Shown here: positions 1 to 64,000 of the stretch, one piece after another
How positions within the stretch are numbered: the first letter of the stretch is position 1
Layout: every line of letters begins with the position of its first letter
Source of the DNA: Streptomyces sp. NBC_01016
GTDB taxonomy: Bacteria > Actinomycetota > Actinomycetes > Streptomycetales > Streptomycetaceae
DNA: 64,000 nt
NCBI RefSeq assembly: GCF_026341035.1
Contig: NZ_JAPEOQ010000002.1
Location: 1,302,001 to 1,366,000 of the forward strand
Reading direction: 5' to 3'
The notes under the pieces: model-generated
Seen by the model: the letters and a program-made list of their open reading frames with translations, nothing else
The model's database searches: none
Told to the model about the DNA's origin: nothing
Position numbers and translations under genes: made by a program

Positions 1-2
1 AC

Positions 3-1508
3 GTCGCGCTGCCCGCGGTCACCGAGGACCTCAAGCCCACCTCCGTCGAGCTCCTGTGGATCGGCGACGCGTACCCGTTGGTGTGCGCCTCGCTGCTGAT
101 CCTGTTCGGCACGCTGGGCGACAGAGTCGGCCGCCGCAAGATCCTGCTGCTCGGCTACGGCCTGTTCGGCGCGGCCTCCGCGCTCGCCGTGTTCTCCGAC
201 ACCGCGCAGGTGCTCATCGTGGCCCGCGCGATCCTCGGCATCGGCGGCGCGATGATCATGCCCGCGACGCTCTCGATCCTGCGCGACGTCTTCCCCGACC
301 GGCACGAGCGGGCCGTCGCGATCGGCGTGTGGACCGCGGTCGCCGCGGTCGGCGCCGCCACCGGGCCCGTACTCGGCGGCTTCCTCGTCGAGCACTTCTG
401 GTGGGGCTCCGTCTTCCTCATCAACATCCCGCTGATGCTGATCATGCTGCCGCTGTGCCGGGTCCTCGTGCCCGAGTCCAAGGGCCGCAGCGACGGTCCG
501 TGGGACCTGTTCGGCGCGCTGCTCGCCGCGCTCGGCGTGCTCGGTGTCGTCTACGGCATCAAGGAACTCGGCACCAAGCGCGATCTGCTCGACGCCGAGG
601 CGGTGCTGCCGTTCGTCGTCGGCGTCGTGCTGCTCTTCTTCTTCGTGCGCCGCCAGCGCCGCCGCGAGCACCCGCTCATCGACATGAAGCTGTTCTCGCG
701 GGTCGCGTTCTCCACGTCCGTCGGCTGCATCGTCATCGCGATGCTCGCCCTCGTCGGCCTCGAACTGATCGCGGTCCAGTACCTCCAGCTGGTGCTCGGC
801 CTCAGCCCGCTCGAGACCGGCCTGCGGATGCTGCCGCTGACCTTCGCCGCGATGACCGCGGGCGTCCTGGGCTCGGCGAACCTGCGCCGCTTCGGGCCGC
901 GCGCCATGGTCGCGTCCGGCTTCGCGCTCACCGCCTGTGCGGTGCTGATGCTCTGCGCGATGGGCCAGCAGGACCAGCCGTGGCTGCTCGGCTTCGGCTT
1001 CGTCCTGCTCGGCTTCGGCTTCCAGACCACGCTGTTCGGGGCCTACGAGTCGATGCTCACGGAGGCGCCCGCGGACGACGCGGGCGGTGCGGCCGCGATC
1101 GGCGAGACCTCGTACCAGCTGGGCGCCGGCATGGGTATCGCGCTGCTCGGCTCCGTGATGAACGCGGCGTACGCGCCCGGGCTCGGCCATGTGCCGGGGG
1201 TCTCCGACGGCACGTCGACCGCCGCGGGGCACTCGCTGGGGGAGGCGTACCAGATCGCTGCGCAGCTCGGTGGCGCGGCGGGGGACGCAGTGCGGGAGGC
1301 CGCGCGCGCCGCGTTCGTGCACGGTCTGCACGTCACGCTGGTCGTCAGCGCGGTGCTGCTGTTCCTCGGGGCGGTCGCCGCGCTGCGACTGCCGAAGCGG
1401 ATGGAGTGCGAGGAGGCGGACGAGGCGCCCGCGGCGGACGACGCGGACGTGGCGGCGCCGCGGCGGGCTTCGTCACCGGCGGAGTCTTCGGCGTCCTCGG
1501 CCGCGTGA
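3..1508 (+). CDS. MFS efflux transporter, DHA2-like (5' partial)
   Basis: Integral membrane transporter of the major facilitator superfamily, probably a proton-coupled drug or small-molecule exporter of the 14-helix DHA2 (QacA/EmrB-like) type. The frame is open from base 3, so the true start lies left of the window; 501 residues are visible. The first visible residues VALPAVTEDL match the end of DHA2 helix 1. Motif A follows as GDRVGRRK, and the DHA2 motif C-like stretch GAATGPVLGGFL comes after helix 4. About 12 further hydrophobic segments follow, and the charged Ala/Glu-rich tail after about residue 455 is probably cytoplasmic. It converges on the SepF-like gene across a hairpin. Substrate cannot be inferred. 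Confidence 0.9.
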   Translation, partial: VALPAVTEDLKPTSVELLWIGDAYPLVCASLLILFGTLGDRVGRRKILLLGYGLFGAASALAVFSDTAQVLIVARAILGIGGAMIMPATLSILRDVFPDRHERAVAIGVWTAVAAVGAATGPVLGGFLVEHFWWGSVFLINIPLMLIMLPLCRVLVPESKGRSDGPWDLFGALLAALGVLGVVYGIKELGTKRDLLDAEAVLPFVVGVVLLFFFVRRQRRREHPLIDMKLFSRVAFSTSVGCIVIAMLALVGLELIAVQYLQLVLGLSPLETGLRMLPLTFAAMTAGVLGSANLRRFGPRAMVASGFALTACAVLMLCAMGQQDQPWLLGFGFVLLGFGFQTTLFGAYESMLTEAPADDAGGAAAIGETSYQLGAGMGIALLGSVMNAAYAPGLGHVPGVSDGTSTAAGHSLGEAYQIAAQLGGAAGDAVREAARAAFVHGLHVTLVVSAVLLFLGAVAALRLPKRMECEEADEAPAADDADVAAPRRASSPAESSASSAA

Positions 1509-1511
1509 CGT

Positions 1512-1538
1512 GCGGTCCGGGGGAGGCCCCCGAACCGC
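1512..1538. terminator. Hairpin between convergent MFS and SepF-like genes
   Basis: GCGGTCCGGGGG (1512-1523) pairs with CCCCCGAACCGC (1527-1538) around an AGG loop, with one C/A mismatch. It starts 3 nt after the MFS stop and ends just before the SepF-like stop, so it can serve both directions. There is no U-run, which is usual in Streptomyces. Confidence 0.65.
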
Positions 1539-1988
1539 TCAGCTCTGATTGAAGAAACCGTCCGTCGGTTCCTTGGTGTCACGGCCGGAGACGATCTGCG
1601 TGTCCGCGGGGCTCAGCAGGAACACCCGCGTCGCGACCCGGTCGATCGAACCCCGGAGCCCGAAGATCAGGCCCGCGGCGAAGTCCACCACGCGCTTGGC
1701 GTCGGACGCCTCCATCGCCGTGAGGTTGATGATGACCGGAACCCCGTCCCGGAACATCTCCCCGATGCGGCGCGCGTCCCGGAAGCTGTCCGGGGTCACC
1801 GTGCCGATCCGGCGGCCCTTCTCCTGGGCCTCCTCGGAGGCGACCTTCACGCGCGGGTCCGTGACCCAGGCTGCGTCGCCGGCGGTGGCGGGCTCGGGCC
1901 CCTCGTCGTAGTCGTCGTCGTAGTAACGCTCTTCATCGTTGTCGTCGACGAGGCCAAGCCAGGCACTCGCCTTGCGCACCGATCCCAT
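1539..1988 (-). CDS. SepF-like cell-division protein
   Basis: 149-residue SepF-family protein. Genuine SepF bridges FtsZ filaments to the membrane at the septum; Streptomyces carry SepF plus SepF-like paralogues that affect FtsZ assembly. Visible here: a short N-terminal segment ([15 protein letters not shown]) resembling the amphipathic membrane-binding helix, an acidic Asp/Glu/Tyr linker (about residues 16-36), then the conserved SepF fold from about residue 64 ([48 protein letters not shown]). Start ATG at 1988 has a strong AGGAGG site. No ftsZ or ylm genes are adjacent, so this is a paralogue rather than the dcw-cluster SepF. Confidence 0.88.
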
Positions 1989-2317
1989 GGACGCCTCCTC
2001 TCACAGCGGTTCCTCTGCGTTCCGCATGTCGTGCATCCCCAATGTTCGTCCATGATGCAGACGTGACGCCAAGGGGATAGCCGCCGCGCGGGGCTTTCGT
2101 GACGGTACTGGTGCACAGTCTGCGCTTGTTCATGCCGGAGTTCCCAAGGGTTGTACGGGACACGGCTGCTGATGGTGAGTGAAATATGATTCTTCACGGC
2201 GTATGGGTGACCTTCGGTGCGTACGGGTGAACGGGAAGGTCGCGCAAGGGCTCGATACGATGCCGTCGTCGCGCGGTCCAGGTGACGGGCCGTCATTCGG
2301 CGTACGGGGGAGTCTTC

Positions 2318-3598
2318 TTGTTCGGCATGGTCCGGCCCTGCTCTCATCGGCTCGGTGAGAGCCTCAAAACCCAGTGGATGGCCCACCTCTGCGGGCTCTG
2401 TCTGGCACTGCGCGGCGACCACGGGCAGTTCGCCCGTGTCGTCACCAACTACGACGGTTTGCTCATCTCCGTCCTGACGGAGGCTCAGAGCGAGCGGTCC
2501 GGTGCGGCCGGTGGTTGGCGGCGGCAGGCCGGGCCCTGTCCGCTGCGGGGCATGCGCGGCGCGTCCGTCGCGCAGGGCGAGGGGGCGCGGCTCGCCGCCG
2601 CGGTCTCCCTGGTGCTCGCGTCGGCGAAGGTGCGCGATCACGTCGACGACCGGGACGGTCTTTTCGCGCGCAGGCCGGTGGCCGTGGCCGCGCGGCGGGT
2701 CGCCGCGAGCTGGGGAAGGGCCGGTGCCCGTACCGGATCTGACGTCGGGTTCGACACGGCGGTCCTGCTCGACGCCGTCGAGCGGCAGGCCGGGATCGAG
2801 GCGCTCGCCGGGCCCGGCGGCTCCGTCCTGGCCGTGACCGAGCCGACCGAGACCGCGACCGCCGCCGCCTTCGCGCACACGGCGATGCTGGCCGGGCGGC
2901 CGGGGAACGCCGAGCCGCTCGCCGAGGTGGGCCGGTTGTTCGGGCGGCTCGCGCATCTGCTGGACGCCGTCGAGGACCAGGACGCCGATGCCGCGGCCGG
3001 CGCCTGGAACCCGCTGTCCGCCACCGGCACGTCGCTCGCCGAGGCGCGGCGCCTCGCCGACGACGCCCTGCACGGCATCCGGCTCGCGCTGCGCGACGTC
3101 GACTTCGTGGACGGCAAGCTGGCGCATCTGCTGCTCGCGCACGAGCTGGGGCGCTCGGTGGACCGGGCGTTCGGGGCCGAGGCGCATGCGCATGGGCATG
3201 GAGCGCATGGGGGCCACGAGGCGTACGGGTCCGGGAATCCGTACGGCGGCGGCGATGCCCATGGCGGCGGGAATCCTTACGGCGGTGGCAACCCCTACGG
3301 CGGCGATCCGAACGGCGTCGGCGGACCAGGCGGATCCGGAGGCCCGGGTGGTCCCGGCGGGCCCGGTGGCCCGGGTGGCGGTGATTTCTTCGGGAAGTCG
3401 CCGAAGCCGGGGAAGCGGGGGCTGCTCGCCGGGTGCGCCGTCGCGATCGGGCTCTGCTGCACCTGCAAGGTGTGCTGCGCCGAGGAGTACGAGGGCGCGT
3501 GGTCCCGGAAGAAGCGCGAGGGCTGCTGCCGGAACTGCGACGGACCCGATTGTTGCGACTGCTGTGATTGCTGCTCGTGCTGTGACTGCGGGCTGTGA
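2318..3598 (+). CDS. DUF5685 family protein with Gly-rich linker and Cys-rich tail
   Basis: About 426 residues. The N-terminal two thirds match the actinobacterial DUF5685 family (MVRPCSHRLGESL, HLCGLCLALRGDHGQ, and a helical core); molecular function is unknown. I chose the TTG at 2318 because GGGGGAG lies just upstream and homologues begin close to FGxVRPC; GTG 2282 is the longer alternative. After about residue 285 comes a low-complexity GGG/GNPYGGG/GPGGPGG linker. A hydrophobic segment LLAGCAVAIGLCC follows, and the last ~45 residues are strikingly rich in Cys (pairs such as CCDCCDCCSCCDCG). That tail resembles a metal-binding or lipid/disulfide-rich anchor, which is inference. The stop-codon region is duplicated downstream (see repeat). 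Confidence 0.8.
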   Translation: MFGMVRPCSHRLGESLKTQWMAHLCGLCLALRGDHGQFARVVTNYDGLLISVLTEAQSERSGAAGGWRRQAGPCPLRGMRGASVAQGEGARLAAAVSLVLASAKVRDHVDDRDGLFARRPVAVAARRVAASWGRAGARTGSDVGFDTAVLLDAVERQAGIEALAGPGGSVLAVTEPTETATAAAFAHTAMLAGRPGNAEPLAEVGRLFGRLAHLLDAVEDQDADAAAGAWNPLSATGTSLAEARRLADDALHGIRLALRDVDFVDGKLAHLLLAHELGRSVDRAFGAEAHAHGHGAHGGHEAYGSGNPYGGGDAHGGGNPYGGGNPYGGDPNGVGGPGGSGGPGGPGGPGGPGGGDFFGKSPKPGKRGLLAGCAVAIGLCCTCKVCCAEEYEGAWSRKKREGCCRNCDGPDCCDCCDCCSCCDCGL

Positions 3599-3637
3599 CG
3601 GCGGGCTGTGGCCGTGGATTCTGACTGCGGGCTGTGA
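3583..3637 (+). repeat. Duplicated stop-codon region of the DUF5685 gene
   Basis: The 16-mer TGACTGCGGGCTGTGA occurs at 3583-3598, where its last three bases are the stop codon, and identically at 3622-3637. The core GCGGGCTGTG occurs a third time at 3601-3610. The copies sit in the leader region before cvnA. Confidence 0.8.
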
Positions 3638-3830
3638 GGCGCTGGCCCTGTATACGGGCCGGGGTGGTCCGAACGTGTGGTGCGGGGTCACCTGCACGCC
3701 TCCGGAAAGCCTGTTTCGGTGGTGTAAAACAACCACCTGATGAGGTGACCGGGGCCGGTGAGGGCTCGTTGGCCCGGCGCGGAAGCACCGTTTCCGCACC
3801 GTCAACTCGCCCCCTCCATAAGGCATTTCA

Positions 3831-6191
3831 GTGGACCTCGTCTCGTCGGTGACGGCATCCGTCACCGCCTCATCCCGACCCAGAACCATCCGCACACGAC
3901 TCCTGCGCATCCTCGCCCTGGCCACGGCCGTGCTCCTCACCCTGCTCGGCTTCTTCGCGGCCGAGCAGATCTCCGGCTACCGCAACGCCGCGGCGACCGC
4001 CGCCGACGCCCGGCTCGAGGTCACCCTCCAGGGGCTCGTCCACGAGCTCCAGAAGGAGCGCGGCCTCACCACCGGATACGTCGGCGGGGTACGGCAGTTC
4101 AGCGCCAAGCTGCCCGCCCAGCGCAAGTCGACCGACACCGCGCGCGTCGCCCTTCAGGACGCGCTCGACGAGCGGGGCACCTCCGCGGCCGCGTCCGACG
4201 CGCTCGGGCGGCTCGACTCGCTCGCCGGGATCCGCAAGGGCGCGGACGACGGCTCCGGGCAGGTGAAGCCCACCTTCGACTACTTCACGCACACCATCGC
4301 CGAGCTCGTGGGGCTCGGCCGGGCCCTCGACGACGTGGCCGACGGGCCGCTGCGCGACTCCTACCAGTCGCTCCAAACCCTGGGCTCCGCCAAGGAGTTC
4401 ATGGGGCAGGAGCGGGCCATCGTGCTCGGCTCGGTGCGGGCCGGCGGGCACTTCCGCGGCGACGACTACAGCGCCTTCATGGAGATCCGCTCCGGCCGGC
4501 TCGCCGCGCTCGACACCTTCCCGCGCACCGCGACGGACGCGCAGGAACGCCGCCTGGACGCGGCGCTCGCCACACCCGACGCCGAGCGGGCCCTCGGCTA
4601 CGAGTCGACCGCCGTGCACGGTGCGGGCAGGCTCAGTCCCCGCGACGTACCGCCCTCGGCCTGGTGGGACACGATGACGTCGACCATCAACGGGCTGCGG
4701 GACGTGCAGGTCTCCATCGGGGCCGACGTCGAGAACAGGGCCGCGCAGCTGGAGAGTTCGGCCCAGCGCGACCTGCTGCTGTTCGTGCTTCTCGCGCTCG
4801 CCGTCATCGCCGCCCTCGGCGCGCTCGCCTACGACTGTGTACGCTCCGTGTCCGCGCCGCTCACCGGGCTCGCCCGGGAGGCGCGCGAGGTGGCGGGGGC
4901 GCGGCTGCCGCAGGCCGTCGCCGCCGTGCAGACGGCTGGCGACGCCTCGCCCGAACCGCCCGCGCCGCTCGCCCTGGACGCCCGCGCGGGCGCCGAGGTG
5001 CGGGAGGTCGCCGACGCCTTCGACCGGGTGCAGAGCGCCGCCTTCGACCTCGCCACCGAGCAGGCCGTGTTGCGCAGGAACGCCACCGACTCGCTGGTCA
5101 GCCTCGGGCGGCGGAACCAGAACCTGGTGCGCCGTCAGATCAGCTTCATCAACAAGCTGGAGCACGAGGACGCCGACCCCGACACCCTCGCCAACCTCTT
5201 CGAACTCGACCACCTGGCCACCCGTATGCGCCGCAACGCCGAGTCCCTGCTCGTCCTCGCGGGCGAGTCGAGCCCGCGCACCTGGTCGACGCCGCTGTCC
5301 GTCACGGACGTGCTGCGGGCCTCGCTGTCCGAGGTGGAGGAGTACCGGCGGGTCACGCTGCGGCGCGTCGAGCCCGCCCACATCTCCGGCTCGGTCGTCG
5401 CCGAACTCTCGCACCTGCTGGCCGAGTTGGTGGAGAACGCGCTCAGCTTCTCGCCGCCGGACTCCGACGTCGAGATCGAGGGGCGGCGCACCAGCGAGGG
5501 CTATCTCGTCGCCATCGTCGACCACGGGCTCGGCATGGACACCCGGGCCCTCGCCGAGGCCAACGTACGACTCTCCGGGAACGCCAGCTTCATGGCCGAA
5601 CCCACCCGGTTCCTCGGCCACTTCGTGGTCGGCGCGCTCGCCCGCAAGTGCGGGATCGAGGTGCGGCTCGGCGAGGCGCCCGCCGCCGGTGTGGTGGCCC
5701 GGGTACTGGTGCCCGCGGGGCTGCTCACGGAGGCCAGGCCCAAGGTCGGGAAGGCCGAGATCGCCGACATGAGCGGGAAGGCCGGGAAGTCCGAGGAGTC
5801 GGCCGTGCGGCCCGCCACGCTGCCCGCCCCTCGCAAGGAGGCCCGGACGCCGGTCGCCGCGGGAGTCGAGGCCAAGTCCCGTACGAAGCCCGCTGGTTCG
5901 GCGTCCTCCGCCTCCCGCACCCGCAACGGGCTGGTCAAACGGCCGCAGCGCAGCGCCATCTCCAAGGCCGTGCACGAGACGGCCCCGCCGCCGTCGTCGC
6001 CCGCGCCCGAAGGCCCCGCCGCGGAGCGCACCCCCGATGGCGTGTCCGGGATGCTGTCGGGCCTGCGCAGCGCCCATATGCGCGGCTCCATCAGCGTCGA
6101 GAAGGAGCGCGCCGCCACGCAGAAGAAGGCCGCCGTGCAGGAGAACACCGAGGCCGGGGACGGCGCCGAAGGGCAGGACGACACCAAGTGA
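3831..6191 (+). CDS. cvnA: Conservon sensor kinase-like protein CvnA
   Basis: First gene of a Streptomyces conservon, a four-gene module whose products form a membrane-proximal GTPase-linked signalling complex. 786 residues from GTG 3831 (weak AAGG upstream). Order: TM1 about residues 24-43; extracytoplasmic nitrate/nitrite-sensing-like (NIT) domain with QKERGLTTGYVGG; TM2 about 314-336; HAMP-like region; a dimerisation-like helix with DHLATRMRRNAESLL; and a GHKL ATPase domain with N-box LVENALSFSP (about 531) and G1 box VDHGLGMD (about 563). From about residue 640 it is a long Lys/Ala/Pro-rich disordered tail. The usual phospho-accepting H-box is not canonical, as is general for CvnA proteins. 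Stop overlaps the next start by 4 nt. Confidence 0.9.
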   Translation: MDLVSSVTASVTASSRPRTIRTRLLRILALATAVLLTLLGFFAAEQISGYRNAAATAADARLEVTLQGLVHELQKERGLTTGYVGGVRQFSAKLPAQRKSTDTARVALQDALDERGTSAAASDALGRLDSLAGIRKGADDGSGQVKPTFDYFTHTIAELVGLGRALDDVADGPLRDSYQSLQTLGSAKEFMGQERAIVLGSVRAGGHFRGDDYSAFMEIRSGRLAALDTFPRTATDAQERRLDAALATPDAERALGYESTAVHGAGRLSPRDVPPSAWWDTMTSTINGLRDVQVSIGADVENRAAQLESSAQRDLLLFVLLALAVIAALGALAYDCVRSVSAPLTGLAREAREVAGARLPQAVAAVQTAGDASPEPPAPLALDARAGAEVREVADAFDRVQSAAFDLATEQAVLRRNATDSLVSLGRRNQNLVRRQISFINKLEHEDADPDTLANLFELDHLATRMRRNAESLLVLAGESSPRTWSTPLSVTDVLRASLSEVEEYRRVTLRRVEPAHISGSVVAELSHLLAELVENALSFSPPDSDVEIEGRRTSEGYLVAIVDHGLGMDTRALAEANVRLSGNASFMAEPTRFLGHFVVGALARKCGIEVRLGEAPAAGVVARVLVPAGLLTEARPKVGKAEIADMSGKAGKSEESAVRPATLPAPRKEARTPVAAGVEAKSRTKPAGSASSASRTRNGLVKRPQRSAISKAVHETAPPPSSPAPEGPAAERTPDGVSGMLSGLRSAHMRGSISVEKERAATQKKAAVQENTEAGDGAEGQDDTK

Positions 6192-6616
6192 CCACCGTCG
6201 ACACGCGGGGCGACTCGCAGACCTTCAACTGGCTGCTCGCCAACTTCGTCCGCTCCACCGACGGTGTGCGCGATGCCGTCGCCGTCTCCTCCGACGGGCT
6301 GCTCATCGCGGTGTCGGACGGGCTCGACCGCACCGAGGCGGACCGGCTCGCCGCCATCGTGTCGGGCCTTTCCAGCCTCGCCCGCAGCGCCTCGAAGCGG
6401 TACAGCTTCGACGGCGTGAAACTCATCATGATCGAGATGGGGCGCGGCTTCCTGCTCGTCTCGGCGATCCGCGACGGCAGCTGCCTCGGCGTGCTCGCCG
6501 ACAGCAGCGGTGAACTCGGGCTCGTGGGCTACGAGATGGCCGTCCTCGCCGAACGGGCGGGAGACCTCCTCACGCCGACGCTCATCGCCGACCTACGGGA
6601 GACGCTGCCGCGATGA
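6188..6616 (+). CDS. cvnB: Conservon roadblock/LC7 protein CvnB
   Basis: 142-residue Roadblock/LC7-fold protein, a small alpha/beta dimer that in the MglA/MglB model acts as partner or GAP of the small GTPase encoded downstream. Recognised by FNWLLANFVRSTDGVRDAV, then VSSDGLLIAVS and AAIVSGLSSLARSAS, all typical of the family. The start is GTG 6188 within the GTGA overlap with the cvnA stop, so translation is likely coupled. Cytoplasmic and expected to associate with CvnA and CvnD. Confidence 0.92.
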   Translation: MTTVDTRGDSQTFNWLLANFVRSTDGVRDAVAVSSDGLLIAVSDGLDRTEADRLAAIVSGLSSLARSASKRYSFDGVKLIMIEMGRGFLLVSAIRDGSCLGVLADSSGELGLVGYEMAVLAERAGDLLTPTLIADLRETLPR

Positions 6617-6963
6617 GCGAACCATCCGAAGTGCCGGACGAGGGGCAGTTCGTCCGTCCCTTCATCATCACCGGTGGGCGCTCCCTGCCCGCGCAGTCCG
6701 ATCTGCGCCTGGAGACCCTCGTGGTCGCGCTCGACGCGGCGGAGGGGGCCGCGCCGCTCGCGTTCGAGCACCAGCGCATCGTGACGCTGTGTCAGGAACC
6801 CACGACCGTCGCGCAGGTCGCGGAGGCGGTGGGGGTTCCGCTCGGAGTCGCCAAGGTGCTCGTGGCCGACCTCGTCGTCGGCGGTCGCCTGTCGTGTTCG
6901 CAACCCGCGGAGCTGCCGCTCCACACCCTCGAAAGGATCAGGGACCATGTCAGGGCGCTCTGA
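6613..6963 (+). CDS. cvnC: Conservon DUF742 protein CvnC
   Basis: 116-residue DUF742 protein. Visible family marks: the N-terminal VRPFIITGGRSLP, an internal winged-helix-like segment TVAQVAEAVGVPLGVAKVLVADLV, and the C-terminal [12 protein letters not shown]. Its biochemical role is not established; it always sits between the roadblock and GTPase genes. It starts at ATG 6613 inside an ATGA overlap with cvnB, and its 3' end overlaps cvnD by 17 nt. Confidence 0.92.
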   Translation: MSEPSEVPDEGQFVRPFIITGGRSLPAQSDLRLETLVVALDAAEGAAPLAFEHQRIVTLCQEPTTVAQVAEAVGVPLGVAKVLVADLVVGGRLSCSQPAELPLHTLERIRDHVRAL

Positions 6964-7543
6964 ACGCATCGCCCCGCTGGCCGTGAAGATCGTGGTCAGC
7001 GGTGGGCTCGGCGTCGGCAAGACCACGCTCATCGGGGCGGTCTCCGAGATCGAACCGCTGGACACCGAGGCCTCCATCACGCAGGTCTCCGTGGGCGTCG
7101 ACTCGCTCGACGGGGTCGAGGACAAGACGACGACCACGGTCGCCCTCGACTTCGGCCGCATCACGCTCGATCCGACGCTCGCGCTGTATCTGTTCGGCAC
7201 ACCCGGGCAGGACCGGTTCTCGTTCCTCTGGGACGACCTGGTGGAGGGCGCCCTCGGGACCGTGGTGCTCGTCGACACCCGGCGGATCGAGGACTGCTTC
7301 CCCGCGCTCGACTACTTCGAGGCGCAGGGGGCGCCGTTCGTGCTCGCCGTGAACCGGTTCGAGGGCGCGGAACGGTTCGAACTGGCCGAGATTCGTGAGG
7401 CGTTGGGCATCGGCGACGAGGTGCCGGTCATCGAGTGCGACGCCCGGACCCGGGCGTCCGTACGCGATGTGCTCGGCGCGCTGATGGACCAGGTGATCGG
7501 GGTGCGCACGCGGCCACGGCGGGTGCCTGCGCTGTCCCGTTGA
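6947..7543 (+). CDS. cvnD: Conservon small GTPase CvnD
   Basis: 198-residue Ras/MglA-like GTP-binding protein, last gene of the conservon. Visible: P-loop GGLGVGKTT (about residues 19-27), a Thr-rich switch I region ([12 protein letters not shown]), a Walker B/switch II variant FGTPGQDRF in place of DTAGQE, and the base-recognition motif NRFEG in place of NKxD. Start ATG 6947 lies inside cvnC and is preceded by AAAGGA. It is predicted to cycle between GTP and GDP under the control of CvnB/CvnA. A perfect 14-bp hairpin follows, so the operon probably ends here; there is no P450 gene of the kind that follows some conservons. Confidence 0.92.
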
Positions 7544-7550
7544 CCCGGAA

Positions 7551-7588
7551 CGCCCCCGCCCCGCACTTCCTCCAGCGGGGCGGGGGCG
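7551..7588 (+). terminator. Hairpin after cvnABCD
   Basis: CGCCCCCGCCCCGC (7551-7564) and GCGGGGCGGGGGCG (7575-7588) form a perfect 14-bp stem with a 10-nt loop, 8 nt after the cvnD stop. No U-tract. Confidence 0.75.
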
Positions 7589-7776
7589 TATTGCGGAGAT
7601 CCGGCGGAAGTCCAAAAGGCGCTCTTGTGCAGGCAGTTGAGCGGGCGAATACTCCCGTTCAGCGATTGTCAGGAGCACGACGTGTCCGGAATCCGGATCC
7701 TCGCCGTGCGCCTGGCTGCGCCTCACGGGCCCCATCCCCACGAGGGCCCCCGACTTCCCTATGGGAGGAACGAGCA

Positions 7777-8682
7777 GTGAGGATCAAGCGCAGTACCCCC
7801 CGCAGCGGCAGAGCCAGATCGACCCGGCTGATCGCCGTCGGTTCCGGTCTCCTCGCCGTGGCAGCTTTCGCGATTCCCTCCGCCAACGCGTCCGACACAG
7901 CGAACACGTTCAGCGCAGCGGAACTCACGCAGACCCGCGACGCGGTGCGCTCCGCCGATGTCGCCGGCACCGCGTGGGCCGTCGACGCCAAGACCAAACA
8001 GGTCGTCGTCACCGTCGACAGCACGGTCTCGCAGGCCGAGATCAACAAGATCCAGAAGGAAGCGGGTGACACCGCGGGCGCACTCAAGATCGAGCGCACG
8101 GCGGGCACCTTCAAGAAGCTGGTGTCCGGCGGCGACGCCATCTACGCGAGCAGCTGGCGCTGCTCACTCGGCTTCAACGTCAAGAACAGCGCAGGGGCCT
8201 ACTACTTCCTGACCGCCGGGCACTGCACCGACGGCGCCGGGACCTGGTGGTCCAACTCCGGTCACACCACGACCGTCGGCAGCACCACCGGGTCCAGCTT
8301 CCCCGGCAACGACTACGGCATCGTCAAGTACGCGAGCAGTTCCCCCGCTCCTCCCGGCACCGTCGGCAGCGTGGACATCACGCGTGCCGCCACGCCGTCC
8401 GTGGGCACCACCGTCACCCGCCGCGGCTCCACCACCGGCATCCACAGCGGCCGGGTCACCGCCCTCAACGCCACCGTGAACTACGGCGGCGGCGACATCG
8501 TCTCCGGCCTCATCCAGACCACGGTCTGCGCCGAGCCCGGCGACTCCGGCGGCCCGCTGTACGGCGGCTCCACCGCCTACGGCCTCACCTCCGGCGGCAG
8601 CGGCAACTGCTCCTCCGGCGGCACCACGTTCTTCCAGCCGGTGACCGAGGCACTCAGCGCGTACGGCGTGAGCGTCTACTGA
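7777..8682 (+). CDS. Secreted streptogrisin-type S1 serine protease
   Basis: 301-residue pre-pro-protease of the chymotrypsin fold, alpha-lytic/streptogrisin group. Start GTG 7777 after GGGAGG. The signal peptide has an Arg-rich N-region and is cleaved near SANAS. A short prodomain of about 75 residues follows, then a mature enzyme of about 185 residues starting near Ser117-Gly119. Catalytic triad visible: His149 in LTAGHC, Asp179 in GNDYGI, Ser257 in EPGDSGGP. Mature length and the motifs [14 protein letters not shown] and LTSGGSGNC closely resemble streptogrisins A/B. Two CxxxC-type pairs would form the usual disulfides. It should be self-processed and act as an extracellular endopeptidase. 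Confidence 0.92.
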
Positions 8683-8731
8683 TCCGACCGCTCCACCTCG
8701 CGTCACGTTCGGCAGCCGCAGCCAGCAGCAG

Positions 8732-8768
8732 GAGCCCCCGTCCGGCCATTTCGGCCGGGCGGGGGCTC
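8732..8768 (+). terminator. Hairpin after the first protease
   Basis: A 16-bp stem, 8732-8747 against 8753-8768 (GAGCCCCCGTCCGGCC with GGCCGGGCGGGGGCTC, one G-U pair), loop ATTTC, 50 nt after the stop codon. Confidence 0.75.
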
Positions 8769-8862
8769 TCCCTGTGTGCGGGCTCTCCCTATGTGTCCCT
8801 TACGGGGCTACCGTCGAAGTACACGCCTTTTGCGCCCACTTCGGACCCTGGGGGACCGTGAG

Positions 8863-9795
8863 ATGGTCGAGGAACTGGTGACGGCGGGAGTGGCCGTCTT
8901 ATGCGCCGGCGGGGTCTACGTGATGTCCGCGGCGCGGGTCGTCAAACAGTACGAGCGCGGGGTGGTGTTCCGGCTCGGCCGGCTCACCCGGTCGGTGCGC
9001 GGGCCGGGGTTCACGATGGTCGTGCCGTTCGTGGACCGGCTCCGTAAGGTCAACATGCAGATCGTGACGATGCCGGTGCCCGCGCAGGACGGCATCACGC
9101 GGGACAACGTGACGGTGCGGGTGGACGCCGTCATCTACTTCAAGGTGGTCGACGCGGCCGAGGCCGTGGTGCAGGTCGAGGACTACCGGTTCGCCGTCTC
9201 GCAGATGGCGCAGACGTCGCTGCGCTCCATCATCGGCAAGAGTGATCTCGACGATCTCTTGTCGAATCGCGAAAAGCTCAACCAGGGCCTGGAGTTGATG
9301 ATCGACAGCCCGGCCGTCGGCTGGGGTGTGCAGATCGACCGGGTCGAGATCAAGGACGTGTCGCTGCCGGAGACCATGAAGCGGTCGATGGCCCGGCAGG
9401 CCGAGGCCGACCGTGAACGGCGGGCCCGCGTCATCAACGCCGACGCCGAGCTGCAGGCCTCGAAGAAGCTGGCCCAGGCCGCCGAGGTGATGTCCGACCA
9501 GCCGGCCGCGCTCCAACTCCGGCTGCTGCAGACCGTGGTGGCGGTCGCCGCCGAGAAGAACTCGACGCTGGTGCTGCCGTTCCCGGTCGAGCTCCTTCGC
9601 TTCCTGGAGCGGGCCACGCCCGGAGACGCGGCGCACGCGGCGAAGGCGGCCGTCACCCAACTCGCCGAGGGGGCACTGCCGGGGCTCACCGAGACACCGG
9701 CACCCACGCCCGTGTTCGAGAAGAAGAGCGCGGCGGGCACCCCCGAGCCCGTGGTCAACGGTGAGCAAGCAGGGGCGAAATCCGGACAGGACTAG
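8863..9795 (+). CDS. Slipin, SPFH/stomatin-like membrane protein
   Basis: 310 residues from ATG 8863 (GGGGGA upstream). One N-terminal hydrophobic segment (about residues 5-23) is followed directly by an SPFH/band-7 domain: YERGVVFRLGRL, GPGFTMVVPFVDRL, PAQDGITRDNVTVRVDAVIYF, LRSIIGKSDLDDLL and ERRARVINADAELQA are family hallmarks. Slipins are membrane-bound oligomeric scaffolds that organise lipid domains and often pair with an NfeD protease. No nfeD gene is adjacent. The C-terminal ~50 residues are Pro/Ala-rich and probably disordered. It lies between two secreted proteases, which may be coincidence. Confidence 0.9.
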   Translation: MVEELVTAGVAVLCAGGVYVMSAARVVKQYERGVVFRLGRLTRSVRGPGFTMVVPFVDRLRKVNMQIVTMPVPAQDGITRDNVTVRVDAVIYFKVVDAAEAVVQVEDYRFAVSQMAQTSLRSIIGKSDLDDLLSNREKLNQGLELMIDSPAVGWGVQIDRVEIKDVSLPETMKRSMARQAEADRERRARVINADAELQASKKLAQAAEVMSDQPAALQLRLLQTVVAVAAEKNSTLVLPFPVELLRFLERATPGDAAHAAKAAVTQLAEGALPGLTETPAPTPVFEKKSAAGTPEPVVNGEQAGAKSGQD

Positions 9796-10025
9796 ACCTC
9801 GCCCTCCGCTCATCCGCGGGTGCACGGTGTGTTTGCAGTGGGGATCGACGTGCGGCGCGGGGGCGCACCCAAGTGGTGAAGGGCGTACGACGTTTGGCGA
9901 ACGCGCGTCCGGAAGTCGACCTTGTGTGCTCCCTGTGACGGTCGGGATAGTGGGCCCGTCAGCCTCACGGATCCGGTCCGTCCCCACTCGAACCGGTATC
10001 CCAACCCCCCACAGGAGGACGTGAG

Positions 10026-11108
10026 TTGAAGCACCGACGCATACCCAAGCGGCGCGCCGCAGTGGTCGGAGCGGGAATCTTCGCCCTGGCCGCAGCGGGC
10101 ATCACCTTCCAGACTGCGAACGCCAGCACCGACGCACCCGACCTGGTGGCCCAGAAACTCTCGATCGCCAAGGCCGGAACTCTCGCCTCGAGCCTGACCA
10201 AGGACCTGGGCGAGGAATCGGCGGGCAGCTACTACGACGCCAAGACCAAGCAGCTCGTCGTCAATGTCCTGAACGACGAGGCCGCGCAGACGGCGCAGGC
10301 CGCCGGCGCGAAGGCCAGAGTCGTCCAGAACTCGCTGGCCGAGCTCAAGGGCGCACGGACGACCCTGAAGCAGGACGCGACCATCCCGGGCACGTCCTGG
10401 GCCGTCGACCCCGCCACCAACAAGGTCGTCGTCACCGCCGACCGCACGGTCAAGGGCTCCGACTGGAACCAGCTCACCGGAGTCGTCGAGAAGCTCGGCG
10501 GCAAGGCCGAACTCAAGCGCAGCCAGGGCGAGTTCAAGCCGTTCATCGCGGGCGGCGACGCCATCTCCGGTGGTGGCGGCCGCTGTTCCCTCGGCTTCAA
10601 CGTGACCAAGGGCGGCGAGCCGTTCTTCCTCACGGCGGGCCACTGCACCGAGTCGATCTCCACGTGGTCGGACTCCAGCGGCCAGGAGATCGGCACGAAC
10701 GCCGACTCCCAGTTCCCGGACAACGACTTCGGGCTCGTGAAGTACTCGGCCGACGTCGACCACCCCAGCGAGGTCAACCTCTACAACGGCTCCGCGCAGC
10801 AGATCACCAAGGCGGCGGAAGCCACCGTGGGCATGAAGGTGACCCGCTCCGGCTCCACCACGCAGGTGCACGACGGCACGGTGAAGGGCCTGGACGCCAC
10901 CGTGAACTACGGCAACGGCGACATCGTCAACGGCCTCATCCAGACCGATGTCTGCGCCGAGCCCGGTGACAGCGGCGGCTCGCTCTTCTCGGGCGACTCG
11001 GCGGTCGGCCTCACCTCCGGCGGCAGCGGCGACTGCACGTCGGGCGGCGAGACCTTCTTCCAGCCGGTGACGGAAGCGCTCTCCGCCACGGGCACGGAAA
11101 TCGGCTGA
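10026..11108 (+). CDS. Secreted S1 protease with alpha-lytic-type prodomain
   Basis: 360-residue streptogrisin paralogue starting at TTG 10026 behind a strong AGGAGG. Signal peptide to about NASTD (residue 35). The prodomain of about 140 residues is much longer than that of the 7777-8682 protease and carries the paired alpha-lytic propeptide-like segments (YYDAKTKQLVVNVL; GTSWAVDPATNKVVVTADR). The mature enzyme begins near Ile174 (IAGGDAI). Triad: His206 (LTAGHC), Asp234 (DNDFGL), Ser316 (EPGDSGGS). The long prodomain suggests a streptogrisin C/D/E-like folding chaperone domain; cleavage specificity cannot be assigned by eye. A strong hairpin and T-run follow. Confidence 0.92.
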   Translation: MKHRRIPKRRAAVVGAGIFALAAAGITFQTANASTDAPDLVAQKLSIAKAGTLASSLTKDLGEESAGSYYDAKTKQLVVNVLNDEAAQTAQAAGAKARVVQNSLAELKGARTTLKQDATIPGTSWAVDPATNKVVVTADRTVKGSDWNQLTGVVEKLGGKAELKRSQGEFKPFIAGGDAISGGGGRCSLGFNVTKGGEPFFLTAGHCTESISTWSDSSGQEIGTNADSQFPDNDFGLVKYSADVDHPSEVNLYNGSAQQITKAAEATVGMKVTRSGSTTQVHDGTVKGLDATVNYGNGDIVNGLIQTDVCAEPGDSGGSLFSGDSAVGLTSGGSGDCTSGGETFFQPVTEALSATGTEIG

Positions 11109-11122
11109 CCGGCACGTTTGTA

Positions 11123-11157
11123 CCCCGCCCCCGGGAAACCGGGGGCGGGGCTTTTTT
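11123..11157 (+). terminator. Intrinsic terminator after second protease
   Basis: A perfect 12-bp GC stem, 11123-11134 with 11139-11150, loop GAAA, followed by CTTTTTT. It is the most canonical Rho-independent terminator in the window. Confidence 0.92.
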
Positions 11158-11159
11158 CG

Positions 11160-11313
11160 TGGCCGAAGGCCGAGACGTACAGGGCGCCCGAGCGGCTGCA
11201 GGACATCGCGAAGATGCCCGGCCTGTCGGCGGCCACTCCCGAGGAGGGCGTGGAGTCGTACGCGAAGGCGGTCGAGGAACTGCGCGAGCGGTGCGGGATC
11301 GTCACGATTCGGC
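11160..11313 (+). pseudogene. Possible C-terminal remnant of an iron-type alcohol dehydrogenase
   Basis: One frame from 11160 reads like real protein (AETYRAPERLQDIAKMPG, TPEEGVESYAKAVEELRE, RCGI) with Streptomyces codon bias. It resembles the C-terminal helices of Fe-containing alcohol dehydrogenases. There is no start codon of its own, no upstream domain, and the frame runs into the 3' end of the gene on the other strand. I read it as a decayed gene end left behind after a deletion. The family assignment is from memory of the motif and is uncertain. Confidence 0.35.
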
Positions 11314-12345
11314 GGGCTCCGTCGCGGCCGCCGTCCGCACACCCCGCCGCTTCTCGCGCAGGCCCGACACGATCAGTGTCGCGGCGATGCCCACCACCGC
11401 CCACGCGGACAGGACGAGCAGGGACTGAGTGAGGTCGTTGCCCTTGAAGTAGGCGATGGAGCGGGCCGCCCAGGTGCCCGCGCCCGGCGGCAGCCAGGGG
11501 CCGATCGCCTGCCAGAACGGCGGCAGCATCGGCAGCGGGAAGGCGCCGCCCGCGCTCGGGTTGCCCGCGACGACGATCAGCAGCACCGCGAGACCGATGC
11601 CGACGACGCCGGTGAGTTCCTCCAGGGCGAGCGTGATCGCGCCGACCGCGAGGGTGATCAGGGCGCCGAGCCCGGCCAGGCCCCAGAAGGATCCTGGCAG
11701 CGCGCCCAGGATCGAGTCGCCGATGATCAGCGAGCCGCCGATGCCGCCCACGATCGAGAAGACCGCGAGCGAGCCGAGCCGGATGGCGGCGCGCTGCGGG
11801 CTCGCCGGCTTGGACCCGGCGCTGATCGACATGATCGAGGCGCACAGATAGCCGCCGACGCACCAGCCGACGACGAGGTAGAAGGCCGAGAGGCCGTCGA
11901 AGTCCTGCACCGATGCCGGCGCCACGTCGACGGTCTTCACCGTGCGCTGCTGCTGGGCGTCGATCGTGGTGGCCAGCCCCTCCAGCGCGGACGCCAGAAC
12001 GGTGCCGCCGCCGGACGCGACGTAGAGGGTGTCCTGCGCGCCCTTCGCGTGGAACACCAGGGCGCCGTCGATCTCCCGGTTCAGGACCTGCTCGCGCGCC
12101 GTCTTCGCGTCCTTGACCACCCGCGCGTCGAGCGGGGACCCCTGCAGCTTGTCCAGCTGCTGCGCGAGCTGCTTCGCCGCCGCGGGCTGCGGCGCGACGA
12201 CGCCGAACGCGACGTCCTTCGGCTTCGGATTGTGCAGCGCGCCCACGTACGAGGTGATGAACAGGAGCTGGAGAGCCAGGACACCGATGACGAGGAGCGC
12301 GGCTCTGGGTGTGACGGCGTTCTTGAACTCTTCGGCGAACTTCAT
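11302..12345 (-). CDS. DUF3533/YhgE-Pip-like ABC-2-type membrane protein
   Basis: 347-residue membrane protein. One TM near the N-terminus (about 15-35, ALLVIGVLALQLLFITSY) is followed by an extracytoplasmic domain of about 120 residues (KPKDVAFGVVAPQPAA, LNREIDGALVF), then five or six clustered TMs from about residue 160 to 335. This topology matches DUF3533/ABC-2-type permease or YhgE/Pip-like proteins, which lack their own ATPase. No ATPase gene is next to it. ATG 12345 has only a weak TTGAGG upstream. Divergent from dnaE2. Role unknown; export of a small molecule or a membrane-protein scaffold is possible. Confidence 0.75.
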   Translation of the reverse strand: MKFAEEFKNAVTPRAALLVIGVLALQLLFITSYVGALHNPKPKDVAFGVVAPQPAAAKQLAQQLDKLQGSPLDARVVKDAKTAREQVLNREIDGALVFHAKGAQDTLYVASGGGTVLASALEGLATTIDAQQQRTVKTVDVAPASVQDFDGLSAFYLVVGWCVGGYLCASIMSISAGSKPASPQRAAIRLGSLAVFSIVGGIGGSLIIGDSILGALPGSFWGLAGLGALITLAVGAITLALEELTGVVGIGLAVLLIVVAGNPSAGGAFPLPMLPPFWQAIGPWLPPGAGTWAARSIAYFKGNDLTQSLLVLSAWAVVGIAATLIVSGLREKRRGVRTAAATEPAES

Positions 12346-12456
12346 GCCTCAACGCTCGGGTGAGGCCCCGGCTCATGCAGTCGGGGAGGGCCGAACGGGT
12401 GGGTGGCGGGTTCCTGGGCGGTGGCTCCCGGGTGGCGGTTTCGACTCGCACAAGTA

Positions 12457-12472
12457 TTCGAACATGGTTTAC
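12457..12472 (+). promoter_or_regulatory. Degenerate SOS-box-like half site upstream of dnaE2
   Basis: TTCGAACATGGTTTAC contains the left half TCGAAC of the actinobacterial LexA site TCGAAC-N4-GTTCGA. The right half is only GTT and the spacer is one base short. It is about 75 bases before the dnaE2 start. A weak match, listed because dnaE2 is SOS-controlled in mycobacteria. Confidence 0.25.
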
Positions 12473-12546
12473 GGTGAGGGCATCGGCCCTGATGAGGCTG
12501 GTGTGACAGGTCGGATAGAGGGGGGAGTAGTGGCGAGGTGGTTCGG

Positions 12547-15500
12547 ATGCGGGGTTTTACGCATCTGCACACCGCCTCAGGCTTCTCCCTGCGGTACGGG
12601 GCCTCGCACCCGGACGCGCTCGCCGAGCGGGCCGCCGCGCGCGGCCTCGACGCGCTCGCCCTGACCGACCGGGACACCCTCGGCGGCGCCGTCCGCTTCG
12701 CCAAGGCCGCGAGCCGGGCCGGCATCCGGCCGCTGTTCGGGGTGGACCTCGCCGTGGCCGCGCCGGTCGAGGCGGCCGAGCGCACCGAACGGCGGCGCGC
12801 ACCGGCCAGGGGCGGCGCGTTCGTCGACGAGACGGCGCAGCGTGTGGCGTTCCTCGCCCGGGACGGCGCGGACGGCTGGGCCGAACTGTGCCGGCTCGTC
12901 ACCGCGGCGCACCGGGATGTCACCGCCGTTTCCGGACAGGGCCGCCGCCCGCTGCTGCCCTGGGACGCGCTCGGCGAAGAGGGCGCGGAGCACGTTTTCG
13001 TACTGCTCGGCCCCGACTCGGACGTCGGCCGCGCGCTCGCCGCCGGTCGCCCGGACCGCGCGGCCCGGCTGCTCGCGCCCTGGCGGGAGCGGTACGGGAG
13101 CGCGGCGCTGCGGATCGAGGTCGTCTCCCACGGCCTGAGCGGCACCGGACCCGGCTCGCTGCGGCATGCCGCCCGCGCCCTCGGGTTCGCGGCGGACCAG
13201 GGGATCGCCCCCGTACTCAGCAACGCCGTCCGCTACGCCGACGCCGGACAGGGGCCGGTCGCGGACGTGCTTGACTCCGCGCGCCGCCTGGTGCCGATCG
13301 ACCCGCGCGGCACGCTCGACAGCGGCGAGCGGTGGCTCAAGCCCGCGGGGGACATGGCGGCCATCGCCCTGAAGGTGACCGAGGCCGCCGGATACCGCGA
13401 GAACACCGCGCGCCGCCTCCTCACCGTCACCGAGGAGACCGCCCAGGCCTGCCGTGTCGACCCCGAGGACGACCTGGGGCTCGGCCGGGTGCACTTCCCC
13501 GAACCTGACCTCGTCGGCGCCGCCCGGCGCACTCCCGACCGGGTCCTTCGCTCGCGCTGCGATGCCGCGATGCTGGCCCGCCGCTACGACTACAAGCGCC
13601 GGTACTGGGAGCGCCTGGAGGACGAGCTGGGTCTCATCGAACGGCAGGGCTACGCCTCGTACTTCCTCACCGTCGCCCAAGTGGTGTCCGACACGCGGGA
13701 GTTGGGCATCCGGGTCGCCGCGCGCGGCTCCGGCGCCGGCTCGCTGGTCAACCATCTGCTCGGCATCGCCACCGCCGACCCGGTCGAACACGGACTCCTC
13801 ATGGAGCGCTTCCTGTCCGAGCAGCGCATGGAGCTGCCCGACATCGACATCGACGTGGAGTCCGCCCGCCGCCTGGAGGTCTACCGGGCGATCCTGGACC
13901 GCTTCGGGCCCGAGCGGGTGGCGACCGTGTCCATGCCGGAGACCTACCGGGTCCGCCATGCCGTACGAGATGTGGGCCTCGCTCTCGGCATGGAGCCGGC
14001 CGAGGTGGACCGGCTCGCCAAGTCCTTCCCGCACATCCGCGCCCGCGACGCCCGCTCCGCGCTCCAGGAGCTGCCGGAGCTGCGCGGCATCGACCCGGAG
14101 GCGTATGGGGGGAGCAGGATGTGGGACCTGGTCGAGGCGCTCGACGCGCTGCCGCGCGGGATCGCCATGCACCCGTGCGGGGTGCTGCTCTCCGACACGA
14201 CCCTGTTGGGCCGCACCCCGGTCGTGCCGACCAGCACCGAGGGCTTTCCCATGTCCCAGTTCGACAAGGAGGACGTGGAGGACCTCGGGCTGCTCAAGCT
14301 CGACGTGCTCGGGGTGCGGATGCAGTCCGCGATGGCGCACTCGGTGGGGGAGATCGAGCGGGTGACCGGCCGGCGTATCGAACTCGACGACCCGGAACAG
14401 GTGCCGCCGGGCGACCCGAAGACGTATCAACTCATCAAGTCCTCCCAGACCTTGGGCTGCTTCCAGACCGAGTCGCCGGGGCAGCGCGATCTGCTCGCGC
14501 GGCTGCTGCCCGAGACCTTCCACGACCTGGTCGTGGACATCTCGCTGTTCCGTCCCGGGCCGGTCGCGGCCAACATGGTCGACCCGTTCATCAAGGCGCG
14601 GCACGGCAAGCAGGCGCCCGCGTACCCGCATCCGGATCTGAAGGACGCGCTGGAGGAGACGTGCGGCGTGGTCGTCTTCCACGAGCAGATCATCCGGATC
14701 CTGCACGTGATGACCGGGTGCAGCCTCGCCTTCGGCGACTACACGCGGCGGGCGCTCTCGAAGGCGGACCAGGTCGGGCGGGTGCGGACCTGGTTCGGGC
14801 GGCAGGCGCGGGGGCGCGGATACGCGGAGGAGGTCGTCGAACGGACCTGGGAGATCATCGAGGCGTTCGGTGCGTACGGGTTCTGCAAGGCGCACGCCGT
14901 CGCGTTCGCCGTGCCGTCGTACCAGTCGGCGTGGCTGAAGGCGCACCATCCGGCCGCGTTCTACGCGGGGCTGCTCACGCACGACCCCGGCATGTACCCG
15001 AAGCGGCTGCTGCTCGCGGACGCGCGGCGGTGGGGGGTGCCGGTGCTGCCGCTCGATGTGAACGCGTCGGACCCGGCTTATCGAATCGAACTGGTGTCTG
15101 ATGGTGGGGATGGTTCCGGCCGTCTCGGCGGTTTCGTTCACGGGATCCGGCTTGCGCTCGACGATGTGCGCGGCATGAGCGAGGCCGAGGCGGAGCGGAT
15201 CGTCGCGGGGCGCCCCTACGTCTCGCTCCAGGATTTCCTCTCCCGCGCCCGCCCGTCCCGGCCGGTCGCCGAACGACTCGCGCAGGTCGGTGCGTTGGAC
15301 GCTTTTGGTCGCAACCGGCGGGACCTGATGCTGCACATCGCCGAGTCGCAGCGGAGCGGGCGGGGCGGTGCGCAGGGGCAGTTGGCGCTCGGCGAGACCG
15401 ACGCGGCCCCCGACACGGTCGCCCCCGCCCAGCTGCCCGACCTCGACGACGTCGAACGGCTCGGCGCCGAGCTCGGCGTGCTCGGCATGGACACCTCGCG

Positions 15501-16050
15501 CCATCTCCTGGGCGACCACCGGGAGTTGCTCGACGAGCTGGGGGTGGCCTCCGCGCACCGGCTGAAGGATCTGCCGCATGGGCAGGTGGTCCTGGTCGCC
15601 GGCGCGAAGGGCGCCGTGCAGACGCCGCCGGTCCGCTCCGGCAAGCGCGTCATCTTCACGACGCTCGACGACACCTCGGGCCTTGTCGACTGCGCGTTCT
15701 TCGAGGACAGCCACGACGCGAGCGCGCACACCGTCTTCCACTCCTGGCTGCTGCTCGTACGCGGCGTGGTGCAGCGCAGGGGCGGCGGCAGCGGCAAGGC
15801 GCTGTCGGTCACCGGGTCCGCCGCCTGGGACCTGGCCGAACTGGCCGAACTGCGCCGCACGGGCGGCCTGTCCGCGGTGACGGACCGGCTCACCGCGGAG
15901 CGCCCCGCGACGGACACGGCGGTGGACGGCCGCAGTATCCGCCTGGAGACGGGATACGACCTGCATCCCTGGGCGGACCTTCAGCCGCCCGGCGAACCCG
16001 TCAAGCAGAGCCGCAAGTTGTGGCATCAGAGTCCGGGGAGCGCGGGATGA
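12547..16050 (+). CDS. dnaE2: Error-prone DNA polymerase III alpha subunit DnaE2
   Basis: 1167-residue C-family polymerase of the DnaE2 (damage-tolerance) clade. Order: PHP domain (FTHLHTASGFS, LALTDRDTLGG) from residue 4 to about 290; polymerase core with catalytic Asp432 and Asp434 in PDIDID and Asp586 in LLKLDVLG; a helix-hairpin/OB region toward the C-terminus (VLVAGAKGAVQTPP, VIFTTLDDTSGLVDC). It ends without the tau-binding extension of replicative DnaE1. Start ATG 12547 has GCGAGG upstream; GTG 12538 is a close alternative. The stop overlaps the next start (ATGA), coupling it to the ImuB-like partner. It likely extends past lesions in place of the replicative polymerase. Confidence 0.95.
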   Translation: MRGFTHLHTASGFSLRYGASHPDALAERAAARGLDALALTDRDTLGGAVRFAKAASRAGIRPLFGVDLAVAAPVEAAERTERRRAPARGGAFVDETAQRVAFLARDGADGWAELCRLVTAAHRDVTAVSGQGRRPLLPWDALGEEGAEHVFVLLGPDSDVGRALAAGRPDRAARLLAPWRERYGSAALRIEVVSHGLSGTGPGSLRHAARALGFAADQGIAPVLSNAVRYADAGQGPVADVLDSARRLVPIDPRGTLDSGERWLKPAGDMAAIALKVTEAAGYRENTARRLLTVTEETAQACRVDPEDDLGLGRVHFPEPDLVGAARRTPDRVLRSRCDAAMLARRYDYKRRYWERLEDELGLIERQGYASYFLTVAQVVSDTRELGIRVAARGSGAGSLVNHLLGIATADPVEHGLLMERFLSEQRMELPDIDIDVESARRLEVYRAILDRFGPERVATVSMPETYRVRHAVRDVGLALGMEPAEVDRLAKSFPHIRARDARSALQELPELRGIDPEAYGGSRMWDLVEALDALPRGIAMHPCGVLLSDTTLLGRTPVVPTSTEGFPMSQFDKEDVEDLGLLKLDVLGVRMQSAMAHSVGEIERVTGRRIELDDPEQVPPGDPKTYQLIKSSQTLGCFQTESPGQRDLLARLLPETFHDLVVDISLFRPGPVAANMVDPFIKARHGKQAPAYPHPDLKDALEETCGVVVFHEQIIRILHVMTGCSLAFGDYTRRALSKADQVGRVRTWFGRQARGRGYAEEVVERTWEIIEAFGAYGFCKAHAVAFAVPSYQSAWLKAHHPAAFYAGLLTHDPGMYPKRLLLADARRWGVPVLPLDVNASDPAYRIELVSDGGDGSGRLGGFVHGIRLALDDVRGMSEAEAERIVAGRPYVSLQDFLSRARPSRPVAERLAQVGALDAFGRNRRDLMLHIAESQRSGRGGAQGQLALGETDAAPDTVAPAQLPDLDDVERLGAELGVLGMDTSRHLLGDHRELLDELGVASAHRLKDLPHGQVVLVAGAKGAVQTPPVRSGKRVIFTTLDDTSGLVDCAFFEDSHDASAHTVFHSWLLLVRGVVQRRGGGSGKALSVTGSAAWDLAELAELRRTGGLSAVTDRLTAERPATDTAVDGRSIRLETGYDLHPWADLQPPGEPVKQSRKLWHQSPGSAG

Positions 16051-17066
16051 CGCGGACGACGCGAGGAAGTGAGGAAGCGGTGCCGACGCAGATCCTGTAC
16101 GTCCACTTCCACGACCTGGTGGACGAGCAGCTCTACCTCCATCTGCTCTCCCTGCTGGCCGAGTTCACGCCCCTCGTGCAGGCGCTGCCGCCGGACGCGG
16201 CGCTCGCCGATGTCACGGGCAGCCTGCGCTACTTCGGCACGGACGCCCCGGCTCTGGCCGAGCGGATCCGGGCCCGTACGGGGGGCCTGTACGGCCTCCG
16301 CTCGACCATCGGCGTCGCCGCGAACCCGATGCTGGCCCGCATGGTCGCCGCCGACGGCCCGCCCTCGGCGGTCCGCGAACTGCCCGACGACCTCGACATG
16401 GTCACCGCCTTCCTCGCGCACAAACCGGCCGCCGCCCTGCACGGCGTGGGGCCCGCGACCGCCCGCACCCTGTCCTCGTACGGCCTCGACAGCGTCGGCA
16501 GGATCGCCGCCGCGCCGCTCGGCACTCTGCAGCGGATCCTCGGCGCCGCCGCGGGGCGCCGACTGTACGACGCGGCCCGCGGCCTCGACCCGACACCGGT
16601 GGTCCCGGCGGCCCCGGCCCGCTCGATCCGCGTCGAACACGACTTCCCGCAGGACGAGTTGGACCGCGACCGGCAGCGCGCCGCACTGCTCGCCCTCACC
16701 GACCGGCTCGGCCTGCGGCTGCGCGCCGAGGAGCAGACGACCCGCTCCCTCACCCTCACCGTCCGCTACGTGGACCGCAGCGCGACCACGCGTACCCGCG
16801 CCCTGCGTGAGGCGTCCGCCCACACCCCGACGCTGACCTCACTCGCGTACGAACTCCACGACCGGCTCGGGTTGCAGCGGGCCCGGGTCCGCTCCATCGC
16901 CCTGCGCGCCGACCGCCTGGTCCCGGCCGAACTGGCCTCCCGGCAGCTCCTGTTCGACCCGACCGACGAGCGGGACCGCCGCATCGAGGACGCGGTCGAC
17001 CGCGCCCGAAGAAAATTCGGCCCGACCGCGATCCGCCCGGCCGCGGCGCCACCGCACGCGGCCTGA
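16047..17066 (+). CDS. ImuB-like, catalytically impaired Y-family polymerase homologue
   Basis: 339-residue DinB/UmuC-superfamily protein, translationally coupled to dnaE2. Palm, thumb (helix-hairpin-helix LHGVGPATARTLSSYGL) and little-finger (HDFPQDELDRDRQRAALLAL) regions are recognisable. The catalytic carboxylates are lost: the VDMD motif reads VHFH (His20, His22), and the SIDEA motif reads PPDAA. This is the hallmark of ImuB, an inactive adaptor that links DnaE2 to the sliding clamp. A QLLFD sequence near the C-terminus resembles a clamp-binding peptide. No imuA-like gene is adjacent, unlike the mycobacterial ImuA'-ImuB-DnaE2 mutasome. GGGGAG precedes ATG 16047. Confidence 0.85.
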   Translation: MTRTTRGSEEAVPTQILYVHFHDLVDEQLYLHLLSLLAEFTPLVQALPPDAALADVTGSLRYFGTDAPALAERIRARTGGLYGLRSTIGVAANPMLARMVAADGPPSAVRELPDDLDMVTAFLAHKPAAALHGVGPATARTLSSYGLDSVGRIAAAPLGTLQRILGAAAGRRLYDAARGLDPTPVVPAAPARSIRVEHDFPQDELDRDRQRAALLALTDRLGLRLRAEEQTTRSLTLTVRYVDRSATTRTRALREASAHTPTLTSLAYELHDRLGLQRARVRSIALRADRLVPAELASRQLLFDPTDERDRRIEDAVDRARRKFGPTAIRPAAAPPHAA

Positions 17067-17076
17067 CCGGACGGCG

Positions 17077-17451
17077 CTACCGGGCCCACGGCGGAGCGAT
17101 ACGCGTCCCGTCCGCCAGCTCCGCCTCAAGACCCACCGACGTCGTCACCCACATCGTCGCCGGCTCGTCCGCCGGGTTCTCCACCCCGAGCGTCGTGCCC
17201 GCGTTCACGATCGCGGTGTCGCCCGGCGCGAGGGTGTGCGGGGCGCCGTCGAGGGAGAGTCGCAGGGTGCCGGTCAGCAGGTGGAGGATCTCCTCGCGGG
17301 AGACCGTGTGTGCGGGCCCTTTCGTGCCCGCGGGGATCTCGCCCCGCCAGGCGCACAGCTCCTCGCTGCCGGTGGCGGGGGTGGCGTACGAGACGAAGCG
17401 GACGCCGTGCAGTTCGTGGACGACGGCCTCCGAGGCGCGGATCACCGGCAT
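17077..17451 (-). CDS. Small cupin-domain protein
   Basis: 124-residue single-domain cupin. Conserved motif 1 is seen as PAHTVSREEILHLLTGTL, with the glycine turn in LAPGDTAIVNAGT acting as motif 2. The usual His-x-His pair is replaced (PAHTVSREE keeps one His and the Glu), so metal binding is uncertain. ATG 17451 follows GGAGAA. It is divergent from a marR gene with repeated dyads between them, suggesting MarR control. Possible roles include a sugar or quinone-related isomerase, or a ligand sensor. Confidence 0.8.
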   Translation of the reverse strand: MPVIRASEAVVHELHGVRFVSYATPATGSEELCAWRGEIPAGTKGPAHTVSREEILHLLTGTLRLSLDGAPHTLAPGDTAIVNAGTTLGVENPADEPATMWVTTSVGLEAELADGTRIAPPWAR

Positions 17452-17493
17452 GGCTTCTCCTTCATGGCTTGTCTTGACGGCTCTTCTTGCACG

Positions 17494-17569
17494 ATGGCCA
17501 AGCGGCTTGTCTTGCGGGATGGTCAAGCCGCTTGACCATATAGTCAGGCTGCTTGACCATCTCGTCAAG
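17494..17569. promoter_or_regulatory. Repeated MarR-type operator sites
   Basis: The cupin/marR intergenic region holds a perfect dyad ATGGTCAAG-CCG-CTTGACCAT (17519-17539), with degenerate neighbours ATGGCCAAGCGGCTTGTC (from 17494) and AGGCTGCTTGACCAT...GTCAAG (17546-17569). Three TCAAG/CTTGA-type sites lie about 21-25 nt apart. They overlap the likely promoters of both genes, typical of MarR autoregulation. Confidence 0.6.
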
Positions 17570-17574
17570 GGTGT

Positions 17575-18033
17575 TTGAATGGCCGCGTGCAGAACGCCGA
17601 AGCCCTGAGCCTGACCTCCGCCCTGCTCGCCGCCGCGAGCGAGCTGACGCGACGTATCCACGAAGGGGTCGTGGCCAGGGGGTTCGGCGACATCCGGCCC
17701 GCCCACGGCTTCGCCTTCGTACGGCTCTCCTATGGGGACGCCACCGCCACGGAACTCGCCGCCCACCTCGGTGTGACCAAGCAGGCCGCGAGTCAGCTCG
17801 TCGACGAGCTGGTGCGCAAGGGGTACGCCGAGCGGCGGCCCCACCCGCAGGACGCGCGGGCCCGGCTCGTCGTGCTGACCGGGCGCGGGTGGGACTGTAC
17901 TCGGGCCGCCGAAGAGGCCGCCGCCGAAGCGGTGCGGCCCTGGGTGGAGCGGCTCGGGGAGGGGGAGGCTCACGCGCTCGCGGAGCGGTTGCTCGCCATT
18001 GCGCCCAACGGGCCGATCCGGCCCATCTGGTGA
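17575..18033 (+). CDS. MarR-family transcriptional regulator
   Basis: About 152 residues, from TTG 17575 with AAGGG close by; GTG 17587 is an alternative four codons in. Winged helix-turn-helix visible: ATATELAAHLGVTKQAASQLVDELVRKGYAERRPHPQD is the recognition helix and wing region, with RARLVVLTGRG after it. MarR dimers bind palindromes and release them on ligand binding or oxidation. The dyads just upstream are the obvious targets, so it likely represses itself and the divergent cupin gene. The N-terminal helix QNAEALSLTSALLAAASEL is the dimerisation part. Confidence 0.88.
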   Translation: MNGRVQNAEALSLTSALLAAASELTRRIHEGVVARGFGDIRPAHGFAFVRLSYGDATATELAAHLGVTKQAASQLVDELVRKGYAERRPHPQDARARLVVLTGRGWDCTRAAEEAAAEAVRPWVERLGEGEAHALAERLLAIAPNGPIRPIW

Positions 18034-18056
18034 CGGTCCGTCCGATCCACGCATGA

Positions 18057-18094
18057 GGACCGCCGCCTCCCGAAGGACAGGGAGGCGGCGGTCC
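18057..18094. terminator. Bidirectional hairpin between marR and LPMO genes
   Basis: A perfect 15-bp stem, 18057-18071 (GGACCGCCGCCTCCC) with 18080-18094, loop of 8 nt. It sits between convergent stops at 18033 and 18112. Confidence 0.8.
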
Positions 18095-18111
18095 GGTCGG
18101 TGGTGCTGCGG

Positions 18112-19074
18112 TCAGCGGCCGTGGCGGCCCGTCGCCGTCGCGCGGCGGCGCATCGAGGCGAACAGGCCCGCCGCGCCGATCGCCAGGGCGGCCGCGCCAC
18201 CCATCGCGATGTACGGGGTGGTGGAGTCGCCGCCCGTCTCCGCGAGGTTCTGCGAACCACCCTGCGCGGCGGGGGAGTTGGCGTCGGCGGCGGGCGCGGC
18301 CGACTCGTGGGTCTTGTGGGTGTCGTCGCCCATGTCCATGCCGCTGTGGTCGACCGTCGACTTGTCGGCGTCCGCCGCGATCTGCTCGTCCGAGGGCGTC
18401 GTCGCCTCCTTCGTCGTGGCGGAGGCGGTGGACGCGCCGCCGTACGTCACGTCCGAGCAGGAGTAGAACGCCTCCGGGCTGTCCGAACGCTGCCAGATGC
18501 CGTAGATCAGCTGGCGGCCCGTGCGGTCCGGGAGCTTTCCGGAGAACGTGTAGTAGCCGCCCGATGCCGTCGGGTCCGTCTTCGTCGCGACCGGGTTCGC
18601 CAGGTCTAGGTCGGACCACTTCAGCGGCTTCGACGGGTCGTAGCTCTGCTTCGTCATGTAGAGGTCGAAGGTGCCCTTGTGCTGGGCGGTCACCTTGTAC
18701 TTGAAGGTGTACGAGCCCGCCGAGACCTTCGTCGCCGGCCAGTCGTCGCGGGCCAGGTCCATGCCCTTGAACTCGTCGGAGTTCGCAGAGCACAGCTTGC
18801 CGTCGGGGATGTTCTCCTGGGACTTGCCGCCGGCCTCGCCGTCACGGATGCCGTTCCAGTCGTACAGGGCCTGCGGGCCGCCCTCGGCGACCGCCGCCTT
18901 GCACGCCGCCGACGTGGGGCTCTCGGCGCCCTCCGCGTAACAGGCGGCGACCCGGCTGGCCGGATCGCCGAGCGTGCCGTGCGCTGCCGCGGGCGTAGCG
19001 GACAGGGCGGTGAGGGCGAGGGGGATCGCTCCGACCGTGGTGAGCGCGGCGAGCTTGCGACGGCTTGCGGGCAT
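18112..19074 (-). CDS. AA10 lytic polysaccharide monooxygenase with LAETG sortase tail
   Basis: 320-residue secreted copper enzyme that oxidatively cleaves chitin or cellulose. Signal peptide cleavage after Ala31 leaves His32 as the N-terminus (HGTLGDPASR), the first histidine-brace ligand. The second is probably His132 in VTAQHKG. The AA10 C-terminal motif EAFYSCSDV gives the axial Phe203. After a Thr/Asp/His-rich linker (about 212-275) comes LAETGG (LAETG 277-281), then one TM and RRR: a class E sortase signal. The enzyme should therefore be covalently anchored to the cell wall. A Met/His cluster (DHSGMDMGDDTHKTH) in the linker could bind copper. ATG 19074 has AAGGAGT upstream. Transcribed toward marR. 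Confidence 0.88.
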   Translation of the reverse strand: MPASRRKLAALTTVGAIPLALTALSATPAAAHGTLGDPASRVAACYAEGAESPTSAACKAAVAEGGPQALYDWNGIRDGEAGGKSQENIPDGKLCSANSDEFKGMDLARDDWPATKVSAGSYTFKYKVTAQHKGTFDLYMTKQSYDPSKPLKWSDLDLANPVATKTDPTASGGYYTFSGKLPDRTGRQLIYGIWQRSDSPEAFYSCSDVTYGGASTASATTKEATTPSDEQIAADADKSTVDHSGMDMGDDTHKTHESAAPAADANSPAAQGGSQNLAETGGDSTTPYIAMGGAAALAIGAAGLFASMRRRATATGRHGR

Positions 19075-19205
19075 GGGGGTACTCCTTGATCGAGTGCATT
19101 GGGGGGTGCGGCAAGGAAGTTAGCCCGAAAAAACGCGCTGTTCGGCCCTTGGGAGCGCTCCGAGTGGATCTTTATGGCCCCCTTAAGACGCCCCTCAGAC
19201 TCCGC

Positions 19206-19276
19206 TCAGGACACCCACGCGTACCGCCCTCGGGGCGCCCATGCGTCCCGCCTCAGGACACCCACCGATACCGCCG
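19206..19276. repeat. Duplicated 3' end of the response-regulator gene
   Basis: CTCAGGACACCCAC at 19252 onward, which contains the stop codon (TCA on this strand) of the regulator, recurs at 19205 onward within a similar 24-nt segment ending in ACCGCC (three mismatches). The copy encodes RYAWVS-stop where the gene encodes RYRWVS-stop. Confidence 0.65.
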
Positions 19277-19954
19277 CTCCGGCCGCCCCGTCCCGCCGTA
19301 CCGGAGCGTCACCCGCGCCCGCCCCGTCCCCGCGAAGAACTCCAGGTACCGGCGCGCGCTCACCCGCGACAGCGAGCCCGCCTCCTGGGCGCACTCCGTC
19401 GCCGACAGGCCGTCCGGGTGGGCGCGCAGCGTCTGCTCCACCAGGTCCGCGGTGTGTGCGGCGAGGCCCTTCGGCAGTTCCCGCGAACCCGGCGGGCGGG
19501 CGCCGAAGATCTGGTCGACGTCCTCCTGACGCGCCTCGTCCAGGTCGTCGAGGCGGGTCCGCAGCGCCGCCACATGCCTCAACTGCTCCTGCAACGCGGC
19601 CTGGTTGAACGGCTTGATCAGATAGTGCAGCGCCCCCGCCCGCAGCGCCGCCCGCACCACCTCCGCGTCCCGCGCCGCCGTGATGAACAGCGCGTCCACC
19701 GCGGTACGGGCCGGATCCCGCTCCTCCGCGGCCCGCAGCGTCCGCAACACCTCGATGCCGTCCATGTCCGGCAAGTACACGTCCAGGAGCACCAGATCGG
19801 GCCGCAGCGACTCCGCGGCACGCAGCGCCTCCGCGCCGCTGTGTGCCACCCCGGCCACCACGAACCCGTCCATCGCGGACACGTACCGGCTGTGCAGCTT
19901 CGCAACCATGAAGTCGTCGTCCACGATCAAGACCTTGATCAAGACCTTTGTCAC
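19253..19954 (-). CDS. CitB/DcuR-type response regulator
   Basis: 233 residues starting at GTG 19954. Receiver domain: VLIVDDDF (acidic pocket), phospho-acceptor Asp in [13 protein letters not shown], Thr/Ser switch region ALFITAARD, Lys in LIKPFN. The C-terminal part ([29 protein letters not shown]) is the HTH of the CitB/DcuR/DpiA family, which controls di- and tricarboxylate uptake. It is divergent from tctCBA, so it probably activates that transporter. No histidine kinase gene is nearby, so the sensor is unlinked. The N-terminus holds a short in-frame duplication (KVLIKVLIV) that could place the start a few codons further in. Confidence 0.88.
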
Positions 19955-20097
19955 TGGCGCAGAGTAGGTGCGCGACCACAAGGACCACAACGTCCGTTGC
20001 TTGCGGAAGGGAGACAGCTTGTTAACGCGTGGGCAACATGTGGGCCACCTCACAACCAGCCCGCCGTCAAAACGATCCCAAGAAGTAGGTGGCACAC

Positions 20098-21081
20098 GTG
20101 CGCCTGCGCACACCCCTCGCCCTGCTCGGGGCCGCGCTGCTCGTCCTGGTGGGGCCGCCGCTGCTCACCACGGGCAGCGGCGCCGACACCGGCACCCAGA
20201 TCCCCGGCCTGCGCCTCATGGTCCCCAACACCCCCGGCGGCGGCTACGACATCACGGCGCGCACCGCCGCCAAGAACGCCGAGGACGCCGAACTCACCCA
20301 CAACGTCGAGGTGTTCAACCTGCCAGGCGCCGGCGGCACCGTCGGCCTCACCCGCCTCGTCGGCGAACACGGCAACGGAAAACTCGCGATGTCCATGGGC
20401 CTCGGCGTCGTAGGAGCCGCCCGCTCCAACCACTCCCCGAAGACCCTCGCCGACACCACACCCATCGCCCGGCTCACCGAGGAGCCCGATGTCGTCGTGG
20501 TCGCGAAGGACTCCCCGTACAAGAACATCAAGCAGCTCATCGACGCCTGGAAGAAGAACCCCGGCAAGCTGCCCGTCGGAGGCGGCTCCTCGCCCGGCGG
20601 CCCCGACCACCTGGCGCCCATGCTGATGGCGCGCGCCGCCGGCATCCAGCCGAAGAAGGTCAACTACGTCCCGTTCGACGGCGGCGGCGAACTCCTCGCC
20701 TCCATCCTCGGCAACAAGGTCGCCTTCGGCGTCTCCGGCGTCGGCGAGTACCTGGACCAGATCAAGAGCGGCGAACTGCGCCTCCTCGCCGTCACGGGAC
20801 CCGAACGCGCCGCCGGCCTCGACGGGCCCACGCTCAAGGAGTCCGGCTACGACGTGAACTTCACCAACTGGCGCGGCATCGTCGCCCCGCCCGGCCTGTC
20901 CGGCACCCAGCGCGACAAACTCACCAACCTGGTACGGAAGTTGCACGCTTCCAAGGAGTGGAAGAAGTCGCTGAAGACGAACGGCTGGGACGACGCCTTC
21001 CTCGTCGGCGACGACTTCGGGACGTTCCTCGACGCCGAGGACAAGCGGGTCGTGTCCGTACTGAAGGAGCTGGGCCTGTGA
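20098..21081 (+). CDS. tctC: Tripartite tricarboxylate transporter substrate-binding protein TctC
   Basis: About 327 residues of the Bug/TctC solute receptor family, which captures citrate or other carboxylates outside the membrane. N-terminal signal sequence without an obvious lipobox Cys. Family motifs: RLMVPNTPGGGYDITAR, NLPGAGGTVGLTRL, SPYKNIKQLIDAWKKNPGK, GGGSSPGGPDHL, YVPFDGGGEL and the C-terminal LVRKLHASKEWKKSL. Start GTG 20098 has AGGTGG at good spacing; GTG 20089 is possible. First gene of tctCBA; the stop overlaps tctB by 4 nt. Confidence 0.92.
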   Translation: MRLRTPLALLGAALLVLVGPPLLTTGSGADTGTQIPGLRLMVPNTPGGGYDITARTAAKNAEDAELTHNVEVFNLPGAGGTVGLTRLVGEHGNGKLAMSMGLGVVGAARSNHSPKTLADTTPIARLTEEPDVVVVAKDSPYKNIKQLIDAWKKNPGKLPVGGGSSPGGPDHLAPMLMARAAGIQPKKVNYVPFDGGGELLASILGNKVAFGVSGVGEYLDQIKSGELRLLAVTGPERAAGLDGPTLKESGYDVNFTNWRGIVAPPGLSGTQRDKLTNLVRKLHASKEWKKSLKTNGWDDAFLVGDDFGTFLDAEDKRVVSVLKELGL

Positions 21082-21626
21082 ATCCGGTAGAGCCCGTGAC
21101 CGCCACCGAATCCCGCCCGGACGAGGCCACGCGCACGTCCTGGCTGCGCGAACACTCCGAACTCGGCGTCTGCGTCCTGCTGTTGGCGCTCGGCCTGCTC
21201 GTCCTCACCGACGCGCTCACCATGAACGTCGACATCGCCCAGCGCGGCCCCGTCGGCCCGAAGACCGTGCCGATCGTCGTCGGCATCGGGCTGCTCGCCG
21301 TCGCCGTCCTGCTCGCCGTCGACGTACTGCGCGGCGGCAGGGGAGAGGCCGAGGCCGGCGAGGACGTCGACCTGTCCGAACCCGCCGACTGGCGCACCGT
21401 GCTGCTGCTCGCGGGCGTCTTCCTCGCCACCGCCGTGCTCATCGAACCGCTCGGCTTCCCGCTCGCGGGCGCGCTGCTGTTCTGGGGCGCGGCGTACGCG
21501 CTCGGCAGCCGCCACCTCACCCGCGACCCCCTGATCGCCGCCGGGCTCTCCCTCCTCACCTTCGTCCTCTTCAACAACCTACTCGGCGTCCCCCTGCCGG
21601 GCGGCCCCCTGATGGAGGTGCTGTGA
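21078..21626 (+). CDS. tctB: TctB small membrane subunit
   Basis: 182 residues with four predicted TM helices, the small DUF1468-type subunit of a tripartite tricarboxylate transporter. Visible: TM1 [19 protein letters not shown], the motif [19 protein letters not shown] typical of TctB, then an acidic cytoplasmic loop and two more TM regions ([35 protein letters not shown]). Starts at GTG 21078 in a GTGA overlap with tctC. It acts with TctA to move the bound carboxylate with a cation gradient. Confidence 0.9.
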
Positions 21627-21630
21627 CCCC

Positions 21631-23139
21631 ATGAACGCCCTCAACTCCCTCCTCGACGGCTTCGGTACGGCCCTCACCCCCATCAACCTCCTCTGGGCGG
21701 CGATAGGCGTCCTGCTCGGCACGGCCATCGGCGTCCTGCCCGGCATCGGCCCCGCGATGGCGGTCGCCCTGCTGCTCCCGGTGACGTACGGACTCGAACC
21801 CACCGGCGCGTTCATCATGTTCGCGGGCATCTACTACGGCGCCATGTTCGGCGGCTCGACGACCTCGATCCTCCTCAACACCCCGGGCGAGAGCGCCGCC
21901 GTGGTCGCCGCCATGGAGGGCAACCCCATGGCGAAGTCCGGACGCGGCGCGCAGGCCCTCGCGGCCGCCGCCATCGGACACTTCGCCGGCGGCATGATCG
22001 GCACGATCCTGCTGGTCGCCCTCGCCCCGAAGGTCGCCTCGCTCGCCGTCGACATCGGCGCACCCGACTACTTCGCCATCATGGTCCTCGCGTTCATCGC
22101 GGTGACCTCGGTGCTCGGCTCCTCCCGCGTACGAGGACTGGCGTCCCTGTTGATCGGTCTCACGCTCGGCCTGGTCGGGTTGGACCAGATGACCGGCCAA
22201 CAGCGGCTCACCTTCGGCTCGTTGCAGCTCGCCGACGGCATCGACGTCGTCATCGTCGCGGTCGGCCTCTTCGCCATCGGCGAGGCCCTGTGGGTGGCCG
22301 CCCATCTGCGCCGCACGAGCGGCGAGGCGATCCCGGTCGGCCGCCCCTGGCTCGGCACCTCCGACGTGAAACGCACCTGGAAGTCCTGGCTGCGCGGCCC
22401 GCTCATCGGCTTCCCGTTCGGCGCGATCCCCGCGGGCGGCGCCGAGATCCCCACGTTCCTCTCCTACGTCACCGAGAAGCGCCTGTCCAAGCACAAGGAC
22501 GAGTGGGGCAAGGGCGCCATCGAAGGCGTCGCCGGACCCGAATCGGCATCCTCGGCATCGGCCGCCGGCACCCTGGTCTCGATGCTGACGCTCGGCCTCC
22601 CGACCACGGCGGTCGCCGCGGTCATGCTCGCCGCCTTCCAGCAGTACGGCATCCAGCCCGGCCCGCTCCTCTTCGAACGCGAACCGGAACTGGTCTGGGG
22701 CCTCATCGCATCCCTCTTCGTCGGCATGGTGCTGCTCCTGGCGCTCAACCTGCCCCTGGCCCCCGTCTGGGCGAAGCTGCTGCGCATCCCCCGCCCGTAC
22801 CTCTACGCCGGCATCCTCTTCTTCGCCGCGGTCGGCGCGTACGCGGTCGGCGGCGAGTCCATCGACCTCGTCATCCTGCTGGTCATCGGCCTCATCGGCT
22901 TCGGCATGCGCCGCTACGGACTGCCCGTGCTGCCCGCCGTCATCGGCGTCATCCTCGGCCCGAACGCCGAGCAACAGCTGCGCCGCGCCCTCCAGATCAG
23001 CGACGGCAGCGTCAGCGGTCTGGTCAACACGCCGTTCTCCGTGACGGTCTACGCGGTCGTCCTGCTCATCGTGGCGTGGCCGCTGCTGAAGAAGTTGGTG
23101 GTGCGCGGGAAGGGTAGTGACGTAGACAGGACGGCATGA
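21631..23139 (+). CDS. tctA: TctA large membrane subunit
   Basis: 502-residue permease with about 11-12 TM helices. The TctA signature is clear: [21 protein letters not shown] near the start and [14 protein letters not shown], plus the mirrored mid-protein segment [19 protein letters not shown]. It starts 4 nt after the tctB stop. Its last bases overlap the start of the GNAT gene (ATGA), so that gene is in the same operon. Substrate (citrate, tartrate, or other) cannot be read from sequence. Confidence 0.93.
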
Positions 23140-23606
23140 CCAACGAGAGCCGAGAACTCGCGATCCGCCGGGCAACGGACGCGGACGTGCCCGCCGTCAA
23201 GGCGGTCACGGACGCGGCGTACCACCACTACATCGAGCGCATCGGCGTCGTGCCCGCTCCCATGGAGGCCGACCACGCGGCGAACGTGGCGGCGGGCCGG
23301 GTGTACGTCACCGGGGAACCGGACGTGCTCGGCCTGGTGGTCGTCGAGGCCCGCCCCGACCACCTCTTCCTCGACAGCATCGCGGTCCACTCCGACGCCC
23401 ACGGGCAGGGGGTGGGCCGCCGTCTGCTCACCTTCGTGGAGGAGCATGCGCGTGCTCTTGGGTTGTTCGAGGTGCGGCTGTACACGAACGCACTCATGTG
23501 GGAGAACCAGGAGCTGTATCCGCGCTACGGATACGAGGTCGTGGAGCGCCGCGCGGACGGCCCCTACGACCGCGTCCACTACCGCAAGCGACTGGGGCCG
23601 TCCTGA
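23136..23606 (+). CDS. GNAT N-acetyltransferase
   Basis: 156-residue Gcn5-related acetyltransferase. Acetyl-CoA binding motif A visible as [26 protein letters not shown], with motif B after it ([32 protein letters not shown]). Overlaps the tctA stop by 4 nt, so it is co-translated with the transporter operon. The acceptor is unknown. Confidence 0.9.
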
Positions 23607-23649
23607 CGGATCAGGGTCTCGGGTCTCAGCAGCATCCGTCCGGCCCCGC

Positions 23650-23787
23650 TCACTCGTCCGGCCACCACGTCTTGCGGACGTCCTTGCGCACTTCGGGGCG
23701 GTCCTGCTTCATGTCGGCCGCATCTTCGCGCAGCCGGCGCGTGATGGTGCTCGCTCCGGTCGGCTTGTGCATGGTCACTCGGCGCAT
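23650..23787 (-). CDS. Small basic protein of 45 residues
   Basis: Open reading frame of 45 codons beginning MRRVTMHKPTG and ending KTWWPDE, not matched to any family I know. ATG 23787 has a textbook AGGAGG six bases upstream, and codon third positions are G/C-rich. The product is highly charged (many Arg, Lys, Asp) with a Trp-Trp pair at the C-terminus. It has no signal or TM. It lies between a GNAT and a methyltransferase gene on the opposite strand. Confidence 0.6.
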   Translation of the reverse strand: MRRVTMHKPTGASTITRRLREDAADMKQDRPEVRKDVRKTWWPDE

Positions 23788-23899
23788 GGTGCCTCCTGTA
23801 CCTGCCTACACGCGTTCCAACGTTGCGTCGTTGTAGACCTTTTCCCGGAGCGTGGCCCTTCGAAGCGCAATTGTCAGTGGCGGATGTCACGGTGGGGCC

Positions 23900-24511
23900 A
23901 TGACGACATATGGGGGAACGTCCGAAGGCGCGATCGACTGGGACGCGATGGCGGGGGAGTTCGACGACGAACCCGACCATGGGCTGCGGGATCCCGAGGT
24001 GCGTGCCGCCTGGGCCGAGAGGCTTGCCGGGTGGCTGCCGGAGGAGGCCGGTGACGTGGTCGACATCGGCTGCGGGACGGGGAGTATGTCACTCCTCGCG
24101 GCCGAGCGGGGGCATCGGGTGACCGGAGTGGACAGTGCGCCGGGAATGCTGGAACTAGCCCGGCGCAAGCTCGTGGGGCGTGACGCGGAGTTTCTGCTCG
24201 GGGACGCGGCGGAGCCGCCGGTGGCGGCGGGGGCGTACGACGTGGTGTTCGCACGGCATGTGTTGTGGATGCTGCCCGATGTCGCCGCCGTGCTGGGGCG
24301 GTGGGTTTCGCTGCTGCGGCCCGGTGGGCGGCTCGTGCTGGTGGAGGGGGTGTGGGGTGAGGTGAGGCCGGCCGGGATACCTGGGGTGCGGCTGGCCGAC
24401 GCGCTCGCGCCGCTCGTCGCGGACGTCCGGCGGGAGCCGCTGGCGGGGGACGCGCGGCTGTGGGGGCGGGAGGTCGCGGACGAGCGGTACGCGGTGGTTG
24501 CTGTTATGTGA
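23900..24511 (+). CDS. Class I SAM-dependent methyltransferase
   Basis: 203 residues from ATG 23900 (GGTGGGG upstream). Methyltransferase-11 type Rossmann fold: motif I VVDIGCGTGSMSLLAAERG, motif II acidic residue in TGVDSAPGMLELAR, motif IV region YDVVFARHVLWMLPD, and post-IV LLRPGGRLVLVEGVWGE. No acceptor-recognition domain beyond the fold. The last 8 bases overlap the 3' end of the convergent DUF402 gene. Confidence 0.88.
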   Translation: MTTYGGTSEGAIDWDAMAGEFDDEPDHGLRDPEVRAAWAERLAGWLPEEAGDVVDIGCGTGSMSLLAAERGHRVTGVDSAPGMLELARRKLVGRDAEFLLGDAAEPPVAAGAYDVVFARHVLWMLPDVAAVLGRWVSLLRPGGRLVLVEGVWGEVRPAGIPGVRLADALAPLVADVRREPLAGDARLWGREVADERYAVVAVM

Positions 24512-25031
24512 GCGGTTGGCGGGCGAGCAGGGCGGTGAACCCGCCCTGCTTGGCGAGGCGTTCGAGGTCGTCCAGGGCCCGCGTCGCCGCCTGTGCGGCG
24601 GCCGGGTCCCGGTCGGTGAGGCCGCTGTCGGCGAACTCGTCCTCGTCCAGGCGGATCACCTGGCTGCCGTCCGCCGACACCCACAGGTCGAGGTCGAGGT
24701 CCTCGGAGCGGATGTCGCCGTCGTCCGTGCGCACGGCGGGGCGGGTGATGTCGCAGTACCAGCCCTTGAGGGAGCCGTCCGCCGCGCGGACCTCCTTCAC
24801 CGCGTACCAGCGGTCACGCCAGTAGTGCTCGGTGAAGACGTCGCCGGGGGCGAACTGGACGAAGCCGAAGTCGCGTACGCCGTCGCCCGCCCAGGGGCCG
24901 CGGACCGTGATGCGGGTGCCGTCGTCGTGGAGGAGGTCCACCGGGTAACTGATCTTTGTGCGGCCCGCTTTGATCAGGTGTACGTGGGGGGCGTTGTCAG
25001 TGGGGGAGGCTGAGGGTGAGGGTGCGGACAT
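24504..25031 (-). CDS. DUF402 (FomD-like) phosphatase-family protein
   Basis: 175-residue DUF402 protein. The family includes FomD and a nucleoside tri/diphosphatase and uses paired divalent metals bound by conserved Asp/Glu residues. Those are seen in LKGWYCDITRP and EDLDLDLWV, and DEDEF may contribute. ATG 25031 (GGAG upstream) lies 35 nt inside the end of the preceding GNAT gene, so the two are translationally linked. The first ~15 residues (Ser/Pro-rich) are probably disordered. Confidence 0.85.
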   Translation of the reverse strand: MSAPSPSASPTDNAPHVHLIKAGRTKISYPVDLLHDDGTRITVRGPWAGDGVRDFGFVQFAPGDVFTEHYWRDRWYAVKEVRAADGSLKGWYCDITRPAVRTDDGDIRSEDLDLDLWVSADGSQVIRLDEDEFADSGLTDRDPAAAQAATRALDDLERLAKQGGFTALLARQPLT

Positions 25032-25944
25032 GGCGGATCTCCGTCGTGTCGAGGGTGTAGCCGAACCATTTGTTGATCGCGAGCATCGGTTCGTTGCCGG
25101 CGTCGTTGCCCGTGTACGCCACGGTGATGCCGGCCGTGCGGGACCGGTGCAGGGAGTCGTTCTTGGCGAGCTTGGCGAGGCCGCGGCCGCGGAAGGCGCG
25201 GGCTGTGCCGGTCATGCCCGAGAGGTAGCGCCCTTCGCCGTCGGTGAGGGCCGCGGTGAAGGCTGCCGGGGTGCCGTCCACGACTGCGACCGTCGTCAGG
25301 TCGTGGTTGAGGAGGGGCTGGTGCCAGGTGTCGCGCAACCACTGGTCGTAATCGGTGAGTTCGGCCTGGATGTCGCCCGGTTCGTCGCTGGTGGCCTCCG
25401 CGTCCAGGTGGAAGAGGGGGCGCGGGTCCGCCGCGTAGTCGGAGGCGGTGCGCAACTCCACGTTCGGCGGAGGGAGTTGGCGGGGTGGGAGGGTGTCGGC
25501 CGTGAGGTCGAGGCGGAGGAAGTGGGCGCTGCGGCTTGCGCGGTAGCCGCGGGCGGCGGCCCAGGCGAGATTGCGCGGGGCGTCCAGGGCCCAGCAGTGC
25601 ACCTCCGTGGCGCCGTGCTGGGCGAGATGCTCCTCCGCCGTGCGCAGGAGGAGGGTGCCGGCGCCGCGGCCCGTGTGCTCCGGGTGAACGTATACGTTCG
25701 CGTAGCCCTGGCCCGGCTCCGGGCTGTCGTACGCGACGCCCACCTGCGCCGTGCCGATCACCTCGCCGTCGCCGGTCTGCGCGAGCAACTGGCGGTAGTG
25801 GGCGTCGGGGTGGGCGTTTGCGGCGGCGTACGCGACGGAGGCCGGGGTCGCGAGCATGGCGGGGAGGCAGGCGCGGCGGATCCGGGCGAAGGCCTCGGTG
25901 TCGGCCGGACGGTCGAGGTGCAGCGCGCGCACGATCACGGTCAT
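24997..25944 (-). CDS. Tandem-GNAT acetyltransferase
   Basis: 315 residues containing two GNAT modules, the architecture of mycothiol synthase-like proteins. Module 1 has the acetyl-CoA motif YVHPEHTGRGAGTLLLRTAEEHL. Module 2 has a weaker copy (GTARAFRGRGLAKLAKN) followed by NEPMLAINKWFGYTLD. Acceptor unknown; it is not necessarily MshD. It is the upstream member of a GNAT-DUF402 pair, with a 35-nt overlap. Divergent from the YtrA-like regulator. Confidence 0.88.
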   Translation of the reverse strand: MTVIVRALHLDRPADTEAFARIRRACLPAMLATPASVAYAAANAHPDAHYRQLLAQTGDGEVIGTAQVGVAYDSPEPGQGYANVYVHPEHTGRGAGTLLLRTAEEHLAQHGATEVHCWALDAPRNLAWAAARGYRASRSAHFLRLDLTADTLPPRQLPPPNVELRTASDYAADPRPLFHLDAEATSDEPGDIQAELTDYDQWLRDTWHQPLLNHDLTTVAVVDGTPAAFTAALTDGEGRYLSGMTGTARAFRGRGLAKLAKNDSLHRSRTAGITVAYTGNDAGNEPMLAINKWFGYTLDTTEIRHVRTLTLSLPH

Positions 25945-26015
25945 GGGGGCGCACGCTACGCGCCGCGCGCCACCGGGTGCCTCCTATTTTTCGGTGCTGC
26001 GGGAGAATCGACCGC

Positions 26016-26381
26016 GTGACCTTGAAGATCCGCATTGACGACAGTGCCGCGCCCTACGAGCAGGTGCGGGCCCAGATCTCCGAGCTCGCCCGGTCGGGGG
26101 TGCTGCCCGTCGGGTATCGGCTGCCCACGGTCCGCGGGCTCGCCGAGGAGCTCGGCCTCGCCGCGAACACGGTGGCCAAGGCGTACCGGGCCCTCGAGAC
26201 GGACGGGGTGATCGAGACGCGGGGGCGCAACGGCACGCTTATCGCGTCCGCTGGGGATGCGGCGGAGCGGGAGGCGTCGTCGGCGGCGCAGGCTTACGCG
26301 GAGCGGGTCCGGCGGCTGGGGCTGTCGGAGGACGCGGCCCTCTCCGCGGCCCGGGACGCGGTGCGCGCGGCATACGCGTAG
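26016..26381 (+). CDS. YtrA-subfamily GntR regulator
   Basis: 121 residues, GTG 26016 with GGGAGAA upstream. An N-terminal GntR winged HTH (APYEQVRAQISELARSGVLPVGYRLPTVRGLAEELGLAANTVAKAYRALETDGVIETR) fills the first 80 residues. Only a short ~40-residue helical tail follows (AYAERVRRLGLSEDAALSA), which defines the small YtrA type. Such regulators usually repress an adjacent ABC transporter operon, but none is present here. The nearest candidate is its own promoter and the divergent GNAT gene. Confidence 0.9.
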   Translation: MTLKIRIDDSAAPYEQVRAQISELARSGVLPVGYRLPTVRGLAEELGLAANTVAKAYRALETDGVIETRGRNGTLIASAGDAAEREASSAAQAYAERVRRLGLSEDAALSAARDAVRAAYA

Positions 26382-26436
26382 GCGGGGCCGGGCCACTCGT
26401 AGCGGTGCGCGGCACCGGGGTGCCGCCTTGCCCACC

Positions 26437-26455
26437 CTGCCGCCCAAGGCGGCAG
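26437..26455. terminator. Hairpin between gntR and AAA ATPase genes
   Basis: CTGCCGCC-CAA-GGCGGCAG, a perfect 8-bp stem, between convergent stops at 26381 and 26509. A second small dyad GGCACC-GG-GGTGCC lies 26 nt before it. Confidence 0.5.
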
Positions 26456-26508
26456 ATTGCCCAAGGCGGAGCGGTACCTCGAGCCCCGGGGCGTAAGGGG
26501 ACCAGGGG

Positions 26509-27603
26509 CTACAGGTACAGGCCCGCTTCCGTTCCGCCCCGCTGGTCCGGGACCGATGTCGGAGACACCCCGCGGCGCAGCGCGTACAGCTCCGCCAGGG
26601 TCGCGCCCTCGCGGCCCACGCCCTCGTCCGTGCCGAGCCAGTCCGTGGCCTCGTGGCGGGTCAAGGGGGAGACCTCGATGCGGGCCAGGCAGCGGCCGGG
26701 GCGGACCACCGCGGGGTGGAGGCGTTCCAGGTCTTCGTTGGTGGTGACGCCGACAAGGACGTTGCGCCCTTGGCCCAGCAGGCCGTCGGTCAAATTCAGC
26801 AACCGCGACAACGCCTGGCCCGCCGTGTGTTTCGCCTCGCCGCGGATCAGTTCGTCGCAGTCCTCCAGGAGGAGCAGGCGCCAACGCCCGTTCGCCGAGC
26901 CGTCGTCCTCGCCGATCGCGATGTCCATCAGATAGCCGACGTCCGAGAAGAGCCGCTCGGGGTCGAGGACGCAGTCGACCTGACACCAGTCACGCCACGA
27001 GCGGGCCAGGGTGCGCAGGGCGGACGTCTTGCCCGTGCCCGGCGGGCCGTGCAGGAGGAGCAGGCGGCCCGCGATGTCCTCGGGGCGCGTCTTCATCAGC
27101 TCGTCCATCGCCTCGGCGACCGGCGCCGTGTAGTTGGGGCGCACCTCCTCCCAGGTGCCGGCCGAGATCTGGCGCGTCGTGCGGTGCGGGCCGCGGCGCG
27201 GGGACACGTACCAGAAGCCCATCGCCACGTTCTCCGGCTGCGGCTCCGGCTCGTCGGCCGCACCGTCCGTGGCCTGCCCCAGGACCTTCTCCGCCAGCTC
27301 CGCCGTCGTCGCCGTCACGGTGACGTCCGCGCCCCTGCTCCACCGGGAGATGAGCAGCGTCCACCCGTCGCCCTCGGCGAGCGTCGCGCTGCGGTCCTCG
27401 TCGCGCGCGGAACGCAGCACCCGGGCGTTCGGCGGCAGCAGTGTCGCGGCGGTGCGCACCCGGTCGATGTTCATCGCGTGCGAGTAGGGCTGCTCGCCCG
27501 TGGCGAAGCGGCCGAGGAACAGCGCGTCGACGACGTCGGAGGGCGAGTCGCTGTCGTCGACGCCCAGCCGGACCGGCAGCGCGTCGAAAGGGTTCGCAGA
27601 CAT
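26509..27603 (-). CDS. DUF5925 and AAA-type ATPase
   Basis: 364 residues from ATG 27603. N-terminal about 130 residues form a DUF5925-like domain (FDALPVRLGVDDSDSPSDVVDALFLGRFATG). The C-terminal part is an AAA ATPase: Walker A LLHGPPGTGKTSALRTLA, Walker B RLLLLEDCDELI, sensor-1 region VLVGVTTNEDLERL, and arginine-containing HPAVVRPGRCLARIEV. This resembles proteasome-ATPase/CbxX-like enzymes of actinobacteria that remodel a protein partner. The partner is unknown. ATG 27741 in frame would add 46 poorly conserved residues and is not favoured. Divergent from the GH39-like gene. Confidence 0.82.
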   Translation of the reverse strand: MSANPFDALPVRLGVDDSDSPSDVVDALFLGRFATGEQPYSHAMNIDRVRTAATLLPPNARVLRSARDEDRSATLAEGDGWTLLISRWSRGADVTVTATTAELAEKVLGQATDGAADEPEPQPENVAMGFWYVSPRRGPHRTTRQISAGTWEEVRPNYTAPVAEAMDELMKTRPEDIAGRLLLLHGPPGTGKTSALRTLARSWRDWCQVDCVLDPERLFSDVGYLMDIAIGEDDGSANGRWRLLLLEDCDELIRGEAKHTAGQALSRLLNLTDGLLGQGRNVLVGVTTNEDLERLHPAVVRPGRCLARIEVSPLTRHEATDWLGTDEGVGREGATLAELYALRRGVSPTSVPDQRGGTEAGLYL

Positions 27604-27765
27604 GCCGCCATGATCCGGCACGAACGGGTCTCCCGCAGGCAATTTCCGCAGCGTGCCCCGGCCTCGTACCGGCCGCCACGCGCACCCCGGCCGTCGAACC
27701 TCGTTACGAGTCCGTGGCAGCGGAGCTGGTCCTTCCGCCAACTCCCCTCGTTACCCTTGTCCTTG

Positions 27766-29187
27766 ATGGGACGTCATGGGTGGGAATCGGGGGCGCGGCG
27801 ATGGCGACTCATCGCCCTGCTCGGCGTGGGCATGGCCGTACTGGCGCTGGTGCTGACCGTGATCAACACGCTTCCGGACGGCAAACAGAGCACCGCGGGC
27901 ACCACCACGGACGGTGACAGGGTGCACGGCACGCCCGGTGCGCCGCCGAAGGAGCTGGGTCCGCAGGTCGGTTGGGGGTTCACGCACACGCAGTTCTCCG
28001 CCGACGAGGGCTCGTCCGCAGCGACCGAGCGCGCGGAGAAGCTGCTGGGGGAGCGGCCGATGCCGCAGAACCAGCACATCATGGGCTGGGGCGCGAGCAA
28101 CCCGGAGCCGGTGAAGGGGCGTTACCAGTTCGAGGAGATGGACCGGCGGATCGACTTCATCCGCAAGTCCGGCGGTACACCCGTGGTCACGCTCTGCTGC
28201 GCGCCCGACTGGATGAAGGGCGGCAAGGCCGGCGTCGGCAACACGGACTGGAGCCAGGCCAGCCTGGAGACCGCGCCGTCCCCCGAGCACTACAAGGACT
28301 ACGCGAACCTCGCGGCGACGGTCGCCAAGCGGTACCCGTACGTACGGCACTTCATCGTCTGGAACGAGTTCAAGGGCTTCTGGAACGACGGCAAGGGCCG
28401 CTGGGACTACGAGGGGTACACGAAGCTCTACAACCTCGTCTACAAGGCCCTGAAAAAGGTCGACAGAGACATCATGGTCGGCGGGCCCTATCTCGTCATG
28501 GACAGTCACCATCCCCAGCAGACCGACGGCACCTCCGACGAGGTCAAGGGCGCCTGGGGGCGGATGGACCAGCGGATCGTCGACGCCTTCGACTACTGGA
28601 ACAAGAACAAGGCGGGCGCCGACTTCGTCGTCGTCGACGGGTCCAGTTATACGAACGACGACGAGATGCTGCCGGACGAGTTCGCCGCCACCGACAAGTT
28701 CACCGACGTCAGCGAGTGGATCGAGCGGGAGACCGACGGGCTGCCGCTGTGGTGGGCCGAGTACTACGTGGAGCCCGCCGACAGCAGGGACGAGCGGCAG
28801 GGCTGGAGCGAGCCGCACCGCGTCGCCGTGCAGGCCTCCGGGATGATCGCGATGGTGATGGGCGGGGCGACGTCCGGCTTCTACTGGAACCCCGAGGACG
28901 AGAAGGGCGCGGGCTGCGCCGGCTGTCTGTGGCGGCCGACCGACCGTGCCTCCGGCGGCGGCGCGCTGCCGATGTACGGCCTGGTGTCGCGGTTCAACGA
29001 GGAGTTCGGGCCCGGCACGAAGTTCGAGAAGGTGTCGGTGGCCAAGGACGACGTGCCGAACGTGCGGGTGCTCGCCGACGACAAGACCGTGCTCGTCGTG
29101 AACACGCTGAAGCGGCCGATCAACGCGAAGATCGACGGCAAGCGGTTCGAGATGCGGGGCTACGAGGTGAAGTGGCTGCGGCGGTAG
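27766..29187 (+). CDS. Membrane-anchored GH39-like glycoside hydrolase
   Basis: 473 residues. An N-terminal TM anchor (about 15-34, LIALLGVGMAVLALVLTVI) is followed by a (beta/alpha)8 clan-A hydrolase. The proposed acid/base Glu lies in HFIVWNEFKGFW, and the nucleophile Glu in LPLWWAEYYVEP, the spacing expected for GH39 and relatives. CCAPDWMKGG and NWEDEKG-like segments match actinobacterial sequences annotated beta-xylosidase-like, but the substrate is not certain. It is convergent with the polysaccharide operon, so it may trim the polymer made there. The start ATG 27766 has no good ribosome site; the N-terminus is the least certain part. Confidence 0.75.
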   Translation: MGRHGWESGARRWRLIALLGVGMAVLALVLTVINTLPDGKQSTAGTTTDGDRVHGTPGAPPKELGPQVGWGFTHTQFSADEGSSAATERAEKLLGERPMPQNQHIMGWGASNPEPVKGRYQFEEMDRRIDFIRKSGGTPVVTLCCAPDWMKGGKAGVGNTDWSQASLETAPSPEHYKDYANLAATVAKRYPYVRHFIVWNEFKGFWNDGKGRWDYEGYTKLYNLVYKALKKVDRDIMVGGPYLVMDSHHPQQTDGTSDEVKGAWGRMDQRIVDAFDYWNKNKAGADFVVVDGSSYTNDDEMLPDEFAATDKFTDVSEWIERETDGLPLWWAEYYVEPADSRDERQGWSEPHRVAVQASGMIAMVMGGATSGFYWNPEDEKGAGCAGCLWRPTDRASGGGALPMYGLVSRFNEEFGPGTKFEKVSVAKDDVPNVRVLADDKTVLVVNTLKRPINAKIDGKRFEMRGYEVKWLRR

Positions 29188-29205
29188 TGCCGCCACAGCC
29201 ACTTC
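29169..29205. terminator. Hairpin spanning the stop codon of the GH39-like gene
   Basis: GAAGTGGCTGCGGCGG (29169-29184) pairs with CCGCCACAGCCACTTC (29190-29205), 16 bp with one C/A mismatch. The loop TAGTG contains the stop codon TAG. It lies before the convergent flippase stop and could serve both genes. Confidence 0.65.
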
Positions 29206-29220
29206 AGCCCCTGCGCGCCG

Positions 29221-29250
29221 TCAGTTCAGACCCGTCCTCAGTTCAGGCCC
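29221..29250. repeat. Duplicated stop-codon region of the flippase gene
   Basis: TCAGTTCAG at 29238 (reverse strand Leu-Asn-stop) occurs again at 29221, 17 nt away, in TCAGTTCAGACCC versus TCAGTTCAGGCCC. The second copy is just beyond the real stop. Confidence 0.6.
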
Positions 29251-32200
29251 ATGGTGATGAACCGCTGGATCAGCGACGCGAGCACCACCGCGAGCAGCGG
29301 CAGCGAGAACCAGAACGTGCTCTGCAACCACTGGAGTTGACGCACGCTCGGCCGCAGCGCGACCCGGACCACCTCGCGCGCCGTGAGCAGCACGATCAGG
29401 GCGGCCGCCGCGAGCGCGCCCACCAGCGACCACGGCGTCCAGGTGATCTGCGGCCCGATCGGCCCCGGCTCGGCCTTCGCGACCGGGCCCGGCGGTTCCT
29501 TGCGGAGCTGGTACATGGTCACGTCCGCGTTGACGTAGACCTTCTTCAGCTCCTCGCGCCGGTCCAGGTTCTCGACGAGGCGCGTGGGCCAGGCCTTGGA
29601 GTAGCCGACGTCCATCTGGAGATAGACGACCTGACTCTTGTTGAGCATGAGGTACGAGTTGGGGCCCGCGTCCTTGAGTGCCTTGACGAGGGAGCCGACG
29701 AGCACCGGGTCGACGGGCGCGAGCGTCGGCACGTACTGGACCTTCTCCATGTCGCGGGCGCCCCACGGCAGCGAAGGCGTCACGTTCTCGACGGTGTCGT
29801 TGCTCATCCACAGGAGGCGGACCGTCGGGTCGTCGTGGGCGTAGACGTAGTCCATCGCCGCGACCTCGCCCGGCCGGATCCGCTCGAACGGCTCGTTGCC
29901 CCAACGGGCCACCAGGAAGCCGCCCATGAGCACCAGGCCCGCCATGAGCGCGGCCAGCGGGGCGAGGCTGATGCGGTCCTTGTCGCGTTCCTTCGCCGTG
30001 ACGCCGGTGCGCGGGAACAGCGCGAGGCCTGCGAGGAGCGCGACGCCGGGCAGGGCGAACATGAAGACCCTGAGCGCCATCTCGCCGCCGTAGGACTGCA
30101 TGCCGAAGCCCAGGAACGGCACGAAGGCCAGCACGAGCAGCGAGCGCTCGCGGTACTTCCAGTCGCGGCGCCGCCACCAGCCCCAGCAGGCGAACGCAAG
30201 GACGGAGCCGGCGAGCAGCACGCGCGTGTAGAGGACGAGCTTGTGGGACGAACTGCCGTCCTGGATACGGCCGGAGACCGAGGACGTCACATTGCCGCCG
30301 ACGCCTCCGATGCCGCCGAAGAGGTCGTTGAAGTGCCCCGACCAGTACGGCTCGGCGAGGAAGCCCAGCCAGACGACGACGATGACGCCGAACAGCAGCG
30401 GCAGGCCGCGCAGTTCGGACCTGCCGACCACGACCAGGACCGCGAGGACGCCCAGCATCACGAACGGGGTCAGCTGGTGCGCCGGGACCGTCGCCGCGAA
30501 CAGGGCGATCAGGACGACGAGCAGCACCGCGCGCTGCCGTCTGTCGGTCGGCGCGACCTCGGTCTCCCCGGGGCGCCGCTTCGACCACAGCATCCGGGGC
30601 GCCCGGAAGTAGACCAGCAGGATCGCCACGAAGACCAGATAGAGGAGATACGTGAAGCCCTGCGGCGAGAAGTAGTCCTGGCCCACCCAGCCGCTCAGGA
30701 CGAAGATCCAGACACCGGTCCACTTGGCACGCCAGCTCGCCCGCACGGAGCGCAGCAGCAGGAACATCGGTGCCAGGTAGAGGAGTTGGATGGCCGTCGG
30801 CCACCAGCGAATGACCTCGGTCAGATCGTTGACGCCGCAGGCCTTCGCGAGGAACGCGGCCGCGGCGAAGAAGCCGGGCCAGCTCCAGCGGGCGTCCAGG
30901 TCGGGGACCGCGGAGCCGGTGCGGTCGATGTAGTCCATGAAGCCCAGGTGCTGCCAGGCCGTCGCGAACCGCGGCTCCGCCTCGATGACGGCGGGCAGCG
31001 CGTGCAGGGACACGACCGTGGCGAGAAGCGTGAGCAACAGCAGGCGCTTGTGCGGCCGTTCGAGCCACAGGAGCGAGGCGAAGACGCCGATGAGCAGGGC
31101 CGCGCCGAGCAGCGTCACGGGGGGCAGGACGGAGATCAGTCCGAGCCCGCCCATCCGGTCCAGATCGGCCTCGCCCATCCCGAGGACGGGCCCCCAGTAG
31201 AGCCCGATGGCCGCCACGAGCAGCAGCGCGAGGACGACGACGGTGGGGGTGAGCCGCGTCCGCTCCGCCGGCTGGGCGGGGCGTGCCGGGGCGGCCGGAT
31301 CCGGATCCGAGTTCGGCTCGGCGGTCGGTCCGGAGCCGGAGCCGGGTTCGGACTCGAGATCGGACTCGAAGTCGGATTCGAAGTCGGATTCGGGATCAAA
31401 TTCGGTTTCGGTGTCGAAGGCCAGGTCGACGGCCTCCGGATACGGGTCGGGAAGGACGGTCGAGTCGTCCTCCCCGCGGATGTCGCTCGACGCCTGCGAG
31501 GCGGAGGCGGCAGCGGAGGCAGGGACGGATGCGGAGGCGGCGGCGGACGGGGAGGGCGGCATGGTCACCCACGTGGGCCTGCGCGTGCCGGCCGGCGGTG
31601 TCACCGGGCCCGGGCGGATGTCGGGCCGGCGCTCCTGGTGGTCCAGGTTCAGCTGCACCGCGAGCTGCAGCGTGTCCGAGTCCATCGCGTCCCGCAGCGC
31701 CCACTTGGGGCCGTCCTTCGTGGCCGGCTCCATCTTCGGCGTGCCGAGGTCGGCCAGGTCGCCGTCGCGCGGCGCGTCCTCGGGCGGCGCCGTGGCGGGC
31801 GCGGCGCGCACCACGCGCCACAGCTTCGGCGCGGCGATCGCCACGATCACGGCGAGCGAGGAGATCTCGGCGACACCCGCGCCGGTGAGCCCCATCCGGG
31901 GCAGGAGCAGCAGCGTGAGACCGAGCACGAGCAGGCACAACAGGCCCTGGAGCCAGGCGAGTCCGGAGGTGCGGCTCTGCGCGCGCAGCACCGCGAAGTA
32001 CGTCTCCATGACCACCCGCAGCGCCGCCCCGACCGCGAACCAGCGCAGCAGCGGGGTCGCCGCGTCCGCGTAGGCGGCGCCGAAGACGTGCAGCACGAAC
32101 GGCGCGAGGATGAAGAGCAGGGCGCAGATCGGGAGCATGATGCGGGCCATGCGGCGCAGCGCGGCCCGGGTGTTGGCGGCGAGCTGCGCCGGATCGTGCG

Positions 32201-33182
32201 AACCCTCCACGGTCAGCGAGGCACCCATGTTGATGGCCAGCAGGTTGACCGTGCCGCCGATGGTGGTCGCGATGTAGAAGTACGCGTTGTCCGCCGAGCT
32301 GACCTGCGAGGCGATGAGCACCGGCACCAGGTAGACGACGGCGAGCGAGAACAGCGAACCCGTGTAGTCGCCCGCGAGGAACCGGCCCATCTCGCGCAGC
32401 GACGGCGGTTCCGCCTTGCTGTCCGTGGCCGCGATGTGCCGCGGCACGAGCCGCCGGAACACGAGCAGGCCCAGCGGAACCACCGAGAACGCGATCGCGA
32501 CGACCCACGACACGAACACCCCGGTCGCCGCGAACGACGCCGCGAACGCGACGAGCAGCCCCAACTTCACCAGCGAGAACACCGTGTTGCCCACCGGCAC
32601 CCACAGCGCGCTGCGCAGCCCGGTGAGCACCCCGTCCTGCAGCGTGAGCAGCGACCAGGCGATGACGGCGGCGATGAACCCGAGCCCGTTCAGCGTCCCG
32701 TGCAGGAAGCTGTACGAGGGTCCCCACACGTCGAGCGTGAGCAGGAAGATCAGCGCGGCGAACGCGACGGCGACCGAACTCCCCGCGTACGTACGGAAGA
32801 TGAACCGGCCGGTGGCGCGCCCCGCGACCGGGATGAAGCGGGCGAGGGCCCCGGTCAGCGTCACGGCGGTGAGGCCCGCGAGGAACTTCATCGCCGCGAT
32901 CGCCGCCGAGCCCTGACCGACCGCGTCCGCCGTGTAGTAGTGCGCGGCGGCCAGCCAGAAGCCGACGCCGAGCACGCCGGATATGCCGGTGTTCAGCATC
33001 AGCGCATAGGCGTTCCGGAACAGCTGGCTCCCGCCCCCCGACCCGCCCATGCCGTTTTCTGTGCCCTTCTTGCCGCGCCCTATGCCGGGCAGCCTGAGCC
33101 GGCGTCCTGAGAGGGCCGGGGATCCGGCGTCGGTCGTGGTGGCCGGGTCGGCCTTGGCGCGGGTGGTCGTCGTGTCAGACAC
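29238..33182 (-). CDS. Wzx/MATE-like flippase fused to a polytopic GT-C-like membrane domain
   Basis: About 1314 residues, GTG 33182 overlapping the upstream deacetylase by 8 nt. Module 1 (about 45-455) has about 12-14 TM helices with the polysaccharide-exporter look (AYALMLNTGISGVLGVGFWLA, FLAGDYTGSLFSLAVVYLVP, YFYIATTIGGTVNLLAINMG): a lipid-linked sugar flippase. A 190-residue acidic, Ser/Pro-rich linker with repeated ESDFESD units follows. Module 2 (about 650-1310) has about 12 TM helices and an extracytoplasmic loop (DYIDRTGSAVPDLDARW; YFSPQGFTYLLYL), like multi-TM glycosyltransferase or O-antigen polymerase-type proteins. One chain may both flip and polymerise or decorate a glycan. No soluble catalytic motif is visible. 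Confidence 0.78.
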   Translation of the reverse strand: MSDTTTTRAKADPATTTDAGSPALSGRRLRLPGIGRGKKGTENGMGGSGGGSQLFRNAYALMLNTGISGVLGVGFWLAAAHYYTADAVGQGSAAIAAMKFLAGLTAVTLTGALARFIPVAGRATGRFIFRTYAGSSVAVAFAALIFLLTLDVWGPSYSFLHGTLNGLGFIAAVIAWSLLTLQDGVLTGLRSALWVPVGNTVFSLVKLGLLVAFAASFAATGVFVSWVVAIAFSVVPLGLLVFRRLVPRHIAATDSKAEPPSLREMGRFLAGDYTGSLFSLAVVYLVPVLIASQVSSADNAYFYIATTIGGTVNLLAINMGASLTVEGSHDPAQLAANTRAALRRMARIMLPICALLFILAPFVLHVFGAAYADAATPLLRWFAVGAALRVVMETYFAVLRAQSRTSGLAWLQGLLCLLVLGLTLLLLPRMGLTGAGVAEISSLAVIVAIAAPKLWRVVRAAPATAPPEDAPRDGDLADLGTPKMEPATKDGPKWALRDAMDSDTLQLAVQLNLDHQERRPDIRPGPVTPPAGTRRPTWVTMPPSPSAAASASVPASAAASASQASSDIRGEDDSTVLPDPYPEAVDLAFDTETEFDPESDFESDFESDLESEPGSGSGPTAEPNSDPDPAAPARPAQPAERTRLTPTVVVLALLLVAAIGLYWGPVLGMGEADLDRMGGLGLISVLPPVTLLGAALLIGVFASLLWLERPHKRLLLLTLLATVVSLHALPAVIEAEPRFATAWQHLGFMDYIDRTGSAVPDLDARWSWPGFFAAAAFLAKACGVNDLTEVIRWWPTAIQLLYLAPMFLLLRSVRASWRAKWTGVWIFVLSGWVGQDYFSPQGFTYLLYLVFVAILLVYFRAPRMLWSKRRPGETEVAPTDRRQRAVLLVVLIALFAATVPAHQLTPFVMLGVLAVLVVVGRSELRGLPLLFGVIVVVWLGFLAEPYWSGHFNDLFGGIGGVGGNVTSSVSGRIQDGSSSHKLVLYTRVLLAGSVLAFACWGWWRRRDWKYRERSLLVLAFVPFLGFGMQSYGGEMALRVFMFALPGVALLAGLALFPRTGVTAKERDKDRISLAPLAALMAGLVLMGGFLVARWGNEPFERIRPGEVAAMDYVYAHDDPTVRLLWMSNDTVENVTPSLPWGARDMEKVQYVPTLAPVDPVLVGSLVKALKDAGPNSYLMLNKSQVVYLQMDVGYSKAWPTRLVENLDRREELKKVYVNADVTMYQLRKEPPGPVAKAEPGPIGPQITWTPWSLVGALAAAALIVLLTAREVVRVALRPSVRQLQWLQSTFWFSLPLLAVVLASLIQRFITMGLN

Positions 33183-34035
33183 GGGTACGTGGGCCCTTCT
33201 GGCGGAGCGGGCCGGGCAGCAGGGCGGTCGCCTTGCGGCGGGCCTGCCGGGCTCTGCGGACCACGGCGTACCCCTTGGTGAGGGCACGGTCCCTGGCGAA
33301 GGTGCGGCCGATGGCACGGCCGTCGATGAGCCGCTCGAACTCGGTGACGTCGGTCGAGCGGCGCACGGTGATCCGCCGCAGGGCGTAGGGGCCCTGGGGC
33401 CGCCGGGCCAGCGCGTTGCCGACGGCGAGCGACTGGGCGAACCCGGCCGCGCGCACCGCCTGCCGCACCCGCCGGTCGGAATGCCCGTACGGATACGCGA
33501 AGGAGACCGGCGCCGGGCCCAGCTCACCGGCGACGATCTCCCGGCAGCGCAGCAGCTCGAACTCCAGGTCCGTGTCGTCGAGTTGGTCGAGCTGCGGATG
33601 CGTGTGGCTGTGCCCGCCGATCTCCATACCCTGCCCGGCGAGCGCCCGCACCTGGGGCCAGTCGAGCATCGCGTCGAGCCCGCCCCCGGTGTCGTACGCG
33701 CCGCGCAGCCACCCCGTCGAGATGAACAGGGTGGATGCGAAGCCGTGCTTGGCGAGGCTGGGCAGGGCGTGCGTGTGCACGCCCTCGTAGCCGTCGTCGA
33801 AGGTGATCAGGACGGGCCGGTCCGGGAGCGCCCGGCCGCCGCCGCGCCAGATCCCGGCGAGTTCGGCGGTGGTCAGCGGCGTGCAGCCGTGATCGGCGAG
33901 CAGTTCCATCTGCTCGGCGAACTGGGCTGGTGACACCGACAGTTGACGGGTCTCGGGGTTCGGGTCGGGAGAGACGGCGTGGTACATGAGGATCGGCACG
34001 GACCCGCCGTAGGACCACCGCTGCTGGGCGCTCAC
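33175..34035 (-). CDS. NodB-type polysaccharide deacetylase
   Basis: 286 residues. NodB domain: catalytic base motif TFDDGYEG, the metal-binding HSHTHPQL motif, and SFAYPYGHSDRRVRQAVRAAGF. N-terminal VPILMYHAVSP is also typical. No signal peptide or TM, so it may act inside the cell on lipid-linked sugars, or the export signal is missing. GTG 34035 overlaps the upstream glycosyltransferase stop (GTGA). It removes acetyl groups from N-acetylhexosamine units of the polymer. Confidence 0.9.
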   Translation of the reverse strand: MSAQQRWSYGGSVPILMYHAVSPDPNPETRQLSVSPAQFAEQMELLADHGCTPLTTAELAGIWRGGGRALPDRPVLITFDDGYEGVHTHALPSLAKHGFASTLFISTGWLRGAYDTGGGLDAMLDWPQVRALAGQGMEIGGHSHTHPQLDQLDDTDLEFELLRCREIVAGELGPAPVSFAYPYGHSDRRVRQAVRAAGFAQSLAVGNALARRPQGPYALRRITVRRSTDVTEFERLIDGRAIGRTFARDRALTKGYAVVRRARQARRKATALLPGPLRQKGPRTRV

Positions 34036-35036
34036 GCCGCCGTCTCCGTTCTCCCGACTTCCTTCGCGGGCGCGTCGATCTCCGCCACGGTGAATGTCGC
34101 GCCCGCGCCGCGCGCCCGCCAGCTGCCGAGCGCATAGCCCCCGGCCGCCGCCAGCACCCCGGCCACGATCGCCCCGGCGCGGCCCGCGCCCCCGGCCCGA
34201 CCCAGCGCGAAGTCCCGTACGCCGCGCGCCGCTCCGACCGGCAGCACCCGCGTCGAATAGGCGCGCTCGGTCTCAAGTCCCTTGCCCGCGCCGACACTTC
34301 GGGCGACCAGCGCCTTGGACAGGCCTTCGGCGTAGGCGCGCGTACGGAAGTAGGCGAAGCGTTCACGGCCGGCCGGCACCCGGTGGTGGATGACGGCCCG
34401 GTCGTCGATCAGGAGCACCGCGTCCGGTCTCGCCCGCGTGATCCGGATGCACAGCTCCGTCTCCTCGCAGCCCAGCGGGCGCTTGTCGCCGTCCCGGCCG
34501 ATGCCGGTCGCGAAGCCGCCCGCGATGTCGAAGGCGCCGCGCCGGAACGAGGCGTTGCCACCGAGCACGTTGCGCACCTCGACCTTGCCGCGCGGCAGGC
34601 CCTTGTACGAGCAGCCCACCACCCAGTCGAACTCCTCAGGGAACCAGCGGGGCCTGCGCCCCGAGGCCCAGATCGGCTCGGTGTGCCCGCCGACCGCGAG
34701 GACGCGCGGGTCGGCGTATCCGGCGGCGAACCAGTGCAGCCAGTCCCGCTCGGCGACGGCGTCGTCGTCGAGGAACGCGACGATGTCGCCGCGCGCGGCG
34801 GCGATCCCGGTGTTGCGCCCGGCGGAAAGACCCCGAGGCCCCGCGTTCGCCAGCACCTCGACGCCCTGCTCGCCGTCGAACTCCTTGGTGAGGCGGTCGA
34901 GGAGGGCCGGGTTGTGGTCGACGACGAGGAGCGTCTCCAGGGCGGCGTACGACTGTGCGCGCACGGAGTCGACTGCGGCGAGGATGTCGCTCCAACGGTC
35001 TTCGGTGTACACGCAGATGACGACGGACGCCGTCAT
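34032..35036 (-). CDS. GT2 family glycosyltransferase with C-terminal membrane tail
   Basis: 334 residues. GT-A fold: SVVICVYTEDRWSDI, then the LVVDHNP loop, acceptor/donor motif RGDIVAFLDDDAVAERDW (DxD), and ETELCIRITRARPD (ED-type catalytic region). The C-terminus carries a short hydrophobic stretch (AGAIVAGVLAAAGGYALGSW) that may anchor it. ATG 35036 is chosen; a TTG at 35060 with GGGGGGA in front would overlap the upstream stop and add eight residues. Cytoplasmic-face sugar transfer in the polymer pathway. Confidence 0.88.
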   Translation of the reverse strand: MTASVVICVYTEDRWSDILAAVDSVRAQSYAALETLLVVDHNPALLDRLTKEFDGEQGVEVLANAGPRGLSAGRNTGIAAARGDIVAFLDDDAVAERDWLHWFAAGYADPRVLAVGGHTEPIWASGRRPRWFPEEFDWVVGCSYKGLPRGKVEVRNVLGGNASFRRGAFDIAGGFATGIGRDGDKRPLGCEETELCIRITRARPDAVLLIDDRAVIHHRVPAGRERFAYFRTRAYAEGLSKALVARSVGAGKGLETERAYSTRVLPVGAARGVRDFALGRAGGAGRAGAIVAGVLAAAGGYALGSWRARGAGATFTVAEIDAPAKEVGRTETAA

Positions 35037-35056
35037 CTGCGTGCCGTGTCGCTCCG

Positions 35057-35887
35057 TCAAGACCCGTCCCCCCGCACGAGGGTGAGCTTCGATGCGGTCT
35101 GCCTGCTGCGCAGGGCGCGACGGTTCGAGCGCTCCTTCATGATGACCTTGAGTACGCGCAGGCCGTCCCGGACGGCGCGCAGGTTGCTGGCGCCGTGGAT
35201 GCGCAGGTACTCGTGGCTCGGTATCTCCTGGACCTTCAGGCCGGCCTTGACGACCCGGATGTTCATCAGGGTCTCCACCTCGAACCCGGTGCAGTCGAGG
35301 TCGATGTCGTCGAGGCAGTGCCGCCAGAACGCGTTGTACCCGTAGCAGAGGTCGGTGTAGCGGGCGCCGAACTTGGCGTTGACCGCCGAGCACAGCGCCC
35401 AGTTGCCGAGCTTGCGGATGGGCGTCATGTCGTCCGTGCCGCCGCCGTTGGCGAACCGCGAGCCCTTGGCGAAGTCGGCGCCGGAGACGAGCGCGGAGAC
35501 GTAGGAGACGATCTCCTGGCCGTCGGCGGAGCCGTCCGCGTCGACCATGACGATGATGTCGCCGCTGCAGGCCGTGAAGCCGGTGATCAGGGCATCCCCC
35601 TTGCCCTTTCCGCGCTGCGGTACGACCACGACTTCCGGCCACAATTCCCTGGCCACTTCCACGGTGTTGTCGGTGGAATTTCCGTCCACCAGAACGACTT
35701 CGTGGATCCAGTCGGGAAGAGTCTTGAAGACGTACGGAAGATTTTCCGCCTCGTTCATGGCCGGAATGACCACGCTGACCCGCGGCGCGATCGCCAGGTG
35801 CGTGGAGATGGCCCGGTAACGGGCGGGAATTCTGCCTTCCGGCGATGTCCCCTCGGGTATCACTGGAGGCACAACGGAACTGCTCAT
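35057..35887 (-). CDS. DPM1-like GT2 glycosyltransferase
   Basis: 276 residues, ATG 35887 with AGAGGG upstream. GT2 marks: RVSVVIPAMNEAENLPYVFKTLP, VVLVDGNSTDNTVEVAREL, GKGKGDALITGF and the DxD at IIVMVDADGSADG. This resembles dolichol/polyprenol-phosphate mannose synthase-like enzymes that load a lipid carrier with a sugar. First gene of the leftward operon; it has a leader region of about 400 nt without genes. Confidence 0.88.
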   Translation of the reverse strand: MSSSVVPPVIPEGTSPEGRIPARYRAISTHLAIAPRVSVVIPAMNEAENLPYVFKTLPDWIHEVVLVDGNSTDNTVEVARELWPEVVVVPQRGKGKGDALITGFTACSGDIIVMVDADGSADGQEIVSYVSALVSGADFAKGSRFANGGGTDDMTPIRKLGNWALCSAVNAKFGARYTDLCYGYNAFWRHCLDDIDLDCTGFEVETLMNIRVVKAGLKVQEIPSHEYLRIHGASNLRAVRDGLRVLKVIMKERSNRRALRSRQTASKLTLVRGDGS

Positions 35888-36284
35888 GAGTCTGGTCCCT
35901 CTCGTCCGGTGGACCGCCCGCCCCCGGGCGGTCCGGCTTCGTGTCCGGTTCGAAAGGGGGGTTCTCACTCACGGCCGTGCCGGAAGACCTCTCCGTACAG
36001 GCCGGGTGAGCTGGCATTGCACACCGGTTTGTCGGACCGGTCGCGCGGCACGCGACCCGGCTCCCCCGGACGCCGGAGCGAGCGGGCTCACCGGAACGCG
36101 GCACCCCCCTGCCGCGCCCCGCCCCGGACCTTCGCGACCTCGGTCCCTCCCCTAGATCGCATTTCGTGCTGGTCCGATGCGGGTGGATGTACGACGGTAT
36201 TGATGATTGAGACTGTATGGCAAGACCTGGAACGAGGCCTCACGTTTTTATTGTTTTGGCCATTTCCTTAACTTCCGTCCCCTC
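35888..36284. other. Gene-free stretch between polysaccharide operon and membrane protein gene
   Basis: No open frame here looks coding. The part 36165-36300 is unusually AT-rich for this genome, with runs such as TTTTTATTGTTTTGG. Reading leftward it should hold the operon promoter and 3' end signals of the small membrane protein gene. I could not fix a convincing -35/-10 pair. A tiny leftward frame ATG GCC AAA ACA ... TGA of 7 codons follows an AAGGAA near 36265. Confidence 0.5.
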
Positions 36285-36695
36285 TTAGTGGATTTTCCCG
36301 ATCCGTTTGCGAATCTCCTGGGCCGCGCCCCCACGCAGCTGTCGGATGATCCATTGCAAAAGAAAAGCGGAAGCGCTGAGTACCGCCACGGCGATCACTC
36401 CGCCGTCCACCGACCAGCGGTGCACGGCGAGCATGCCCTGGGCGACCAGCATGACGACCGCGATCGCGCCGGCCACCGAGGTGAGCGCCCGGGCCCACGG
36501 ATCGAGCCCGCGCAGGGCGGCCGCGAACGCGACGCCGGGCGCGGCGAGCAGGAAGAGGAGCGCGAGTGGTCCGCGCAGCGGGGATCCGGCGTGCGAGAGC
36601 GCGAGAACGAGACCCGCGCCTCCCGCGACGACGCCCGCCCCCGCGAGCAGCTGAAGGCCGTCCGATGAAGACGGCTTGATGCCGATGGTCTGCAT
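36285..36695 (-). CDS. Small four-helix membrane protein
   Basis: 136 residues with four predicted TM helices (LLAGAGVVAGGAGLVLALS, PLALLFLLAAPGVAFAAAL, LTSVAGAIAVVMLVAQGML, VIAVAVLSASAFLLQWII). It ends with a basic tail RKRIGKIH. Not recognised. ATG 36695 has no strong ribosome site. It lies upstream of the polysaccharide operon in the same direction but 400 nt away, so co-transcription is uncertain. Confidence 0.75.
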   Translation of the reverse strand: MQTIGIKPSSSDGLQLLAGAGVVAGGAGLVLALSHAGSPLRGPLALLFLLAAPGVAFAAALRGLDPWARALTSVAGAIAVVMLVAQGMLAVHRWSVDGGVIAVAVLSASAFLLQWIIRQLRGGAAQEIRKRIGKIH

Positions 36696-36919
36696 TGGCG
36701 ACTTTGCCCCCCGACGCGCCGGATGCCGGGCTTCAATGTGGCGCAGTCCCGGGCCTGCGTCAAGGAGGCCACAGGGACAACTCCGGAGCCCTGCGGTCCA
36801 GTTGGTCGGCGCTCTACGGGCGTAGCGTCGATGAGCTGAGGGTATGTCATATCCCTGGCATGAACCTGCAACGCGAGCGGGCGGCAGAGACCCTGCTGAT
36901 CCTGCTAAAGGGAGGTTCC

Positions 36920-37729
36920 ATGAGATCTTTCCGGATTGCGGCCCACGTCTCCTCTTTCGTCCTTGCCGCGGTGGCAGCCCTGACCGGGGCCACAGCCGCG
37001 CAAGCCGCCGACTCCGCAGCCGCCACGGGCTATGTGGCCCTCGGCGACTCCTACTCCTCCGGCGTCGGCGCCGGCAGCTACGACGCCGACAGCGGCGCCT
37101 GCAAGCGCTCCACGAAGGCGTACCCGGCCTTGTGGGCAGCGGCCCACTCACCCTCAAGCTTTAATTTCACCGCGTGCTCGGGTGCTCGTACGGGTGATGT
37201 CATCGCCAACCAGCTCGGCCCGCTCGGCGCGGGGACCGGGCTCGTGTCCATCTCGATCGGCGGCAATGACGCGGGCTTCGCCGACGTCATGACGACCTGT
37301 GTCCTGTACTCCGAGTCCACCTGCGTGAAGCGCGTCAACGAGGCTCGTGCGTACGTCACTTCGACCCTGCCGAGCAAGCTCTCCGACGTCTACTCGGCGA
37401 TCAGCACCAAGGCGCCCGCCGCCCACGTGGTGGTGCTCGGCTACCCCCGCTTCTACAAGCTCAGCGGCACCTGCGTGGCGGGCCTCTCCGAGAACGAGCG
37501 CTCGGCCATCAATGGCGCCGCGGACCTCCTCAACTCCACCATCAAGGAGAACGCCGCGACCAGGGGCTTCGCCTTCGGCGATGTGACCAGCACGTTTACC
37601 GGGCACGAGATCTGCTCCGGCGCCGCGTGGCTGCACAGCGTCAACTGGGCGAACATCGGCGAGTCGTACCACCCCACGGCCGCCGGGCAGTCGGGCGGCT
37701 ACCTGCCCGTGTTCGCCTCCGCCGCGTAG
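36920..37729 (+). CDS. Secreted SGNH-family lipase/esterase
   Basis: 269 residues, ATG 36920 after AAAGGGAGG. Signal peptide to about AAQAAD (residue 31). SGNH hydrolase blocks: I YVALGDSYSSGVGAG (nucleophile Ser), III SIGGNDAGF (Gly/Asn of the oxyanion hole), V SYHPTAAGQ (catalytic Asp/His region). Six cysteines (in the GACKRST, TACSGAR, TTCVLYSESTC and GTCVAG/EICSG segments) fit the three disulfides of the Streptomyces rimosus lipase type. Expected to be an extracellular lipase or phospholipase. Convergent with the kinase gene. Confidence 0.92.
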   Translation: MRSFRIAAHVSSFVLAAVAALTGATAAQAADSAAATGYVALGDSYSSGVGAGSYDADSGACKRSTKAYPALWAAAHSPSSFNFTACSGARTGDVIANQLGPLGAGTGLVSISIGGNDAGFADVMTTCVLYSESTCVKRVNEARAYVTSTLPSKLSDVYSAISTKAPAAHVVVLGYPRFYKLSGTCVAGLSENERSAINGAADLLNSTIKENAATRGFAFGDVTSTFTGHEICSGAAWLHSVNWANIGESYHPTAAGQSGGYLPVFASAA

Positions 37730-37738
37730 CCGGATCCC

Positions 37739-37770
37739 GGTCCGCGGACCTCGGTGCGCGGACCTCAGTA
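37739..37770. repeat. Duplicated sequence at the kinase gene 3' end
   Basis: GCGGACCTCGGT (from 37744) and GCGGACCTCAGT (from 37758) lie next to each other. The second runs into the stop codon (TCA, 37765) of the leftward kinase. A perfect 12-mer palindrome GGTCCGCGGACC (37739-37750) overlaps the first copy. Confidence 0.55.
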
Positions 37771-39447
37771 CGTGGGTGAACCGGTGGTGGCCCCGCTCGT
37801 CGGGGTCACCACCTTGCACGTGATCGCGTACGAGACGTAGTTGGACGTCACCGCCACCGGGCTGCGCACCTCGACACCGATCTGCCCGCGCAGCGTCCCG
37901 CCCTCCTCGTAGTGAGTCTGCGTGGTGGTGACCGTACGGGCCTTGTTCGCGGCGCCCTTGGGGACGATCAGCGTCTTCCAGCCGGGGTCCGAGGCCTCGC
38001 CGCCCCGCACCACCCAGCGGTACTGCACGGAGGCGGGTGCGCGGCCCACCGTGATCGTCGCGGCGAAGGCCGGGGCCGCGGCGGCCGGCGGCGGGCACGG
38101 GCCCGAGTAACTGCGGCGCACCGCGCGGACGTTGACCTTGACGGACTGGGCCGGGGTGGTCGTGTGGCCGCCGCTGCCGGAACCGCCGTCGCCGCCGTTC
38201 CCCCCGTTGGTGGAACCGCTATTGCTGCTGCCGCCGTTGTCGCCGGTGGTGCCGCCGCCGGTGTCGCCCCCGCTGCCGCCGTTGTTGTCGCCCGTGGTGC
38301 CCCCGCTGTTGCCGCTGTTGCCGCCCCCGGACGTGCCGCCGCCGTTGTTCGCGTTCCCGCCCGGGTCCGCGTCGCGGTTGAGCATGGCGTACGTGAGTCC
38401 CCCGATGGCAAGGAGGAGGACCACGATGCCCGCGATCATGGCCCTCGACGCGCGGCGCGGGTAGCGGGAGTCGGGCTCCGCGCGGACCGGGGCCGTGGTG
38501 GCCGTCTGCGGGGCGCCCATCGGGAGCGGAGTCAGGGGAGGGACGGGCGTGTGCGCCTGCTGCGACGTCATCGTCGGCTGCGAGGCGAGCGGGGAGGCCT
38601 GCACCGGGCCCGCGCGCAGGGTGCCGCCCGAACCGACGATGCGCAGGTTCTGCTCGGCCTCGGACGCCGGGGTCCGCTCGGCCGGATCCTTGCGCAGCAG
38701 CCCCTCGATCACGGGCGCCAGCGGCCCCGCGCGGTGCGGCGGCGGCAACTCCTCGTCCACGATGGCCCGCAGCGTGCTGAGCGGGGTGTCCTGGCGGAAC
38801 GGCGAGTGCCCCTCCACGGACGCGTACAGCAGCACTCCGAGCGACCACAGGTCCGACTCGGGCCCCGGGGTTCGCCCCAACGCCCTTTCCGGGGCGAGGA
38901 ATTCGGGCGATCCGATGACCTCGCCCGTCATGGTGAGTGCCTGCGTCCCCTCGACCATGGCGATGCCGAAGTCGGTGAGCACCACCCTGCCCTCGTTCGA
39001 CAGGAGTACGTTGCCGGGCTTCACGTCGCGGTGCAGCACGCCCGCCTCGTGGGCGGCGCGCAGCGCGGCGAGCACCTCGGCGCCGATGTGCGCGGCGTAG
39101 GCCGGGGGCATCGGGCCCTCCGCGTCCAACTGCTCGGCGAGCGAGACGCCGCGGACCAACTCCATGACGATCCAAGGGCGTTGTTCCTCGGTGGCCACGT
39201 CGTAGACCGTCACGACGTTGCGGTGCGTGATCCGCGCCGAGGCCCACGCCTCCCGCTCCAGGCGCGCGTACATCCGCTGCACCTCGGCGTCCGGGAGCCC
39301 GGCGGGCGCGCGCACCTCCTTCACGGCGACCTCGCGCCCGAGCACCTCGTCGCGGGCCCGCCACACGGTGCCCATGCCGCCCTCGCCGAGGGGGTCGAGC
39401 AGCCGGTACCTTCCGGCGACCACACGCTCAACCACGGGCGCCCCCAT
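37765..39447 (-). CDS. Membrane-bound Ser/Thr protein kinase (PknB-type)
   Basis: 560 residues from ATG 39447. Hanks-type kinase domain: glycine loop LGEGGMGTVW (21-26), Lys43 in VAVKEV, catalytic loop HRDVKPGNVLL, DFG, and APERALG. Then a Pro/Thr/Ala-rich juxtamembrane region, one TM (about 334-355), and an extracytoplasmic linker made of Gly/Asn/Ser/Asp repeats (GGNSGNSGGT, GGSGGDTGGG). A C-terminal domain of about 110 residues (VKVNVRAVRRSYSGPCPPP ... YRWVVRG) has two cysteines and unknown ligand. No PASTA domains. ATG 39489 is a longer alternative. Confidence 0.88.
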   Translation of the reverse strand: MGAPVVERVVAGRYRLLDPLGEGGMGTVWRARDEVLGREVAVKEVRAPAGLPDAEVQRMYARLEREAWASARITHRNVVTVYDVATEEQRPWIVMELVRGVSLAEQLDAEGPMPPAYAAHIGAEVLAALRAAHEAGVLHRDVKPGNVLLSNEGRVVLTDFGIAMVEGTQALTMTGEVIGSPEFLAPERALGRTPGPESDLWSLGVLLYASVEGHSPFRQDTPLSTLRAIVDEELPPPHRAGPLAPVIEGLLRKDPAERTPASEAEQNLRIVGSGGTLRAGPVQASPLASQPTMTSQQAHTPVPPLTPLPMGAPQTATTAPVRAEPDSRYPRRASRAMIAGIVVLLLAIGGLTYAMLNRDADPGGNANNGGGTSGGGNSGNSGGTTGDNNGGSGGDTGGGTTGDNGGSSNSGSTNGGNGGDGGSGSGGHTTTPAQSVKVNVRAVRRSYSGPCPPPAAAAPAFAATITVGRAPASVQYRWVVRGGEASDPGWKTLIVPKGAANKARTVTTTQTHYEEGGTLRGQIGVEVRSPVAVTSNYVSYAITCKVVTPTSGATTGSPTY

Positions 39448-39496
39448 TCGTGGGAAGACAAGCAAGCGTGACACGACAAGTCTGAACAAAAGTAGC

Positions 39497-41077
39497 TCAA
39501 CCGAGCGCTGTTGCGGCCCCCCTGAACACCAATCCGCAGCCGAGGGCCACCACGACGAAGGCCGAACCGAACGGCACCGCGCGGCTCAGGCCGCGGCGTA
39601 CGAACGCGGCGAGCGGGCCGCGCCCGGGCCGCGGCAGATCCGCGAGGGACTGCGCGATCCGGCCGCCGATGCGCACCACCGTGAAGCCGACCGCGGTGAG
39701 GGTGAGCGCGAGTCCGGCACCGTAGCCGAACACGAGTAACAGGCCGAACCACGCCTTGCCGAGCGCGGAGGCGCCGACGAGCACGACGACGGCCGAGGGG
39801 CTGGGGACGAGGCCTCCGGCGAATCCGAGGAACAGGGTTCCACGGAGGGTGGGTTGAGGCATCGGGTGCGGGTGCGGGTGCGGGTGCGGGTGCGGGTGGG
39901 GATGCGGATGCGCGTGGCCGTGATCGTGCCCGTGCCCGTGGTCATGCGTGTGCTCGTGCTCATGCCCGTGCTCATGGTCATGGGCGTGTGTGTGCGCCCG
40001 TACCGCCGTGCGGTAGCGCCACGCCCTGCGGAGGAGACCCACCCCCGCGGCCGTGACGAGCACACCGCTCGCCAGGCCCAGCCAGGCGATCACCGAGGGC
40101 GCGGCCGCGGAGCCGGCCGTGACGAGGATGCCCAGGGCGATCACGCCGAGCGTGTGCGTGACCGTCACCGACGCGGCGAGCGGCAGCACGTCCCGGAGCC
40201 TTGCCCGGCTGCGGGCCGCGGCGGCCGCCGCCATCAGGGTCTTCCCGTGTCCTGGCGCGAGCGCGTGCAGCGCGCCGAGGACCATCGCGATGCCGAGGGC
40301 CAATGCCCCGAATCCGGGGCCGAGTTCGTGCCGTGACACGAGTCCTGTGAGGGCCTCGGTCCAGCGGTCGGCGCCGCGGGGGAGCACCTCGGAGCCGGCC
40401 GGACGTCCGCGGTCGGCGTCGGCCGCGCCGCCCGCCGCCGGGGCCGCCGGGCCGCCGGGCACGGCCGTGACCGAGGCCGCGACCCGGTCGGGCGGCGAGG
40501 ACAGCAGGTCCTTCGGGTAGCGCGTCAGCCGGTCCGAGATCGACGTGGCGGGCACGTTCGAGGCCTTCAGTGTCATCCGGTCGCCGCGCGCCGTGATCTC
40601 CCGCCAGCCCGGGCCCTTGGCGACGCCGGTGCGCAGCTCGACGCGCACCTTCTCGCCGTGTGTCTCGCCCTGCTTCTCGCGCAGCGGCGCGGTGAACGCG
40701 CACTCCACGCGCAGCGTCTTGAGTCCCGCCTGGCCGGGGCGCAGGCGTGCGTCGGCCGTACGCACCTCAAGGGCGGCCCGACGCCCGTCGACGTCGGCCT
40801 TGGCACTCCGCGCGGCACTCGCGCAGCGTTCCTTCGCCCACACCGCCCGCCCCCGCTCGTCGAGTTCGGGCCGCACCTGCTGCGTCGGGATCTCCGCCAG
40901 GTCCTCCACGTGGTCGACGCGCAGGGCGTCGCGGCCGACGAGCAGCCCGTCGTAGTGGTTGACGGTGAAGTTGCCGAGCGGGTGCGCGGCCGCCCCCGGG
41001 GCGCCGGCCAGGAGGAGCCCGACCGTGGCGGCGCCGAGAGCCGTGGGCAGCGCGACGTACCGCTTCCAGCGCCTCAT
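39497..41077 (-). CDS. NicO/RcnA-like metal transporter with N-terminal extracytoplasmic domain
   Basis: 526 residues, ATG 41077 after AAGGAGG. Signal peptide to about residue 32, then HPLGNFTVNHYDGLLVG starting a secreted domain (to about 200) seen in actinobacterial NicO proteins. The membrane part has NicO motifs: LHALAPGHGKTLMAAAAAA (His residues typical of metal transport) and ASVTVTHTLGVIALGIL; after a loop come LFLGFAGGLVPSPSAVVVLVGA. The loop carries about 22 histidines (HDHEHGH, HPHPHPHP), likely metal-binding. Predicted to move Ni2+/Co2+ or another divalent cation. Its start overlaps the TPR stop by 4 nt (ATGA). Confidence 0.85.
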   Translation of the reverse strand: MRRWKRYVALPTALGAATVGLLLAGAPGAAAHPLGNFTVNHYDGLLVGRDALRVDHVEDLAEIPTQQVRPELDERGRAVWAKERCASAARSAKADVDGRRAALEVRTADARLRPGQAGLKTLRVECAFTAPLREKQGETHGEKVRVELRTGVAKGPGWREITARGDRMTLKASNVPATSISDRLTRYPKDLLSSPPDRVAASVTAVPGGPAAPAAGGAADADRGRPAGSEVLPRGADRWTEALTGLVSRHELGPGFGALALGIAMVLGALHALAPGHGKTLMAAAAAARSRARLRDVLPLAASVTVTHTLGVIALGILVTAGSAAAPSVIAWLGLASGVLVTAAGVGLLRRAWRYRTAVRAHTHAHDHEHGHEHEHTHDHGHGHDHGHAHPHPHPHPHPHPHPHPMPQPTLRGTLFLGFAGGLVPSPSAVVVLVGASALGKAWFGLLLVFGYGAGLALTLTAVGFTVVRIGGRIAQSLADLPRPGRGPLAAFVRRGLSRAVPFGSAFVVVALGCGLVFRGAATALG

Positions 41078-42432
41078 CGTCCCGCCTCCTTCCCCGTGGC
41101 CCCGGCCAGTGCCGCCCGCGCCGCCTTCGCGCCCAGCGGCGAGAAGGCGGGGTTGCGGTCCAGCGCCTCGCGCAGCAGCTCGCGGCCCTCGGCCCGGTCG
41201 CCCGCGGCCAGTTCGATCACGCCCCGGTGGTAGAGGAACGCGGCCTCGCCGAATCCGGTGGCCGTGGCCCGCCGCGCGTACGGCAGCGCCTCCTTGTCGC
41301 GCCCGGCCGCGTGCAGCGCCCAGGCGAGCGCGTCCGCCGTGTGCACGGTGTGCCGGCGCTGCCACTCGGCGCGCGCCGCCTTGAGGCCCGCGGCCCGGTC
41401 GCCGTGCTCCGTGGAGGCGAGCGCCGTGTCCAGGTCGACGTCGACGCCGCCCGCCCGCGCGAGCCGCAGCCAGGTGCCGACGAGGGCGTACTGGCGCTTC
41501 GCCGCCCTGTCGTCGCCGCGCGCCTCGTAGAGCTCGCCGAGCTCCACCAGCGCGGTCGGCAGCGGGGCGCGCGCGACGACGGTCTTCAGGTCACGGATCG
41601 CGCCCGCCGTGTTCCCGCTCGCGGCCCGCGCCCTGCCGCGCCCCTCCAGGGCGGCGACCGCGGCCGGGTCCGCGCGCAGCGCCGTCGCGTAGTGGCGCAG
41701 AGAGTCCTTGTACTGGCCCTGGCGCCAGGCGAGTTGGCCGAGTGCGGTGGCCACGTACGAGACGTCGCCGGGCGCCGTGGCGCCGGCGAGCGCCCGGTCC
41801 AGGACCTTGCGCGCCGTCGTGACGTCGCCGCGCAGCTCATGTACGTATGCGAAGCGGGTGAAGCTCGGGATGCCGGGGCGGCGCGAGTCCGCGACGTCGG
41901 ACGCCTTCAACGCGCCCTTGTAGTCGCCGAGTTCGACGAGCGCGTCGACGCGGAGCGCCAGTGCCGCCTCGCCGTAGGGGTTGACCTTCAGGGCCTTGCG
42001 CGCGAGCCGCAGCGCCCCGTCGAAGTCGTGCCGGGCCGCGGCGAGCGCGGCCTGCCCGGCGAGCGCCGGGTCGTTGCCGGGGCGCAGCTTCAGGGAGCGG
42101 GCCAGGGCGCGCTCGGCCTGGGGGTAGCGGGACGGGTCCGCGCTCACCCGCGCCTGCTCGACGTACGCCGTGCCGAGCGACGCCCACGACGCGTGGTCCC
42201 TGGGCTGGGCCTTCAGGTGCTTCTGCAGCTGGGACACGCCCCGGTCGAGGTCGCCGGAGGCGAGCCGGGCCGGAGCCGGGTTCGGGGCGGTGCCCGTGGT
42301 CACGGCCTTCGGCGGGGAGCCGTCGTCGGCGACCAGGGCGCCCGCGGTGAGGGCGAGGGCGAGCGCGGCGCCCAGGGCGAGCAGCCGCCCGAGCCCCGAC
42401 GCCCCGATCCCCTTGCCGGACAAGGCCTGCAT
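41074..42432 (-). CDS. TPR-repeat membrane protein
   Basis: 452 residues, ATG 42432 with TAGGAG upstream. One N-terminal TM (about 15-34, LGRLLALGAALALALTAGAL), then about nine tetratricopeptide-like helix pairs (GVSQLQKHLKAQPRDHASWASLG, ALVELGDYKGALKASDVA, ALGQLAWRQGQYKDSLRHYATALRADP). TPRs are protein-interaction scaffolds, here on the outside face. Located between the DUF4331 and NicO genes in one direction, so it may join them in a complex. Confidence 0.85.
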   Translation of the reverse strand: MQALSGKGIGASGLGRLLALGAALALALTAGALVADDGSPPKAVTTGTAPNPAPARLASGDLDRGVSQLQKHLKAQPRDHASWASLGTAYVEQARVSADPSRYPQAERALARSLKLRPGNDPALAGQAALAAARHDFDGALRLARKALKVNPYGEAALALRVDALVELGDYKGALKASDVADSRRPGIPSFTRFAYVHELRGDVTTARKVLDRALAGATAPGDVSYVATALGQLAWRQGQYKDSLRHYATALRADPAAVAALEGRGRARAASGNTAGAIRDLKTVVARAPLPTALVELGELYEARGDDRAAKRQYALVGTWLRLARAGGVDVDLDTALASTEHGDRAAGLKAARAEWQRRHTVHTADALAWALHAAGRDKEALPYARRATATGFGEAAFLYHRGVIELAAGDRAEGRELLREALDRNPAFSPLGAKAARAALAGATGKEAGR

Positions 42433-42454
42433 GCGCGCTCCTAGGGACGATTTC

Positions 42455-42545
42455 CGAGAGACGAAGAGGTGACGACGTGACGAGGTGACGAGGTGAGGTG
42501 ACGAGGTGAAGAGACGAAGCGGTGAAGAGACAAAGAGACGAGTGG
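42455..42545. repeat. Purine-rich short repeats between DUF4331 and TPR genes
   Basis: The plus strand reads as imperfect copies of GTGACGAG/GAAGAGACG for about 90 nt (for example GACGAGGTGACGAGGTGA), almost all purines and GT. On the coding strand of the leftward genes this is a pyrimidine-rich 5' leader of the TPR gene. Low-complexity, possibly replication slippage. Confidence 0.6.
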
Positions 42546-42623
42546 AAGGCGCGGCCCGCGGTGGGGAGGATCAGGCACGCGGGCCGCGCCGGTCGGTGGG
42601 TTGCCTGGGACGACCAGAAACGC

Positions 42624-44240
42624 TCAGCCGGAGAACGGCGGACCGAAGCCCGCGCGCCGCCTGCTCCGGCTGCGCCACCACACGAGCGCGGTGCCGATCA
42701 GCAGGAAGCCGGCGCCGGCCGCCGCGAGGGAGGCCGTCACGAGCGTGTCGTCGTCGCCGGAGTCCGAGGACACCGAGCTGCCGGTGAGCTGGTCGCGGAC
42801 CTCGGTGTCGCTCTGCGTCTTGTTCTTGGCGAGCGGCCCGCGCGAGCCCTCCGTGGGCAGCGCCACGTACGGGAAGGTCGACTCGAACTTCTTGTCGTTG
42901 GCGTCGACGGCGTCGCCCAGGTCGTTCTTCTTGCCGAGGAGTTCGCCCTCGACGACCTGGAGCTCGGCGTCCACGACGTCGTCGGAGAGCCGACGCCCGT
43001 TCGGGAAGCCCGCCTTGTCGCCCTCGAGGACACCGAGACGCTTCGGTGAACTCGTCGGCGGTATCGACGTGTTGAGGCGCAACATCTCCGAGGGGCGCAC
43101 GCCCGGCGGCTGGTTGAGGCCCTTCACGCCCTTCAGGAAGACGTCCACCAGATCGTTGCGCGGCGTCTTCGGAGCCTTGATCTTGTAGATCGACTCGATC
43201 AGCTTGGGCAGTTCGGGCTCGGTCACGAACGGCAGGAACTGGCTGTCGTTCCACGGCGAGGACGCGTTGAAGCGGTCCTTGACCTTCTGCGGGTTCACCA
43301 CTTCGTTGACCAGCGGGCTGCCGAGCCTGGACACCTGCGTCCAGTCGCCCTTCGCATCCTTGCGCGAGGTCGTCGACCACACGCCGATGGTCGGCTGGTC
43401 CTTCGACTCCGTCAGGAACGCGGTGGGCACCTGGAGGGCGACCGTGTTCACGTTGTAGCCCTTGAGCGTGTCCCGGCCGACCTCCGAGAGGTTCCCGCCG
43501 TACAGCAGGTCGAAGACGCGCAGGTCGAGGAAGAACGGGTCGTCGGCCTGGCCCACGTACGAGGTGACGCCGCCGCCGACCTTCTTGACCGCCTGGTCGC
43601 GCAGCGTCTTGTAGTCGGGCATCGACGCCTTGCCGACGTTCGACGGCGCCACCGGGGCATCGTCGGCGATCTTCGACTTGGACACGATCTTCTGGTCCTT
43701 CAGGCGCAGCAGATCGATGTCGTAGGTCTGCGTGACGTTGAGGTTCGGGTCGTCGAGGCTCTTCACCGGGCCGGTGTTGTAGAGGAACGTGTTCCCGTTC
43801 TTGGTGTGGGTCTTGAACGTCCACCGGTACAGCAGATCGCCCTGCGCGTCGCCGTCGCTGTCGATGTGCACGTCGTAATGGGCGTCTTCGGGGAACGGGT
43901 AGAAGTTCGGGCCGCCCGCGGGCTCCTCGAAGGGGGTCCAGTTGGCCACCAGGGTCGTGGTGTCCGGCTTGTCGGGGCTCACGAACGCGTACACGTCGGT
44001 GTTGTCGTACTGGGGCTGGCCCGAGATCAGGGGGGCCTCGCGGTGGCTGGAGGCCTCGGCCCGCTGCGGGCCGAGGCCCGTCGCGCCGGCGGCCGCGACA
44101 CCGCCCGCGGCGAGGCCGCCGCAGACCAGGAGCGCCAGGCCCTGTCGCCGGCGCCGCATGCGTGCGCGGGGTGCGCCGCGTGCCATGTCTGGGCTTTCCG
44201 AAGCCGATGCTTTCGATGGCTTCGCTGACTGAGAGGTCAT
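42624..44240 (-). CDS. DUF4331 secreted, C-terminally anchored protein
   Basis: About 538 residues from ATG 44240 (GAGGA upstream); ATG 44186 (MARGAPRAR) is an alternative nearer the signal peptide. Secretion signal with RRRRQ before a hydrophobic core (LALLVCGGLAAGGVAAAGA). DUF4331 core: SSHREAPLISGQPQYDNTDVYAFVSP is diagnostic, followed by FRWTF-like strands and long beta-rich regions. C-terminal TM (DTLVTASLAAAGAGFLLIGTALVWW) and RSRSRRR tail anchor it. Function unknown; the HREAP segment could bind metal. Divergent from sigK. Confidence 0.88.
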   Translation of the reverse strand: MTSQSAKPSKASASESPDMARGAPRARMRRRRQGLALLVCGGLAAGGVAAAGATGLGPQRAEASSHREAPLISGQPQYDNTDVYAFVSPDKPDTTTLVANWTPFEEPAGGPNFYPFPEDAHYDVHIDSDGDAQGDLLYRWTFKTHTKNGNTFLYNTGPVKSLDDPNLNVTQTYDIDLLRLKDQKIVSKSKIADDAPVAPSNVGKASMPDYKTLRDQAVKKVGGGVTSYVGQADDPFFLDLRVFDLLYGGNLSEVGRDTLKGYNVNTVALQVPTAFLTESKDQPTIGVWSTTSRKDAKGDWTQVSRLGSPLVNEVVNPQKVKDRFNASSPWNDSQFLPFVTEPELPKLIESIYKIKAPKTPRNDLVDVFLKGVKGLNQPPGVRPSEMLRLNTSIPPTSSPKRLGVLEGDKAGFPNGRRLSDDVVDAELQVVEGELLGKKNDLGDAVDANDKKFESTFPYVALPTEGSRGPLAKNKTQSDTEVRDQLTGSSVSSDSGDDDTLVTASLAAAGAGFLLIGTALVWWRSRSRRRAGFGPPFSG

Positions 44241-44495
44241 GGGTCCGTCCTCACGCGGTCCGTGCACGAAGTGCGGTTGACGCCAAGCCATTCGGCGCAC
44301 CGCGCCCGGCGGATTGGTCGTCCGCGGATCGATGCGTCGCGGATTGCCGCGCGGTGGGCCCGCGTTCCGCGCCCGTCCGCCCGTACTTCCTTCACGAAAC
44401 TTCGCGGCGCCCCCGATCCGGACCGGGCCCGGCCGCGAACCACGTAGTGGGGGCGGCGCGGCACCGGGCCGCGCCGCCGGGCGGGAGGGGAACCG

Positions 44496-45038
44496 ATGCG
44501 GGCGGACAAGTTGCTGCCATTGGTCGGGCAGGGGGACGTGCGGGCGTACGAGGAGCTGTACGAGCTGGTGTCGGGCGCGGTGTACGGGCTCGTGCTCCGG
44601 GTGCTGCGGGACCCCGCCCAGTCCGAGGAGGTCGCCCAGGAGGTGTTCCTCGAACTGTGGCGCGACGCCGCCCGCTTCGACCCGCGCCGGGGCACCGCGA
44701 TGGCCTGGGTGCTCACCCACGCCCACCGCAGAGCGGTCGACCGGGTGCGCAGCGCCCGCGCGTCCAGGGAGCGCGAGGAGCGCGCCGCGAGCCGCTGGCA
44801 CCGCACCGCCTTCGACGAGGTCGCCGAGCAGGTCGAGACCAACCTGGACCGCGAGTGGGTCCGCCGCTGCCTCGCAGGGCTCACCGAACTCCAGCGCCGC
44901 TCCGTGACCCTCGCCTACTACGAGGGGTACACCTACCGGGAGGTCGCGCAGCGCCTCTCCGTTCCGCTCGGCACCGTCAAGACGCGGATGCGCGACGGTC
45001 TCACGCGGCTGCGCGCCTGCCTGGGGGACGCCGCATGA
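44496..45038 (+). CDS. sigK: ECF sigma factor of the SigK type
   Basis: 180 residues, ATG 44496 with GGGAGGGG upstream. Sigma region 2 (YELVSGAVYGLVLRVLRDPAQSEEVAQEVFLELWRDA, FDPRRGTAMAWVLTHAHRRAVDRVRS) and region 4 (LAGLTELQRRSVTLAYYEGYTYREVAQRLSVPLGTVKTRMRDGLTRLRA) are complete, with a short linker. The group pairs with RskA anti-sigma factors, and one is encoded next with an ATGA overlap. Divergent from the DUF4331-TPR-NicO block, which is the natural target regulon. Confidence 0.9.
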   Translation: MRADKLLPLVGQGDVRAYEELYELVSGAVYGLVLRVLRDPAQSEEVAQEVFLELWRDAARFDPRRGTAMAWVLTHAHRRAVDRVRSARASREREERAASRWHRTAFDEVAEQVETNLDREWVRRCLAGLTELQRRSVTLAYYEGYTYREVAQRLSVPLGTVKTRMRDGLTRLRACLGDAA

Positions 45039-45814
45039 ACGACCGCATCCCGAAGAGCCACAGGGGCCTCTGGGGCCCGCGGGCCCACTCCCTCGCCGCG
45101 CCCTACGCCCTTGACGCCCTGGAAGACCGCGAACGGGCCCGGTTCGAGCGGCACTTGACGCGCTGCGAGTCCTGCGCCGACGAGGTGCGCGCGCTGACGG
45201 AGAGCTCGGTGCGGCTCGCCTGCTCGGCCTCCGTGGCCCCGCCCGCCGAGCTGCGCGAGCGGGTGCTGACCGCCGTACAGGTCACGGCCCAGGTTCCCGC
45301 GGCCCAGGCCCCCGCGGCGGACCGGCCCCGCACCGCGCCACGCGCGCGTGGGCTCCTCGTTCCGCTCGGCGTGGCCACGGGGGCAGGCGCGCTCACCGTG
45401 GCCGCGCTCTTCGCCGTACAGCTGGAGCGCACCTCGGACCAACTCGACGAGCAGCGGGCCGCCGCGCGCGAGGTGGCGGCGGTGCTCGCGGCTCCGGACG
45501 CCAGCGCGGTCCGCGCGGACGGGCTGAATGTCGTCGCTTCGCCGGAGCGGGGCAGCGCGGTGATCACTGTCACAGGTCTCGAAGCGCCGCCCCGCGGCAA
45601 GGCCCACCAGTTGTGGCTGATGGAGCCCTCGGCGCCGCCGCGCTCCCTCGGTGTGCTGCCCGAGGACGGCTCCGACACGCCGGTGGTGGCCACCGGCTTG
45701 ACTCCGGACGCCTCCTCACTCGCTGTCACGACGGAGCCGGACGGCGGTTCTGAGCGCCCCTCAGGAGCCCCACTTGTCCAACTCGCCCTGGAATCGGTCG
45801 GATTCGGAGAGTGA
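45035..45814 (+). CDS. rskA: RskA-type zinc anti-sigma factor
   Basis: 259 residues. N-terminal anti-sigma (ZAS) motif: H18, then H40-x3-C44-x2-C47 in RHLTRCESC. One TM (about 108-127, LVPLGVATGAGALTVAALFAV). The extracytoplasmic RskA domain ends with GLEAPPRGKAHQLWLMEP and LVQLALESVGFGE. It sequesters the sigma factor until regulated proteolysis or redox change of the zinc site releases it. Translationally coupled to sigK. Confidence 0.9.
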   Translation: MNDRIPKSHRGLWGPRAHSLAAPYALDALEDRERARFERHLTRCESCADEVRALTESSVRLACSASVAPPAELRERVLTAVQVTAQVPAAQAPAADRPRTAPRARGLLVPLGVATGAGALTVAALFAVQLERTSDQLDEQRAAAREVAAVLAAPDASAVRADGLNVVASPERGSAVITVTGLEAPPRGKAHQLWLMEPSAPPRSLGVLPEDGSDTPVVATGLTPDASSLAVTTEPDGGSERPSGAPLVQLALESVGFGE

Positions 45815-45940
45815 TCGCTTTCGAACCGTCAACCCCCTTACGGGGGAGGTGAATACTGCGACCGGGATACACGAGTGTCGCGCTGGGGCGATAGGGTTAA
45901 CCTGCCCGGGCTGGGTGCCCTCGTACGGGTGGGGAGTGAC

Positions 45941-46210
45941 ATGGAACAGATAACAGTGCGCAGCAGGCCGCGAGTGCCTGCGATCACCTGCGGGAACAGT
46001 GCGACCAGTTCGCGCCTTGACCGCCATCTCTCGGTGCTCGGCGGTCCTGCCGTCCCGCAGCGCGAGACGGTGGAGGCGACGTCGCTGATGCGCGAGCTGA
46101 CCACGCGTGACACGGCGCACAAGCGCAGCGACAGCCGCGCACGGATGCGGAGGGTCTCGCTCTTCGCGCCACTGCGGCGGCTTCGCCGCTCGCTTTTCGG
46201 CGGTCACTAG
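45941..46210 (+). CDS. Small conserved basic protein
   Basis: 89 residues from ATG 45941 (GGGGAG at good spacing). Features: MEQITVRSRPRVPAITCGN, SRLDRHLSVLGG, ATSLMRELT, and a strongly basic C-terminus ending SLFAPLRRLRRSLFGGH. This is a short actinobacterial protein without named domain; the basic Leu-rich tail could bind membrane or nucleic acid. Preceded by a possible hrdB-type -10 TAGGGT at 45892. Confidence 0.8.
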   Translation: MEQITVRSRPRVPAITCGNSATSSRLDRHLSVLGGPAVPQRETVEATSLMRELTTRDTAHKRSDSRARMRRVSLFAPLRRLRRSLFGGH

Positions 46211-46332
46211 ACAGCGGCCGCTCCAGCGACAGACAAGGCCCGTATCGCGCCTCCGCGCCGTCCGGTGTATCGCCGCGCATCACAGCGACCGTCATCCCCA
46301 CGGCACGCGGCGGACACTCCGGCAAGGAGGAC

Positions 46333-46374
46333 GATGCGGGCCTTTGTCGTGCCGACTTGTCGGCACATCGCGTA
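46333..46374 (+). CDS. Possible 13-residue leader peptide
   Basis: ATG 46333 to TAA 46374 encodes MRAFVVPTCRHIA and is preceded by AAGGAGGACG, one of the best ribosome sites in the window. The second half coincides with a perfect dyad (46348-46365). It lies 109 nt upstream of the M20 hydrolase. It may be an attenuating uORF; it could also be chance. Confidence 0.4.
46348..46365 (+). promoter_or_regulatory. Dyad inside the leader ORF
   Basis: GTGCCGAC-TT-GTCGGCAC, a perfect 8-bp inverted repeat. It could be a repressor operator or, in RNA, a hairpin whose formation depends on translation of the leader peptide. Confidence 0.5.
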
Positions 46375-46483
46375 ACGCCCTTGTCACGCACAGATGTTGA
46401 CGGGGCAACCTCAAGGGTCCACTGTGGCGCGTGATCGTCGATGGCAGTTACAGCTACACCCACCTCACCCCCGGGAGGTACGC

Positions 46484-48223
46484 GTGTGTGACCTGCACGA
46501 CCACCACGAGCACGAGCTGCCCGAGTCCACGCCCGGACCGCAGATCAGCAGACGCCGCATCATGCAGATGCTCGGCGCCGCCGGAGTGACCACCGCGGCG
46601 ATGACCGCCCAGGCGGACCCGGCGATGGCCGCCGCGGTGGACGCCTCGGACGCGGCCCCGCTCGAATACAAGGCGCCCGAAGGCCTCGCGGAGGACAGTC
46701 CGGCCAAGACCGCCGCCCTCGGCTGGATCGGCGCCAACAGCTCCCGCATCACGGGCCTGAACGAGGAGATCTGGGAGCACGCCGAGCTGTCGCTGCGCGA
46801 GTGGAACTCCTCGCTCGCCGAGGCCGGCTTCCTCGAACGGGCCGGATTCGACGTGAAGTTCGGGACCGCCGGCTTCCCGACCGCGTTCACCGCGACCTAC
46901 TCCTACGGCAGCGGCGGCCCGGTGCTCGGGTTCAGCGGCGAGTACGACGCGCTGCCCGGCCTCTCGCAGAACAAGGGCGTCGGACACCACGACCCGCGCG
47001 AGTACATCCACGACCCGTTCGCCCCGAGCTACGGCCCGGGACACGGCTGCGGGCACAGCGCGCTCGGCACGGCGGCCGCCGCCGCGGCGGCAGCGGTCGC
47101 GCAGGCCGCCAAGCAGCACAAGCTCCCGGTCACCGTGAAGTTCTTCGGCTCCACCGCCGAGGAGACCCTGATCGGCAAGACGTACGCGGTCAGCAAGGGC
47201 GTGTACGAGGGCCTCGACGCCTTCCTCGACTGGCACCCCTCCACCGCCAACGCCACCGGCTGGGGCACCAGCAACGCCATGACCGCCGTGACCTTCACGT
47301 TCCTCGGCGTCGCGGGACACGGCGGCACCCCGCTCGGGAACAAGTCCGCGCTCGACGCCGCCGTGATGATGGCGACCATGTCGGAGTTCCTGCGCGAGGA
47401 GAACATGGCGCCCTCCGCCCGGCTGCACTGGGTGATCAACAACGGCGGCGACATCCCCAACGTCACCCCGGAGATCGCCGAGATCAGCTACTACGTGCGT
47501 GAGGGCAGCACCGCCCGCGTCCAGGTGCTGCTCGACAAGGTGATCGCGATCTCCGAGGCCGCCGCCAAGGCCTCGCAGACCACGGTGCGGCACCGCATCA
47601 CCTCCGCCTGCTGGAACCAGCTGCCCTCCAAGTCCTTCGCGGAGCTGCTGCACGACAACATGCGGCAGATCGGCCCGCCGAAATTCAGCGCGGAAGCACA
47701 CCAGTTGGCGAAGGATCTGCAGAAGTCGCTCGGGCTTCCCGAGGCCGGAATGCACGACAAGGTGGGTGAACTCAAGCCGCCGGACCCGGTGTTCCTCGGT
47801 GGCGGCTCGACCGACGTCGCGGACATCAGCTGGAACGTGCCGACCGTGTCGATGGGTTCGGCGCTCGCCCCCATCGGCACGAAGATGCACACCTGGTCCA
47901 CCGCGGCCTGCGCCGCCGCGGCCCCCGGGCAGGCGGCCGTGCTCGCCGCCGCGAAGTATCTGGCGGCCACGGCGGTCGACCTGATCACCCAGCCGGAGCG
48001 GCTCAAGGCGATCAAGGACGAGTTCAAGGACCGCACGAAGGACGTCGAGTGGAAGACGGCGATCCCGGACGGCTATGAGCCGCCCATGTACGAGCCGCCG
48101 GCGTGGTTCCAGAAGAAGACCGGGCAGAAGTGGCCGCCGAGCAACATCACGTGGCCGCCGAAGCGGGTCGTGTCCCAGGAGAAGTTCTCCTCGCTGGGAC
48201 CGGCCCTGGAGCCGCAGAAGTAG
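46484..48223 (+). CDS. Tat-targeted M20 amidohydrolase, AbgB-like
   Basis: 579 residues from GTG 46484 behind GGGAGG. N-terminal SRRRIMQMLGAAGVTTAAM is a twin-arginine signal. The rest is an M20 peptidase of the p-aminobenzoyl-glutamate hydrolase subunit B (AbgB) type: GFSGEYDALPG, metal ligands in PGHGCGHSALGTA, catalytic/metal Glu in FFGSTAEETLIG, dimerisation-domain FLGVAGHGGTPLGN, and FLGGGSTDVADISWNVPTVSMG. The enzyme acts on amide bonds of acyl or aryl amino acids outside the membrane. E. coli AbgB acts with AbgA, but no abgA gene is adjacent. The last ~80 residues (Trp/Pro-rich) are an extra tail. Confidence 0.88.
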   Translation: MCDLHDHHEHELPESTPGPQISRRRIMQMLGAAGVTTAAMTAQADPAMAAAVDASDAAPLEYKAPEGLAEDSPAKTAALGWIGANSSRITGLNEEIWEHAELSLREWNSSLAEAGFLERAGFDVKFGTAGFPTAFTATYSYGSGGPVLGFSGEYDALPGLSQNKGVGHHDPREYIHDPFAPSYGPGHGCGHSALGTAAAAAAAAVAQAAKQHKLPVTVKFFGSTAEETLIGKTYAVSKGVYEGLDAFLDWHPSTANATGWGTSNAMTAVTFTFLGVAGHGGTPLGNKSALDAAVMMATMSEFLREENMAPSARLHWVINNGGDIPNVTPEIAEISYYVREGSTARVQVLLDKVIAISEAAAKASQTTVRHRITSACWNQLPSKSFAELLHDNMRQIGPPKFSAEAHQLAKDLQKSLGLPEAGMHDKVGELKPPDPVFLGGGSTDVADISWNVPTVSMGSALAPIGTKMHTWSTAACAAAAPGQAAVLAAAKYLAATAVDLITQPERLKAIKDEFKDRTKDVEWKTAIPDGYEPPMYEPPAWFQKKTGQKWPPSNITWPPKRVVSQEKFSSLGPALEPQK

Positions 48224-48241
48224 CCCTCACCGTAAGGATGT

Positions 48242-49027
48242 TCACCGTCCGCCGCGTGTGTAGCGGCGGACGGCGAGCGGCACGCACACCGCGAGCAGCA
48301 CCGCGCACCAGGCCAGTGAGCCCGCCACCGGATGCGCCACGGGCCAGGCAGCGCCGTGCGGCACCGGCGCGTTGCCGAACAGCTCGCGCACGGCCGTGGC
48401 CACCGCGCTGATCGGGTTCCACTCGGCGAGGGTGCGCACCCACCCCGGCATCCCGTCGGTCGGGATGTACGCGTTCGACAGCAGCGGCAGCATGAAGGTG
48501 GCGCCGCCCAACTGCCCCGCCGCCTCCTCGCTCTGCGAGGCGAGCCCGAGCAGGATCCCGACCCACGTCGCGGCGAACCGGAAGAGCAGGAGCAGCCCGA
48601 ACGCGCCGAGCGCCGCAGGCAGCCCGCCCTCGATCCGCCAGCCCATCGCGAGCCCCACGAGCACGAGCGGCACCAGGCCGACCGCCGTCGTCAGCAGATC
48701 GGCGACCGCCTGCCCGAGCGGCACCGCCGCCCGGCTCATCGGCAGCGTACGGAAGCGGTCCATCACGCCCCGGTGCGAGTCCTGGGCGGCGCCGAACATC
48801 CCGGTCATGATCCCGTTCGCCGCGGTCGCCACGAGCATGCCCGGCACCAGGAACGCCCGGTAGTCCGAGCCCGGCATGGCGAGCGCGGAGCCGAAGACGT
48901 AGCCGAAGAACAGCAGGAACACGATCGGCATGGTCTGCGTCATGATCAGGATGGCCGGGGCGTGCCGGACGCGCTGGAGGTGCCGGCCGAGCATGGCCGT
49001 GCCGTCGTAGAGGATGGCGGTGCTCAT
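48242..49027 (-). CDS. ABC-2 exporter permease, DrrB-type
   Basis: 261 residues with six TM helices. ATG 49027 follows AGGAGG. DrrB/daunorubicin-type features: FGYVFGSALAMPGSDYRAFLVPGMLVATAANGIMTG and the C-terminal signature WNPISAVATAVRELFG. The start overlaps the ATPase stop by 4 nt. Forms an exporter with the ATPase. Confidence 0.92.
   Translation of the reverse strand: MSTAILYDGTAMLGRHLQRVRHAPAILIMTQTMPIVFLLFFGYVFGSALAMPGSDYRAFLVPGMLVATAANGIMTGMFGAAQDSHRGVMDRFRTLPMSRAAVPLGQAVADLLTTAVGLVPLVLVGLAMGWRIEGGLPAALGAFGLLLLFRFAATWVGILLGLASQSEEAAGQLGGATFMLPLLSNAYIPTDGMPGWVRTLAEWNPISAVATAVRELFGNAPVPHGAAWPVAHPVAGSLAWCAVLLAVCVPLAVRRYTRGGR
48245..48273. terminator. Hairpin at the M20/ABC permease convergence
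   Basis: CCGTCCGCCGC (48245-48255) and GCGGCGGACGG (48263-48273), a perfect 11-bp stem. It overlaps the 3' end of the permease coding region, so it may just be coding sequence. Confidence 0.35.
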
Positions 49028-50010
49028 GCGGCGACCTCCTGGGTCCCTGTGGGGGCGCGATCGGTGACGGTGAGGCGCAGGAACACCTCGTCGAGCGTGG
49101 GCGGACGCAGCGTCGCGTCGAGCAACGGGACGCCGGACGCGTCGAGTTCGCGTACGACGCGGGGGAGCGTGACGGCAGGGTCGAGGACGACGGCGCCCAC
49201 GGTGCGGCGCTCCGCGTCCAACCGGGGCCGGGTGCCGGTGAGTTGGTCGAGTACGACGGCCGCCGCGTGCAGCGCCTGCTCGCCCGCCTCCTCGGCCACG
49301 ACGACCTCCGCGTAGTGGCCGATCTGCGCCTTGAGCTCGGCGGGCGTGCCCGAGTGGGCGGCGCGGCCCTCGTCGATCAGCACGATGTCGTCGGCGAGCT
49401 GGTCGGCCTCCTCCAGGTACTGCGTGGTCAGGACGACGGTCGTGCCCTCGTAGGACAGCTCGCGCACGGCCTCCCAGATGCCGTTCCTGCTGTGCGGGTC
49501 GAGGCCGGTGGTCGGCTCGTCGAGGAAGAGCACGGCGGGGCGGGTGATCAGGCTCGCGGCCAGGTCGAGGCGGCGGCGCATGCCACCGGAGTACGTACGG
49601 GCCGTGCGGTCGGCGGCTTCGGTCAGATCGAAGCGCTCGATCAGCTCGTCGGCGCGGGCCCGGGCGCCCGGCGCGCGCAGCAGGCGGGCGAACAGGCGGA
49701 GGTTCTCGCGGCCCGTGAGGTCGCCGTCGACCGACGCGTACTGGCCGGTGACGCCGATGCGGCGGCGGACGGAGTGCGGGGCGGCGGTGATGTCGTGCCC
49801 GGCGACACGCGCGGTGCCCGCGTCGGGGCGGAGCAGCGTCGTGAGCAGCCGGACCGCGGTGGTCTTGCCGGCCCCGTTCGGCCCGAGCAGACCGCACACC
49901 GTGCCCTCGCGCACCGCCAGATCAAGGCCGCGCACGGCATGCACGGCCTTCGGCCCCTTGCCGAAGTGCTTCTCCAGACCTTCACTAAGTACAGCGTACG
50001 TAGAAGTCAT
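49024..50010 (-). CDS. ABC exporter ATPase, DrrA-type
   Basis: 328 residues from ATG 50010. Walker A GLLGPNGAGKTTAVRLL, signature YSGGMRRRLDLA, Walker B LFLDEPTTGLD, and H-loop region VLTTQYLEEADQLADD. DrrA-like C-terminal domain ending LRPPTLDEVFLRLT. Drives export of a drug or lipid-like molecule together with the downstream permease. The divergent TetR gene likely represses it through the site between them. Confidence 0.93.
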   Translation of the reverse strand: MTSTYAVLSEGLEKHFGKGPKAVHAVRGLDLAVREGTVCGLLGPNGAGKTTAVRLLTTLLRPDAGTARVAGHDITAAPHSVRRRIGVTGQYASVDGDLTGRENLRLFARLLRAPGARARADELIERFDLTEAADRTARTYSGGMRRRLDLAASLITRPAVLFLDEPTTGLDPHSRNGIWEAVRELSYEGTTVVLTTQYLEEADQLADDIVLIDEGRAAHSGTPAELKAQIGHYAEVVVAEEAGEQALHAAAVVLDQLTGTRPRLDAERRTVGAVVLDPAVTLPRVVRELDASGVPLLDATLRPPTLDEVFLRLTVTDRAPTGTQEVAA

Positions 50011-50023
50011 GCCGCCACCGTAG

Positions 50024-50050
50024 CGCACTACGTACGGTGTACGTAACTAG
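50024..50050. promoter_or_regulatory. TetR operator for the ABC exporter
   Basis: TACGTA-CGGTG-TACGTA (50029-50045) in the 63-nt region between the divergent ABC and tetR genes. The half site GTACGTAG recurs just inside the ATPase gene (49995-50002). Likely binds the adjacent TetR. Confidence 0.65.
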
Positions 50051-50073
50051 GATGGTGCGCGAGGTGATGATCA

Positions 50074-50784
50074 ATGGCGGGCCGAGCGGCCGAACCCGAA
50101 GTGATCTGGGCGCGCCCCGAGCGCGCCGGGCGGGGGCCGAGGCCTGCGCACAGCAGGGCCGACGTCGCGGCGACGGCGGTCCGCGTCGCCGACGCCGAGG
50201 GCATCGACGCGGTGTCCATGCGGAAGATCGCCGGTGAGCTGGGCATGGGCACGATGTCGCTGTACAACTACGTGCCGCGCAAGGAGGACCTGTACGAGCT
50301 GATGGTCGACGCCGTCAGCTCCGAGTACACGTTCTCGGAGCCGAGCGGTGACTGGCGGGCGGACATCCTCGGCCTCGCCCGGCAGTCGCGGGCGCTGATG
50401 CACCGGCATCCGTGGCTGCCGGGGCTGATGTCACCGGTCTACGGCTTCAGCCCGAACGCGCTCGCGTACCTGGAGTACTGCCTGACCTGCCTCGACCCGC
50501 TCGACCTGCCGTACGGCACGAAGATGGAGCTGGTCGCGGCGGTGACGAGCGTGGTCACGACGTACGTCGCCAACGAGATCGCGACGGCCGAGCGGACGCG
50601 CTCCCTACCGTGGAGCGCAGAGCAGGAACAGGCGGTACGGATCGCCTACTTGGGCGGGCAGGTGGCCTCGGGCCGGTACCCGCGCCTCGCGGCGTCGTTC
50701 GCCGAGGACGCGGGCCCGATCGACCTGGAGGCGGTGTTCGAGCGGGCGCTGAGGAGGACGTTGGAGGGGTTCGCGGCGGGGTGA
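50074..50784 (+). CDS. TetR/AcrR family regulator of the ABC exporter
   Basis: 236 residues, ATG 50074 with GAGGTG upstream. HTH: AATAVRVADAEGIDAVSMRKIAGELGMGTMSLYNYVPRKEDLYELMVDAV. The C-terminal ligand domain is of the TetR_C_1 type (Tyr/Leu-rich, MELVAAVTSVVTTYVANE). Divergent from the drrAB-like pair with a short shared promoter region, the classical arrangement for an efflux repressor. Confidence 0.93.
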   Translation: MAGRAAEPEVIWARPERAGRGPRPAHSRADVAATAVRVADAEGIDAVSMRKIAGELGMGTMSLYNYVPRKEDLYELMVDAVSSEYTFSEPSGDWRADILGLARQSRALMHRHPWLPGLMSPVYGFSPNALAYLEYCLTCLDPLDLPYGTKMELVAAVTSVVTTYVANEIATAERTRSLPWSAEQEQAVRIAYLGGQVASGRYPRLAASFAEDAGPIDLEAVFERALRRTLEGFAAG

Positions 50785-50809
50785 GCGCGCCCGCCGGGCG
50801 GCCTGGGAG

Positions 50810-50830
50810 GCGGGCGAACAGGTCGCCCGC
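50810..50830. terminator. Hairpin after tetR
   Basis: GCGGGCGA-ACAGG-TCGCCCGC, a perfect 8-bp stem, between convergent tetR (stop 50784) and the type ISP-like gene (stop 50918). Confidence 0.5.
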
Positions 50831-50917
50831 GCCCGCTTCCTGACAGCCCGGGCCGACGGCCGGCCGGATACTCGCGCTCTAATGCCGGGAGCGTTCGCCC
50901 CCGAGATCTCCCGAGTT

Positions 50918-52135
50918 TCACAGGATCGCGAACTGGCCTCCCGGGCCCTCCTCCTGGTGGTCGAGAACCGAGGCGGGGCGGTGGGCGGAGTCCGGGACCG
51001 GGAGGACGCGGGCCCGTTCCAGGTCCTTCGTCGTCATCGGGTCCGCGATGGCGGCCTCGCGCAACTCGTCCTGCTGCGGGCCGAGTTCCGCGAGGAGCGT
51101 CAGGACCGTGATGAGTTCCAGGAGTTGTGACGTCCACGGCTGCGGCCAGGTGGTCGGGCGCAGGGCCGCGAGCGTGCCGGCCTCGGCGGGTGCGGTGCGG
51201 CGCGCGAACCACTGCTCCAGGACCCCGACCCCGCTGACGTGGAAGTCCCAGGCCGCCGCGGGGACCGGGGAGATACGTCCGTCGCCGGCGACCAGGGCCT
51301 CCTCCTCGCGGTCGTAGAGGAGCTCCGTGGGCCGGGCAGGCAACGGGGAGCGCACATACGGGCGGCGGCCGCCCGGCAGCTTGGGGCGGTCGGCATCCGT
51401 GCCGCGCCGCTCCAACCACAGGACGCGGCGCCCGAGTTCGACCCCGCGTTCCCACACGTCCGCGTCGTCCGGCAGCGGCACGCGGATGTCGGGGGAGCCG
51501 TCGCGGGCGCCCGCCACCAGGATCCACGCGAACAGATCGGCCGCCGTCACCTCCTGGTCGTACGCGCCGGAGAGGTGGGTGAGCAGGCCCGGCGCCACGT
51601 TCGGCTCCGTGCCACCGGGGCGGCGGTACAGCGGGCGGATGCGGCCGGGGCGTCCGGCGGGGGAGCGGCCCTCCGGGAGGACGGCGGACGCGAGCAGCGC
51701 GGGGCCGCCGGCGTCGGGCACGTACCCCTGCTCGACGAGGAACAACTGCCGCTCGTCCGCGACCCGCCACAGCTCGGGGCGCGCCGCGTCGAGCAGCCGC
51801 TGGTCGGGGATGAGCCACTGCTCGTCGAACGGGCCGTGCAGCAGCGGTACGGGGTCCGGGCAGGGCCCCTCGGCGTGCGCGAGCGGCTCCGTGCCGGTGC
51901 GTTGGCCGGGGAGCTGGGCGGCGGCGGTGTGCAGGGTGCGGGTGCGTGAGGGTTCGAGGAGCGCCTCGCGCTCGGCTGGTTCGGCGCGCACGAAGGCGTT
52001 CCAACGGGCCTTCAGGGACGCGGCGTCCGGAGCGACCGGCCAGCCGCGTCCCGTACGCAGCGGTGCCACGGACCACGGCATGAGGTCCGCGAGCCCGATG
52101 GCCTCGGTGAGCGGGTCGTTCGTCACGACCGGCAT
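50918..52135 (-). CDS. Stand-alone type ISP C-terminal (specificity) domain protein
   Basis: 405 residues from ATG 52135 (GGGGGAG upstream). Matches the C-terminal domain of type ISP restriction-modification enzymes (LlaBIII-like): DLMPWSVAPLRTGRGWPVAP, HGPFDEQWLIPDQRLLDAARPELWRVAD, GRSPAGRPGRIRPLYRRPGGTEPN, and AAWDFHVSGVGVLEQWFARRTAPAEAGTL. Helicase, nuclease and methyltransferase modules are all absent. In Streptomyces such stand-alone proteins are common, and a role outside restriction is possible. Located between the 45-bp repeat and tetR. Confidence 0.8.
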   Translation of the reverse strand: MPVVTNDPLTEAIGLADLMPWSVAPLRTGRGWPVAPDAASLKARWNAFVRAEPAEREALLEPSRTRTLHTAAAQLPGQRTGTEPLAHAEGPCPDPVPLLHGPFDEQWLIPDQRLLDAARPELWRVADERQLFLVEQGYVPDAGGPALLASAVLPEGRSPAGRPGRIRPLYRRPGGTEPNVAPGLLTHLSGAYDQEVTAADLFAWILVAGARDGSPDIRVPLPDDADVWERGVELGRRVLWLERRGTDADRPKLPGGRRPYVRSPLPARPTELLYDREEEALVAGDGRISPVPAAAWDFHVSGVGVLEQWFARRTAPAEAGTLAALRPTTWPQPWTSQLLELITVLTLLAELGPQQDELREAAIADPMTTKDLERARVLPVPDSAHRPASVLDHQEEGPGGQFAIL

Positions 52136-52174
52136 GGTACGTCTCCCCCTTTCGCGGCAACGGTGTTGCGGTCG

Positions 52175-52219
52175 CGGGGCTCCGCCCCGGACCCCGCGCC
52201 TCAAACGCCGGCGGGGCTG
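52175..52219. repeat. 45-bp interspersed repeat, copy 1
   Basis: Begins CGGGGCTCCGCCCCGGACCC and ends GCGGGGCTG, with two internal GC hairpins. It lies 7 nt beyond the gntR stop (52226). Copy 2 is at 60365-60409, 44 of 45 bases identical. Similar sequence is widespread after genes in Streptomyces. Confidence 0.85.
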
Positions 52220-52225
52220 AATTGG

Positions 52226-52975
52226 TCAATCCGCGTCCAACGTCACCGTGAACGAGAACCGGTCCCCCCGGTAATGGATCACCGCCACATCCAACACCCT
52301 GCCCTCCTCGTCGTACGTGACACCCGTGTAGTGCAGGATCGGACTGAGCAGCGGCACTTCGAGGAGCCGCGCCGTCTCCGGATCCGCGAGCCGCGCCTGC
52401 ACCGAGTCCGTGATCCGGCTGATCCGCACGCCGACCACGTCCCGCAGCACCTTCGTCATCGGCCATCGCTCCAGGTCCGCGAGGTCCACGCGGGCGCCGA
52501 GGTCCGGACGGAGGTAGTTGCGGGCGTGGTTCGTCGGTTCGCCGGTCTTCTCGTCGAAGCGCAGCCGGTGGTACGTGGGGACGGCCCCGACCCCCGGGAA
52601 GTACTCGGCGAAGGCCACGGGGACCGGCACCGTGTCGTGGTCGAGCAGCCGTGTCGTCATGCCGGACTGCTGCGCGACGATCGCGTCGACCGAGCCCAAC
52701 AGGCGCACCGGCGCGCCCTGTTGGGCATCCGGCTCGATGAACGTGCCGCGGCGCCGGTGCCGCGTGATGAGTCCCTCGTCCTCCAGTTCCTTCAGCGCCT
52801 GACGCATGGTGAGCACGGAGACCCCGTAGTGCCCCGCGAGTTGCTCCTCGGTGGGCAGGCGCAGTGGGTCCTGCGGCGATCTTCCAAGTATCGAGGCGCG
52901 CAGGGACTGCGACACCTGATACCAGAGCGGCAATTTGCGGTTCAGGACGATCGAGTCCGGGGCGAATGACGTCAC
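52226..52975 (-). CDS. GntR/HutC-family regulator
   Basis: 249 residues from GTG 52975. N-terminal GntR HTH (PLWYQVSQSLRASILGRSPQDPLRLPTEEQLAGHYGVSVLTMRQALKELEDEGLITRHRRRGTFI). C-terminal UTRA ligand domain (YHRLRFDEKTGEPTNHARNYLRP, LHYTGVTYDEEGRVLDVAVIHYRGDRFSF). Lies 54 nt downstream of hmgA on the same strand, so it likely regulates hmgA in response to a catabolic intermediate. Confidence 0.9.
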   Translation of the reverse strand: MTSFAPDSIVLNRKLPLWYQVSQSLRASILGRSPQDPLRLPTEEQLAGHYGVSVLTMRQALKELEDEGLITRHRRRGTFIEPDAQQGAPVRLLGSVDAIVAQQSGMTTRLLDHDTVPVPVAFAEYFPGVGAVPTYHRLRFDEKTGEPTNHARNYLRPDLGARVDLADLERWPMTKVLRDVVGVRISRITDSVQARLADPETARLLEVPLLSPILHYTGVTYDEEGRVLDVAVIHYRGDRFSFTVTLDAD

Positions 52976-53028
52976 GGGTTATCCGTACCGGTCGTCGGGG
53001 GAGTGGTGCAATGCGGCGGCCATGGGGT

Positions 53029-54345
53029 CTATCCGCGGAAGTGGCGCTCCAGGCCACGCCACACGTCGTCGTAGCCGCGCTGCAGATGCCCGGCGGTCGA
53101 GGCCTGCGGGGCGAGGGTGACGGGCCAGCGCGTCTCGAACATGAAGGCCAGGCCGTCGTCGACCTTCTGCGGCTTGAGGTCGGCCGCGCTCGCCTTGTCG
53201 AACGTGTCCCGGTCAGGACCGTGCGCCGACATCATGTTGTGCAGCGAGCCGCCGCCCGGCACGAAGCCCTCGGCCTTCGCGTCGTAGGCGCCCTCGATGA
53301 GCCCCATGTACTCGCTCATCACGTTCCGGTGGAAGTACGGCGGCCGGAACGTGTCCTCGCCCACCAGCCAGCGCGGCGCGAAGACGACGAAGTCGACGCC
53401 CGCGAGCCCCGGGGTGTCGGACGGCGACGTGAGCACCGTGAAGATCGACGGGTCCGGGTGGTCGTACGAGATGGTCCCGATGACGTTGAAGCGGCGCAGG
53501 TCGTATACGTACGGGACGTGGTTGCCGTGCCAGGCGACGACGTCGAGCGGGGAGTGGTCGTAGGCCGCGGACCAGAGGTTCCCGCAGAACTTGTTGACGA
53601 CCTCGACGGGGCGGTCGACATCGTCCTCGAACGCGGCGACCGGCGCCCTGAAGTCCCGTGCGTTCGCCAGGCCGTTGGCGCCGATAGGCCCGAGGTCGGG
53701 CAGTTGGAACGGGGCGCCGTAGTTCTCGCACACGTACCCGCGTGCGGACTCGTCGAGGAGCTCGACCCGGAATCGCACGCCGCGCGGGATCAGTGCGACC
53801 TCGCCCGGCTCGGCGGCGAGCACCCCGAACTCCGTGCGCAGCAGCAGTCCGCCGTGCTCGGGGACGATCAGCAGTTCACCGTCCGCGTCGCTGAACACCC
53901 GGTCGTTCATGGGGGAGTTGGCGTGGTACAGGTGCACGGCCATGCCGGTGCGCTGCGTCGCGTCGCCGTTGCCGCCCAGCGTCCACAGGCCGGCCAGCCA
54001 GTCCGTGCCGGGTGCCGGCTCGGGCAGCGGGTTCCAGCGACGGCGGTTGGGGTCGGGGGCGGTCTCGGTGAACGGGGCCGTGCGCACCCCGCCGTTGTCG
54101 ACACGGCTGAACTCCGGGTGCGCCGCCGACGGGCGGATCCGGTACAGCCACGAGCGGCGGTTGTGCGCCCGCGGCTCGGTGAAGGCGGTGCCGCTGAGCT
54201 GCTCCGCGTATAGGCCGAGCGGCGCGCTCTGCGGCGAGTTGCGCCCCTCGGGCAGGGCCCCCGGCACGGCCTCGGACCCGTGCTCGTTCCCGAAGCCGGA
54301 GAGGTAGGTCAGCCCCTCGGCGGTCTTGCGTACGTCCCCGCTCAT
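53029..54345 (-). CDS. hmgA: Homogentisate 1,2-dioxygenase
   Basis: 438 residues. Opens the ring of homogentisate in tyrosine/phenylalanine catabolism using non-heme Fe(II). Strong family identity: [49 protein letters not shown], and the iron-ligand region ([18 protein letters not shown], then [13 protein letters not shown]). Second ATG at 54345 chosen because the AGGGAG is five bases upstream of it; ATG 54348 is adjacent. Next gene downstream is the HutC-type regulator. No fumarylacetoacetase gene is present in the window. Confidence 0.96.
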
Positions 54346-54363
54346 CATCGCTCCCTGGTCAAT

Positions 54364-54389
54364 GATTCCTATGCAACACCGTAGGATTC
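54364..54389. promoter_or_regulatory. Inverted repeat over the hmgA promoter
   Basis: GATTCCTA (54364-54371) and TAGGATTC (54382-54389) form an imperfect 8-bp dyad with a 10-nt spacer, overlapping a probable leftward -10 (CATAGGAAT). Candidate operator for the GntR encoded after hmgA. Confidence 0.4.
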
Positions 54390-54525
54390 GCGGGTGGGCG
54401 GCGCAAGACCATCACCGTCCGTCGTATGGCTGACGCGTGGCGGTACCAGCGGCCGAGGGGAGGCCCGCGAGCGTCCTCCCCGCGAGGGATCCGCCGAACG
54501 CCAACGGTCCTCTACCGTCCCGAAC

Positions 54526-55014
54526 ATGCCCAGCCTTCCTGCTCTCCGCGCGGCCGCCGCGGCGCTGCTGACCTGCGCCCTGCTCGCCGGAGCCGTGGGC
54601 TGCGGGGCCGATGACAACGGACCGCGAGATGCCGGGGAGGTCCTCTCGCGCACCGACGCCGCGGGCCGTCACTACCGCCAGGTCCCGGTGGAGGGCGCAC
54701 CCGAGATCGGCCTGATCGTGAAGCCGCAGACGGGCCCCGAGGGCGGCTGGGAGGTCCGCATCTGGGTACGCCGCTTCCGCCTCAGCCCCCACGGCACCCC
54801 GGCCCGGGCCGTCGAGCGCCGCGGCTACGCCCGGCTCTACCTCGACGGCCGCTGCCTCGCCCGGCTGCGCGCCGTCGACTACCGCCTCCCCGGCACCCGC
54901 CTGCACCGCGGCACCCACCACCTCACCGCCCGCCTCTACGCCGACGACCACACGGTGTGGGCGGTCGCGGACAAGCCCGTCCAGGCCACCGCGGACCTGA
55001 CCGCGTCACCGTAG
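54526..55014 (+). CDS. Putative lipoprotein
   Basis: 162 residues from ATG 54526 (no strong SD seen). N-terminal MPSLPALRAAAAALLTCALL then AGAVGC is a lipoprotein signal with the lipidation Cys in GCG. The remaining ~130 residues are mostly beta/turn (VPVEGAPEIGLIVKPQ, GGWEVRIWVRRFRLSPHG). No family recognised. The divergent neighbour is hmgA. Confidence 0.75.
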   Translation: MPSLPALRAAAAALLTCALLAGAVGCGADDNGPRDAGEVLSRTDAAGRHYRQVPVEGAPEIGLIVKPQTGPEGGWEVRIWVRRFRLSPHGTPARAVERRGYARLYLDGRCLARLRAVDYRLPGTRLHRGTHHLTARLYADDHTVWAVADKPVQATADLTASP

Positions 55015-55024
55015 TCTGGCCTTC

Positions 55025-55636
55025 ATGGAGCATCCAACGCCCCTGCGCCGCAAGCCCGTTCAGCGGCGCAGCGCCGAGCGTCTGACCCGGATTCTCGACG
55101 CCTGTGCCGAACTTCTCGACGAGACGGGCTACGACGAGCTGAGCACCCGCGCCGTCGCGCACCGCGCCGAGGTCCCCATCGGCTCGGTCTACCGCTTCTT
55201 CGGCAACAAGCGGGCCCTGGTCGACGCGCTGGCCGAGCGCAATCTCGACCGGTACGTGCGGCGGGTCACCGCGCGCCTCAGGGACGTCCCCACCGGCGAC
55301 TGGCGGGCCGCGATGGACGCGGTGCTCGACGAGTACCTCGCGATGAAGCGCACGGCGCCGGGCTTCTCCCTGGTCGACTTCGGCACCCAGCTCCCCGTGG
55401 GCGCCCCGGACGCCGACCCCAACCACCGCGTCGCCGACACCCTCACGGACCTCCTCGCCCCACGCCTCGACCGCACCCCGGACCCCGCGCTGCGCCGCGC
55501 GTTCCTGGTCGCCGTCGAATCCGCCGACGCCCTGGTCCGGCTCGCGTTCCGCATCGACCCGGAGCGCGGGGACGCGGCGGTGATCGGGGAGGTGCGGGAG
55601 CTGCTGCGGGCGTACCTGGCGCGCGTGCTCGACTGA
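55025..55636 (+). CDS. TetR family regulator
   Basis: 203 residues, ATG 55025, 11 nt after the lipoprotein stop. HTH: RSAERLTRILDACAELLDETGYDELSTRAVAHRAEVPIGSVYRFFGNKRALVDALAERN. The C-terminal domain has no diagnostic motif by eye. It could regulate its own operon with the lipoprotein, or the CitMHS gene downstream. Confidence 0.92.
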   Translation: MEHPTPLRRKPVQRRSAERLTRILDACAELLDETGYDELSTRAVAHRAEVPIGSVYRFFGNKRALVDALAERNLDRYVRRVTARLRDVPTGDWRAAMDAVLDEYLAMKRTAPGFSLVDFGTQLPVGAPDADPNHRVADTLTDLLAPRLDRTPDPALRRAFLVAVESADALVRLAFRIDPERGDAAVIGEVRELLRAYLARVLD

Positions 55637-55709
55637 CGCCTTTCGCGCAGCACGCGGGTGAACCGCTCGTGACCTGGAGTTTTGCGCTTATTGCTCGCGT
55701 GTCAACGTC

Positions 55710-55739
55710 TTGTTAACGATTGTTCGGCCCACCTAGCGT
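55710..55739 (+). promoter_or_regulatory. Predicted hrdB-type promoter of the CitMHS gene
   Basis: TTGTTA (55710-55715), 18-nt spacer, TAGCGT (55734-55739), about 65 nt before the ATG. A reasonable match to the vegetative Streptomyces consensus TTGACN/TAGNNT. Confidence 0.5.
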
Positions 55740-55805
55740 CGCGCTGGCTGCCTCCCCCACGGCGGCTGTTCGAAGGCGAACGTAGACGTGAGAAGGCCCC
55801 TCCCC

Positions 55806-57209
55806 ATGCTGACCATCCTCGGTTTCGGCATGATCGCCACCTTCCTGGTGCTGATCATGATGAAAAAGGTGTCGCCCATCGCGGCGCTCGTGCTCATCCC
55901 GGCGCTGTTCTGCGTCCTGGTGGGCAAGGGAGCGCACCTCGGTGAGTACGTCCTCGCGGGCGTGGGTGATCTCGCGCCCACCGCCGCCATGCTGATGTTC
56001 GCGATCGTCTACTTCGGCGTGATGATCGACGTCGGCCTCTTCGACCCGATCGTGCGCGGCATCCTGAAGTTCGCGAAGGCCGACCCCGTCCGCATCGTCG
56101 TCGGCACGGCCCTGCTCGCCGCGATCGTCTCGCTCGACGGCGACGGCTCCACCACCTTCATGATCACCGTCTCGGCGATGTACCCGCTGTACAAGCGCCT
56201 GAAGATGAGCCTCATCGTGATGACGGGTGTCGCCGCGACCGCCAACGGCGTGATGAACACGCTGCCTTGGGGCGGCCCGACGGCCCGCGCCGCCACCGCC
56301 CTGAAGGTGGACGCCAGCGACATCTTCGTGCCGATGATCCCGGCGCTCGGCGTGGGACTGCTCTTCGTGTTCGCCCTCTCGTACGTGCTCGGGCGCCGGG
56401 AGCGCAAGCGGCTCGGCCATCTCTCCCTGGACGAGGACCTCACGGTCACCGAGACCGTCGAGGAGAAGGTGCTCGTCGGCGCCGGGAGCGGCAACAAGGG
56501 GACCGGCGCGGGCGCCGGCGGCGGATCCGCCTCCACCCCCTCGTACGAGAACGACGAGGGCGAGACGTTCTCCGGGCTCGACCCGAACCGGGCCACCCTG
56601 CGCCCCAAGCTCTACTGGTTCAACGCCGTGCTCACGGTGGTGCTCCTAGCCTCCATGATCATGGAGCTGCTGCCGATCCCGGTGCTGTTCATGCTCGGCG
56701 CCGCGCTCGCGCTCTCGGTCAACTACCCGAACATGACCGACCAGAAGGCCCGGATCGGCGCACACGCCGAGAACGTCCTCAACGTCGCGGGCATGGTCTT
56801 CGCCGCCGCCGTCTTCACGGGCGTGCTGCAGGGCACCGGCATGGTCGACCACATGGCGAAGTGGGTCGTGGGCGGCATCCCGGACTGGATGGGCCCGCAC
56901 ATGGCACTCGTCACCGGCGTGCTGTCCATCCCGTTCACGTACTTCATGTCCAACGACGGCTTCTACTTCGGCATCCTGCCGGTGCTCGCCGAGGCCGGGA
57001 ACGCGCACGGCGTCTCGACCCTCGAGATCGCCCGCGCCTCGCTCGCCGGACAGCCGCTGCACATGTCGAGCCCGCTGGTCCCGGCGGTCTACGTGCTCGT
57101 GGGCATGGCTAAGGTCGAGTTCGGCGACCACACCAAGTTCACCGTGAAATGGGCGGCGTTGACCGCGCTGGTCGTCCTCGGCGCGGGTCTGCTGTTCGGA
57201 ATCGTGTGA
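55806..57209 (+). CDS. CitMHS-family citrate/divalent-metal transporter
   Basis: 467 residues, 11-12 TM helices, ATG 55806 after GAGAAGG. CitMHS features: MLTILGFGMIATFLVLIMMKK, FAIVYFGVMIDVGLFDPIVR, SLDGDGSTTFMITVSAMYPL, NGVMNTLPWGGPTARAATAL, and the late FTYFMSNDGFYFGILPVLAE. A cytoplasmic Gly/Ser-rich loop (about 215-260) divides the halves. It imports citrate as a complex with Mg2+ or another divalent ion. The sequence around its stop codon begins a 17-bp tandem array. Confidence 0.93.
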   Translation: MLTILGFGMIATFLVLIMMKKVSPIAALVLIPALFCVLVGKGAHLGEYVLAGVGDLAPTAAMLMFAIVYFGVMIDVGLFDPIVRGILKFAKADPVRIVVGTALLAAIVSLDGDGSTTFMITVSAMYPLYKRLKMSLIVMTGVAATANGVMNTLPWGGPTARAATALKVDASDIFVPMIPALGVGLLFVFALSYVLGRRERKRLGHLSLDEDLTVTETVEEKVLVGAGSGNKGTGAGAGGGSASTPSYENDEGETFSGLDPNRATLRPKLYWFNAVLTVVLLASMIMELLPIPVLFMLGAALALSVNYPNMTDQKARIGAHAENVLNVAGMVFAAAVFTGVLQGTGMVDHMAKWVVGGIPDWMGPHMALVTGVLSIPFTYFMSNDGFYFGILPVLAEAGNAHGVSTLEIARASLAGQPLHMSSPLVPAVYVLVGMAKVEFGDHTKFTVKWAALTALVVLGAGLLFGIV

Positions 57210-57313
57210 CCGATGAATCCCGAGAACTGATGAATCCCGAGAGTCGATGAGTGCCGAGACCCGATGAGTTCCAAGAGCCGATGAGTGCCGAGACCCGATG
57301 AATCCTGTGACCT
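57196..57313 (+). repeat. 17-bp tandem array overlapping the CitMHS stop codon
   Basis: Six clear 17-bp units start at 57212, 57229, 57246, 57263, 57280 and 57297. Consensus is GATGARTSCCGAGACCC, and each carries GATGA. The end of the CitMHS gene (GAATCGTGTGACC, stop at 57207) matches the last unit (GAATCCTGTGACC), so the gene end looks like the founding unit. The array runs up to the start of the next gene. Confidence 0.88.
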
Positions 57314-57314
57314 C

Positions 57315-58541
57315 ATGAGCCGTGCCTGGCTGCTCCGCCTCGTCATCGCCTTCAGCTTCGCGCAGGGGGCGGTGTCGATGGCGCGGCCCGCGGTCTCCTA
57401 CCGGGCCCTCGCGCTCGGCGCCGACGAGCGTGCCGTCGGCGTCATCGCGGGGGTCTACGCGCTGCTCCCGCTGTTCGCCGCCGTGCCGCTCGGCCGGCGC
57501 ACGGACCACGGCCGGTGCGCGCCGCTGCTCCCGGTGGGCGTCGTCCTCATCGCGGGCGGGTGCGCGATGAGCGGACTCGCGAACAGCCTGGTGTCGATGG
57601 CCGCCTGGAGCGGTGTCATGGGGCTCGGGCATCTGTGCTTCGTCATCGGCGCCCAGTCGATCGTGGCCCGGCAGTCCGCGCCCGAGGACCAGGACCGGAA
57701 CTTCGGCCACTTCACCATCGGCGCCTCCCTCGGCCAGCTCGTCGGGCCGATCGCCGCCGGAGCCCTGATCGACGGCCACGACATGGTAGGTACGAGTGCG
57801 CTCGCGCTCCTCGTGTCGGCGGGCGTCTGCGCGCTGGCCGTGACCTCGCTGTGGCGCATCGAGTCCCGTCGTACGCAGCCGGGTTCGCGCACGAAGGAGG
57901 CCTCCCGGGTCCCCGTGCACCGCATCCTGCGCACCCGCGGCGTGCCCGGCGGCATCTTCATCAGCCTCGCCGTCCTGTCGGCCACCGACATCCTCACGGC
58001 GTATCTGCCGGTGGTCGGCGAGCACCGGGGGATCGCGCCGTCCGTGGTCGGCGTGCTGCTGAGCCTGCGCGCGGGGGCGACGGTCGCCTGCCGCCTGGTC
58101 ATGACCCCGCTCATCAACTGGCTCGGCAGGACGGCCCTGATCGCCACCACGTGCCTGCTCGCGGCGGTGCTGTGCGCGGGCATCGCGCTGCCCGTGCCGG
58201 TGTGGGCGCTCGGCGCGATGCTGATCGTGCTCGGCTTCTGCCTCGGGGTGGGCCAGCCGCTCTCCATGACCACGGTCGTCCAGGCCGCCCCTGCCGAGGC
58301 CCGCTCCACCGCCCTGGCGCTCCGGCTGACCGGCAACCGCCTCGGCCAGGTCGCGGCGCCCGCGTCGGCGGGCCTGATCGCGGGCGTGGCCGGGACGGCG
58401 GCGCCGTTCGTGATGCTGGGCGGGCTGCTGTTCGTGGCCGCCGGGCTCGGGGTCCGGGGCGGCGACAGGCGCGGCTCCGTGCGGGCGAGGACACGGGCTC
58501 CGCGCCTCCGTCGACGCGAGAAGGATCACCAGCGGCACTGA
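57315..58541 (+). CDS. MFS transporter, 12-helix type
   Basis: 408 residues. MFS features: AVSMARPAVSYRALALGADERAVG, the short GRRTDHGR motif A, NFGHFTIGASLGQLVGPIAAG, and the mirrored VACRLVMTPLINWLGRTALIA. The C-terminal tail is strongly basic. The ATG at 57315 has no Shine-Dalgarno sequence because the repeat array fills the upstream region, so translation may depend on coupling or on the array. Substrate unknown. Confidence 0.85.
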   Translation: MSRAWLLRLVIAFSFAQGAVSMARPAVSYRALALGADERAVGVIAGVYALLPLFAAVPLGRRTDHGRCAPLLPVGVVLIAGGCAMSGLANSLVSMAAWSGVMGLGHLCFVIGAQSIVARQSAPEDQDRNFGHFTIGASLGQLVGPIAAGALIDGHDMVGTSALALLVSAGVCALAVTSLWRIESRRTQPGSRTKEASRVPVHRILRTRGVPGGIFISLAVLSATDILTAYLPVVGEHRGIAPSVVGVLLSLRAGATVACRLVMTPLINWLGRTALIATTCLLAAVLCAGIALPVPVWALGAMLIVLGFCLGVGQPLSMTTVVQAAPAEARSTALALRLTGNRLGQVAAPASAGLIAGVAGTAAPFVMLGGLLFVAAGLGVRGGDRRGSVRARTRAPRLRRREKDHQRH

Positions 58542-58571
58542 GCCTCCACCCCGGTACCCCCTGGACCCCAG

Positions 58572-58590
58572 AAACTAGCGACGCTAGTTT
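58572..58590. promoter_or_regulatory. Perfect 19-bp palindrome upstream of the alcohol dehydrogenase
   Basis: AAACTAGCG-A-CGCTAGTTT, 52 nt before the adh start. The site at 63150-63168 beside a TetR gene is a close relative, so this is a candidate operator of that TetR. Confidence 0.75.
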
Positions 58591-58641
58591 GGATCGGCAC
58601 GTACGTGACATCCCGCACTCGCTCAGGGAGTTGTGCTCATC

Positions 58642-59724
58642 ATGGTCCGCGCCGCTGTACTGCCCGCCGTCGGCTCCCCGCTGGAGATCGCCGACATCGA
58701 CCTGCCCGAACCGGGGCCCGGCCAGGTCCGGGTGCGGCTGGCCGCCGCCGGTGTCTGCCACTCCGACCTGTCCCTGACCAACGGCACCATGCGGGTCCCG
58801 GTCCCCGCGGTCCTCGGCCACGAGGGCGCGGGCACCGTCGTCTCCGTCGGCGACGGCGTCACGCACGTGGCCCCCGGTGACGGCGTCGTCCTCAACTGGG
58901 CGCCCTCCTGCGGCAGCTGCCACGCCTGCACGCTCGGCGAGGTGTGGCTGTGCGCCAACGCCCTCACGGGCGCCGCCAACATCCACGCGAAGCGCGCGTC
59001 CGACGGCAGTGACCTCCATCCCGGCCTGAACGTCGCCGCGTTCGCTGAGGAGACGGTCGTCGCCGCGAACTGCGTGCTGCCGGTGCCGGACGGCGTCCCG
59101 CTCATCGACGCGGCCCTGCTCGGCTGCGCCGTGCTCACCGGCTACGGCGCCGTGCACCACTCCGCCCGCGTACGGGAGGGGGAGACCGTCGCGGTGTACG
59201 GCGTCGGCGGCGTCGGCCTCGCCACGCTCCAGGCCGCGCGCATCGCGGGCGCCTCGAAGATCATCGCGGTCGACGTCTCCCCGGAGAAGGAGGCGCTGGC
59301 GCGCGCGGCGGGCGCCACGGACTACGTGATCGCCTCCGAGACGACCGCGCGCGAGATCCGCGGGCTCACGGACAAGCAGGGCGTCGACGTGGCCGTGGAG
59401 TGCGTCGGCCGTGCCGTCACGATCCGTACCGCCTGGGAGTCCACCCGGCGCGGCGGCCGCACCACCGTCGTCGGCATCGGCGGCAAGGACCAGCAGGTCA
59501 CCTTCAACGCCCTGGAGATCTTCCACTGGGGCCGCACGCTGTCCGGCTGCGTCTACGGCAACTGCGACCCGGCCCAGGACCTCCCGGTGCTCGCCGAGCA
59601 CATCCGCGAGGGCCGCCTCGACCTGAGCACGCTCGTGACCGAGCGGATCGCGCTGGACGGGATCCCGGCGGCGTTCGACAACATGGTGGCGGGCAAGGGC
59701 GGCCGGGCGCTCGTCGTGTTTTAG
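58642..59724 (+). CDS. Zinc-dependent alcohol dehydrogenase
   Basis: 360 residues from ATG 58642 (GGGAG upstream; GTG 58633 possible). MDR-family ADH: catalytic zinc ligands in GVCHSDL and GHEGAGTV, structural zinc cysteines in CGSCHACTLGEVWLC, the Rossmann motif GVGGVGLATLQAARIAGA, and an acidic residue in IAVDVSPEKE favouring NAD+. Oxidises an alcohol to an aldehyde or ketone. The upstream palindrome suggests TetR regulation shared with the acyl-CoA dehydrogenase. The stop codon starts a 17-bp tandem array. Confidence 0.93.
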   Translation: MVRAAVLPAVGSPLEIADIDLPEPGPGQVRVRLAAAGVCHSDLSLTNGTMRVPVPAVLGHEGAGTVVSVGDGVTHVAPGDGVVLNWAPSCGSCHACTLGEVWLCANALTGAANIHAKRASDGSDLHPGLNVAAFAEETVVAANCVLPVPDGVPLIDAALLGCAVLTGYGAVHHSARVREGETVAVYGVGGVGLATLQAARIAGASKIIAVDVSPEKEALARAAGATDYVIASETTAREIRGLTDKQGVDVAVECVGRAVTIRTAWESTRRGGRTTVVGIGGKDQQVTFNALEIFHWGRTLSGCVYGNCDPAQDLPVLAEHIREGRLDLSTLVTERIALDGIPAAFDNMVAGKGGRALVVF

Positions 59725-59786
59725 CGATGCGGCGGTTTTGGCGATGCCCCGGTCTTGGCGTTGCTCCGGTTTTGGCGATGCCGCGG
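59719..59786 (+). repeat. 17-bp tandem array beginning at the adh stop codon
   Basis: Four units of 17 bp start at 59719, 59736, 59753 and 59770. Unit 1, TTTTAGCGATGCGGCGG, contains the stop codon TAG; units 2 and 4 read TTTTGGCGATGC followed by CCCGG or CGCGG. The sequence is unrelated to the CitMHS array although the period is the same. Confidence 0.9.
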
Positions 59787-59876
59787 CCGATGAGTTCCCG
59801 GCTGGCGTCCGGTCTGTAGGAGGAGAAGCCTGATACAGGCCGGCACCGCGCCGGATCGGGAACCAGGAGGCCCACC

Positions 59877-60359
59877 ATGCCCGCCACCGCTCAGAAGATC
59901 CGCCCCTGTCTGTGGTTCGACGGCAAGGCCGAGGAAGCCGTCGACTTCTACATGTCGCTCTTCCCCGGTTCCGACTCCGAGATCCTGGAGGTCCAGCGCT
60001 GGGGCAAGGAGGGGCCCGGTGTGCCCGGCTCCGTCCTCACCATGGAGTTCCGGCTCGCGGGCAACGAGTACCAGGCGCTGAACGGCGGCCCCGAGTTCAA
60101 GTTCAACGAAGCGGTCTCGCTCTCCGTCGACTGCGCCGACCAGGCCGAGGTCGACCGGCTGTGGGAGCGGATCACGGCGGACGGCGGCGAGGGCGGGCCG
60201 TGCGGCTGGTGCAAGGACAAGTTCGGGCTGTCCTGGCAGATCGTTCCGCGCCGGCTCGTCGAACTCCTCGCCGACCCGGACGAGGCGCGGGCCGCGAGGG
60301 TGCTGGCCGCGATGATGAAGATGGGCAAACTGGACGTCGCCGCGCTCGAGTCGGCTTAA
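59877..60359 (+). CDS. VOC-superfamily (PhnB/3-DMU9-MT-like) protein
   Basis: 160 residues, ATG 59877 after CAGGAGG. Glyoxalase/VOC fold: IRPCLWFDGKAEEAVDFYMSLFPGSD, ALNGGPEFKFNEAVSLSVDC, and GGEGGPCGWCKDKFGLSWQIVPRRL, as in PhnB/3-demethylubiquinone methyltransferase-like proteins. The actual reaction is unknown; many are dioxygenase- or resistance-like. The 45-bp repeat follows 5 nt after its stop. Confidence 0.92.
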   Translation: MPATAQKIRPCLWFDGKAEEAVDFYMSLFPGSDSEILEVQRWGKEGPGVPGSVLTMEFRLAGNEYQALNGGPEFKFNEAVSLSVDCADQAEVDRLWERITADGGEGGPCGWCKDKFGLSWQIVPRRLVELLADPDEARAARVLAAMMKMGKLDVAALESA

Positions 60360-60364
60360 AGGAT

Positions 60365-60448
60365 CGGGGCTCCGCCCCGTACCCCGCGCCTCAAACGCCG
60401 GCGGGGCTGGATATGCCGATCCCCAGCGGGGTCCGGGGCGGAGCCCCG
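60365..60448. repeat. 45-bp repeat copy 2, forming a long terminator-like inverted repeat
   Basis: 60365-60409 is the second copy of the 45-bp repeat. Beyond it, 60426-60448 is the inverse of its first 23 bases (one mismatch), giving a large hairpin between convergent stops (60359 and 60483). Confidence 0.85.
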
Positions 60449-60482
60449 AGAGCGTCACCACGGACCCCGCGAGACGGAACAC

Positions 60483-61475
60483 TCAGGCCGCCCCCGGTGA
60501 CACCAACCGGGGGAACGACCTCGCCGCGACCAGGAACACCAACGTCGTCAGTGCGAACGGCCACGTGAACATGTGGCCGCCCACCGGCGCCGCCAACGCC
60601 CCGAACGCAGGCGCGCACACCGTCGCGGCGACCGCCCCCGCCACGGCATACGGCACCGTACGCCGCGTGCCCTCGAGGAACACCCCGCAGAGCGCGAGCG
60701 CGACCAGCACCGCGTTGTACGCGGACGTGCCGTCGGCCAGCTGCGCGGCGGGCTCGCCGAGGGCCCACGCGGTCGCCATGCCCGCGACGTTCCCGAGGCA
60801 GGCCACGCCCGCGACCCGCGGCCCGGCCACCAGCAGCCCGGCGAGCACCAGGGCCCCCGCGTACCACTGCGGCATCAGGAAGATCTGGCCGAATCCGGCG
60901 AAGAACCCCCGTACGGCTTCGTCGAGTTGGAGTCCTGTCCTGGCCCCGGACACCGCCTGCGGGAACGCGGCGATGCCGCCCCCGCCGGTCCACACCCGCG
61001 CGAACCCGGGCGCGGCCAGCGTGATGACGCTCGCCACGAGGCAGAACGGCAGCGTCAGGGCGGGCAGCCCCCACGCCCCGAGGGCCCGCCCCGCGGCGGC
61101 GGTGGCCACGGTCGCGGCGGCGCAGCCGAGCAGGGCCACGAGCACCGAGGACAGCTGGTCGGGGTTGAGGAAGACGGCACAACTCACGCCCACGAGGCAG
61201 GCGTTGAAGCCCTCCATGCCGAGCGTGAGCCGCTCCTTCTCCACGCCGAGCAGCGCCGCGACCAGCGTGCCGACGGCCGCGCCCCCGACCCCGTAGAGCC
61301 CGTACTCCCACCCGGCGGAGAACAGGGCCGCGGCGAACAGCGCGCCGGTGAGCGCGCGCGGCAGGAACGTCACCTGCCCGATCCCGCGCAGCACGCGCAG
61401 CGCGAACTGTCTACAGTCGGTTGCCCAACTCTGCCCGATTTCCTGGTGAATCGCGGCATCCACCGTCTGCGCCAT
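60483..61475 (-). CDS. Urea transporter (UT family)
   Basis: 330 residues, about 10 TM helices, ATG 61475. Bacterial UT features: LPRALTGALFAAALFS, twin-repeat segments LTLGMEGFNACLVGVSCAVFLNP and DGTSAYNAVLVALALCGVFLEG, and LPALTLPFCLVASVITLAA. It lets urea pass down its gradient through a channel-like pore. No urease or urea-amidolyase gene is nearby. Weak upstream signals. Confidence 0.9.
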   Translation of the reverse strand: MAQTVDAAIHQEIGQSWATDCRQFALRVLRGIGQVTFLPRALTGALFAAALFSAGWEYGLYGVGGAAVGTLVAALLGVEKERLTLGMEGFNACLVGVSCAVFLNPDQLSSVLVALLGCAAATVATAAAGRALGAWGLPALTLPFCLVASVITLAAPGFARVWTGGGGIAAFPQAVSGARTGLQLDEAVRGFFAGFGQIFLMPQWYAGALVLAGLLVAGPRVAGVACLGNVAGMATAWALGEPAAQLADGTSAYNAVLVALALCGVFLEGTRRTVPYAVAGAVAATVCAPAFGALAAPVGGHMFTWPFALTTLVFLVAARSFPRLVSPGAA

Positions 61476-61581
61476 GCGCCGCTCCCGTGTTACGAAGATG
61501 TTTCCCGGCCCGGCGAATGTACGCTACAGCTACTTCCGGGGAAGATCCCGGGCGGGGGCGGGAACGCGCCACGGCGCCCGC

Positions 61582-62352
61582 TCAGCGCAGCGCCGCCACT
61601 CCCAGCTCGGCCCGCAGCGCCCGCTCCCCGGCCCCGGTCACCCGCACCGCCCGCTCGGAGCCGACCCGCTCGACCCAGCCGGCCGCGAAGGCGTGGGCGC
61701 ACAGCGCGGCGCCCGCCCGTCCGGCGAGGTGGAGACGGCGCTCCGTCCAGTCGAGGCAGCCGCGCGTCAGCGGCCGCCGCGGTCCGGGCTCCAGCGGCGC
61801 CCCGAGCGCCCGGAACCAGCCGTGCCCGGCGTCGGTGAGTGCGAAGGTGGAGGGGGCGGGGGAGTCGCCGGATCCGCCCAATCCGCCCGATGCGCCCAAT
61901 CCGCCGGATTCGGCGTCGGCCCGCAGCAGCCCCCGCTCGACCATCGCGTCGGTGACCGTGATCCCGAGCCGGCCCGCCAGGTGGTCGTAACAGGTCCGCC
62001 CGCGGGCCATCGCCGTCCGCGCCGACGCGGCCCGCAGTGTCGGAGGCCGCTCGCCGCCGTCCGGCACGGCGTACCCGGCGAGGCCCTCCAGGAGCTGCGC
62101 GACCTGCGCGTCGGCGAGCCGCAGATACCGGTGGCGGCCCTGCCGCTCCTCGGCGAGCAGCCCGCCCGCGACGAGCTTGCCGAGGTGCTCGCTCGCGGTC
62201 GACGCCGCGACGCCCGCGTGCCGCGCCAGCTCGCCCGCCGTCCACGCCCGGCCGTCGAGCAGCGCGAGCAGGCAGGCGGCCCGCGTCTCGTCGGCGATCA
62301 GCGAGGCGAGGGCGGCGAGGCGCGGAGCGCCGGGTTCCTTCGAGGCGGCCAT
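61582..62352 (-). CDS. ArsR-like winged-helix regulator
   Basis: 256 residues. N-terminal HTH (RLAALASLIADETRAACLLALLDGRAWTAGELARHAGVAASTASEHLGKLVAGGLLAEERQGRHRYLRL) of the ArsR type. A longer C-terminal part of about 150 residues (RGRTCYDHLAGRLGITVTDAMVERGLL; CLDWTERRLHLAGRAGAALCAHAF) is seen in a Streptomyces subgroup. Contains a Gly/Ser low-complexity insert (ESGGLGASGGLGGSG). The Cys residues could sense a metal. ATG 62352 lacks a clear SD. Confidence 0.88.
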   Translation of the reverse strand: MAASKEPGAPRLAALASLIADETRAACLLALLDGRAWTAGELARHAGVAASTASEHLGKLVAGGLLAEERQGRHRYLRLADAQVAQLLEGLAGYAVPDGGERPPTLRAASARTAMARGRTCYDHLAGRLGITVTDAMVERGLLRADAESGGLGASGGLGGSGDSPAPSTFALTDAGHGWFRALGAPLEPGPRRPLTRGCLDWTERRLHLAGRAGAALCAHAFAAGWVERVGSERAVRVTGAGERALRAELGVAALR

Positions 62353-62386
62353 GCGTCAAGGATGACCCCGGCACGCTTCGGCGGCC

Positions 62387-62475
62387 GCCGATACGTCAGC
62401 GGTCGGTGGCTGCCGATACGTCAGCGGTCGATGGCTGCCGATACGTCAGCGGCCGGTGGGCTGCCGAAATATCAG
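62387..62475. repeat. 25-bp tandem array at the TetR stop codon
   Basis: GCCGATACGTCAGC starts at 62387, 62412 and 62437 (period 25), with a degenerate fourth copy GCCGAAATATCAG at 62463. In the leftward direction the fourth copy contains the stop codon (TCA at 62472) of the TetR gene, and each further unit repeats the sequence CTGACGTATCGGC. The array fills the gap to the ArsR-like gene. Confidence 0.88.
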
Positions 62476-63122
62476 TGCGTCCCCGCCGCCACCTGCTCGT
62501 ACTGCACCGCGAGCCCGTCGAGCAGCGCCGTGAGCCCCGTCTCGAAGGCCCGGTCGTCGACGATCTCCTGTCGCTCGGCGAGCAGATGCGCCTGGCCGAG
62601 GTGCGGATAGTCGGCGGGGTCGTACGCCGCCTCGTCGTCGGGGAAGCCGCCCGCGAACGAGCCGAGCGCGGATCCCGTCACGAAGTACCGCATGAGCGCG
62701 CCGATGGACGTGGCCTGCGGCGGCGGCCACCCGGCGTCGACCATCGAGCCGAACACCGCGTCGGCGAGCCGCAGTCCGGCCGGGCGGCGGCCGGGGCCCT
62801 GCGCGAGCACCGGGACGATGTTCGGGTGCGCGCGCAGCGCCGCCCGGTAGGAGACGGCCCAGTCGTGCAGCGCGGTGCGCCAGTCCCGCCCGTCGTCCGT
62901 GTCGAACATCGACAGGTCGACCTGCGCGCTCACCGAGTCGGCGACCGCCTCCAGGATCTGGTCCTTCGTGCGGAAGTGGTTGTACAGGGAGGGCCCGCTC
63001 ACCCCGAGCTCGGCGGCGAGCCGACGCGTCGAGACGGCGGCGAGGCCCTCGGTGTCGACGAGGGCGCGGGCCGCGTCGACGATGCGATCTCTGCTCAGGA
63101 GGGGCTTGCGCGGTCGGGCCAT
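62472..63122 (-). CDS. TetR family regulator with C-terminal TetR_C_1-like domain
   Basis: 216 residues from ATG 63122 (MARPRKPLLSRDRI); upstream in-frame starts at 63131 and 63149 exist. HTH: RDRIVDAARALVDTEGLAAVSTRRLAAELGVSGPSLYNHFRTKDQILEAVADSV. C-terminal domain with GRRPAGLRLADAVFGSMVDAGW. The palindrome at 63150-63168 just upstream, also near the acyl-CoA dehydrogenase start, is its probable operator, shared with the adh site 4.5 kb away. Likely responds to an acyl-CoA or alcohol-derived ligand. Confidence 0.92.
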   Translation of the reverse strand: MARPRKPLLSRDRIVDAARALVDTEGLAAVSTRRLAAELGVSGPSLYNHFRTKDQILEAVADSVSAQVDLSMFDTDDGRDWRTALHDWAVSYRAALRAHPNIVPVLAQGPGRRPAGLRLADAVFGSMVDAGWPPPQATSIGALMRYFVTGSALGSFAGGFPDDEAAYDPADYPHLGQAHLLAERQEIVDDRAFETGLTALLDGLAVQYEQVAAGTH

Positions 63123-63149
63123 GCGGCACATAGTAGGGCTGCAAGCCAA

Positions 63150-63168
63150 AAACTAGCAGTGCTAATTA
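63150..63168. promoter_or_regulatory. TetR operator next to the acyl-CoA dehydrogenase
   Basis: AAACTAGCA-G-TGCTAATTA, 7 of 9 base pairs symmetric, and AAACTAGC is identical to the first half of the adh palindrome at 58572. It overlaps the divergent promoter region of tetR and the acyl-CoA dehydrogenase. Confidence 0.7.
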
Positions 63169-63202
63169 ACTGCTTTACGATTCGATTCACGCGGGAGTGG
63201 CC

Positions 63203-64000
63203 ATGAACCTGGAGCTGAGCGAGGAGCAGACGGCGGTGCGCCGGCTCGCCAAGGACTTCGTGGACCGCGAGATCGCGCCGAACGTGGTGGCGTGGGACCG
63301 GTCCGAGGAGGTCGACCGGGGCATCGTCAAGAAGCTCGGCGAGGTCGGCTTCCTGGGCCTGACCATCGACGAGGAGTACGGCGGCTCGGGCGGCGACCAC
63401 CTCGCGTACACGCTGGTCACGGAGGAGCTGGGGCGCGGGGACTCGTCGGTGCGCGGCATCGTCTCGGTCTCCCTCGGCCTGGTCACCAAGCCGATCCAGC
63501 AGTGGGCGAGCGAGGAGCAGAAGCGGCACTGGATCCCGAGGCTGACCGCCGGCGAGGCGCTCGGCTGCTTCGGTCTCACGGAGCCGGGCCACGGCTCGAA
63601 CCCGGCCGACCTCCAGACGCGTGCCGTCCGCGACGGTGACGACTACGTGATCAACGGCACCAAGATCTTCATCACCAACGGCACGTGGGCCGATGTCGTC
63701 CTTCTCTTTGCCCGCACCAACGACACCCCGGGCCACAAGGGCATCTCCGCCTTCCTGGTCCCGACCGACACCCCGGGCCTGACCCGCAACACCATCCACG
63801 GCAAGCTCGGCCTGCGCGGCCAGACCACGGCCGAGCTGGTCCTGGAGGACGTCCGCGTGCCGGCTTCCGCGCTGATGGGCCCGGAGGGCAAGGGCTTCTC
63901 GATCGCCATGTCCGCGCTCGCCAAGGGCCGGATGTCGGTGGCCGCAGGCTGCGTGGGCATAGCCCAGGCCGCCCTCGACGCGGCCGTCGGATACGCGGGC
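63203..64000 (+). CDS. Acyl-CoA dehydrogenase (3' end outside window)
   Basis: 266 residues visible of about 380, ATG 63203 after GGGAG. Flavin-dependent enzyme for the first step of acyl-CoA oxidation. Visible: N-terminal helical domain (LSEEQTAVRRLAKDFVDREIAP), the FAD/substrate motif CFGLTEPGHGSNPADLQTRA, the beta-domain motif IFITNGTWADVVLLFART, and the start of the C-terminal helices (GKGFSIAMSALAKGRMSVAAGCVG). The catalytic Glu lies beyond the window. Likely regulated by the divergent TetR. Confidence 0.95.
   Translation, partial: MNLELSEEQTAVRRLAKDFVDREIAPNVVAWDRSEEVDRGIVKKLGEVGFLGLTIDEEYGGSGGDHLAYTLVTEELGRGDSSVRGIVSVSLGLVTKPIQQWASEEQKRHWIPRLTAGEALGCFGLTEPGHGSNPADLQTRAVRDGDDYVINGTKIFITNGTWADVVLLFARTNDTPGHKGISAFLVPTDTPGLTRNTIHGKLGLRGQTTAELVLEDVRVPASALMGPEGKGFSIAMSALAKGRMSVAAGCVGIAQAALDAAVGYAG

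Follow-up and report, generated by a model that had tools for sequence, protein, structure and literature searches.

The genes considered here lie at the far end of the window, the whole stretch of Streptomyces sp. NBC_01016 DNA that was analysed (64,000 nucleotides). On the forward strand, adh (58642–59724, listed as an open reading frame from a GTG at 58633) encodes a zinc-dependent medium-chain alcohol dehydrogenase with PF08240 and PF00107 domains, which in profile searches fell below every NCBIfam cut-off. A TetR-family regulator with a TetR_C_1 ligand domain is encoded on the reverse strand (tetR, 62472–63122; protein start MARPRKPLLS, reading frame listed from a TTG at 63149), divergent from acdH (63203–64000, forward strand), whose product is an acyl-CoA dehydrogenase near the short-chain or butyryl type. 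acdH runs beyond the window end; the full-length gene (L002, 3204–4355) encodes PF02771, PF02770 and PF00441. The Pfam domains bear out all three gene calls of a preliminary description of this DNA.

That description also placed two near-identical, dyad-symmetric palindromes here, and a check of positions in the sequence finds both. Operator 1 (58572–58590, no strand assigned; AAACTAGCG-A-CGCTAGTTT) lies 5′ of adh and is a perfect 9+1+9 palindrome; operator 2 (63150–63168, likewise unstranded; AAACTAGCA-G-TGCTAATTA) sits between tetR and acdH, with seven of nine arm positions pairing. A search of the whole 64-kb window for AACTAGC-N3-GCTAGTT, allowing up to three mismatches, gave exactly two matches, at 58573–58589 (no mismatches) and 63151–63167 (one mismatch), and no third place. 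Dinucleotide shuffles of the window predict 0.40 matches at this threshold and reach two or more in 7 of 100 shuffles; the exact form AACTAGCNNNGCTARTT was absent from 40 sequences resampled under a second-order Markov model of the window. Taken alone, the pair of sites is modest evidence.

The strength of the case comes from location and conservation, and motif frequency carries no weight: over 61 Streptomyces genomes the forward pattern occurs no more often than a reversed-pattern control (139 versus 142 at up to one mismatch). tetR is present in 51 of these genomes (counts uncorrected for shared ancestry), and all 51 have a site with at most one mismatch. Such sites are missing from nine of the ten genomes without tetR, the tenth being an 82%-complete draft, and every site-free genome lacks tetR. 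Four promoter classes (acdH/tetR, aldh–adh with the aldehyde dehydrogenase gene aldh, gcdH and thiolase, the last with or without fadD) explain 136 of the 143 sites at this stringency and share the consensus AACTAGC-N3-GCTARTT. At up to two mismatches, a site is found upstream of acdH in 48/48 panel genomes in which acdH was found by tetR, of aldh in 46/46 tetR-containing genomes with an aldh start found, and of thiolase in 17/17. In 1,260 Markov control sequences, each 240 bp long, no site with three or fewer mismatches was seen.

Of 80 named Streptomyces loci, 78 have the operator between tetR and acdH, and the two exceptions are those in which acdH was not found; an orthologous operator precedes aldh in 67 of the 69 with aldh found (L153 and L156 have no site with up to one mismatch there). 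At L022 and L164, where acdH is missing, there is no site by tetR, yet the aldh site is kept. Autoregulation, proposed at the outset, agrees with where the site lies, but these two loci show that it is not universal. A three-mismatch site by tetR in G047 (L053), where acdH is also missing, was left out of the counts. The possibility, raised beforehand, that orthologues would lack the sites is answered by the opposite finding, conservation at orthologous loci. Over 126 loci the operator columns average 1.87 bits, versus 0.86 and 0.30 in the flanks.

The glutaryl-CoA-dehydrogenase gene, gcdH, has a site with up to two mismatches in 38/46 genomes with tetR and 0/9 without (Fisher p 4e-6; 4e-5 with only the seven tetR-lacking gcdH genes at 86% identity or more); the other tetR-containing genomes have a three-mismatch site only (3/46) or none (5/46). 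gcdH and tetR share a contig in 38 genomes, and in 36 of these they are 40–82 kb apart. Its product is closest to solved glutaryl-CoA dehydrogenases (3sf6, 5e-177; human 1sir, 1.6e-115), and its DSG-x-RS and TYEGT stretches align with those of the human enzyme, in which they would supply an Arg and the catalytic Glu. By closest structures and these aligned residues, the predicted product is a glutaryl-CoA dehydrogenase.

A search of the full genome of the window's own strain for AACTAGC-N3-GCTAGTT, as had been suggested, revealed a further promoter site at C2:4672621, preceding an acyl-CoA synthetase gene (fadD). Comparison with L128, the closest among the named relatives listed, by blastn explains the arrangement at adh: a 29-bp junction (58593–58621, unstranded) replaces approximately 1.5 kb containing aldh. 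Operator 1 is the aldh–adh operator of relatives, and it adjoins adh in the window because aldh, the first gene of that unit, was lost. The preliminary assignment of an operator here therefore stands, but in relatives it belongs to aldh. The orthologues of both aldh and thiolase appear to have been lost in this lineage (best own-genome matches 46% and 57% identity, respectively), and both operators are retained, now preceding adh and fadD. A gcdH homologue (72%, C2:4624773) has no site and is not beside the sepF-like neighbour of the orthologues, so we take it to be a paralogue. Six own-genome matches carry two mismatches, five of which were extracted (L003–L007; C1:2199524 was left out). One, at C1:280812, falls within a stretch that reads as tRNA-like; an ATCTAGC pair (C1:3063696 and C1:3325034) belongs to a different CTAGC-type motif.

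The window regulator is assigned to the TetR family by both of its domains: TetR_N (PF00440) scores 55.6 bits against a cut-off of 24, and the C-terminal helical ligand/dimer domain (PF02909) 59.8 against 21. Its predicted model is all-helical (mean pLDDT 87.5), and matches by sequence and fold are of TetR/ActR type, the best by sequence being TetR class A. The top Foldseek matches include 3bqy, ActR and TetR(G), which share the two-domain TetR fold, at 23–31% identity among the 50 structural matches listed. ActR and the tetracycline repressors have efflux targets and antibiotic ligands, and are not catabolic. None of the NCBIfam equivalogs listed reached its cut-off, including the tetracycline-resistance repressor TetR (NF010319, 86.5 bits against 265) and the mycofactocin regulator MftR2 (NF038211, 46.2 against 285). 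Another parallel is the class of TetR-family proteins that repress the breakdown of fatty acids and acyl-CoAs, of the Bacillus FadR, PsrA and KstR type. Common to these and the window regulator are the fold, a palindromic operator, an autoregulatory position and divergent or unlinked β-oxidation targets; the window regulator differs in its predicted operator, AAACTAGC-N3-GCTAGTTT, and in targets that include aldh–adh and gcdH. It is probably a member of this known class.

SCO1701, SCO1702, SCO1705 and SCO1706 may be the Streptomyces coelicolor locus tags of genes treated here. No description of this regulator appeared among the papers listed in literature searches, and the available passages naming SCO1705 name no regulator. 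Three other systems allow comparison. AccR of Streptomyces avermitilis, a TetR protein of short-chain acyl-CoA homeostasis, likewise acts on acyl-CoA metabolism genes (accD1A1-hmgL-fadE4, echA8, echA9 and fadE2) via a palindrome, there described as GTTAA-N6-TTAAC (PMC10933834), a motif that differs from AACTAGC-N3-GCTARTT and sets the two regulators apart. Also distinguished by its motif as described (nttGaTc) is AcrT of Saccharopolyspora erythraea, with its homologue SCO4194, another actinomycete TetR protein; AcrT is acyl-CoA-responsive, with PKS, ACC, PCC and CS targets (PMC8546615). Control of glutarate catabolism would be shared with GcdR and CsiR of Pseudomonas putida, which are described as belonging to the LysR and GntR families, not TetR (PMC6667623).

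Candidate promoter elements coincide with the operators. At operator 1, a putative forward promoter (58561–58590) combines a −35-like CTGGAC (58561–58566), an 18-bp spacer and a −10-like TAGTTT (58585–58590) overlapping the right arm; conservation around 96 aldh operators covers both an upstream CTGGcG and this TAGTTT of the arm. At operator 2, the arms contain a putative −10 for acdH (TAATTA, 63163–63168, forward) and one for tetR (TAGTTT, 63155–63150, reverse). Since the arms overlap apparent −10 elements, bound TetR would be expected to block RNA polymerase.

The sites and their conservation, the target genes, the co-occurrence with tetR and the operators kept after loss of a first gene are all read from sequence. 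Our best explanation is that the regulator is very probably a TetR-type repressor of a β-oxidation regulon with alcohol and aldehyde feeder enzymes, which a pathway intermediate would release. A dimer would bind the palindrome, as the palindrome's position and its co-occurrence with tetR would suit, and repress tetR/acdH and adh, together with the acyl-CoA synthetase gene through C2:4672621 and, in relatives, aldh–adh, gcdH and thiolase. Operators precede genes whose products act one after another in acyl-CoA oxidation (acdH, thiolase and gcdH in Streptomyces; fadD in the window's own genome). On release, alcohol, aldehyde and acid activation would feed one β-oxidation set. As to what releases TetR, an acyl-CoA thioester is our leading guess, and a tentative one; C4–C5 acids converging on crotonyl-CoA as the particular substrate are a considerably more doubtful guess. 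The earlier idea of one regulator over adh, acdH and tetR is strongly supported by these comparisons, with a gene set that was too small (in relatives or in the window's own genome, aldh, gcdH, thiolase and fadD also carry the operator); a branched or cyclic alcohol as the carbon source found no support.

Could a different regulator bind the sites, with tetR beside one of them by chance? The loci L022 and L164, where the aldh site persists and tetR has no adjoining site, could be read in this way. Such a reading is improbable, as the sites disappear together with tetR even though nine of the ten genomes without it have gcdH and two have aldh, and all 11 of the 11 non-Streptomyces genomes read keep the tetR–operator–acdH order, with TetR proteins that are just 59–70% identical. 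Less probable still is that the palindromes are general promoter sequence, namely facing −10 elements: the TAGTTT and TAATTT in the arms do read as such, but the left arm, which a promoter firing in one direction could do without, is also strongly conserved upstream of aldh, gcdH and thiolase, and the association of site with tetR argues against it too.

A somewhat stronger rival, though an unlikely one, has TetR activating or fine-tuning its targets, in the service of acyl-CoA precursors for polyketides and not of carbon-source use. TetR proteins over −10 elements are usually repressors, which speaks against activation. Short-chain acdH and gcdH enzymes would both yield crotonyl-CoA-type products, which would suit precursor supply. 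SCO1705, SCO1750, SCO6966 and SCO6968 presumably correspond to genes considered here. An S. coelicolor proteome study counts these four with the lipid-degradation proteins that change in two mutants of cpk regulators (PMC8062868), again in keeping with precursor supply. Repression of a catabolic regulon, with the sign of control assumed from the protein family, remains our preferred reading.

The history of the regulon can be followed outside the genus. In another family of the order, four of the seven outgroup regions read hold an acdH–thiolase–SDR–MaoC row, with fadD next in three of the four; the row is divergent from tetR, with the operator in between. This offers a case of regulon evolution in which a single row of genes in one family is scattered in Streptomyces; the pieces retain a common operator, and an operator can outlive the loss of its first gene.

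For a TetR regulator present in 51 of the 61 Streptomyces genomes sampled, these data define a probable operator, a set of targets and a likely role in catabolism, and predict co-regulation of unlinked genes, in a regulon larger than first proposed. A direct search for the ligand is now possible, and the TetR/operator pair could become a sensor part. The regulator might even, although we consider this rather unlikely, be the sensor of a C4–C5 acyl-CoA node (crotonyl-, butyryl- or glutaryl-CoA) in most Streptomyces, in joint control of oxidation routes that would all converge on crotonyl-CoA: those from C4–C5 alcohols, C4–C5 aldehydes, short-chain acids and glutarate. Crotonyl-CoA also feeds polyketide extender units in Streptomyces, and through such a sensor, a switch so far missing, short-chain carbon use would be linked to the supply of antibiotic precursors.

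Two palindromes lie in the window where the preliminary description had placed them: operator 1 (58572–58590), a perfect 9+1+9 palindrome before the zinc alcohol dehydrogenase gene adh (58642–59724, plus strand), and operator 2 (63150–63168), in which 7 of 9 arm positions pair, between the divergent starts of tetR (62472–63122, minus strand) and the acyl-CoA dehydrogenase gene acdH (63203–64000, plus strand, running past the window end). A pattern scan of the 64 kb gave no third place within three mismatches of AACTAGC-N3-GCTAGTT, and the exact form is absent from 40 Markov-2 resamples of the window. The proposed search of the full 10.0 Mb genome (G000; window C1:1302001–1366000) returned three sites with at most one mismatch: both operators and C2:4672621, the last ~70 bases upstream of fadD (L001:8710–10236, PF00501), which encodes an acyl-CoA synthetase. 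One motif thus fronts enzymes of alcohol oxidation, acid activation and acyl-CoA oxidation, plus the regulator. A second TetR regulator (TetR_C_22, 55025–55636) adjoins a citrate transporter, with no operator copy of its own in the window. Just upstream of an ArsR-type regulator gene (61582–62352, minus strand) a 25-base unit, TCGGTGGCTGCCGATACGTCAGCGG, is repeated ~3.6 times in tandem (62378–62467), possibly as an operator array; its core was looked for in the related locus L128 and not found.

The tetR/acdH site is conserved across Streptomyces. It is present with at most two mismatches at 47 of 50 tetR loci read from a 61-genome panel, 27–29 bases before tetR (41 at L057); L051 and L053 carry three-mismatch sites, and L022 has none within three. 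Among named loci from a separate collection (best 80 of 578), tetR and acdH diverge around the site at 78; at the two exceptions, L164 and L165, acdH was not found. Operator columns average 1.87 bits over 126 loci, versus 0.86 and 0.30 in the flanks, the left of which runs into tetR. By genome, the site precedes acdH in 48/48 tetR-positive members (47 with ≤1 mismatch; G044 and G047 lack acdH beside tetR, and G012 was left out).

For operator 1 the relatives differ in arrangement. There, adh is second in an aldehyde dehydrogenase–alcohol dehydrogenase (aldh–adh) pair, and the orthologous site stands before aldh (≤1 mismatch in 67 of the 69 named loci with aldh, from the best 80 of 578) but never directly before adh (0/70 of those with adh). 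In the panel, the aldh site occurs in 46/46 tetR-positive genomes with an aldh start (45 with ≤1 mismatch), five others being omitted because aldh was not found or not readable, and in 0/2 tetR-negative genomes. L128, the closest of the named relatives listed (tetR 96% identical), retains the whole operator–aldh–adh order; its alignment to the window holds on either side of a 29-base stretch (58593–58621) that replaces ~1.5 kb of L128, and a search of the own genome gave no close aldh (best match 46%). In the lineage of the window, aldh has thus been lost from its place right after the promoter-operator, which adh inherited. Tandem repeats of 17 bases lie at 57210–57305, between citMHS and an MFS gene, and at 59718–59786, just after adh; a similar short repeat occupies the L128 aldh–adh gap. 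These repeats may have helped local deletions.

Sites in other genomes pointed to two further targets, gcdH (glutaryl-CoA dehydrogenase) and a thiolase gene. The latter, most similar in NCBIfam to 3-oxoadipyl-CoA thiolases though scoring below cut-off, is fronted by a site in all 17 panel genomes where it occurs (an exact one in 16, one mismatch in the other), in some with fadD next. In the window's species no thiolase orthologue was found (best match 57%), and the operator directly precedes fadD. G059 has in common with that species fadD and the DNA leading into the operator (77% over 266 columns), and its ~2 kb operator-to-fadD stretch holds thiolase and a short-chain dehydrogenase gene (SDR). 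This thiolase–SDR–fadD order (L253/L089) is intermediate between an outgroup gene row and the thiolase–fadD or lone fadD of other Streptomyces. Taken with the aldh loss, two transcription units of one lineage retain the operator but have shed the genes that once led them.

Solved glutaryl-CoA dehydrogenases are the nearest matches to GcdH (3sf6, 5e-177; human 1sir, 1.6e-115), which aligns with them at the DSG-x-RS and TYEGT stretches; these we take to hold the carboxylate-binding Arg and catalytic Glu. Its gene lies 40–82 kb from tetR in 36 of 38 panel genomes with both on one contig, and megabases away in the other two.

Together, the 61 genomes contain 143 places with at most one mismatch (larger strand count per genome), 136 of them accounted for by sites before acdH/tetR, aldh, gcdH or thiolase; this tally compares counts per genome rather than place by place, takes adh for aldh and fadD for thiolase in the own genome, and includes two own-genome sites and one G014 site entered manually. 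The remaining seven are in G001, G012 (two), G016, G017, G050 and G054. Pairs of CTAGC-N3-GCTAG palindromes 51 bases apart also occur in the own genome (L003:5647–5713 and L004:5035–5101, around C1:3063696 and C1:3325034), one between apparently IclR-type and other genes, judged by eye, near a P450-like gene; this motif of related design is probably another regulator's. tetR (E ≤1e-40) is found in 51/61 genomes, the G012 match being partial. Each of the 51 carries one or more sites, and nine of the ten tetR-negative genomes have none (the tenth, G050, is 82% complete).

Since tetR usually brings its own site, the tetR-positive half of that link is partly built in, and gcdH is the better co-occurrence test. 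Among the 46 tetR-positive genomes with gcdH at ≥86% identity, 38 carry a site with at most two mismatches (11 exact, 25 with ≤1); G022, G032 and G045 have a three-mismatch site only, and G025, G031, G041, G047 and G058 none within three. Outside this set are G000, G004, G015 and G059 (70–73% homologues only) and G043 (none). Such a site precedes gcdH in 0/9 tetR-negative genomes, with only ~110–130 upstream bases covered in G008 and G050. Seven of the nine genes are at ≥86%; that of G037 (80%) is beside the same sepF-like gene, and that of G010 (75%), which is not, may be a paralogue. Fisher p is 4e-6 (0/9) or 4e-5 (0/7), kinship ignored. Conservation and co-occurrence thus strongly predict the co-regulation of adh, acdH and tetR proposed for one TetR, but over a larger target set than claimed.

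The association extends beyond the genus. Eleven outgroup genomes (one from another genus of the family, ten from another family of the order) encode TetR homologues 59–70% identical, beside acdH in 11/11. Near the acdH start, five have a single one-mismatch site and six have two two-mismatch sites 38 bases apart, as in the tetR–acdH region of one genus (L354:8800 and 8838; L355:8521 and 8559). In wider regions, read for seven of the 11, acdH is followed by thiolase–SDR–MaoC–fadD (L350, L351, L352), thiolase–SDR–MaoC (L353), thiolase–SDR (L349) or directly by fadD alone (L354, L355). The L350 MaoC-type dehydratase frame matches PF01575 (99.6 bits, cut-off 27) and shares 59% identity with the MaoC protein whose gene lies near tetR in the own genome. 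There, L002:10129–11314, near acdH, holds a TetR_C_24 regulator and that MaoC-type gene, by which no operator lies within three mismatches in L002. Judged by gene content, the fullest outgroup row covers every step of acyl-CoA activation and of one turn of beta-oxidation, and adjoins tetR with the operator between; outgroup gene order joins genes that Streptomyces joins mainly by operator.

Besides the operator itself, what is chiefly conserved around 96 aldh operators is CTGGcG, which lies 18 bp upstream of TAGTTT in the right arm; the window retains CTGGAC and TAGTTT (58561–58590). In the tetR/acdH gap, both operator arms read as −10 elements of the two divergent genes. A TetR dimer would cover the −10 and block transcription, which would resume once a ligand frees it. 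Acyl-CoA thioesters are common ligands of such regulators, and by analogy one may tentatively be proposed here, at somewhat less than even chances. The branched or cyclic alcohol first suggested as substrate found no support. Among solved structures, the short-chain/butyryl-CoA dehydrogenases come nearest to AcdH, and glutaryl-CoA dehydrogenase yields crotonyl-CoA, so the regulon could conceivably serve a C4–C5 node, although we consider this unlikely.

The protein has both TetR-family domains (PF00440 and PF02909, each above its Pfam cut-off) and scores below the cut-off of all ten NCBIfam families matched. Among S. coelicolor SCO1705, SCO1750, SCO6966, SCO6968 and SCO6967 there may be counterparts of adh, gcdH, thiolase and a neighbour. 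In the portion of a proteome study consulted, the first four are grouped with lipid-degradation proteins that change in cpkN and cpkO mutants, and SCO6967 is called a PcaF homologue (PMC8062868). The operator differs from the motifs in the consulted parts of reports on AccR (PMC10933834) and AcrT (PMC8546615), and among the papers listed from the open full-text literature none was on motif or regulator, though subscription journals may hold an earlier description. What emerges is a robustly predicted regulon of known kind, larger than first proposed.
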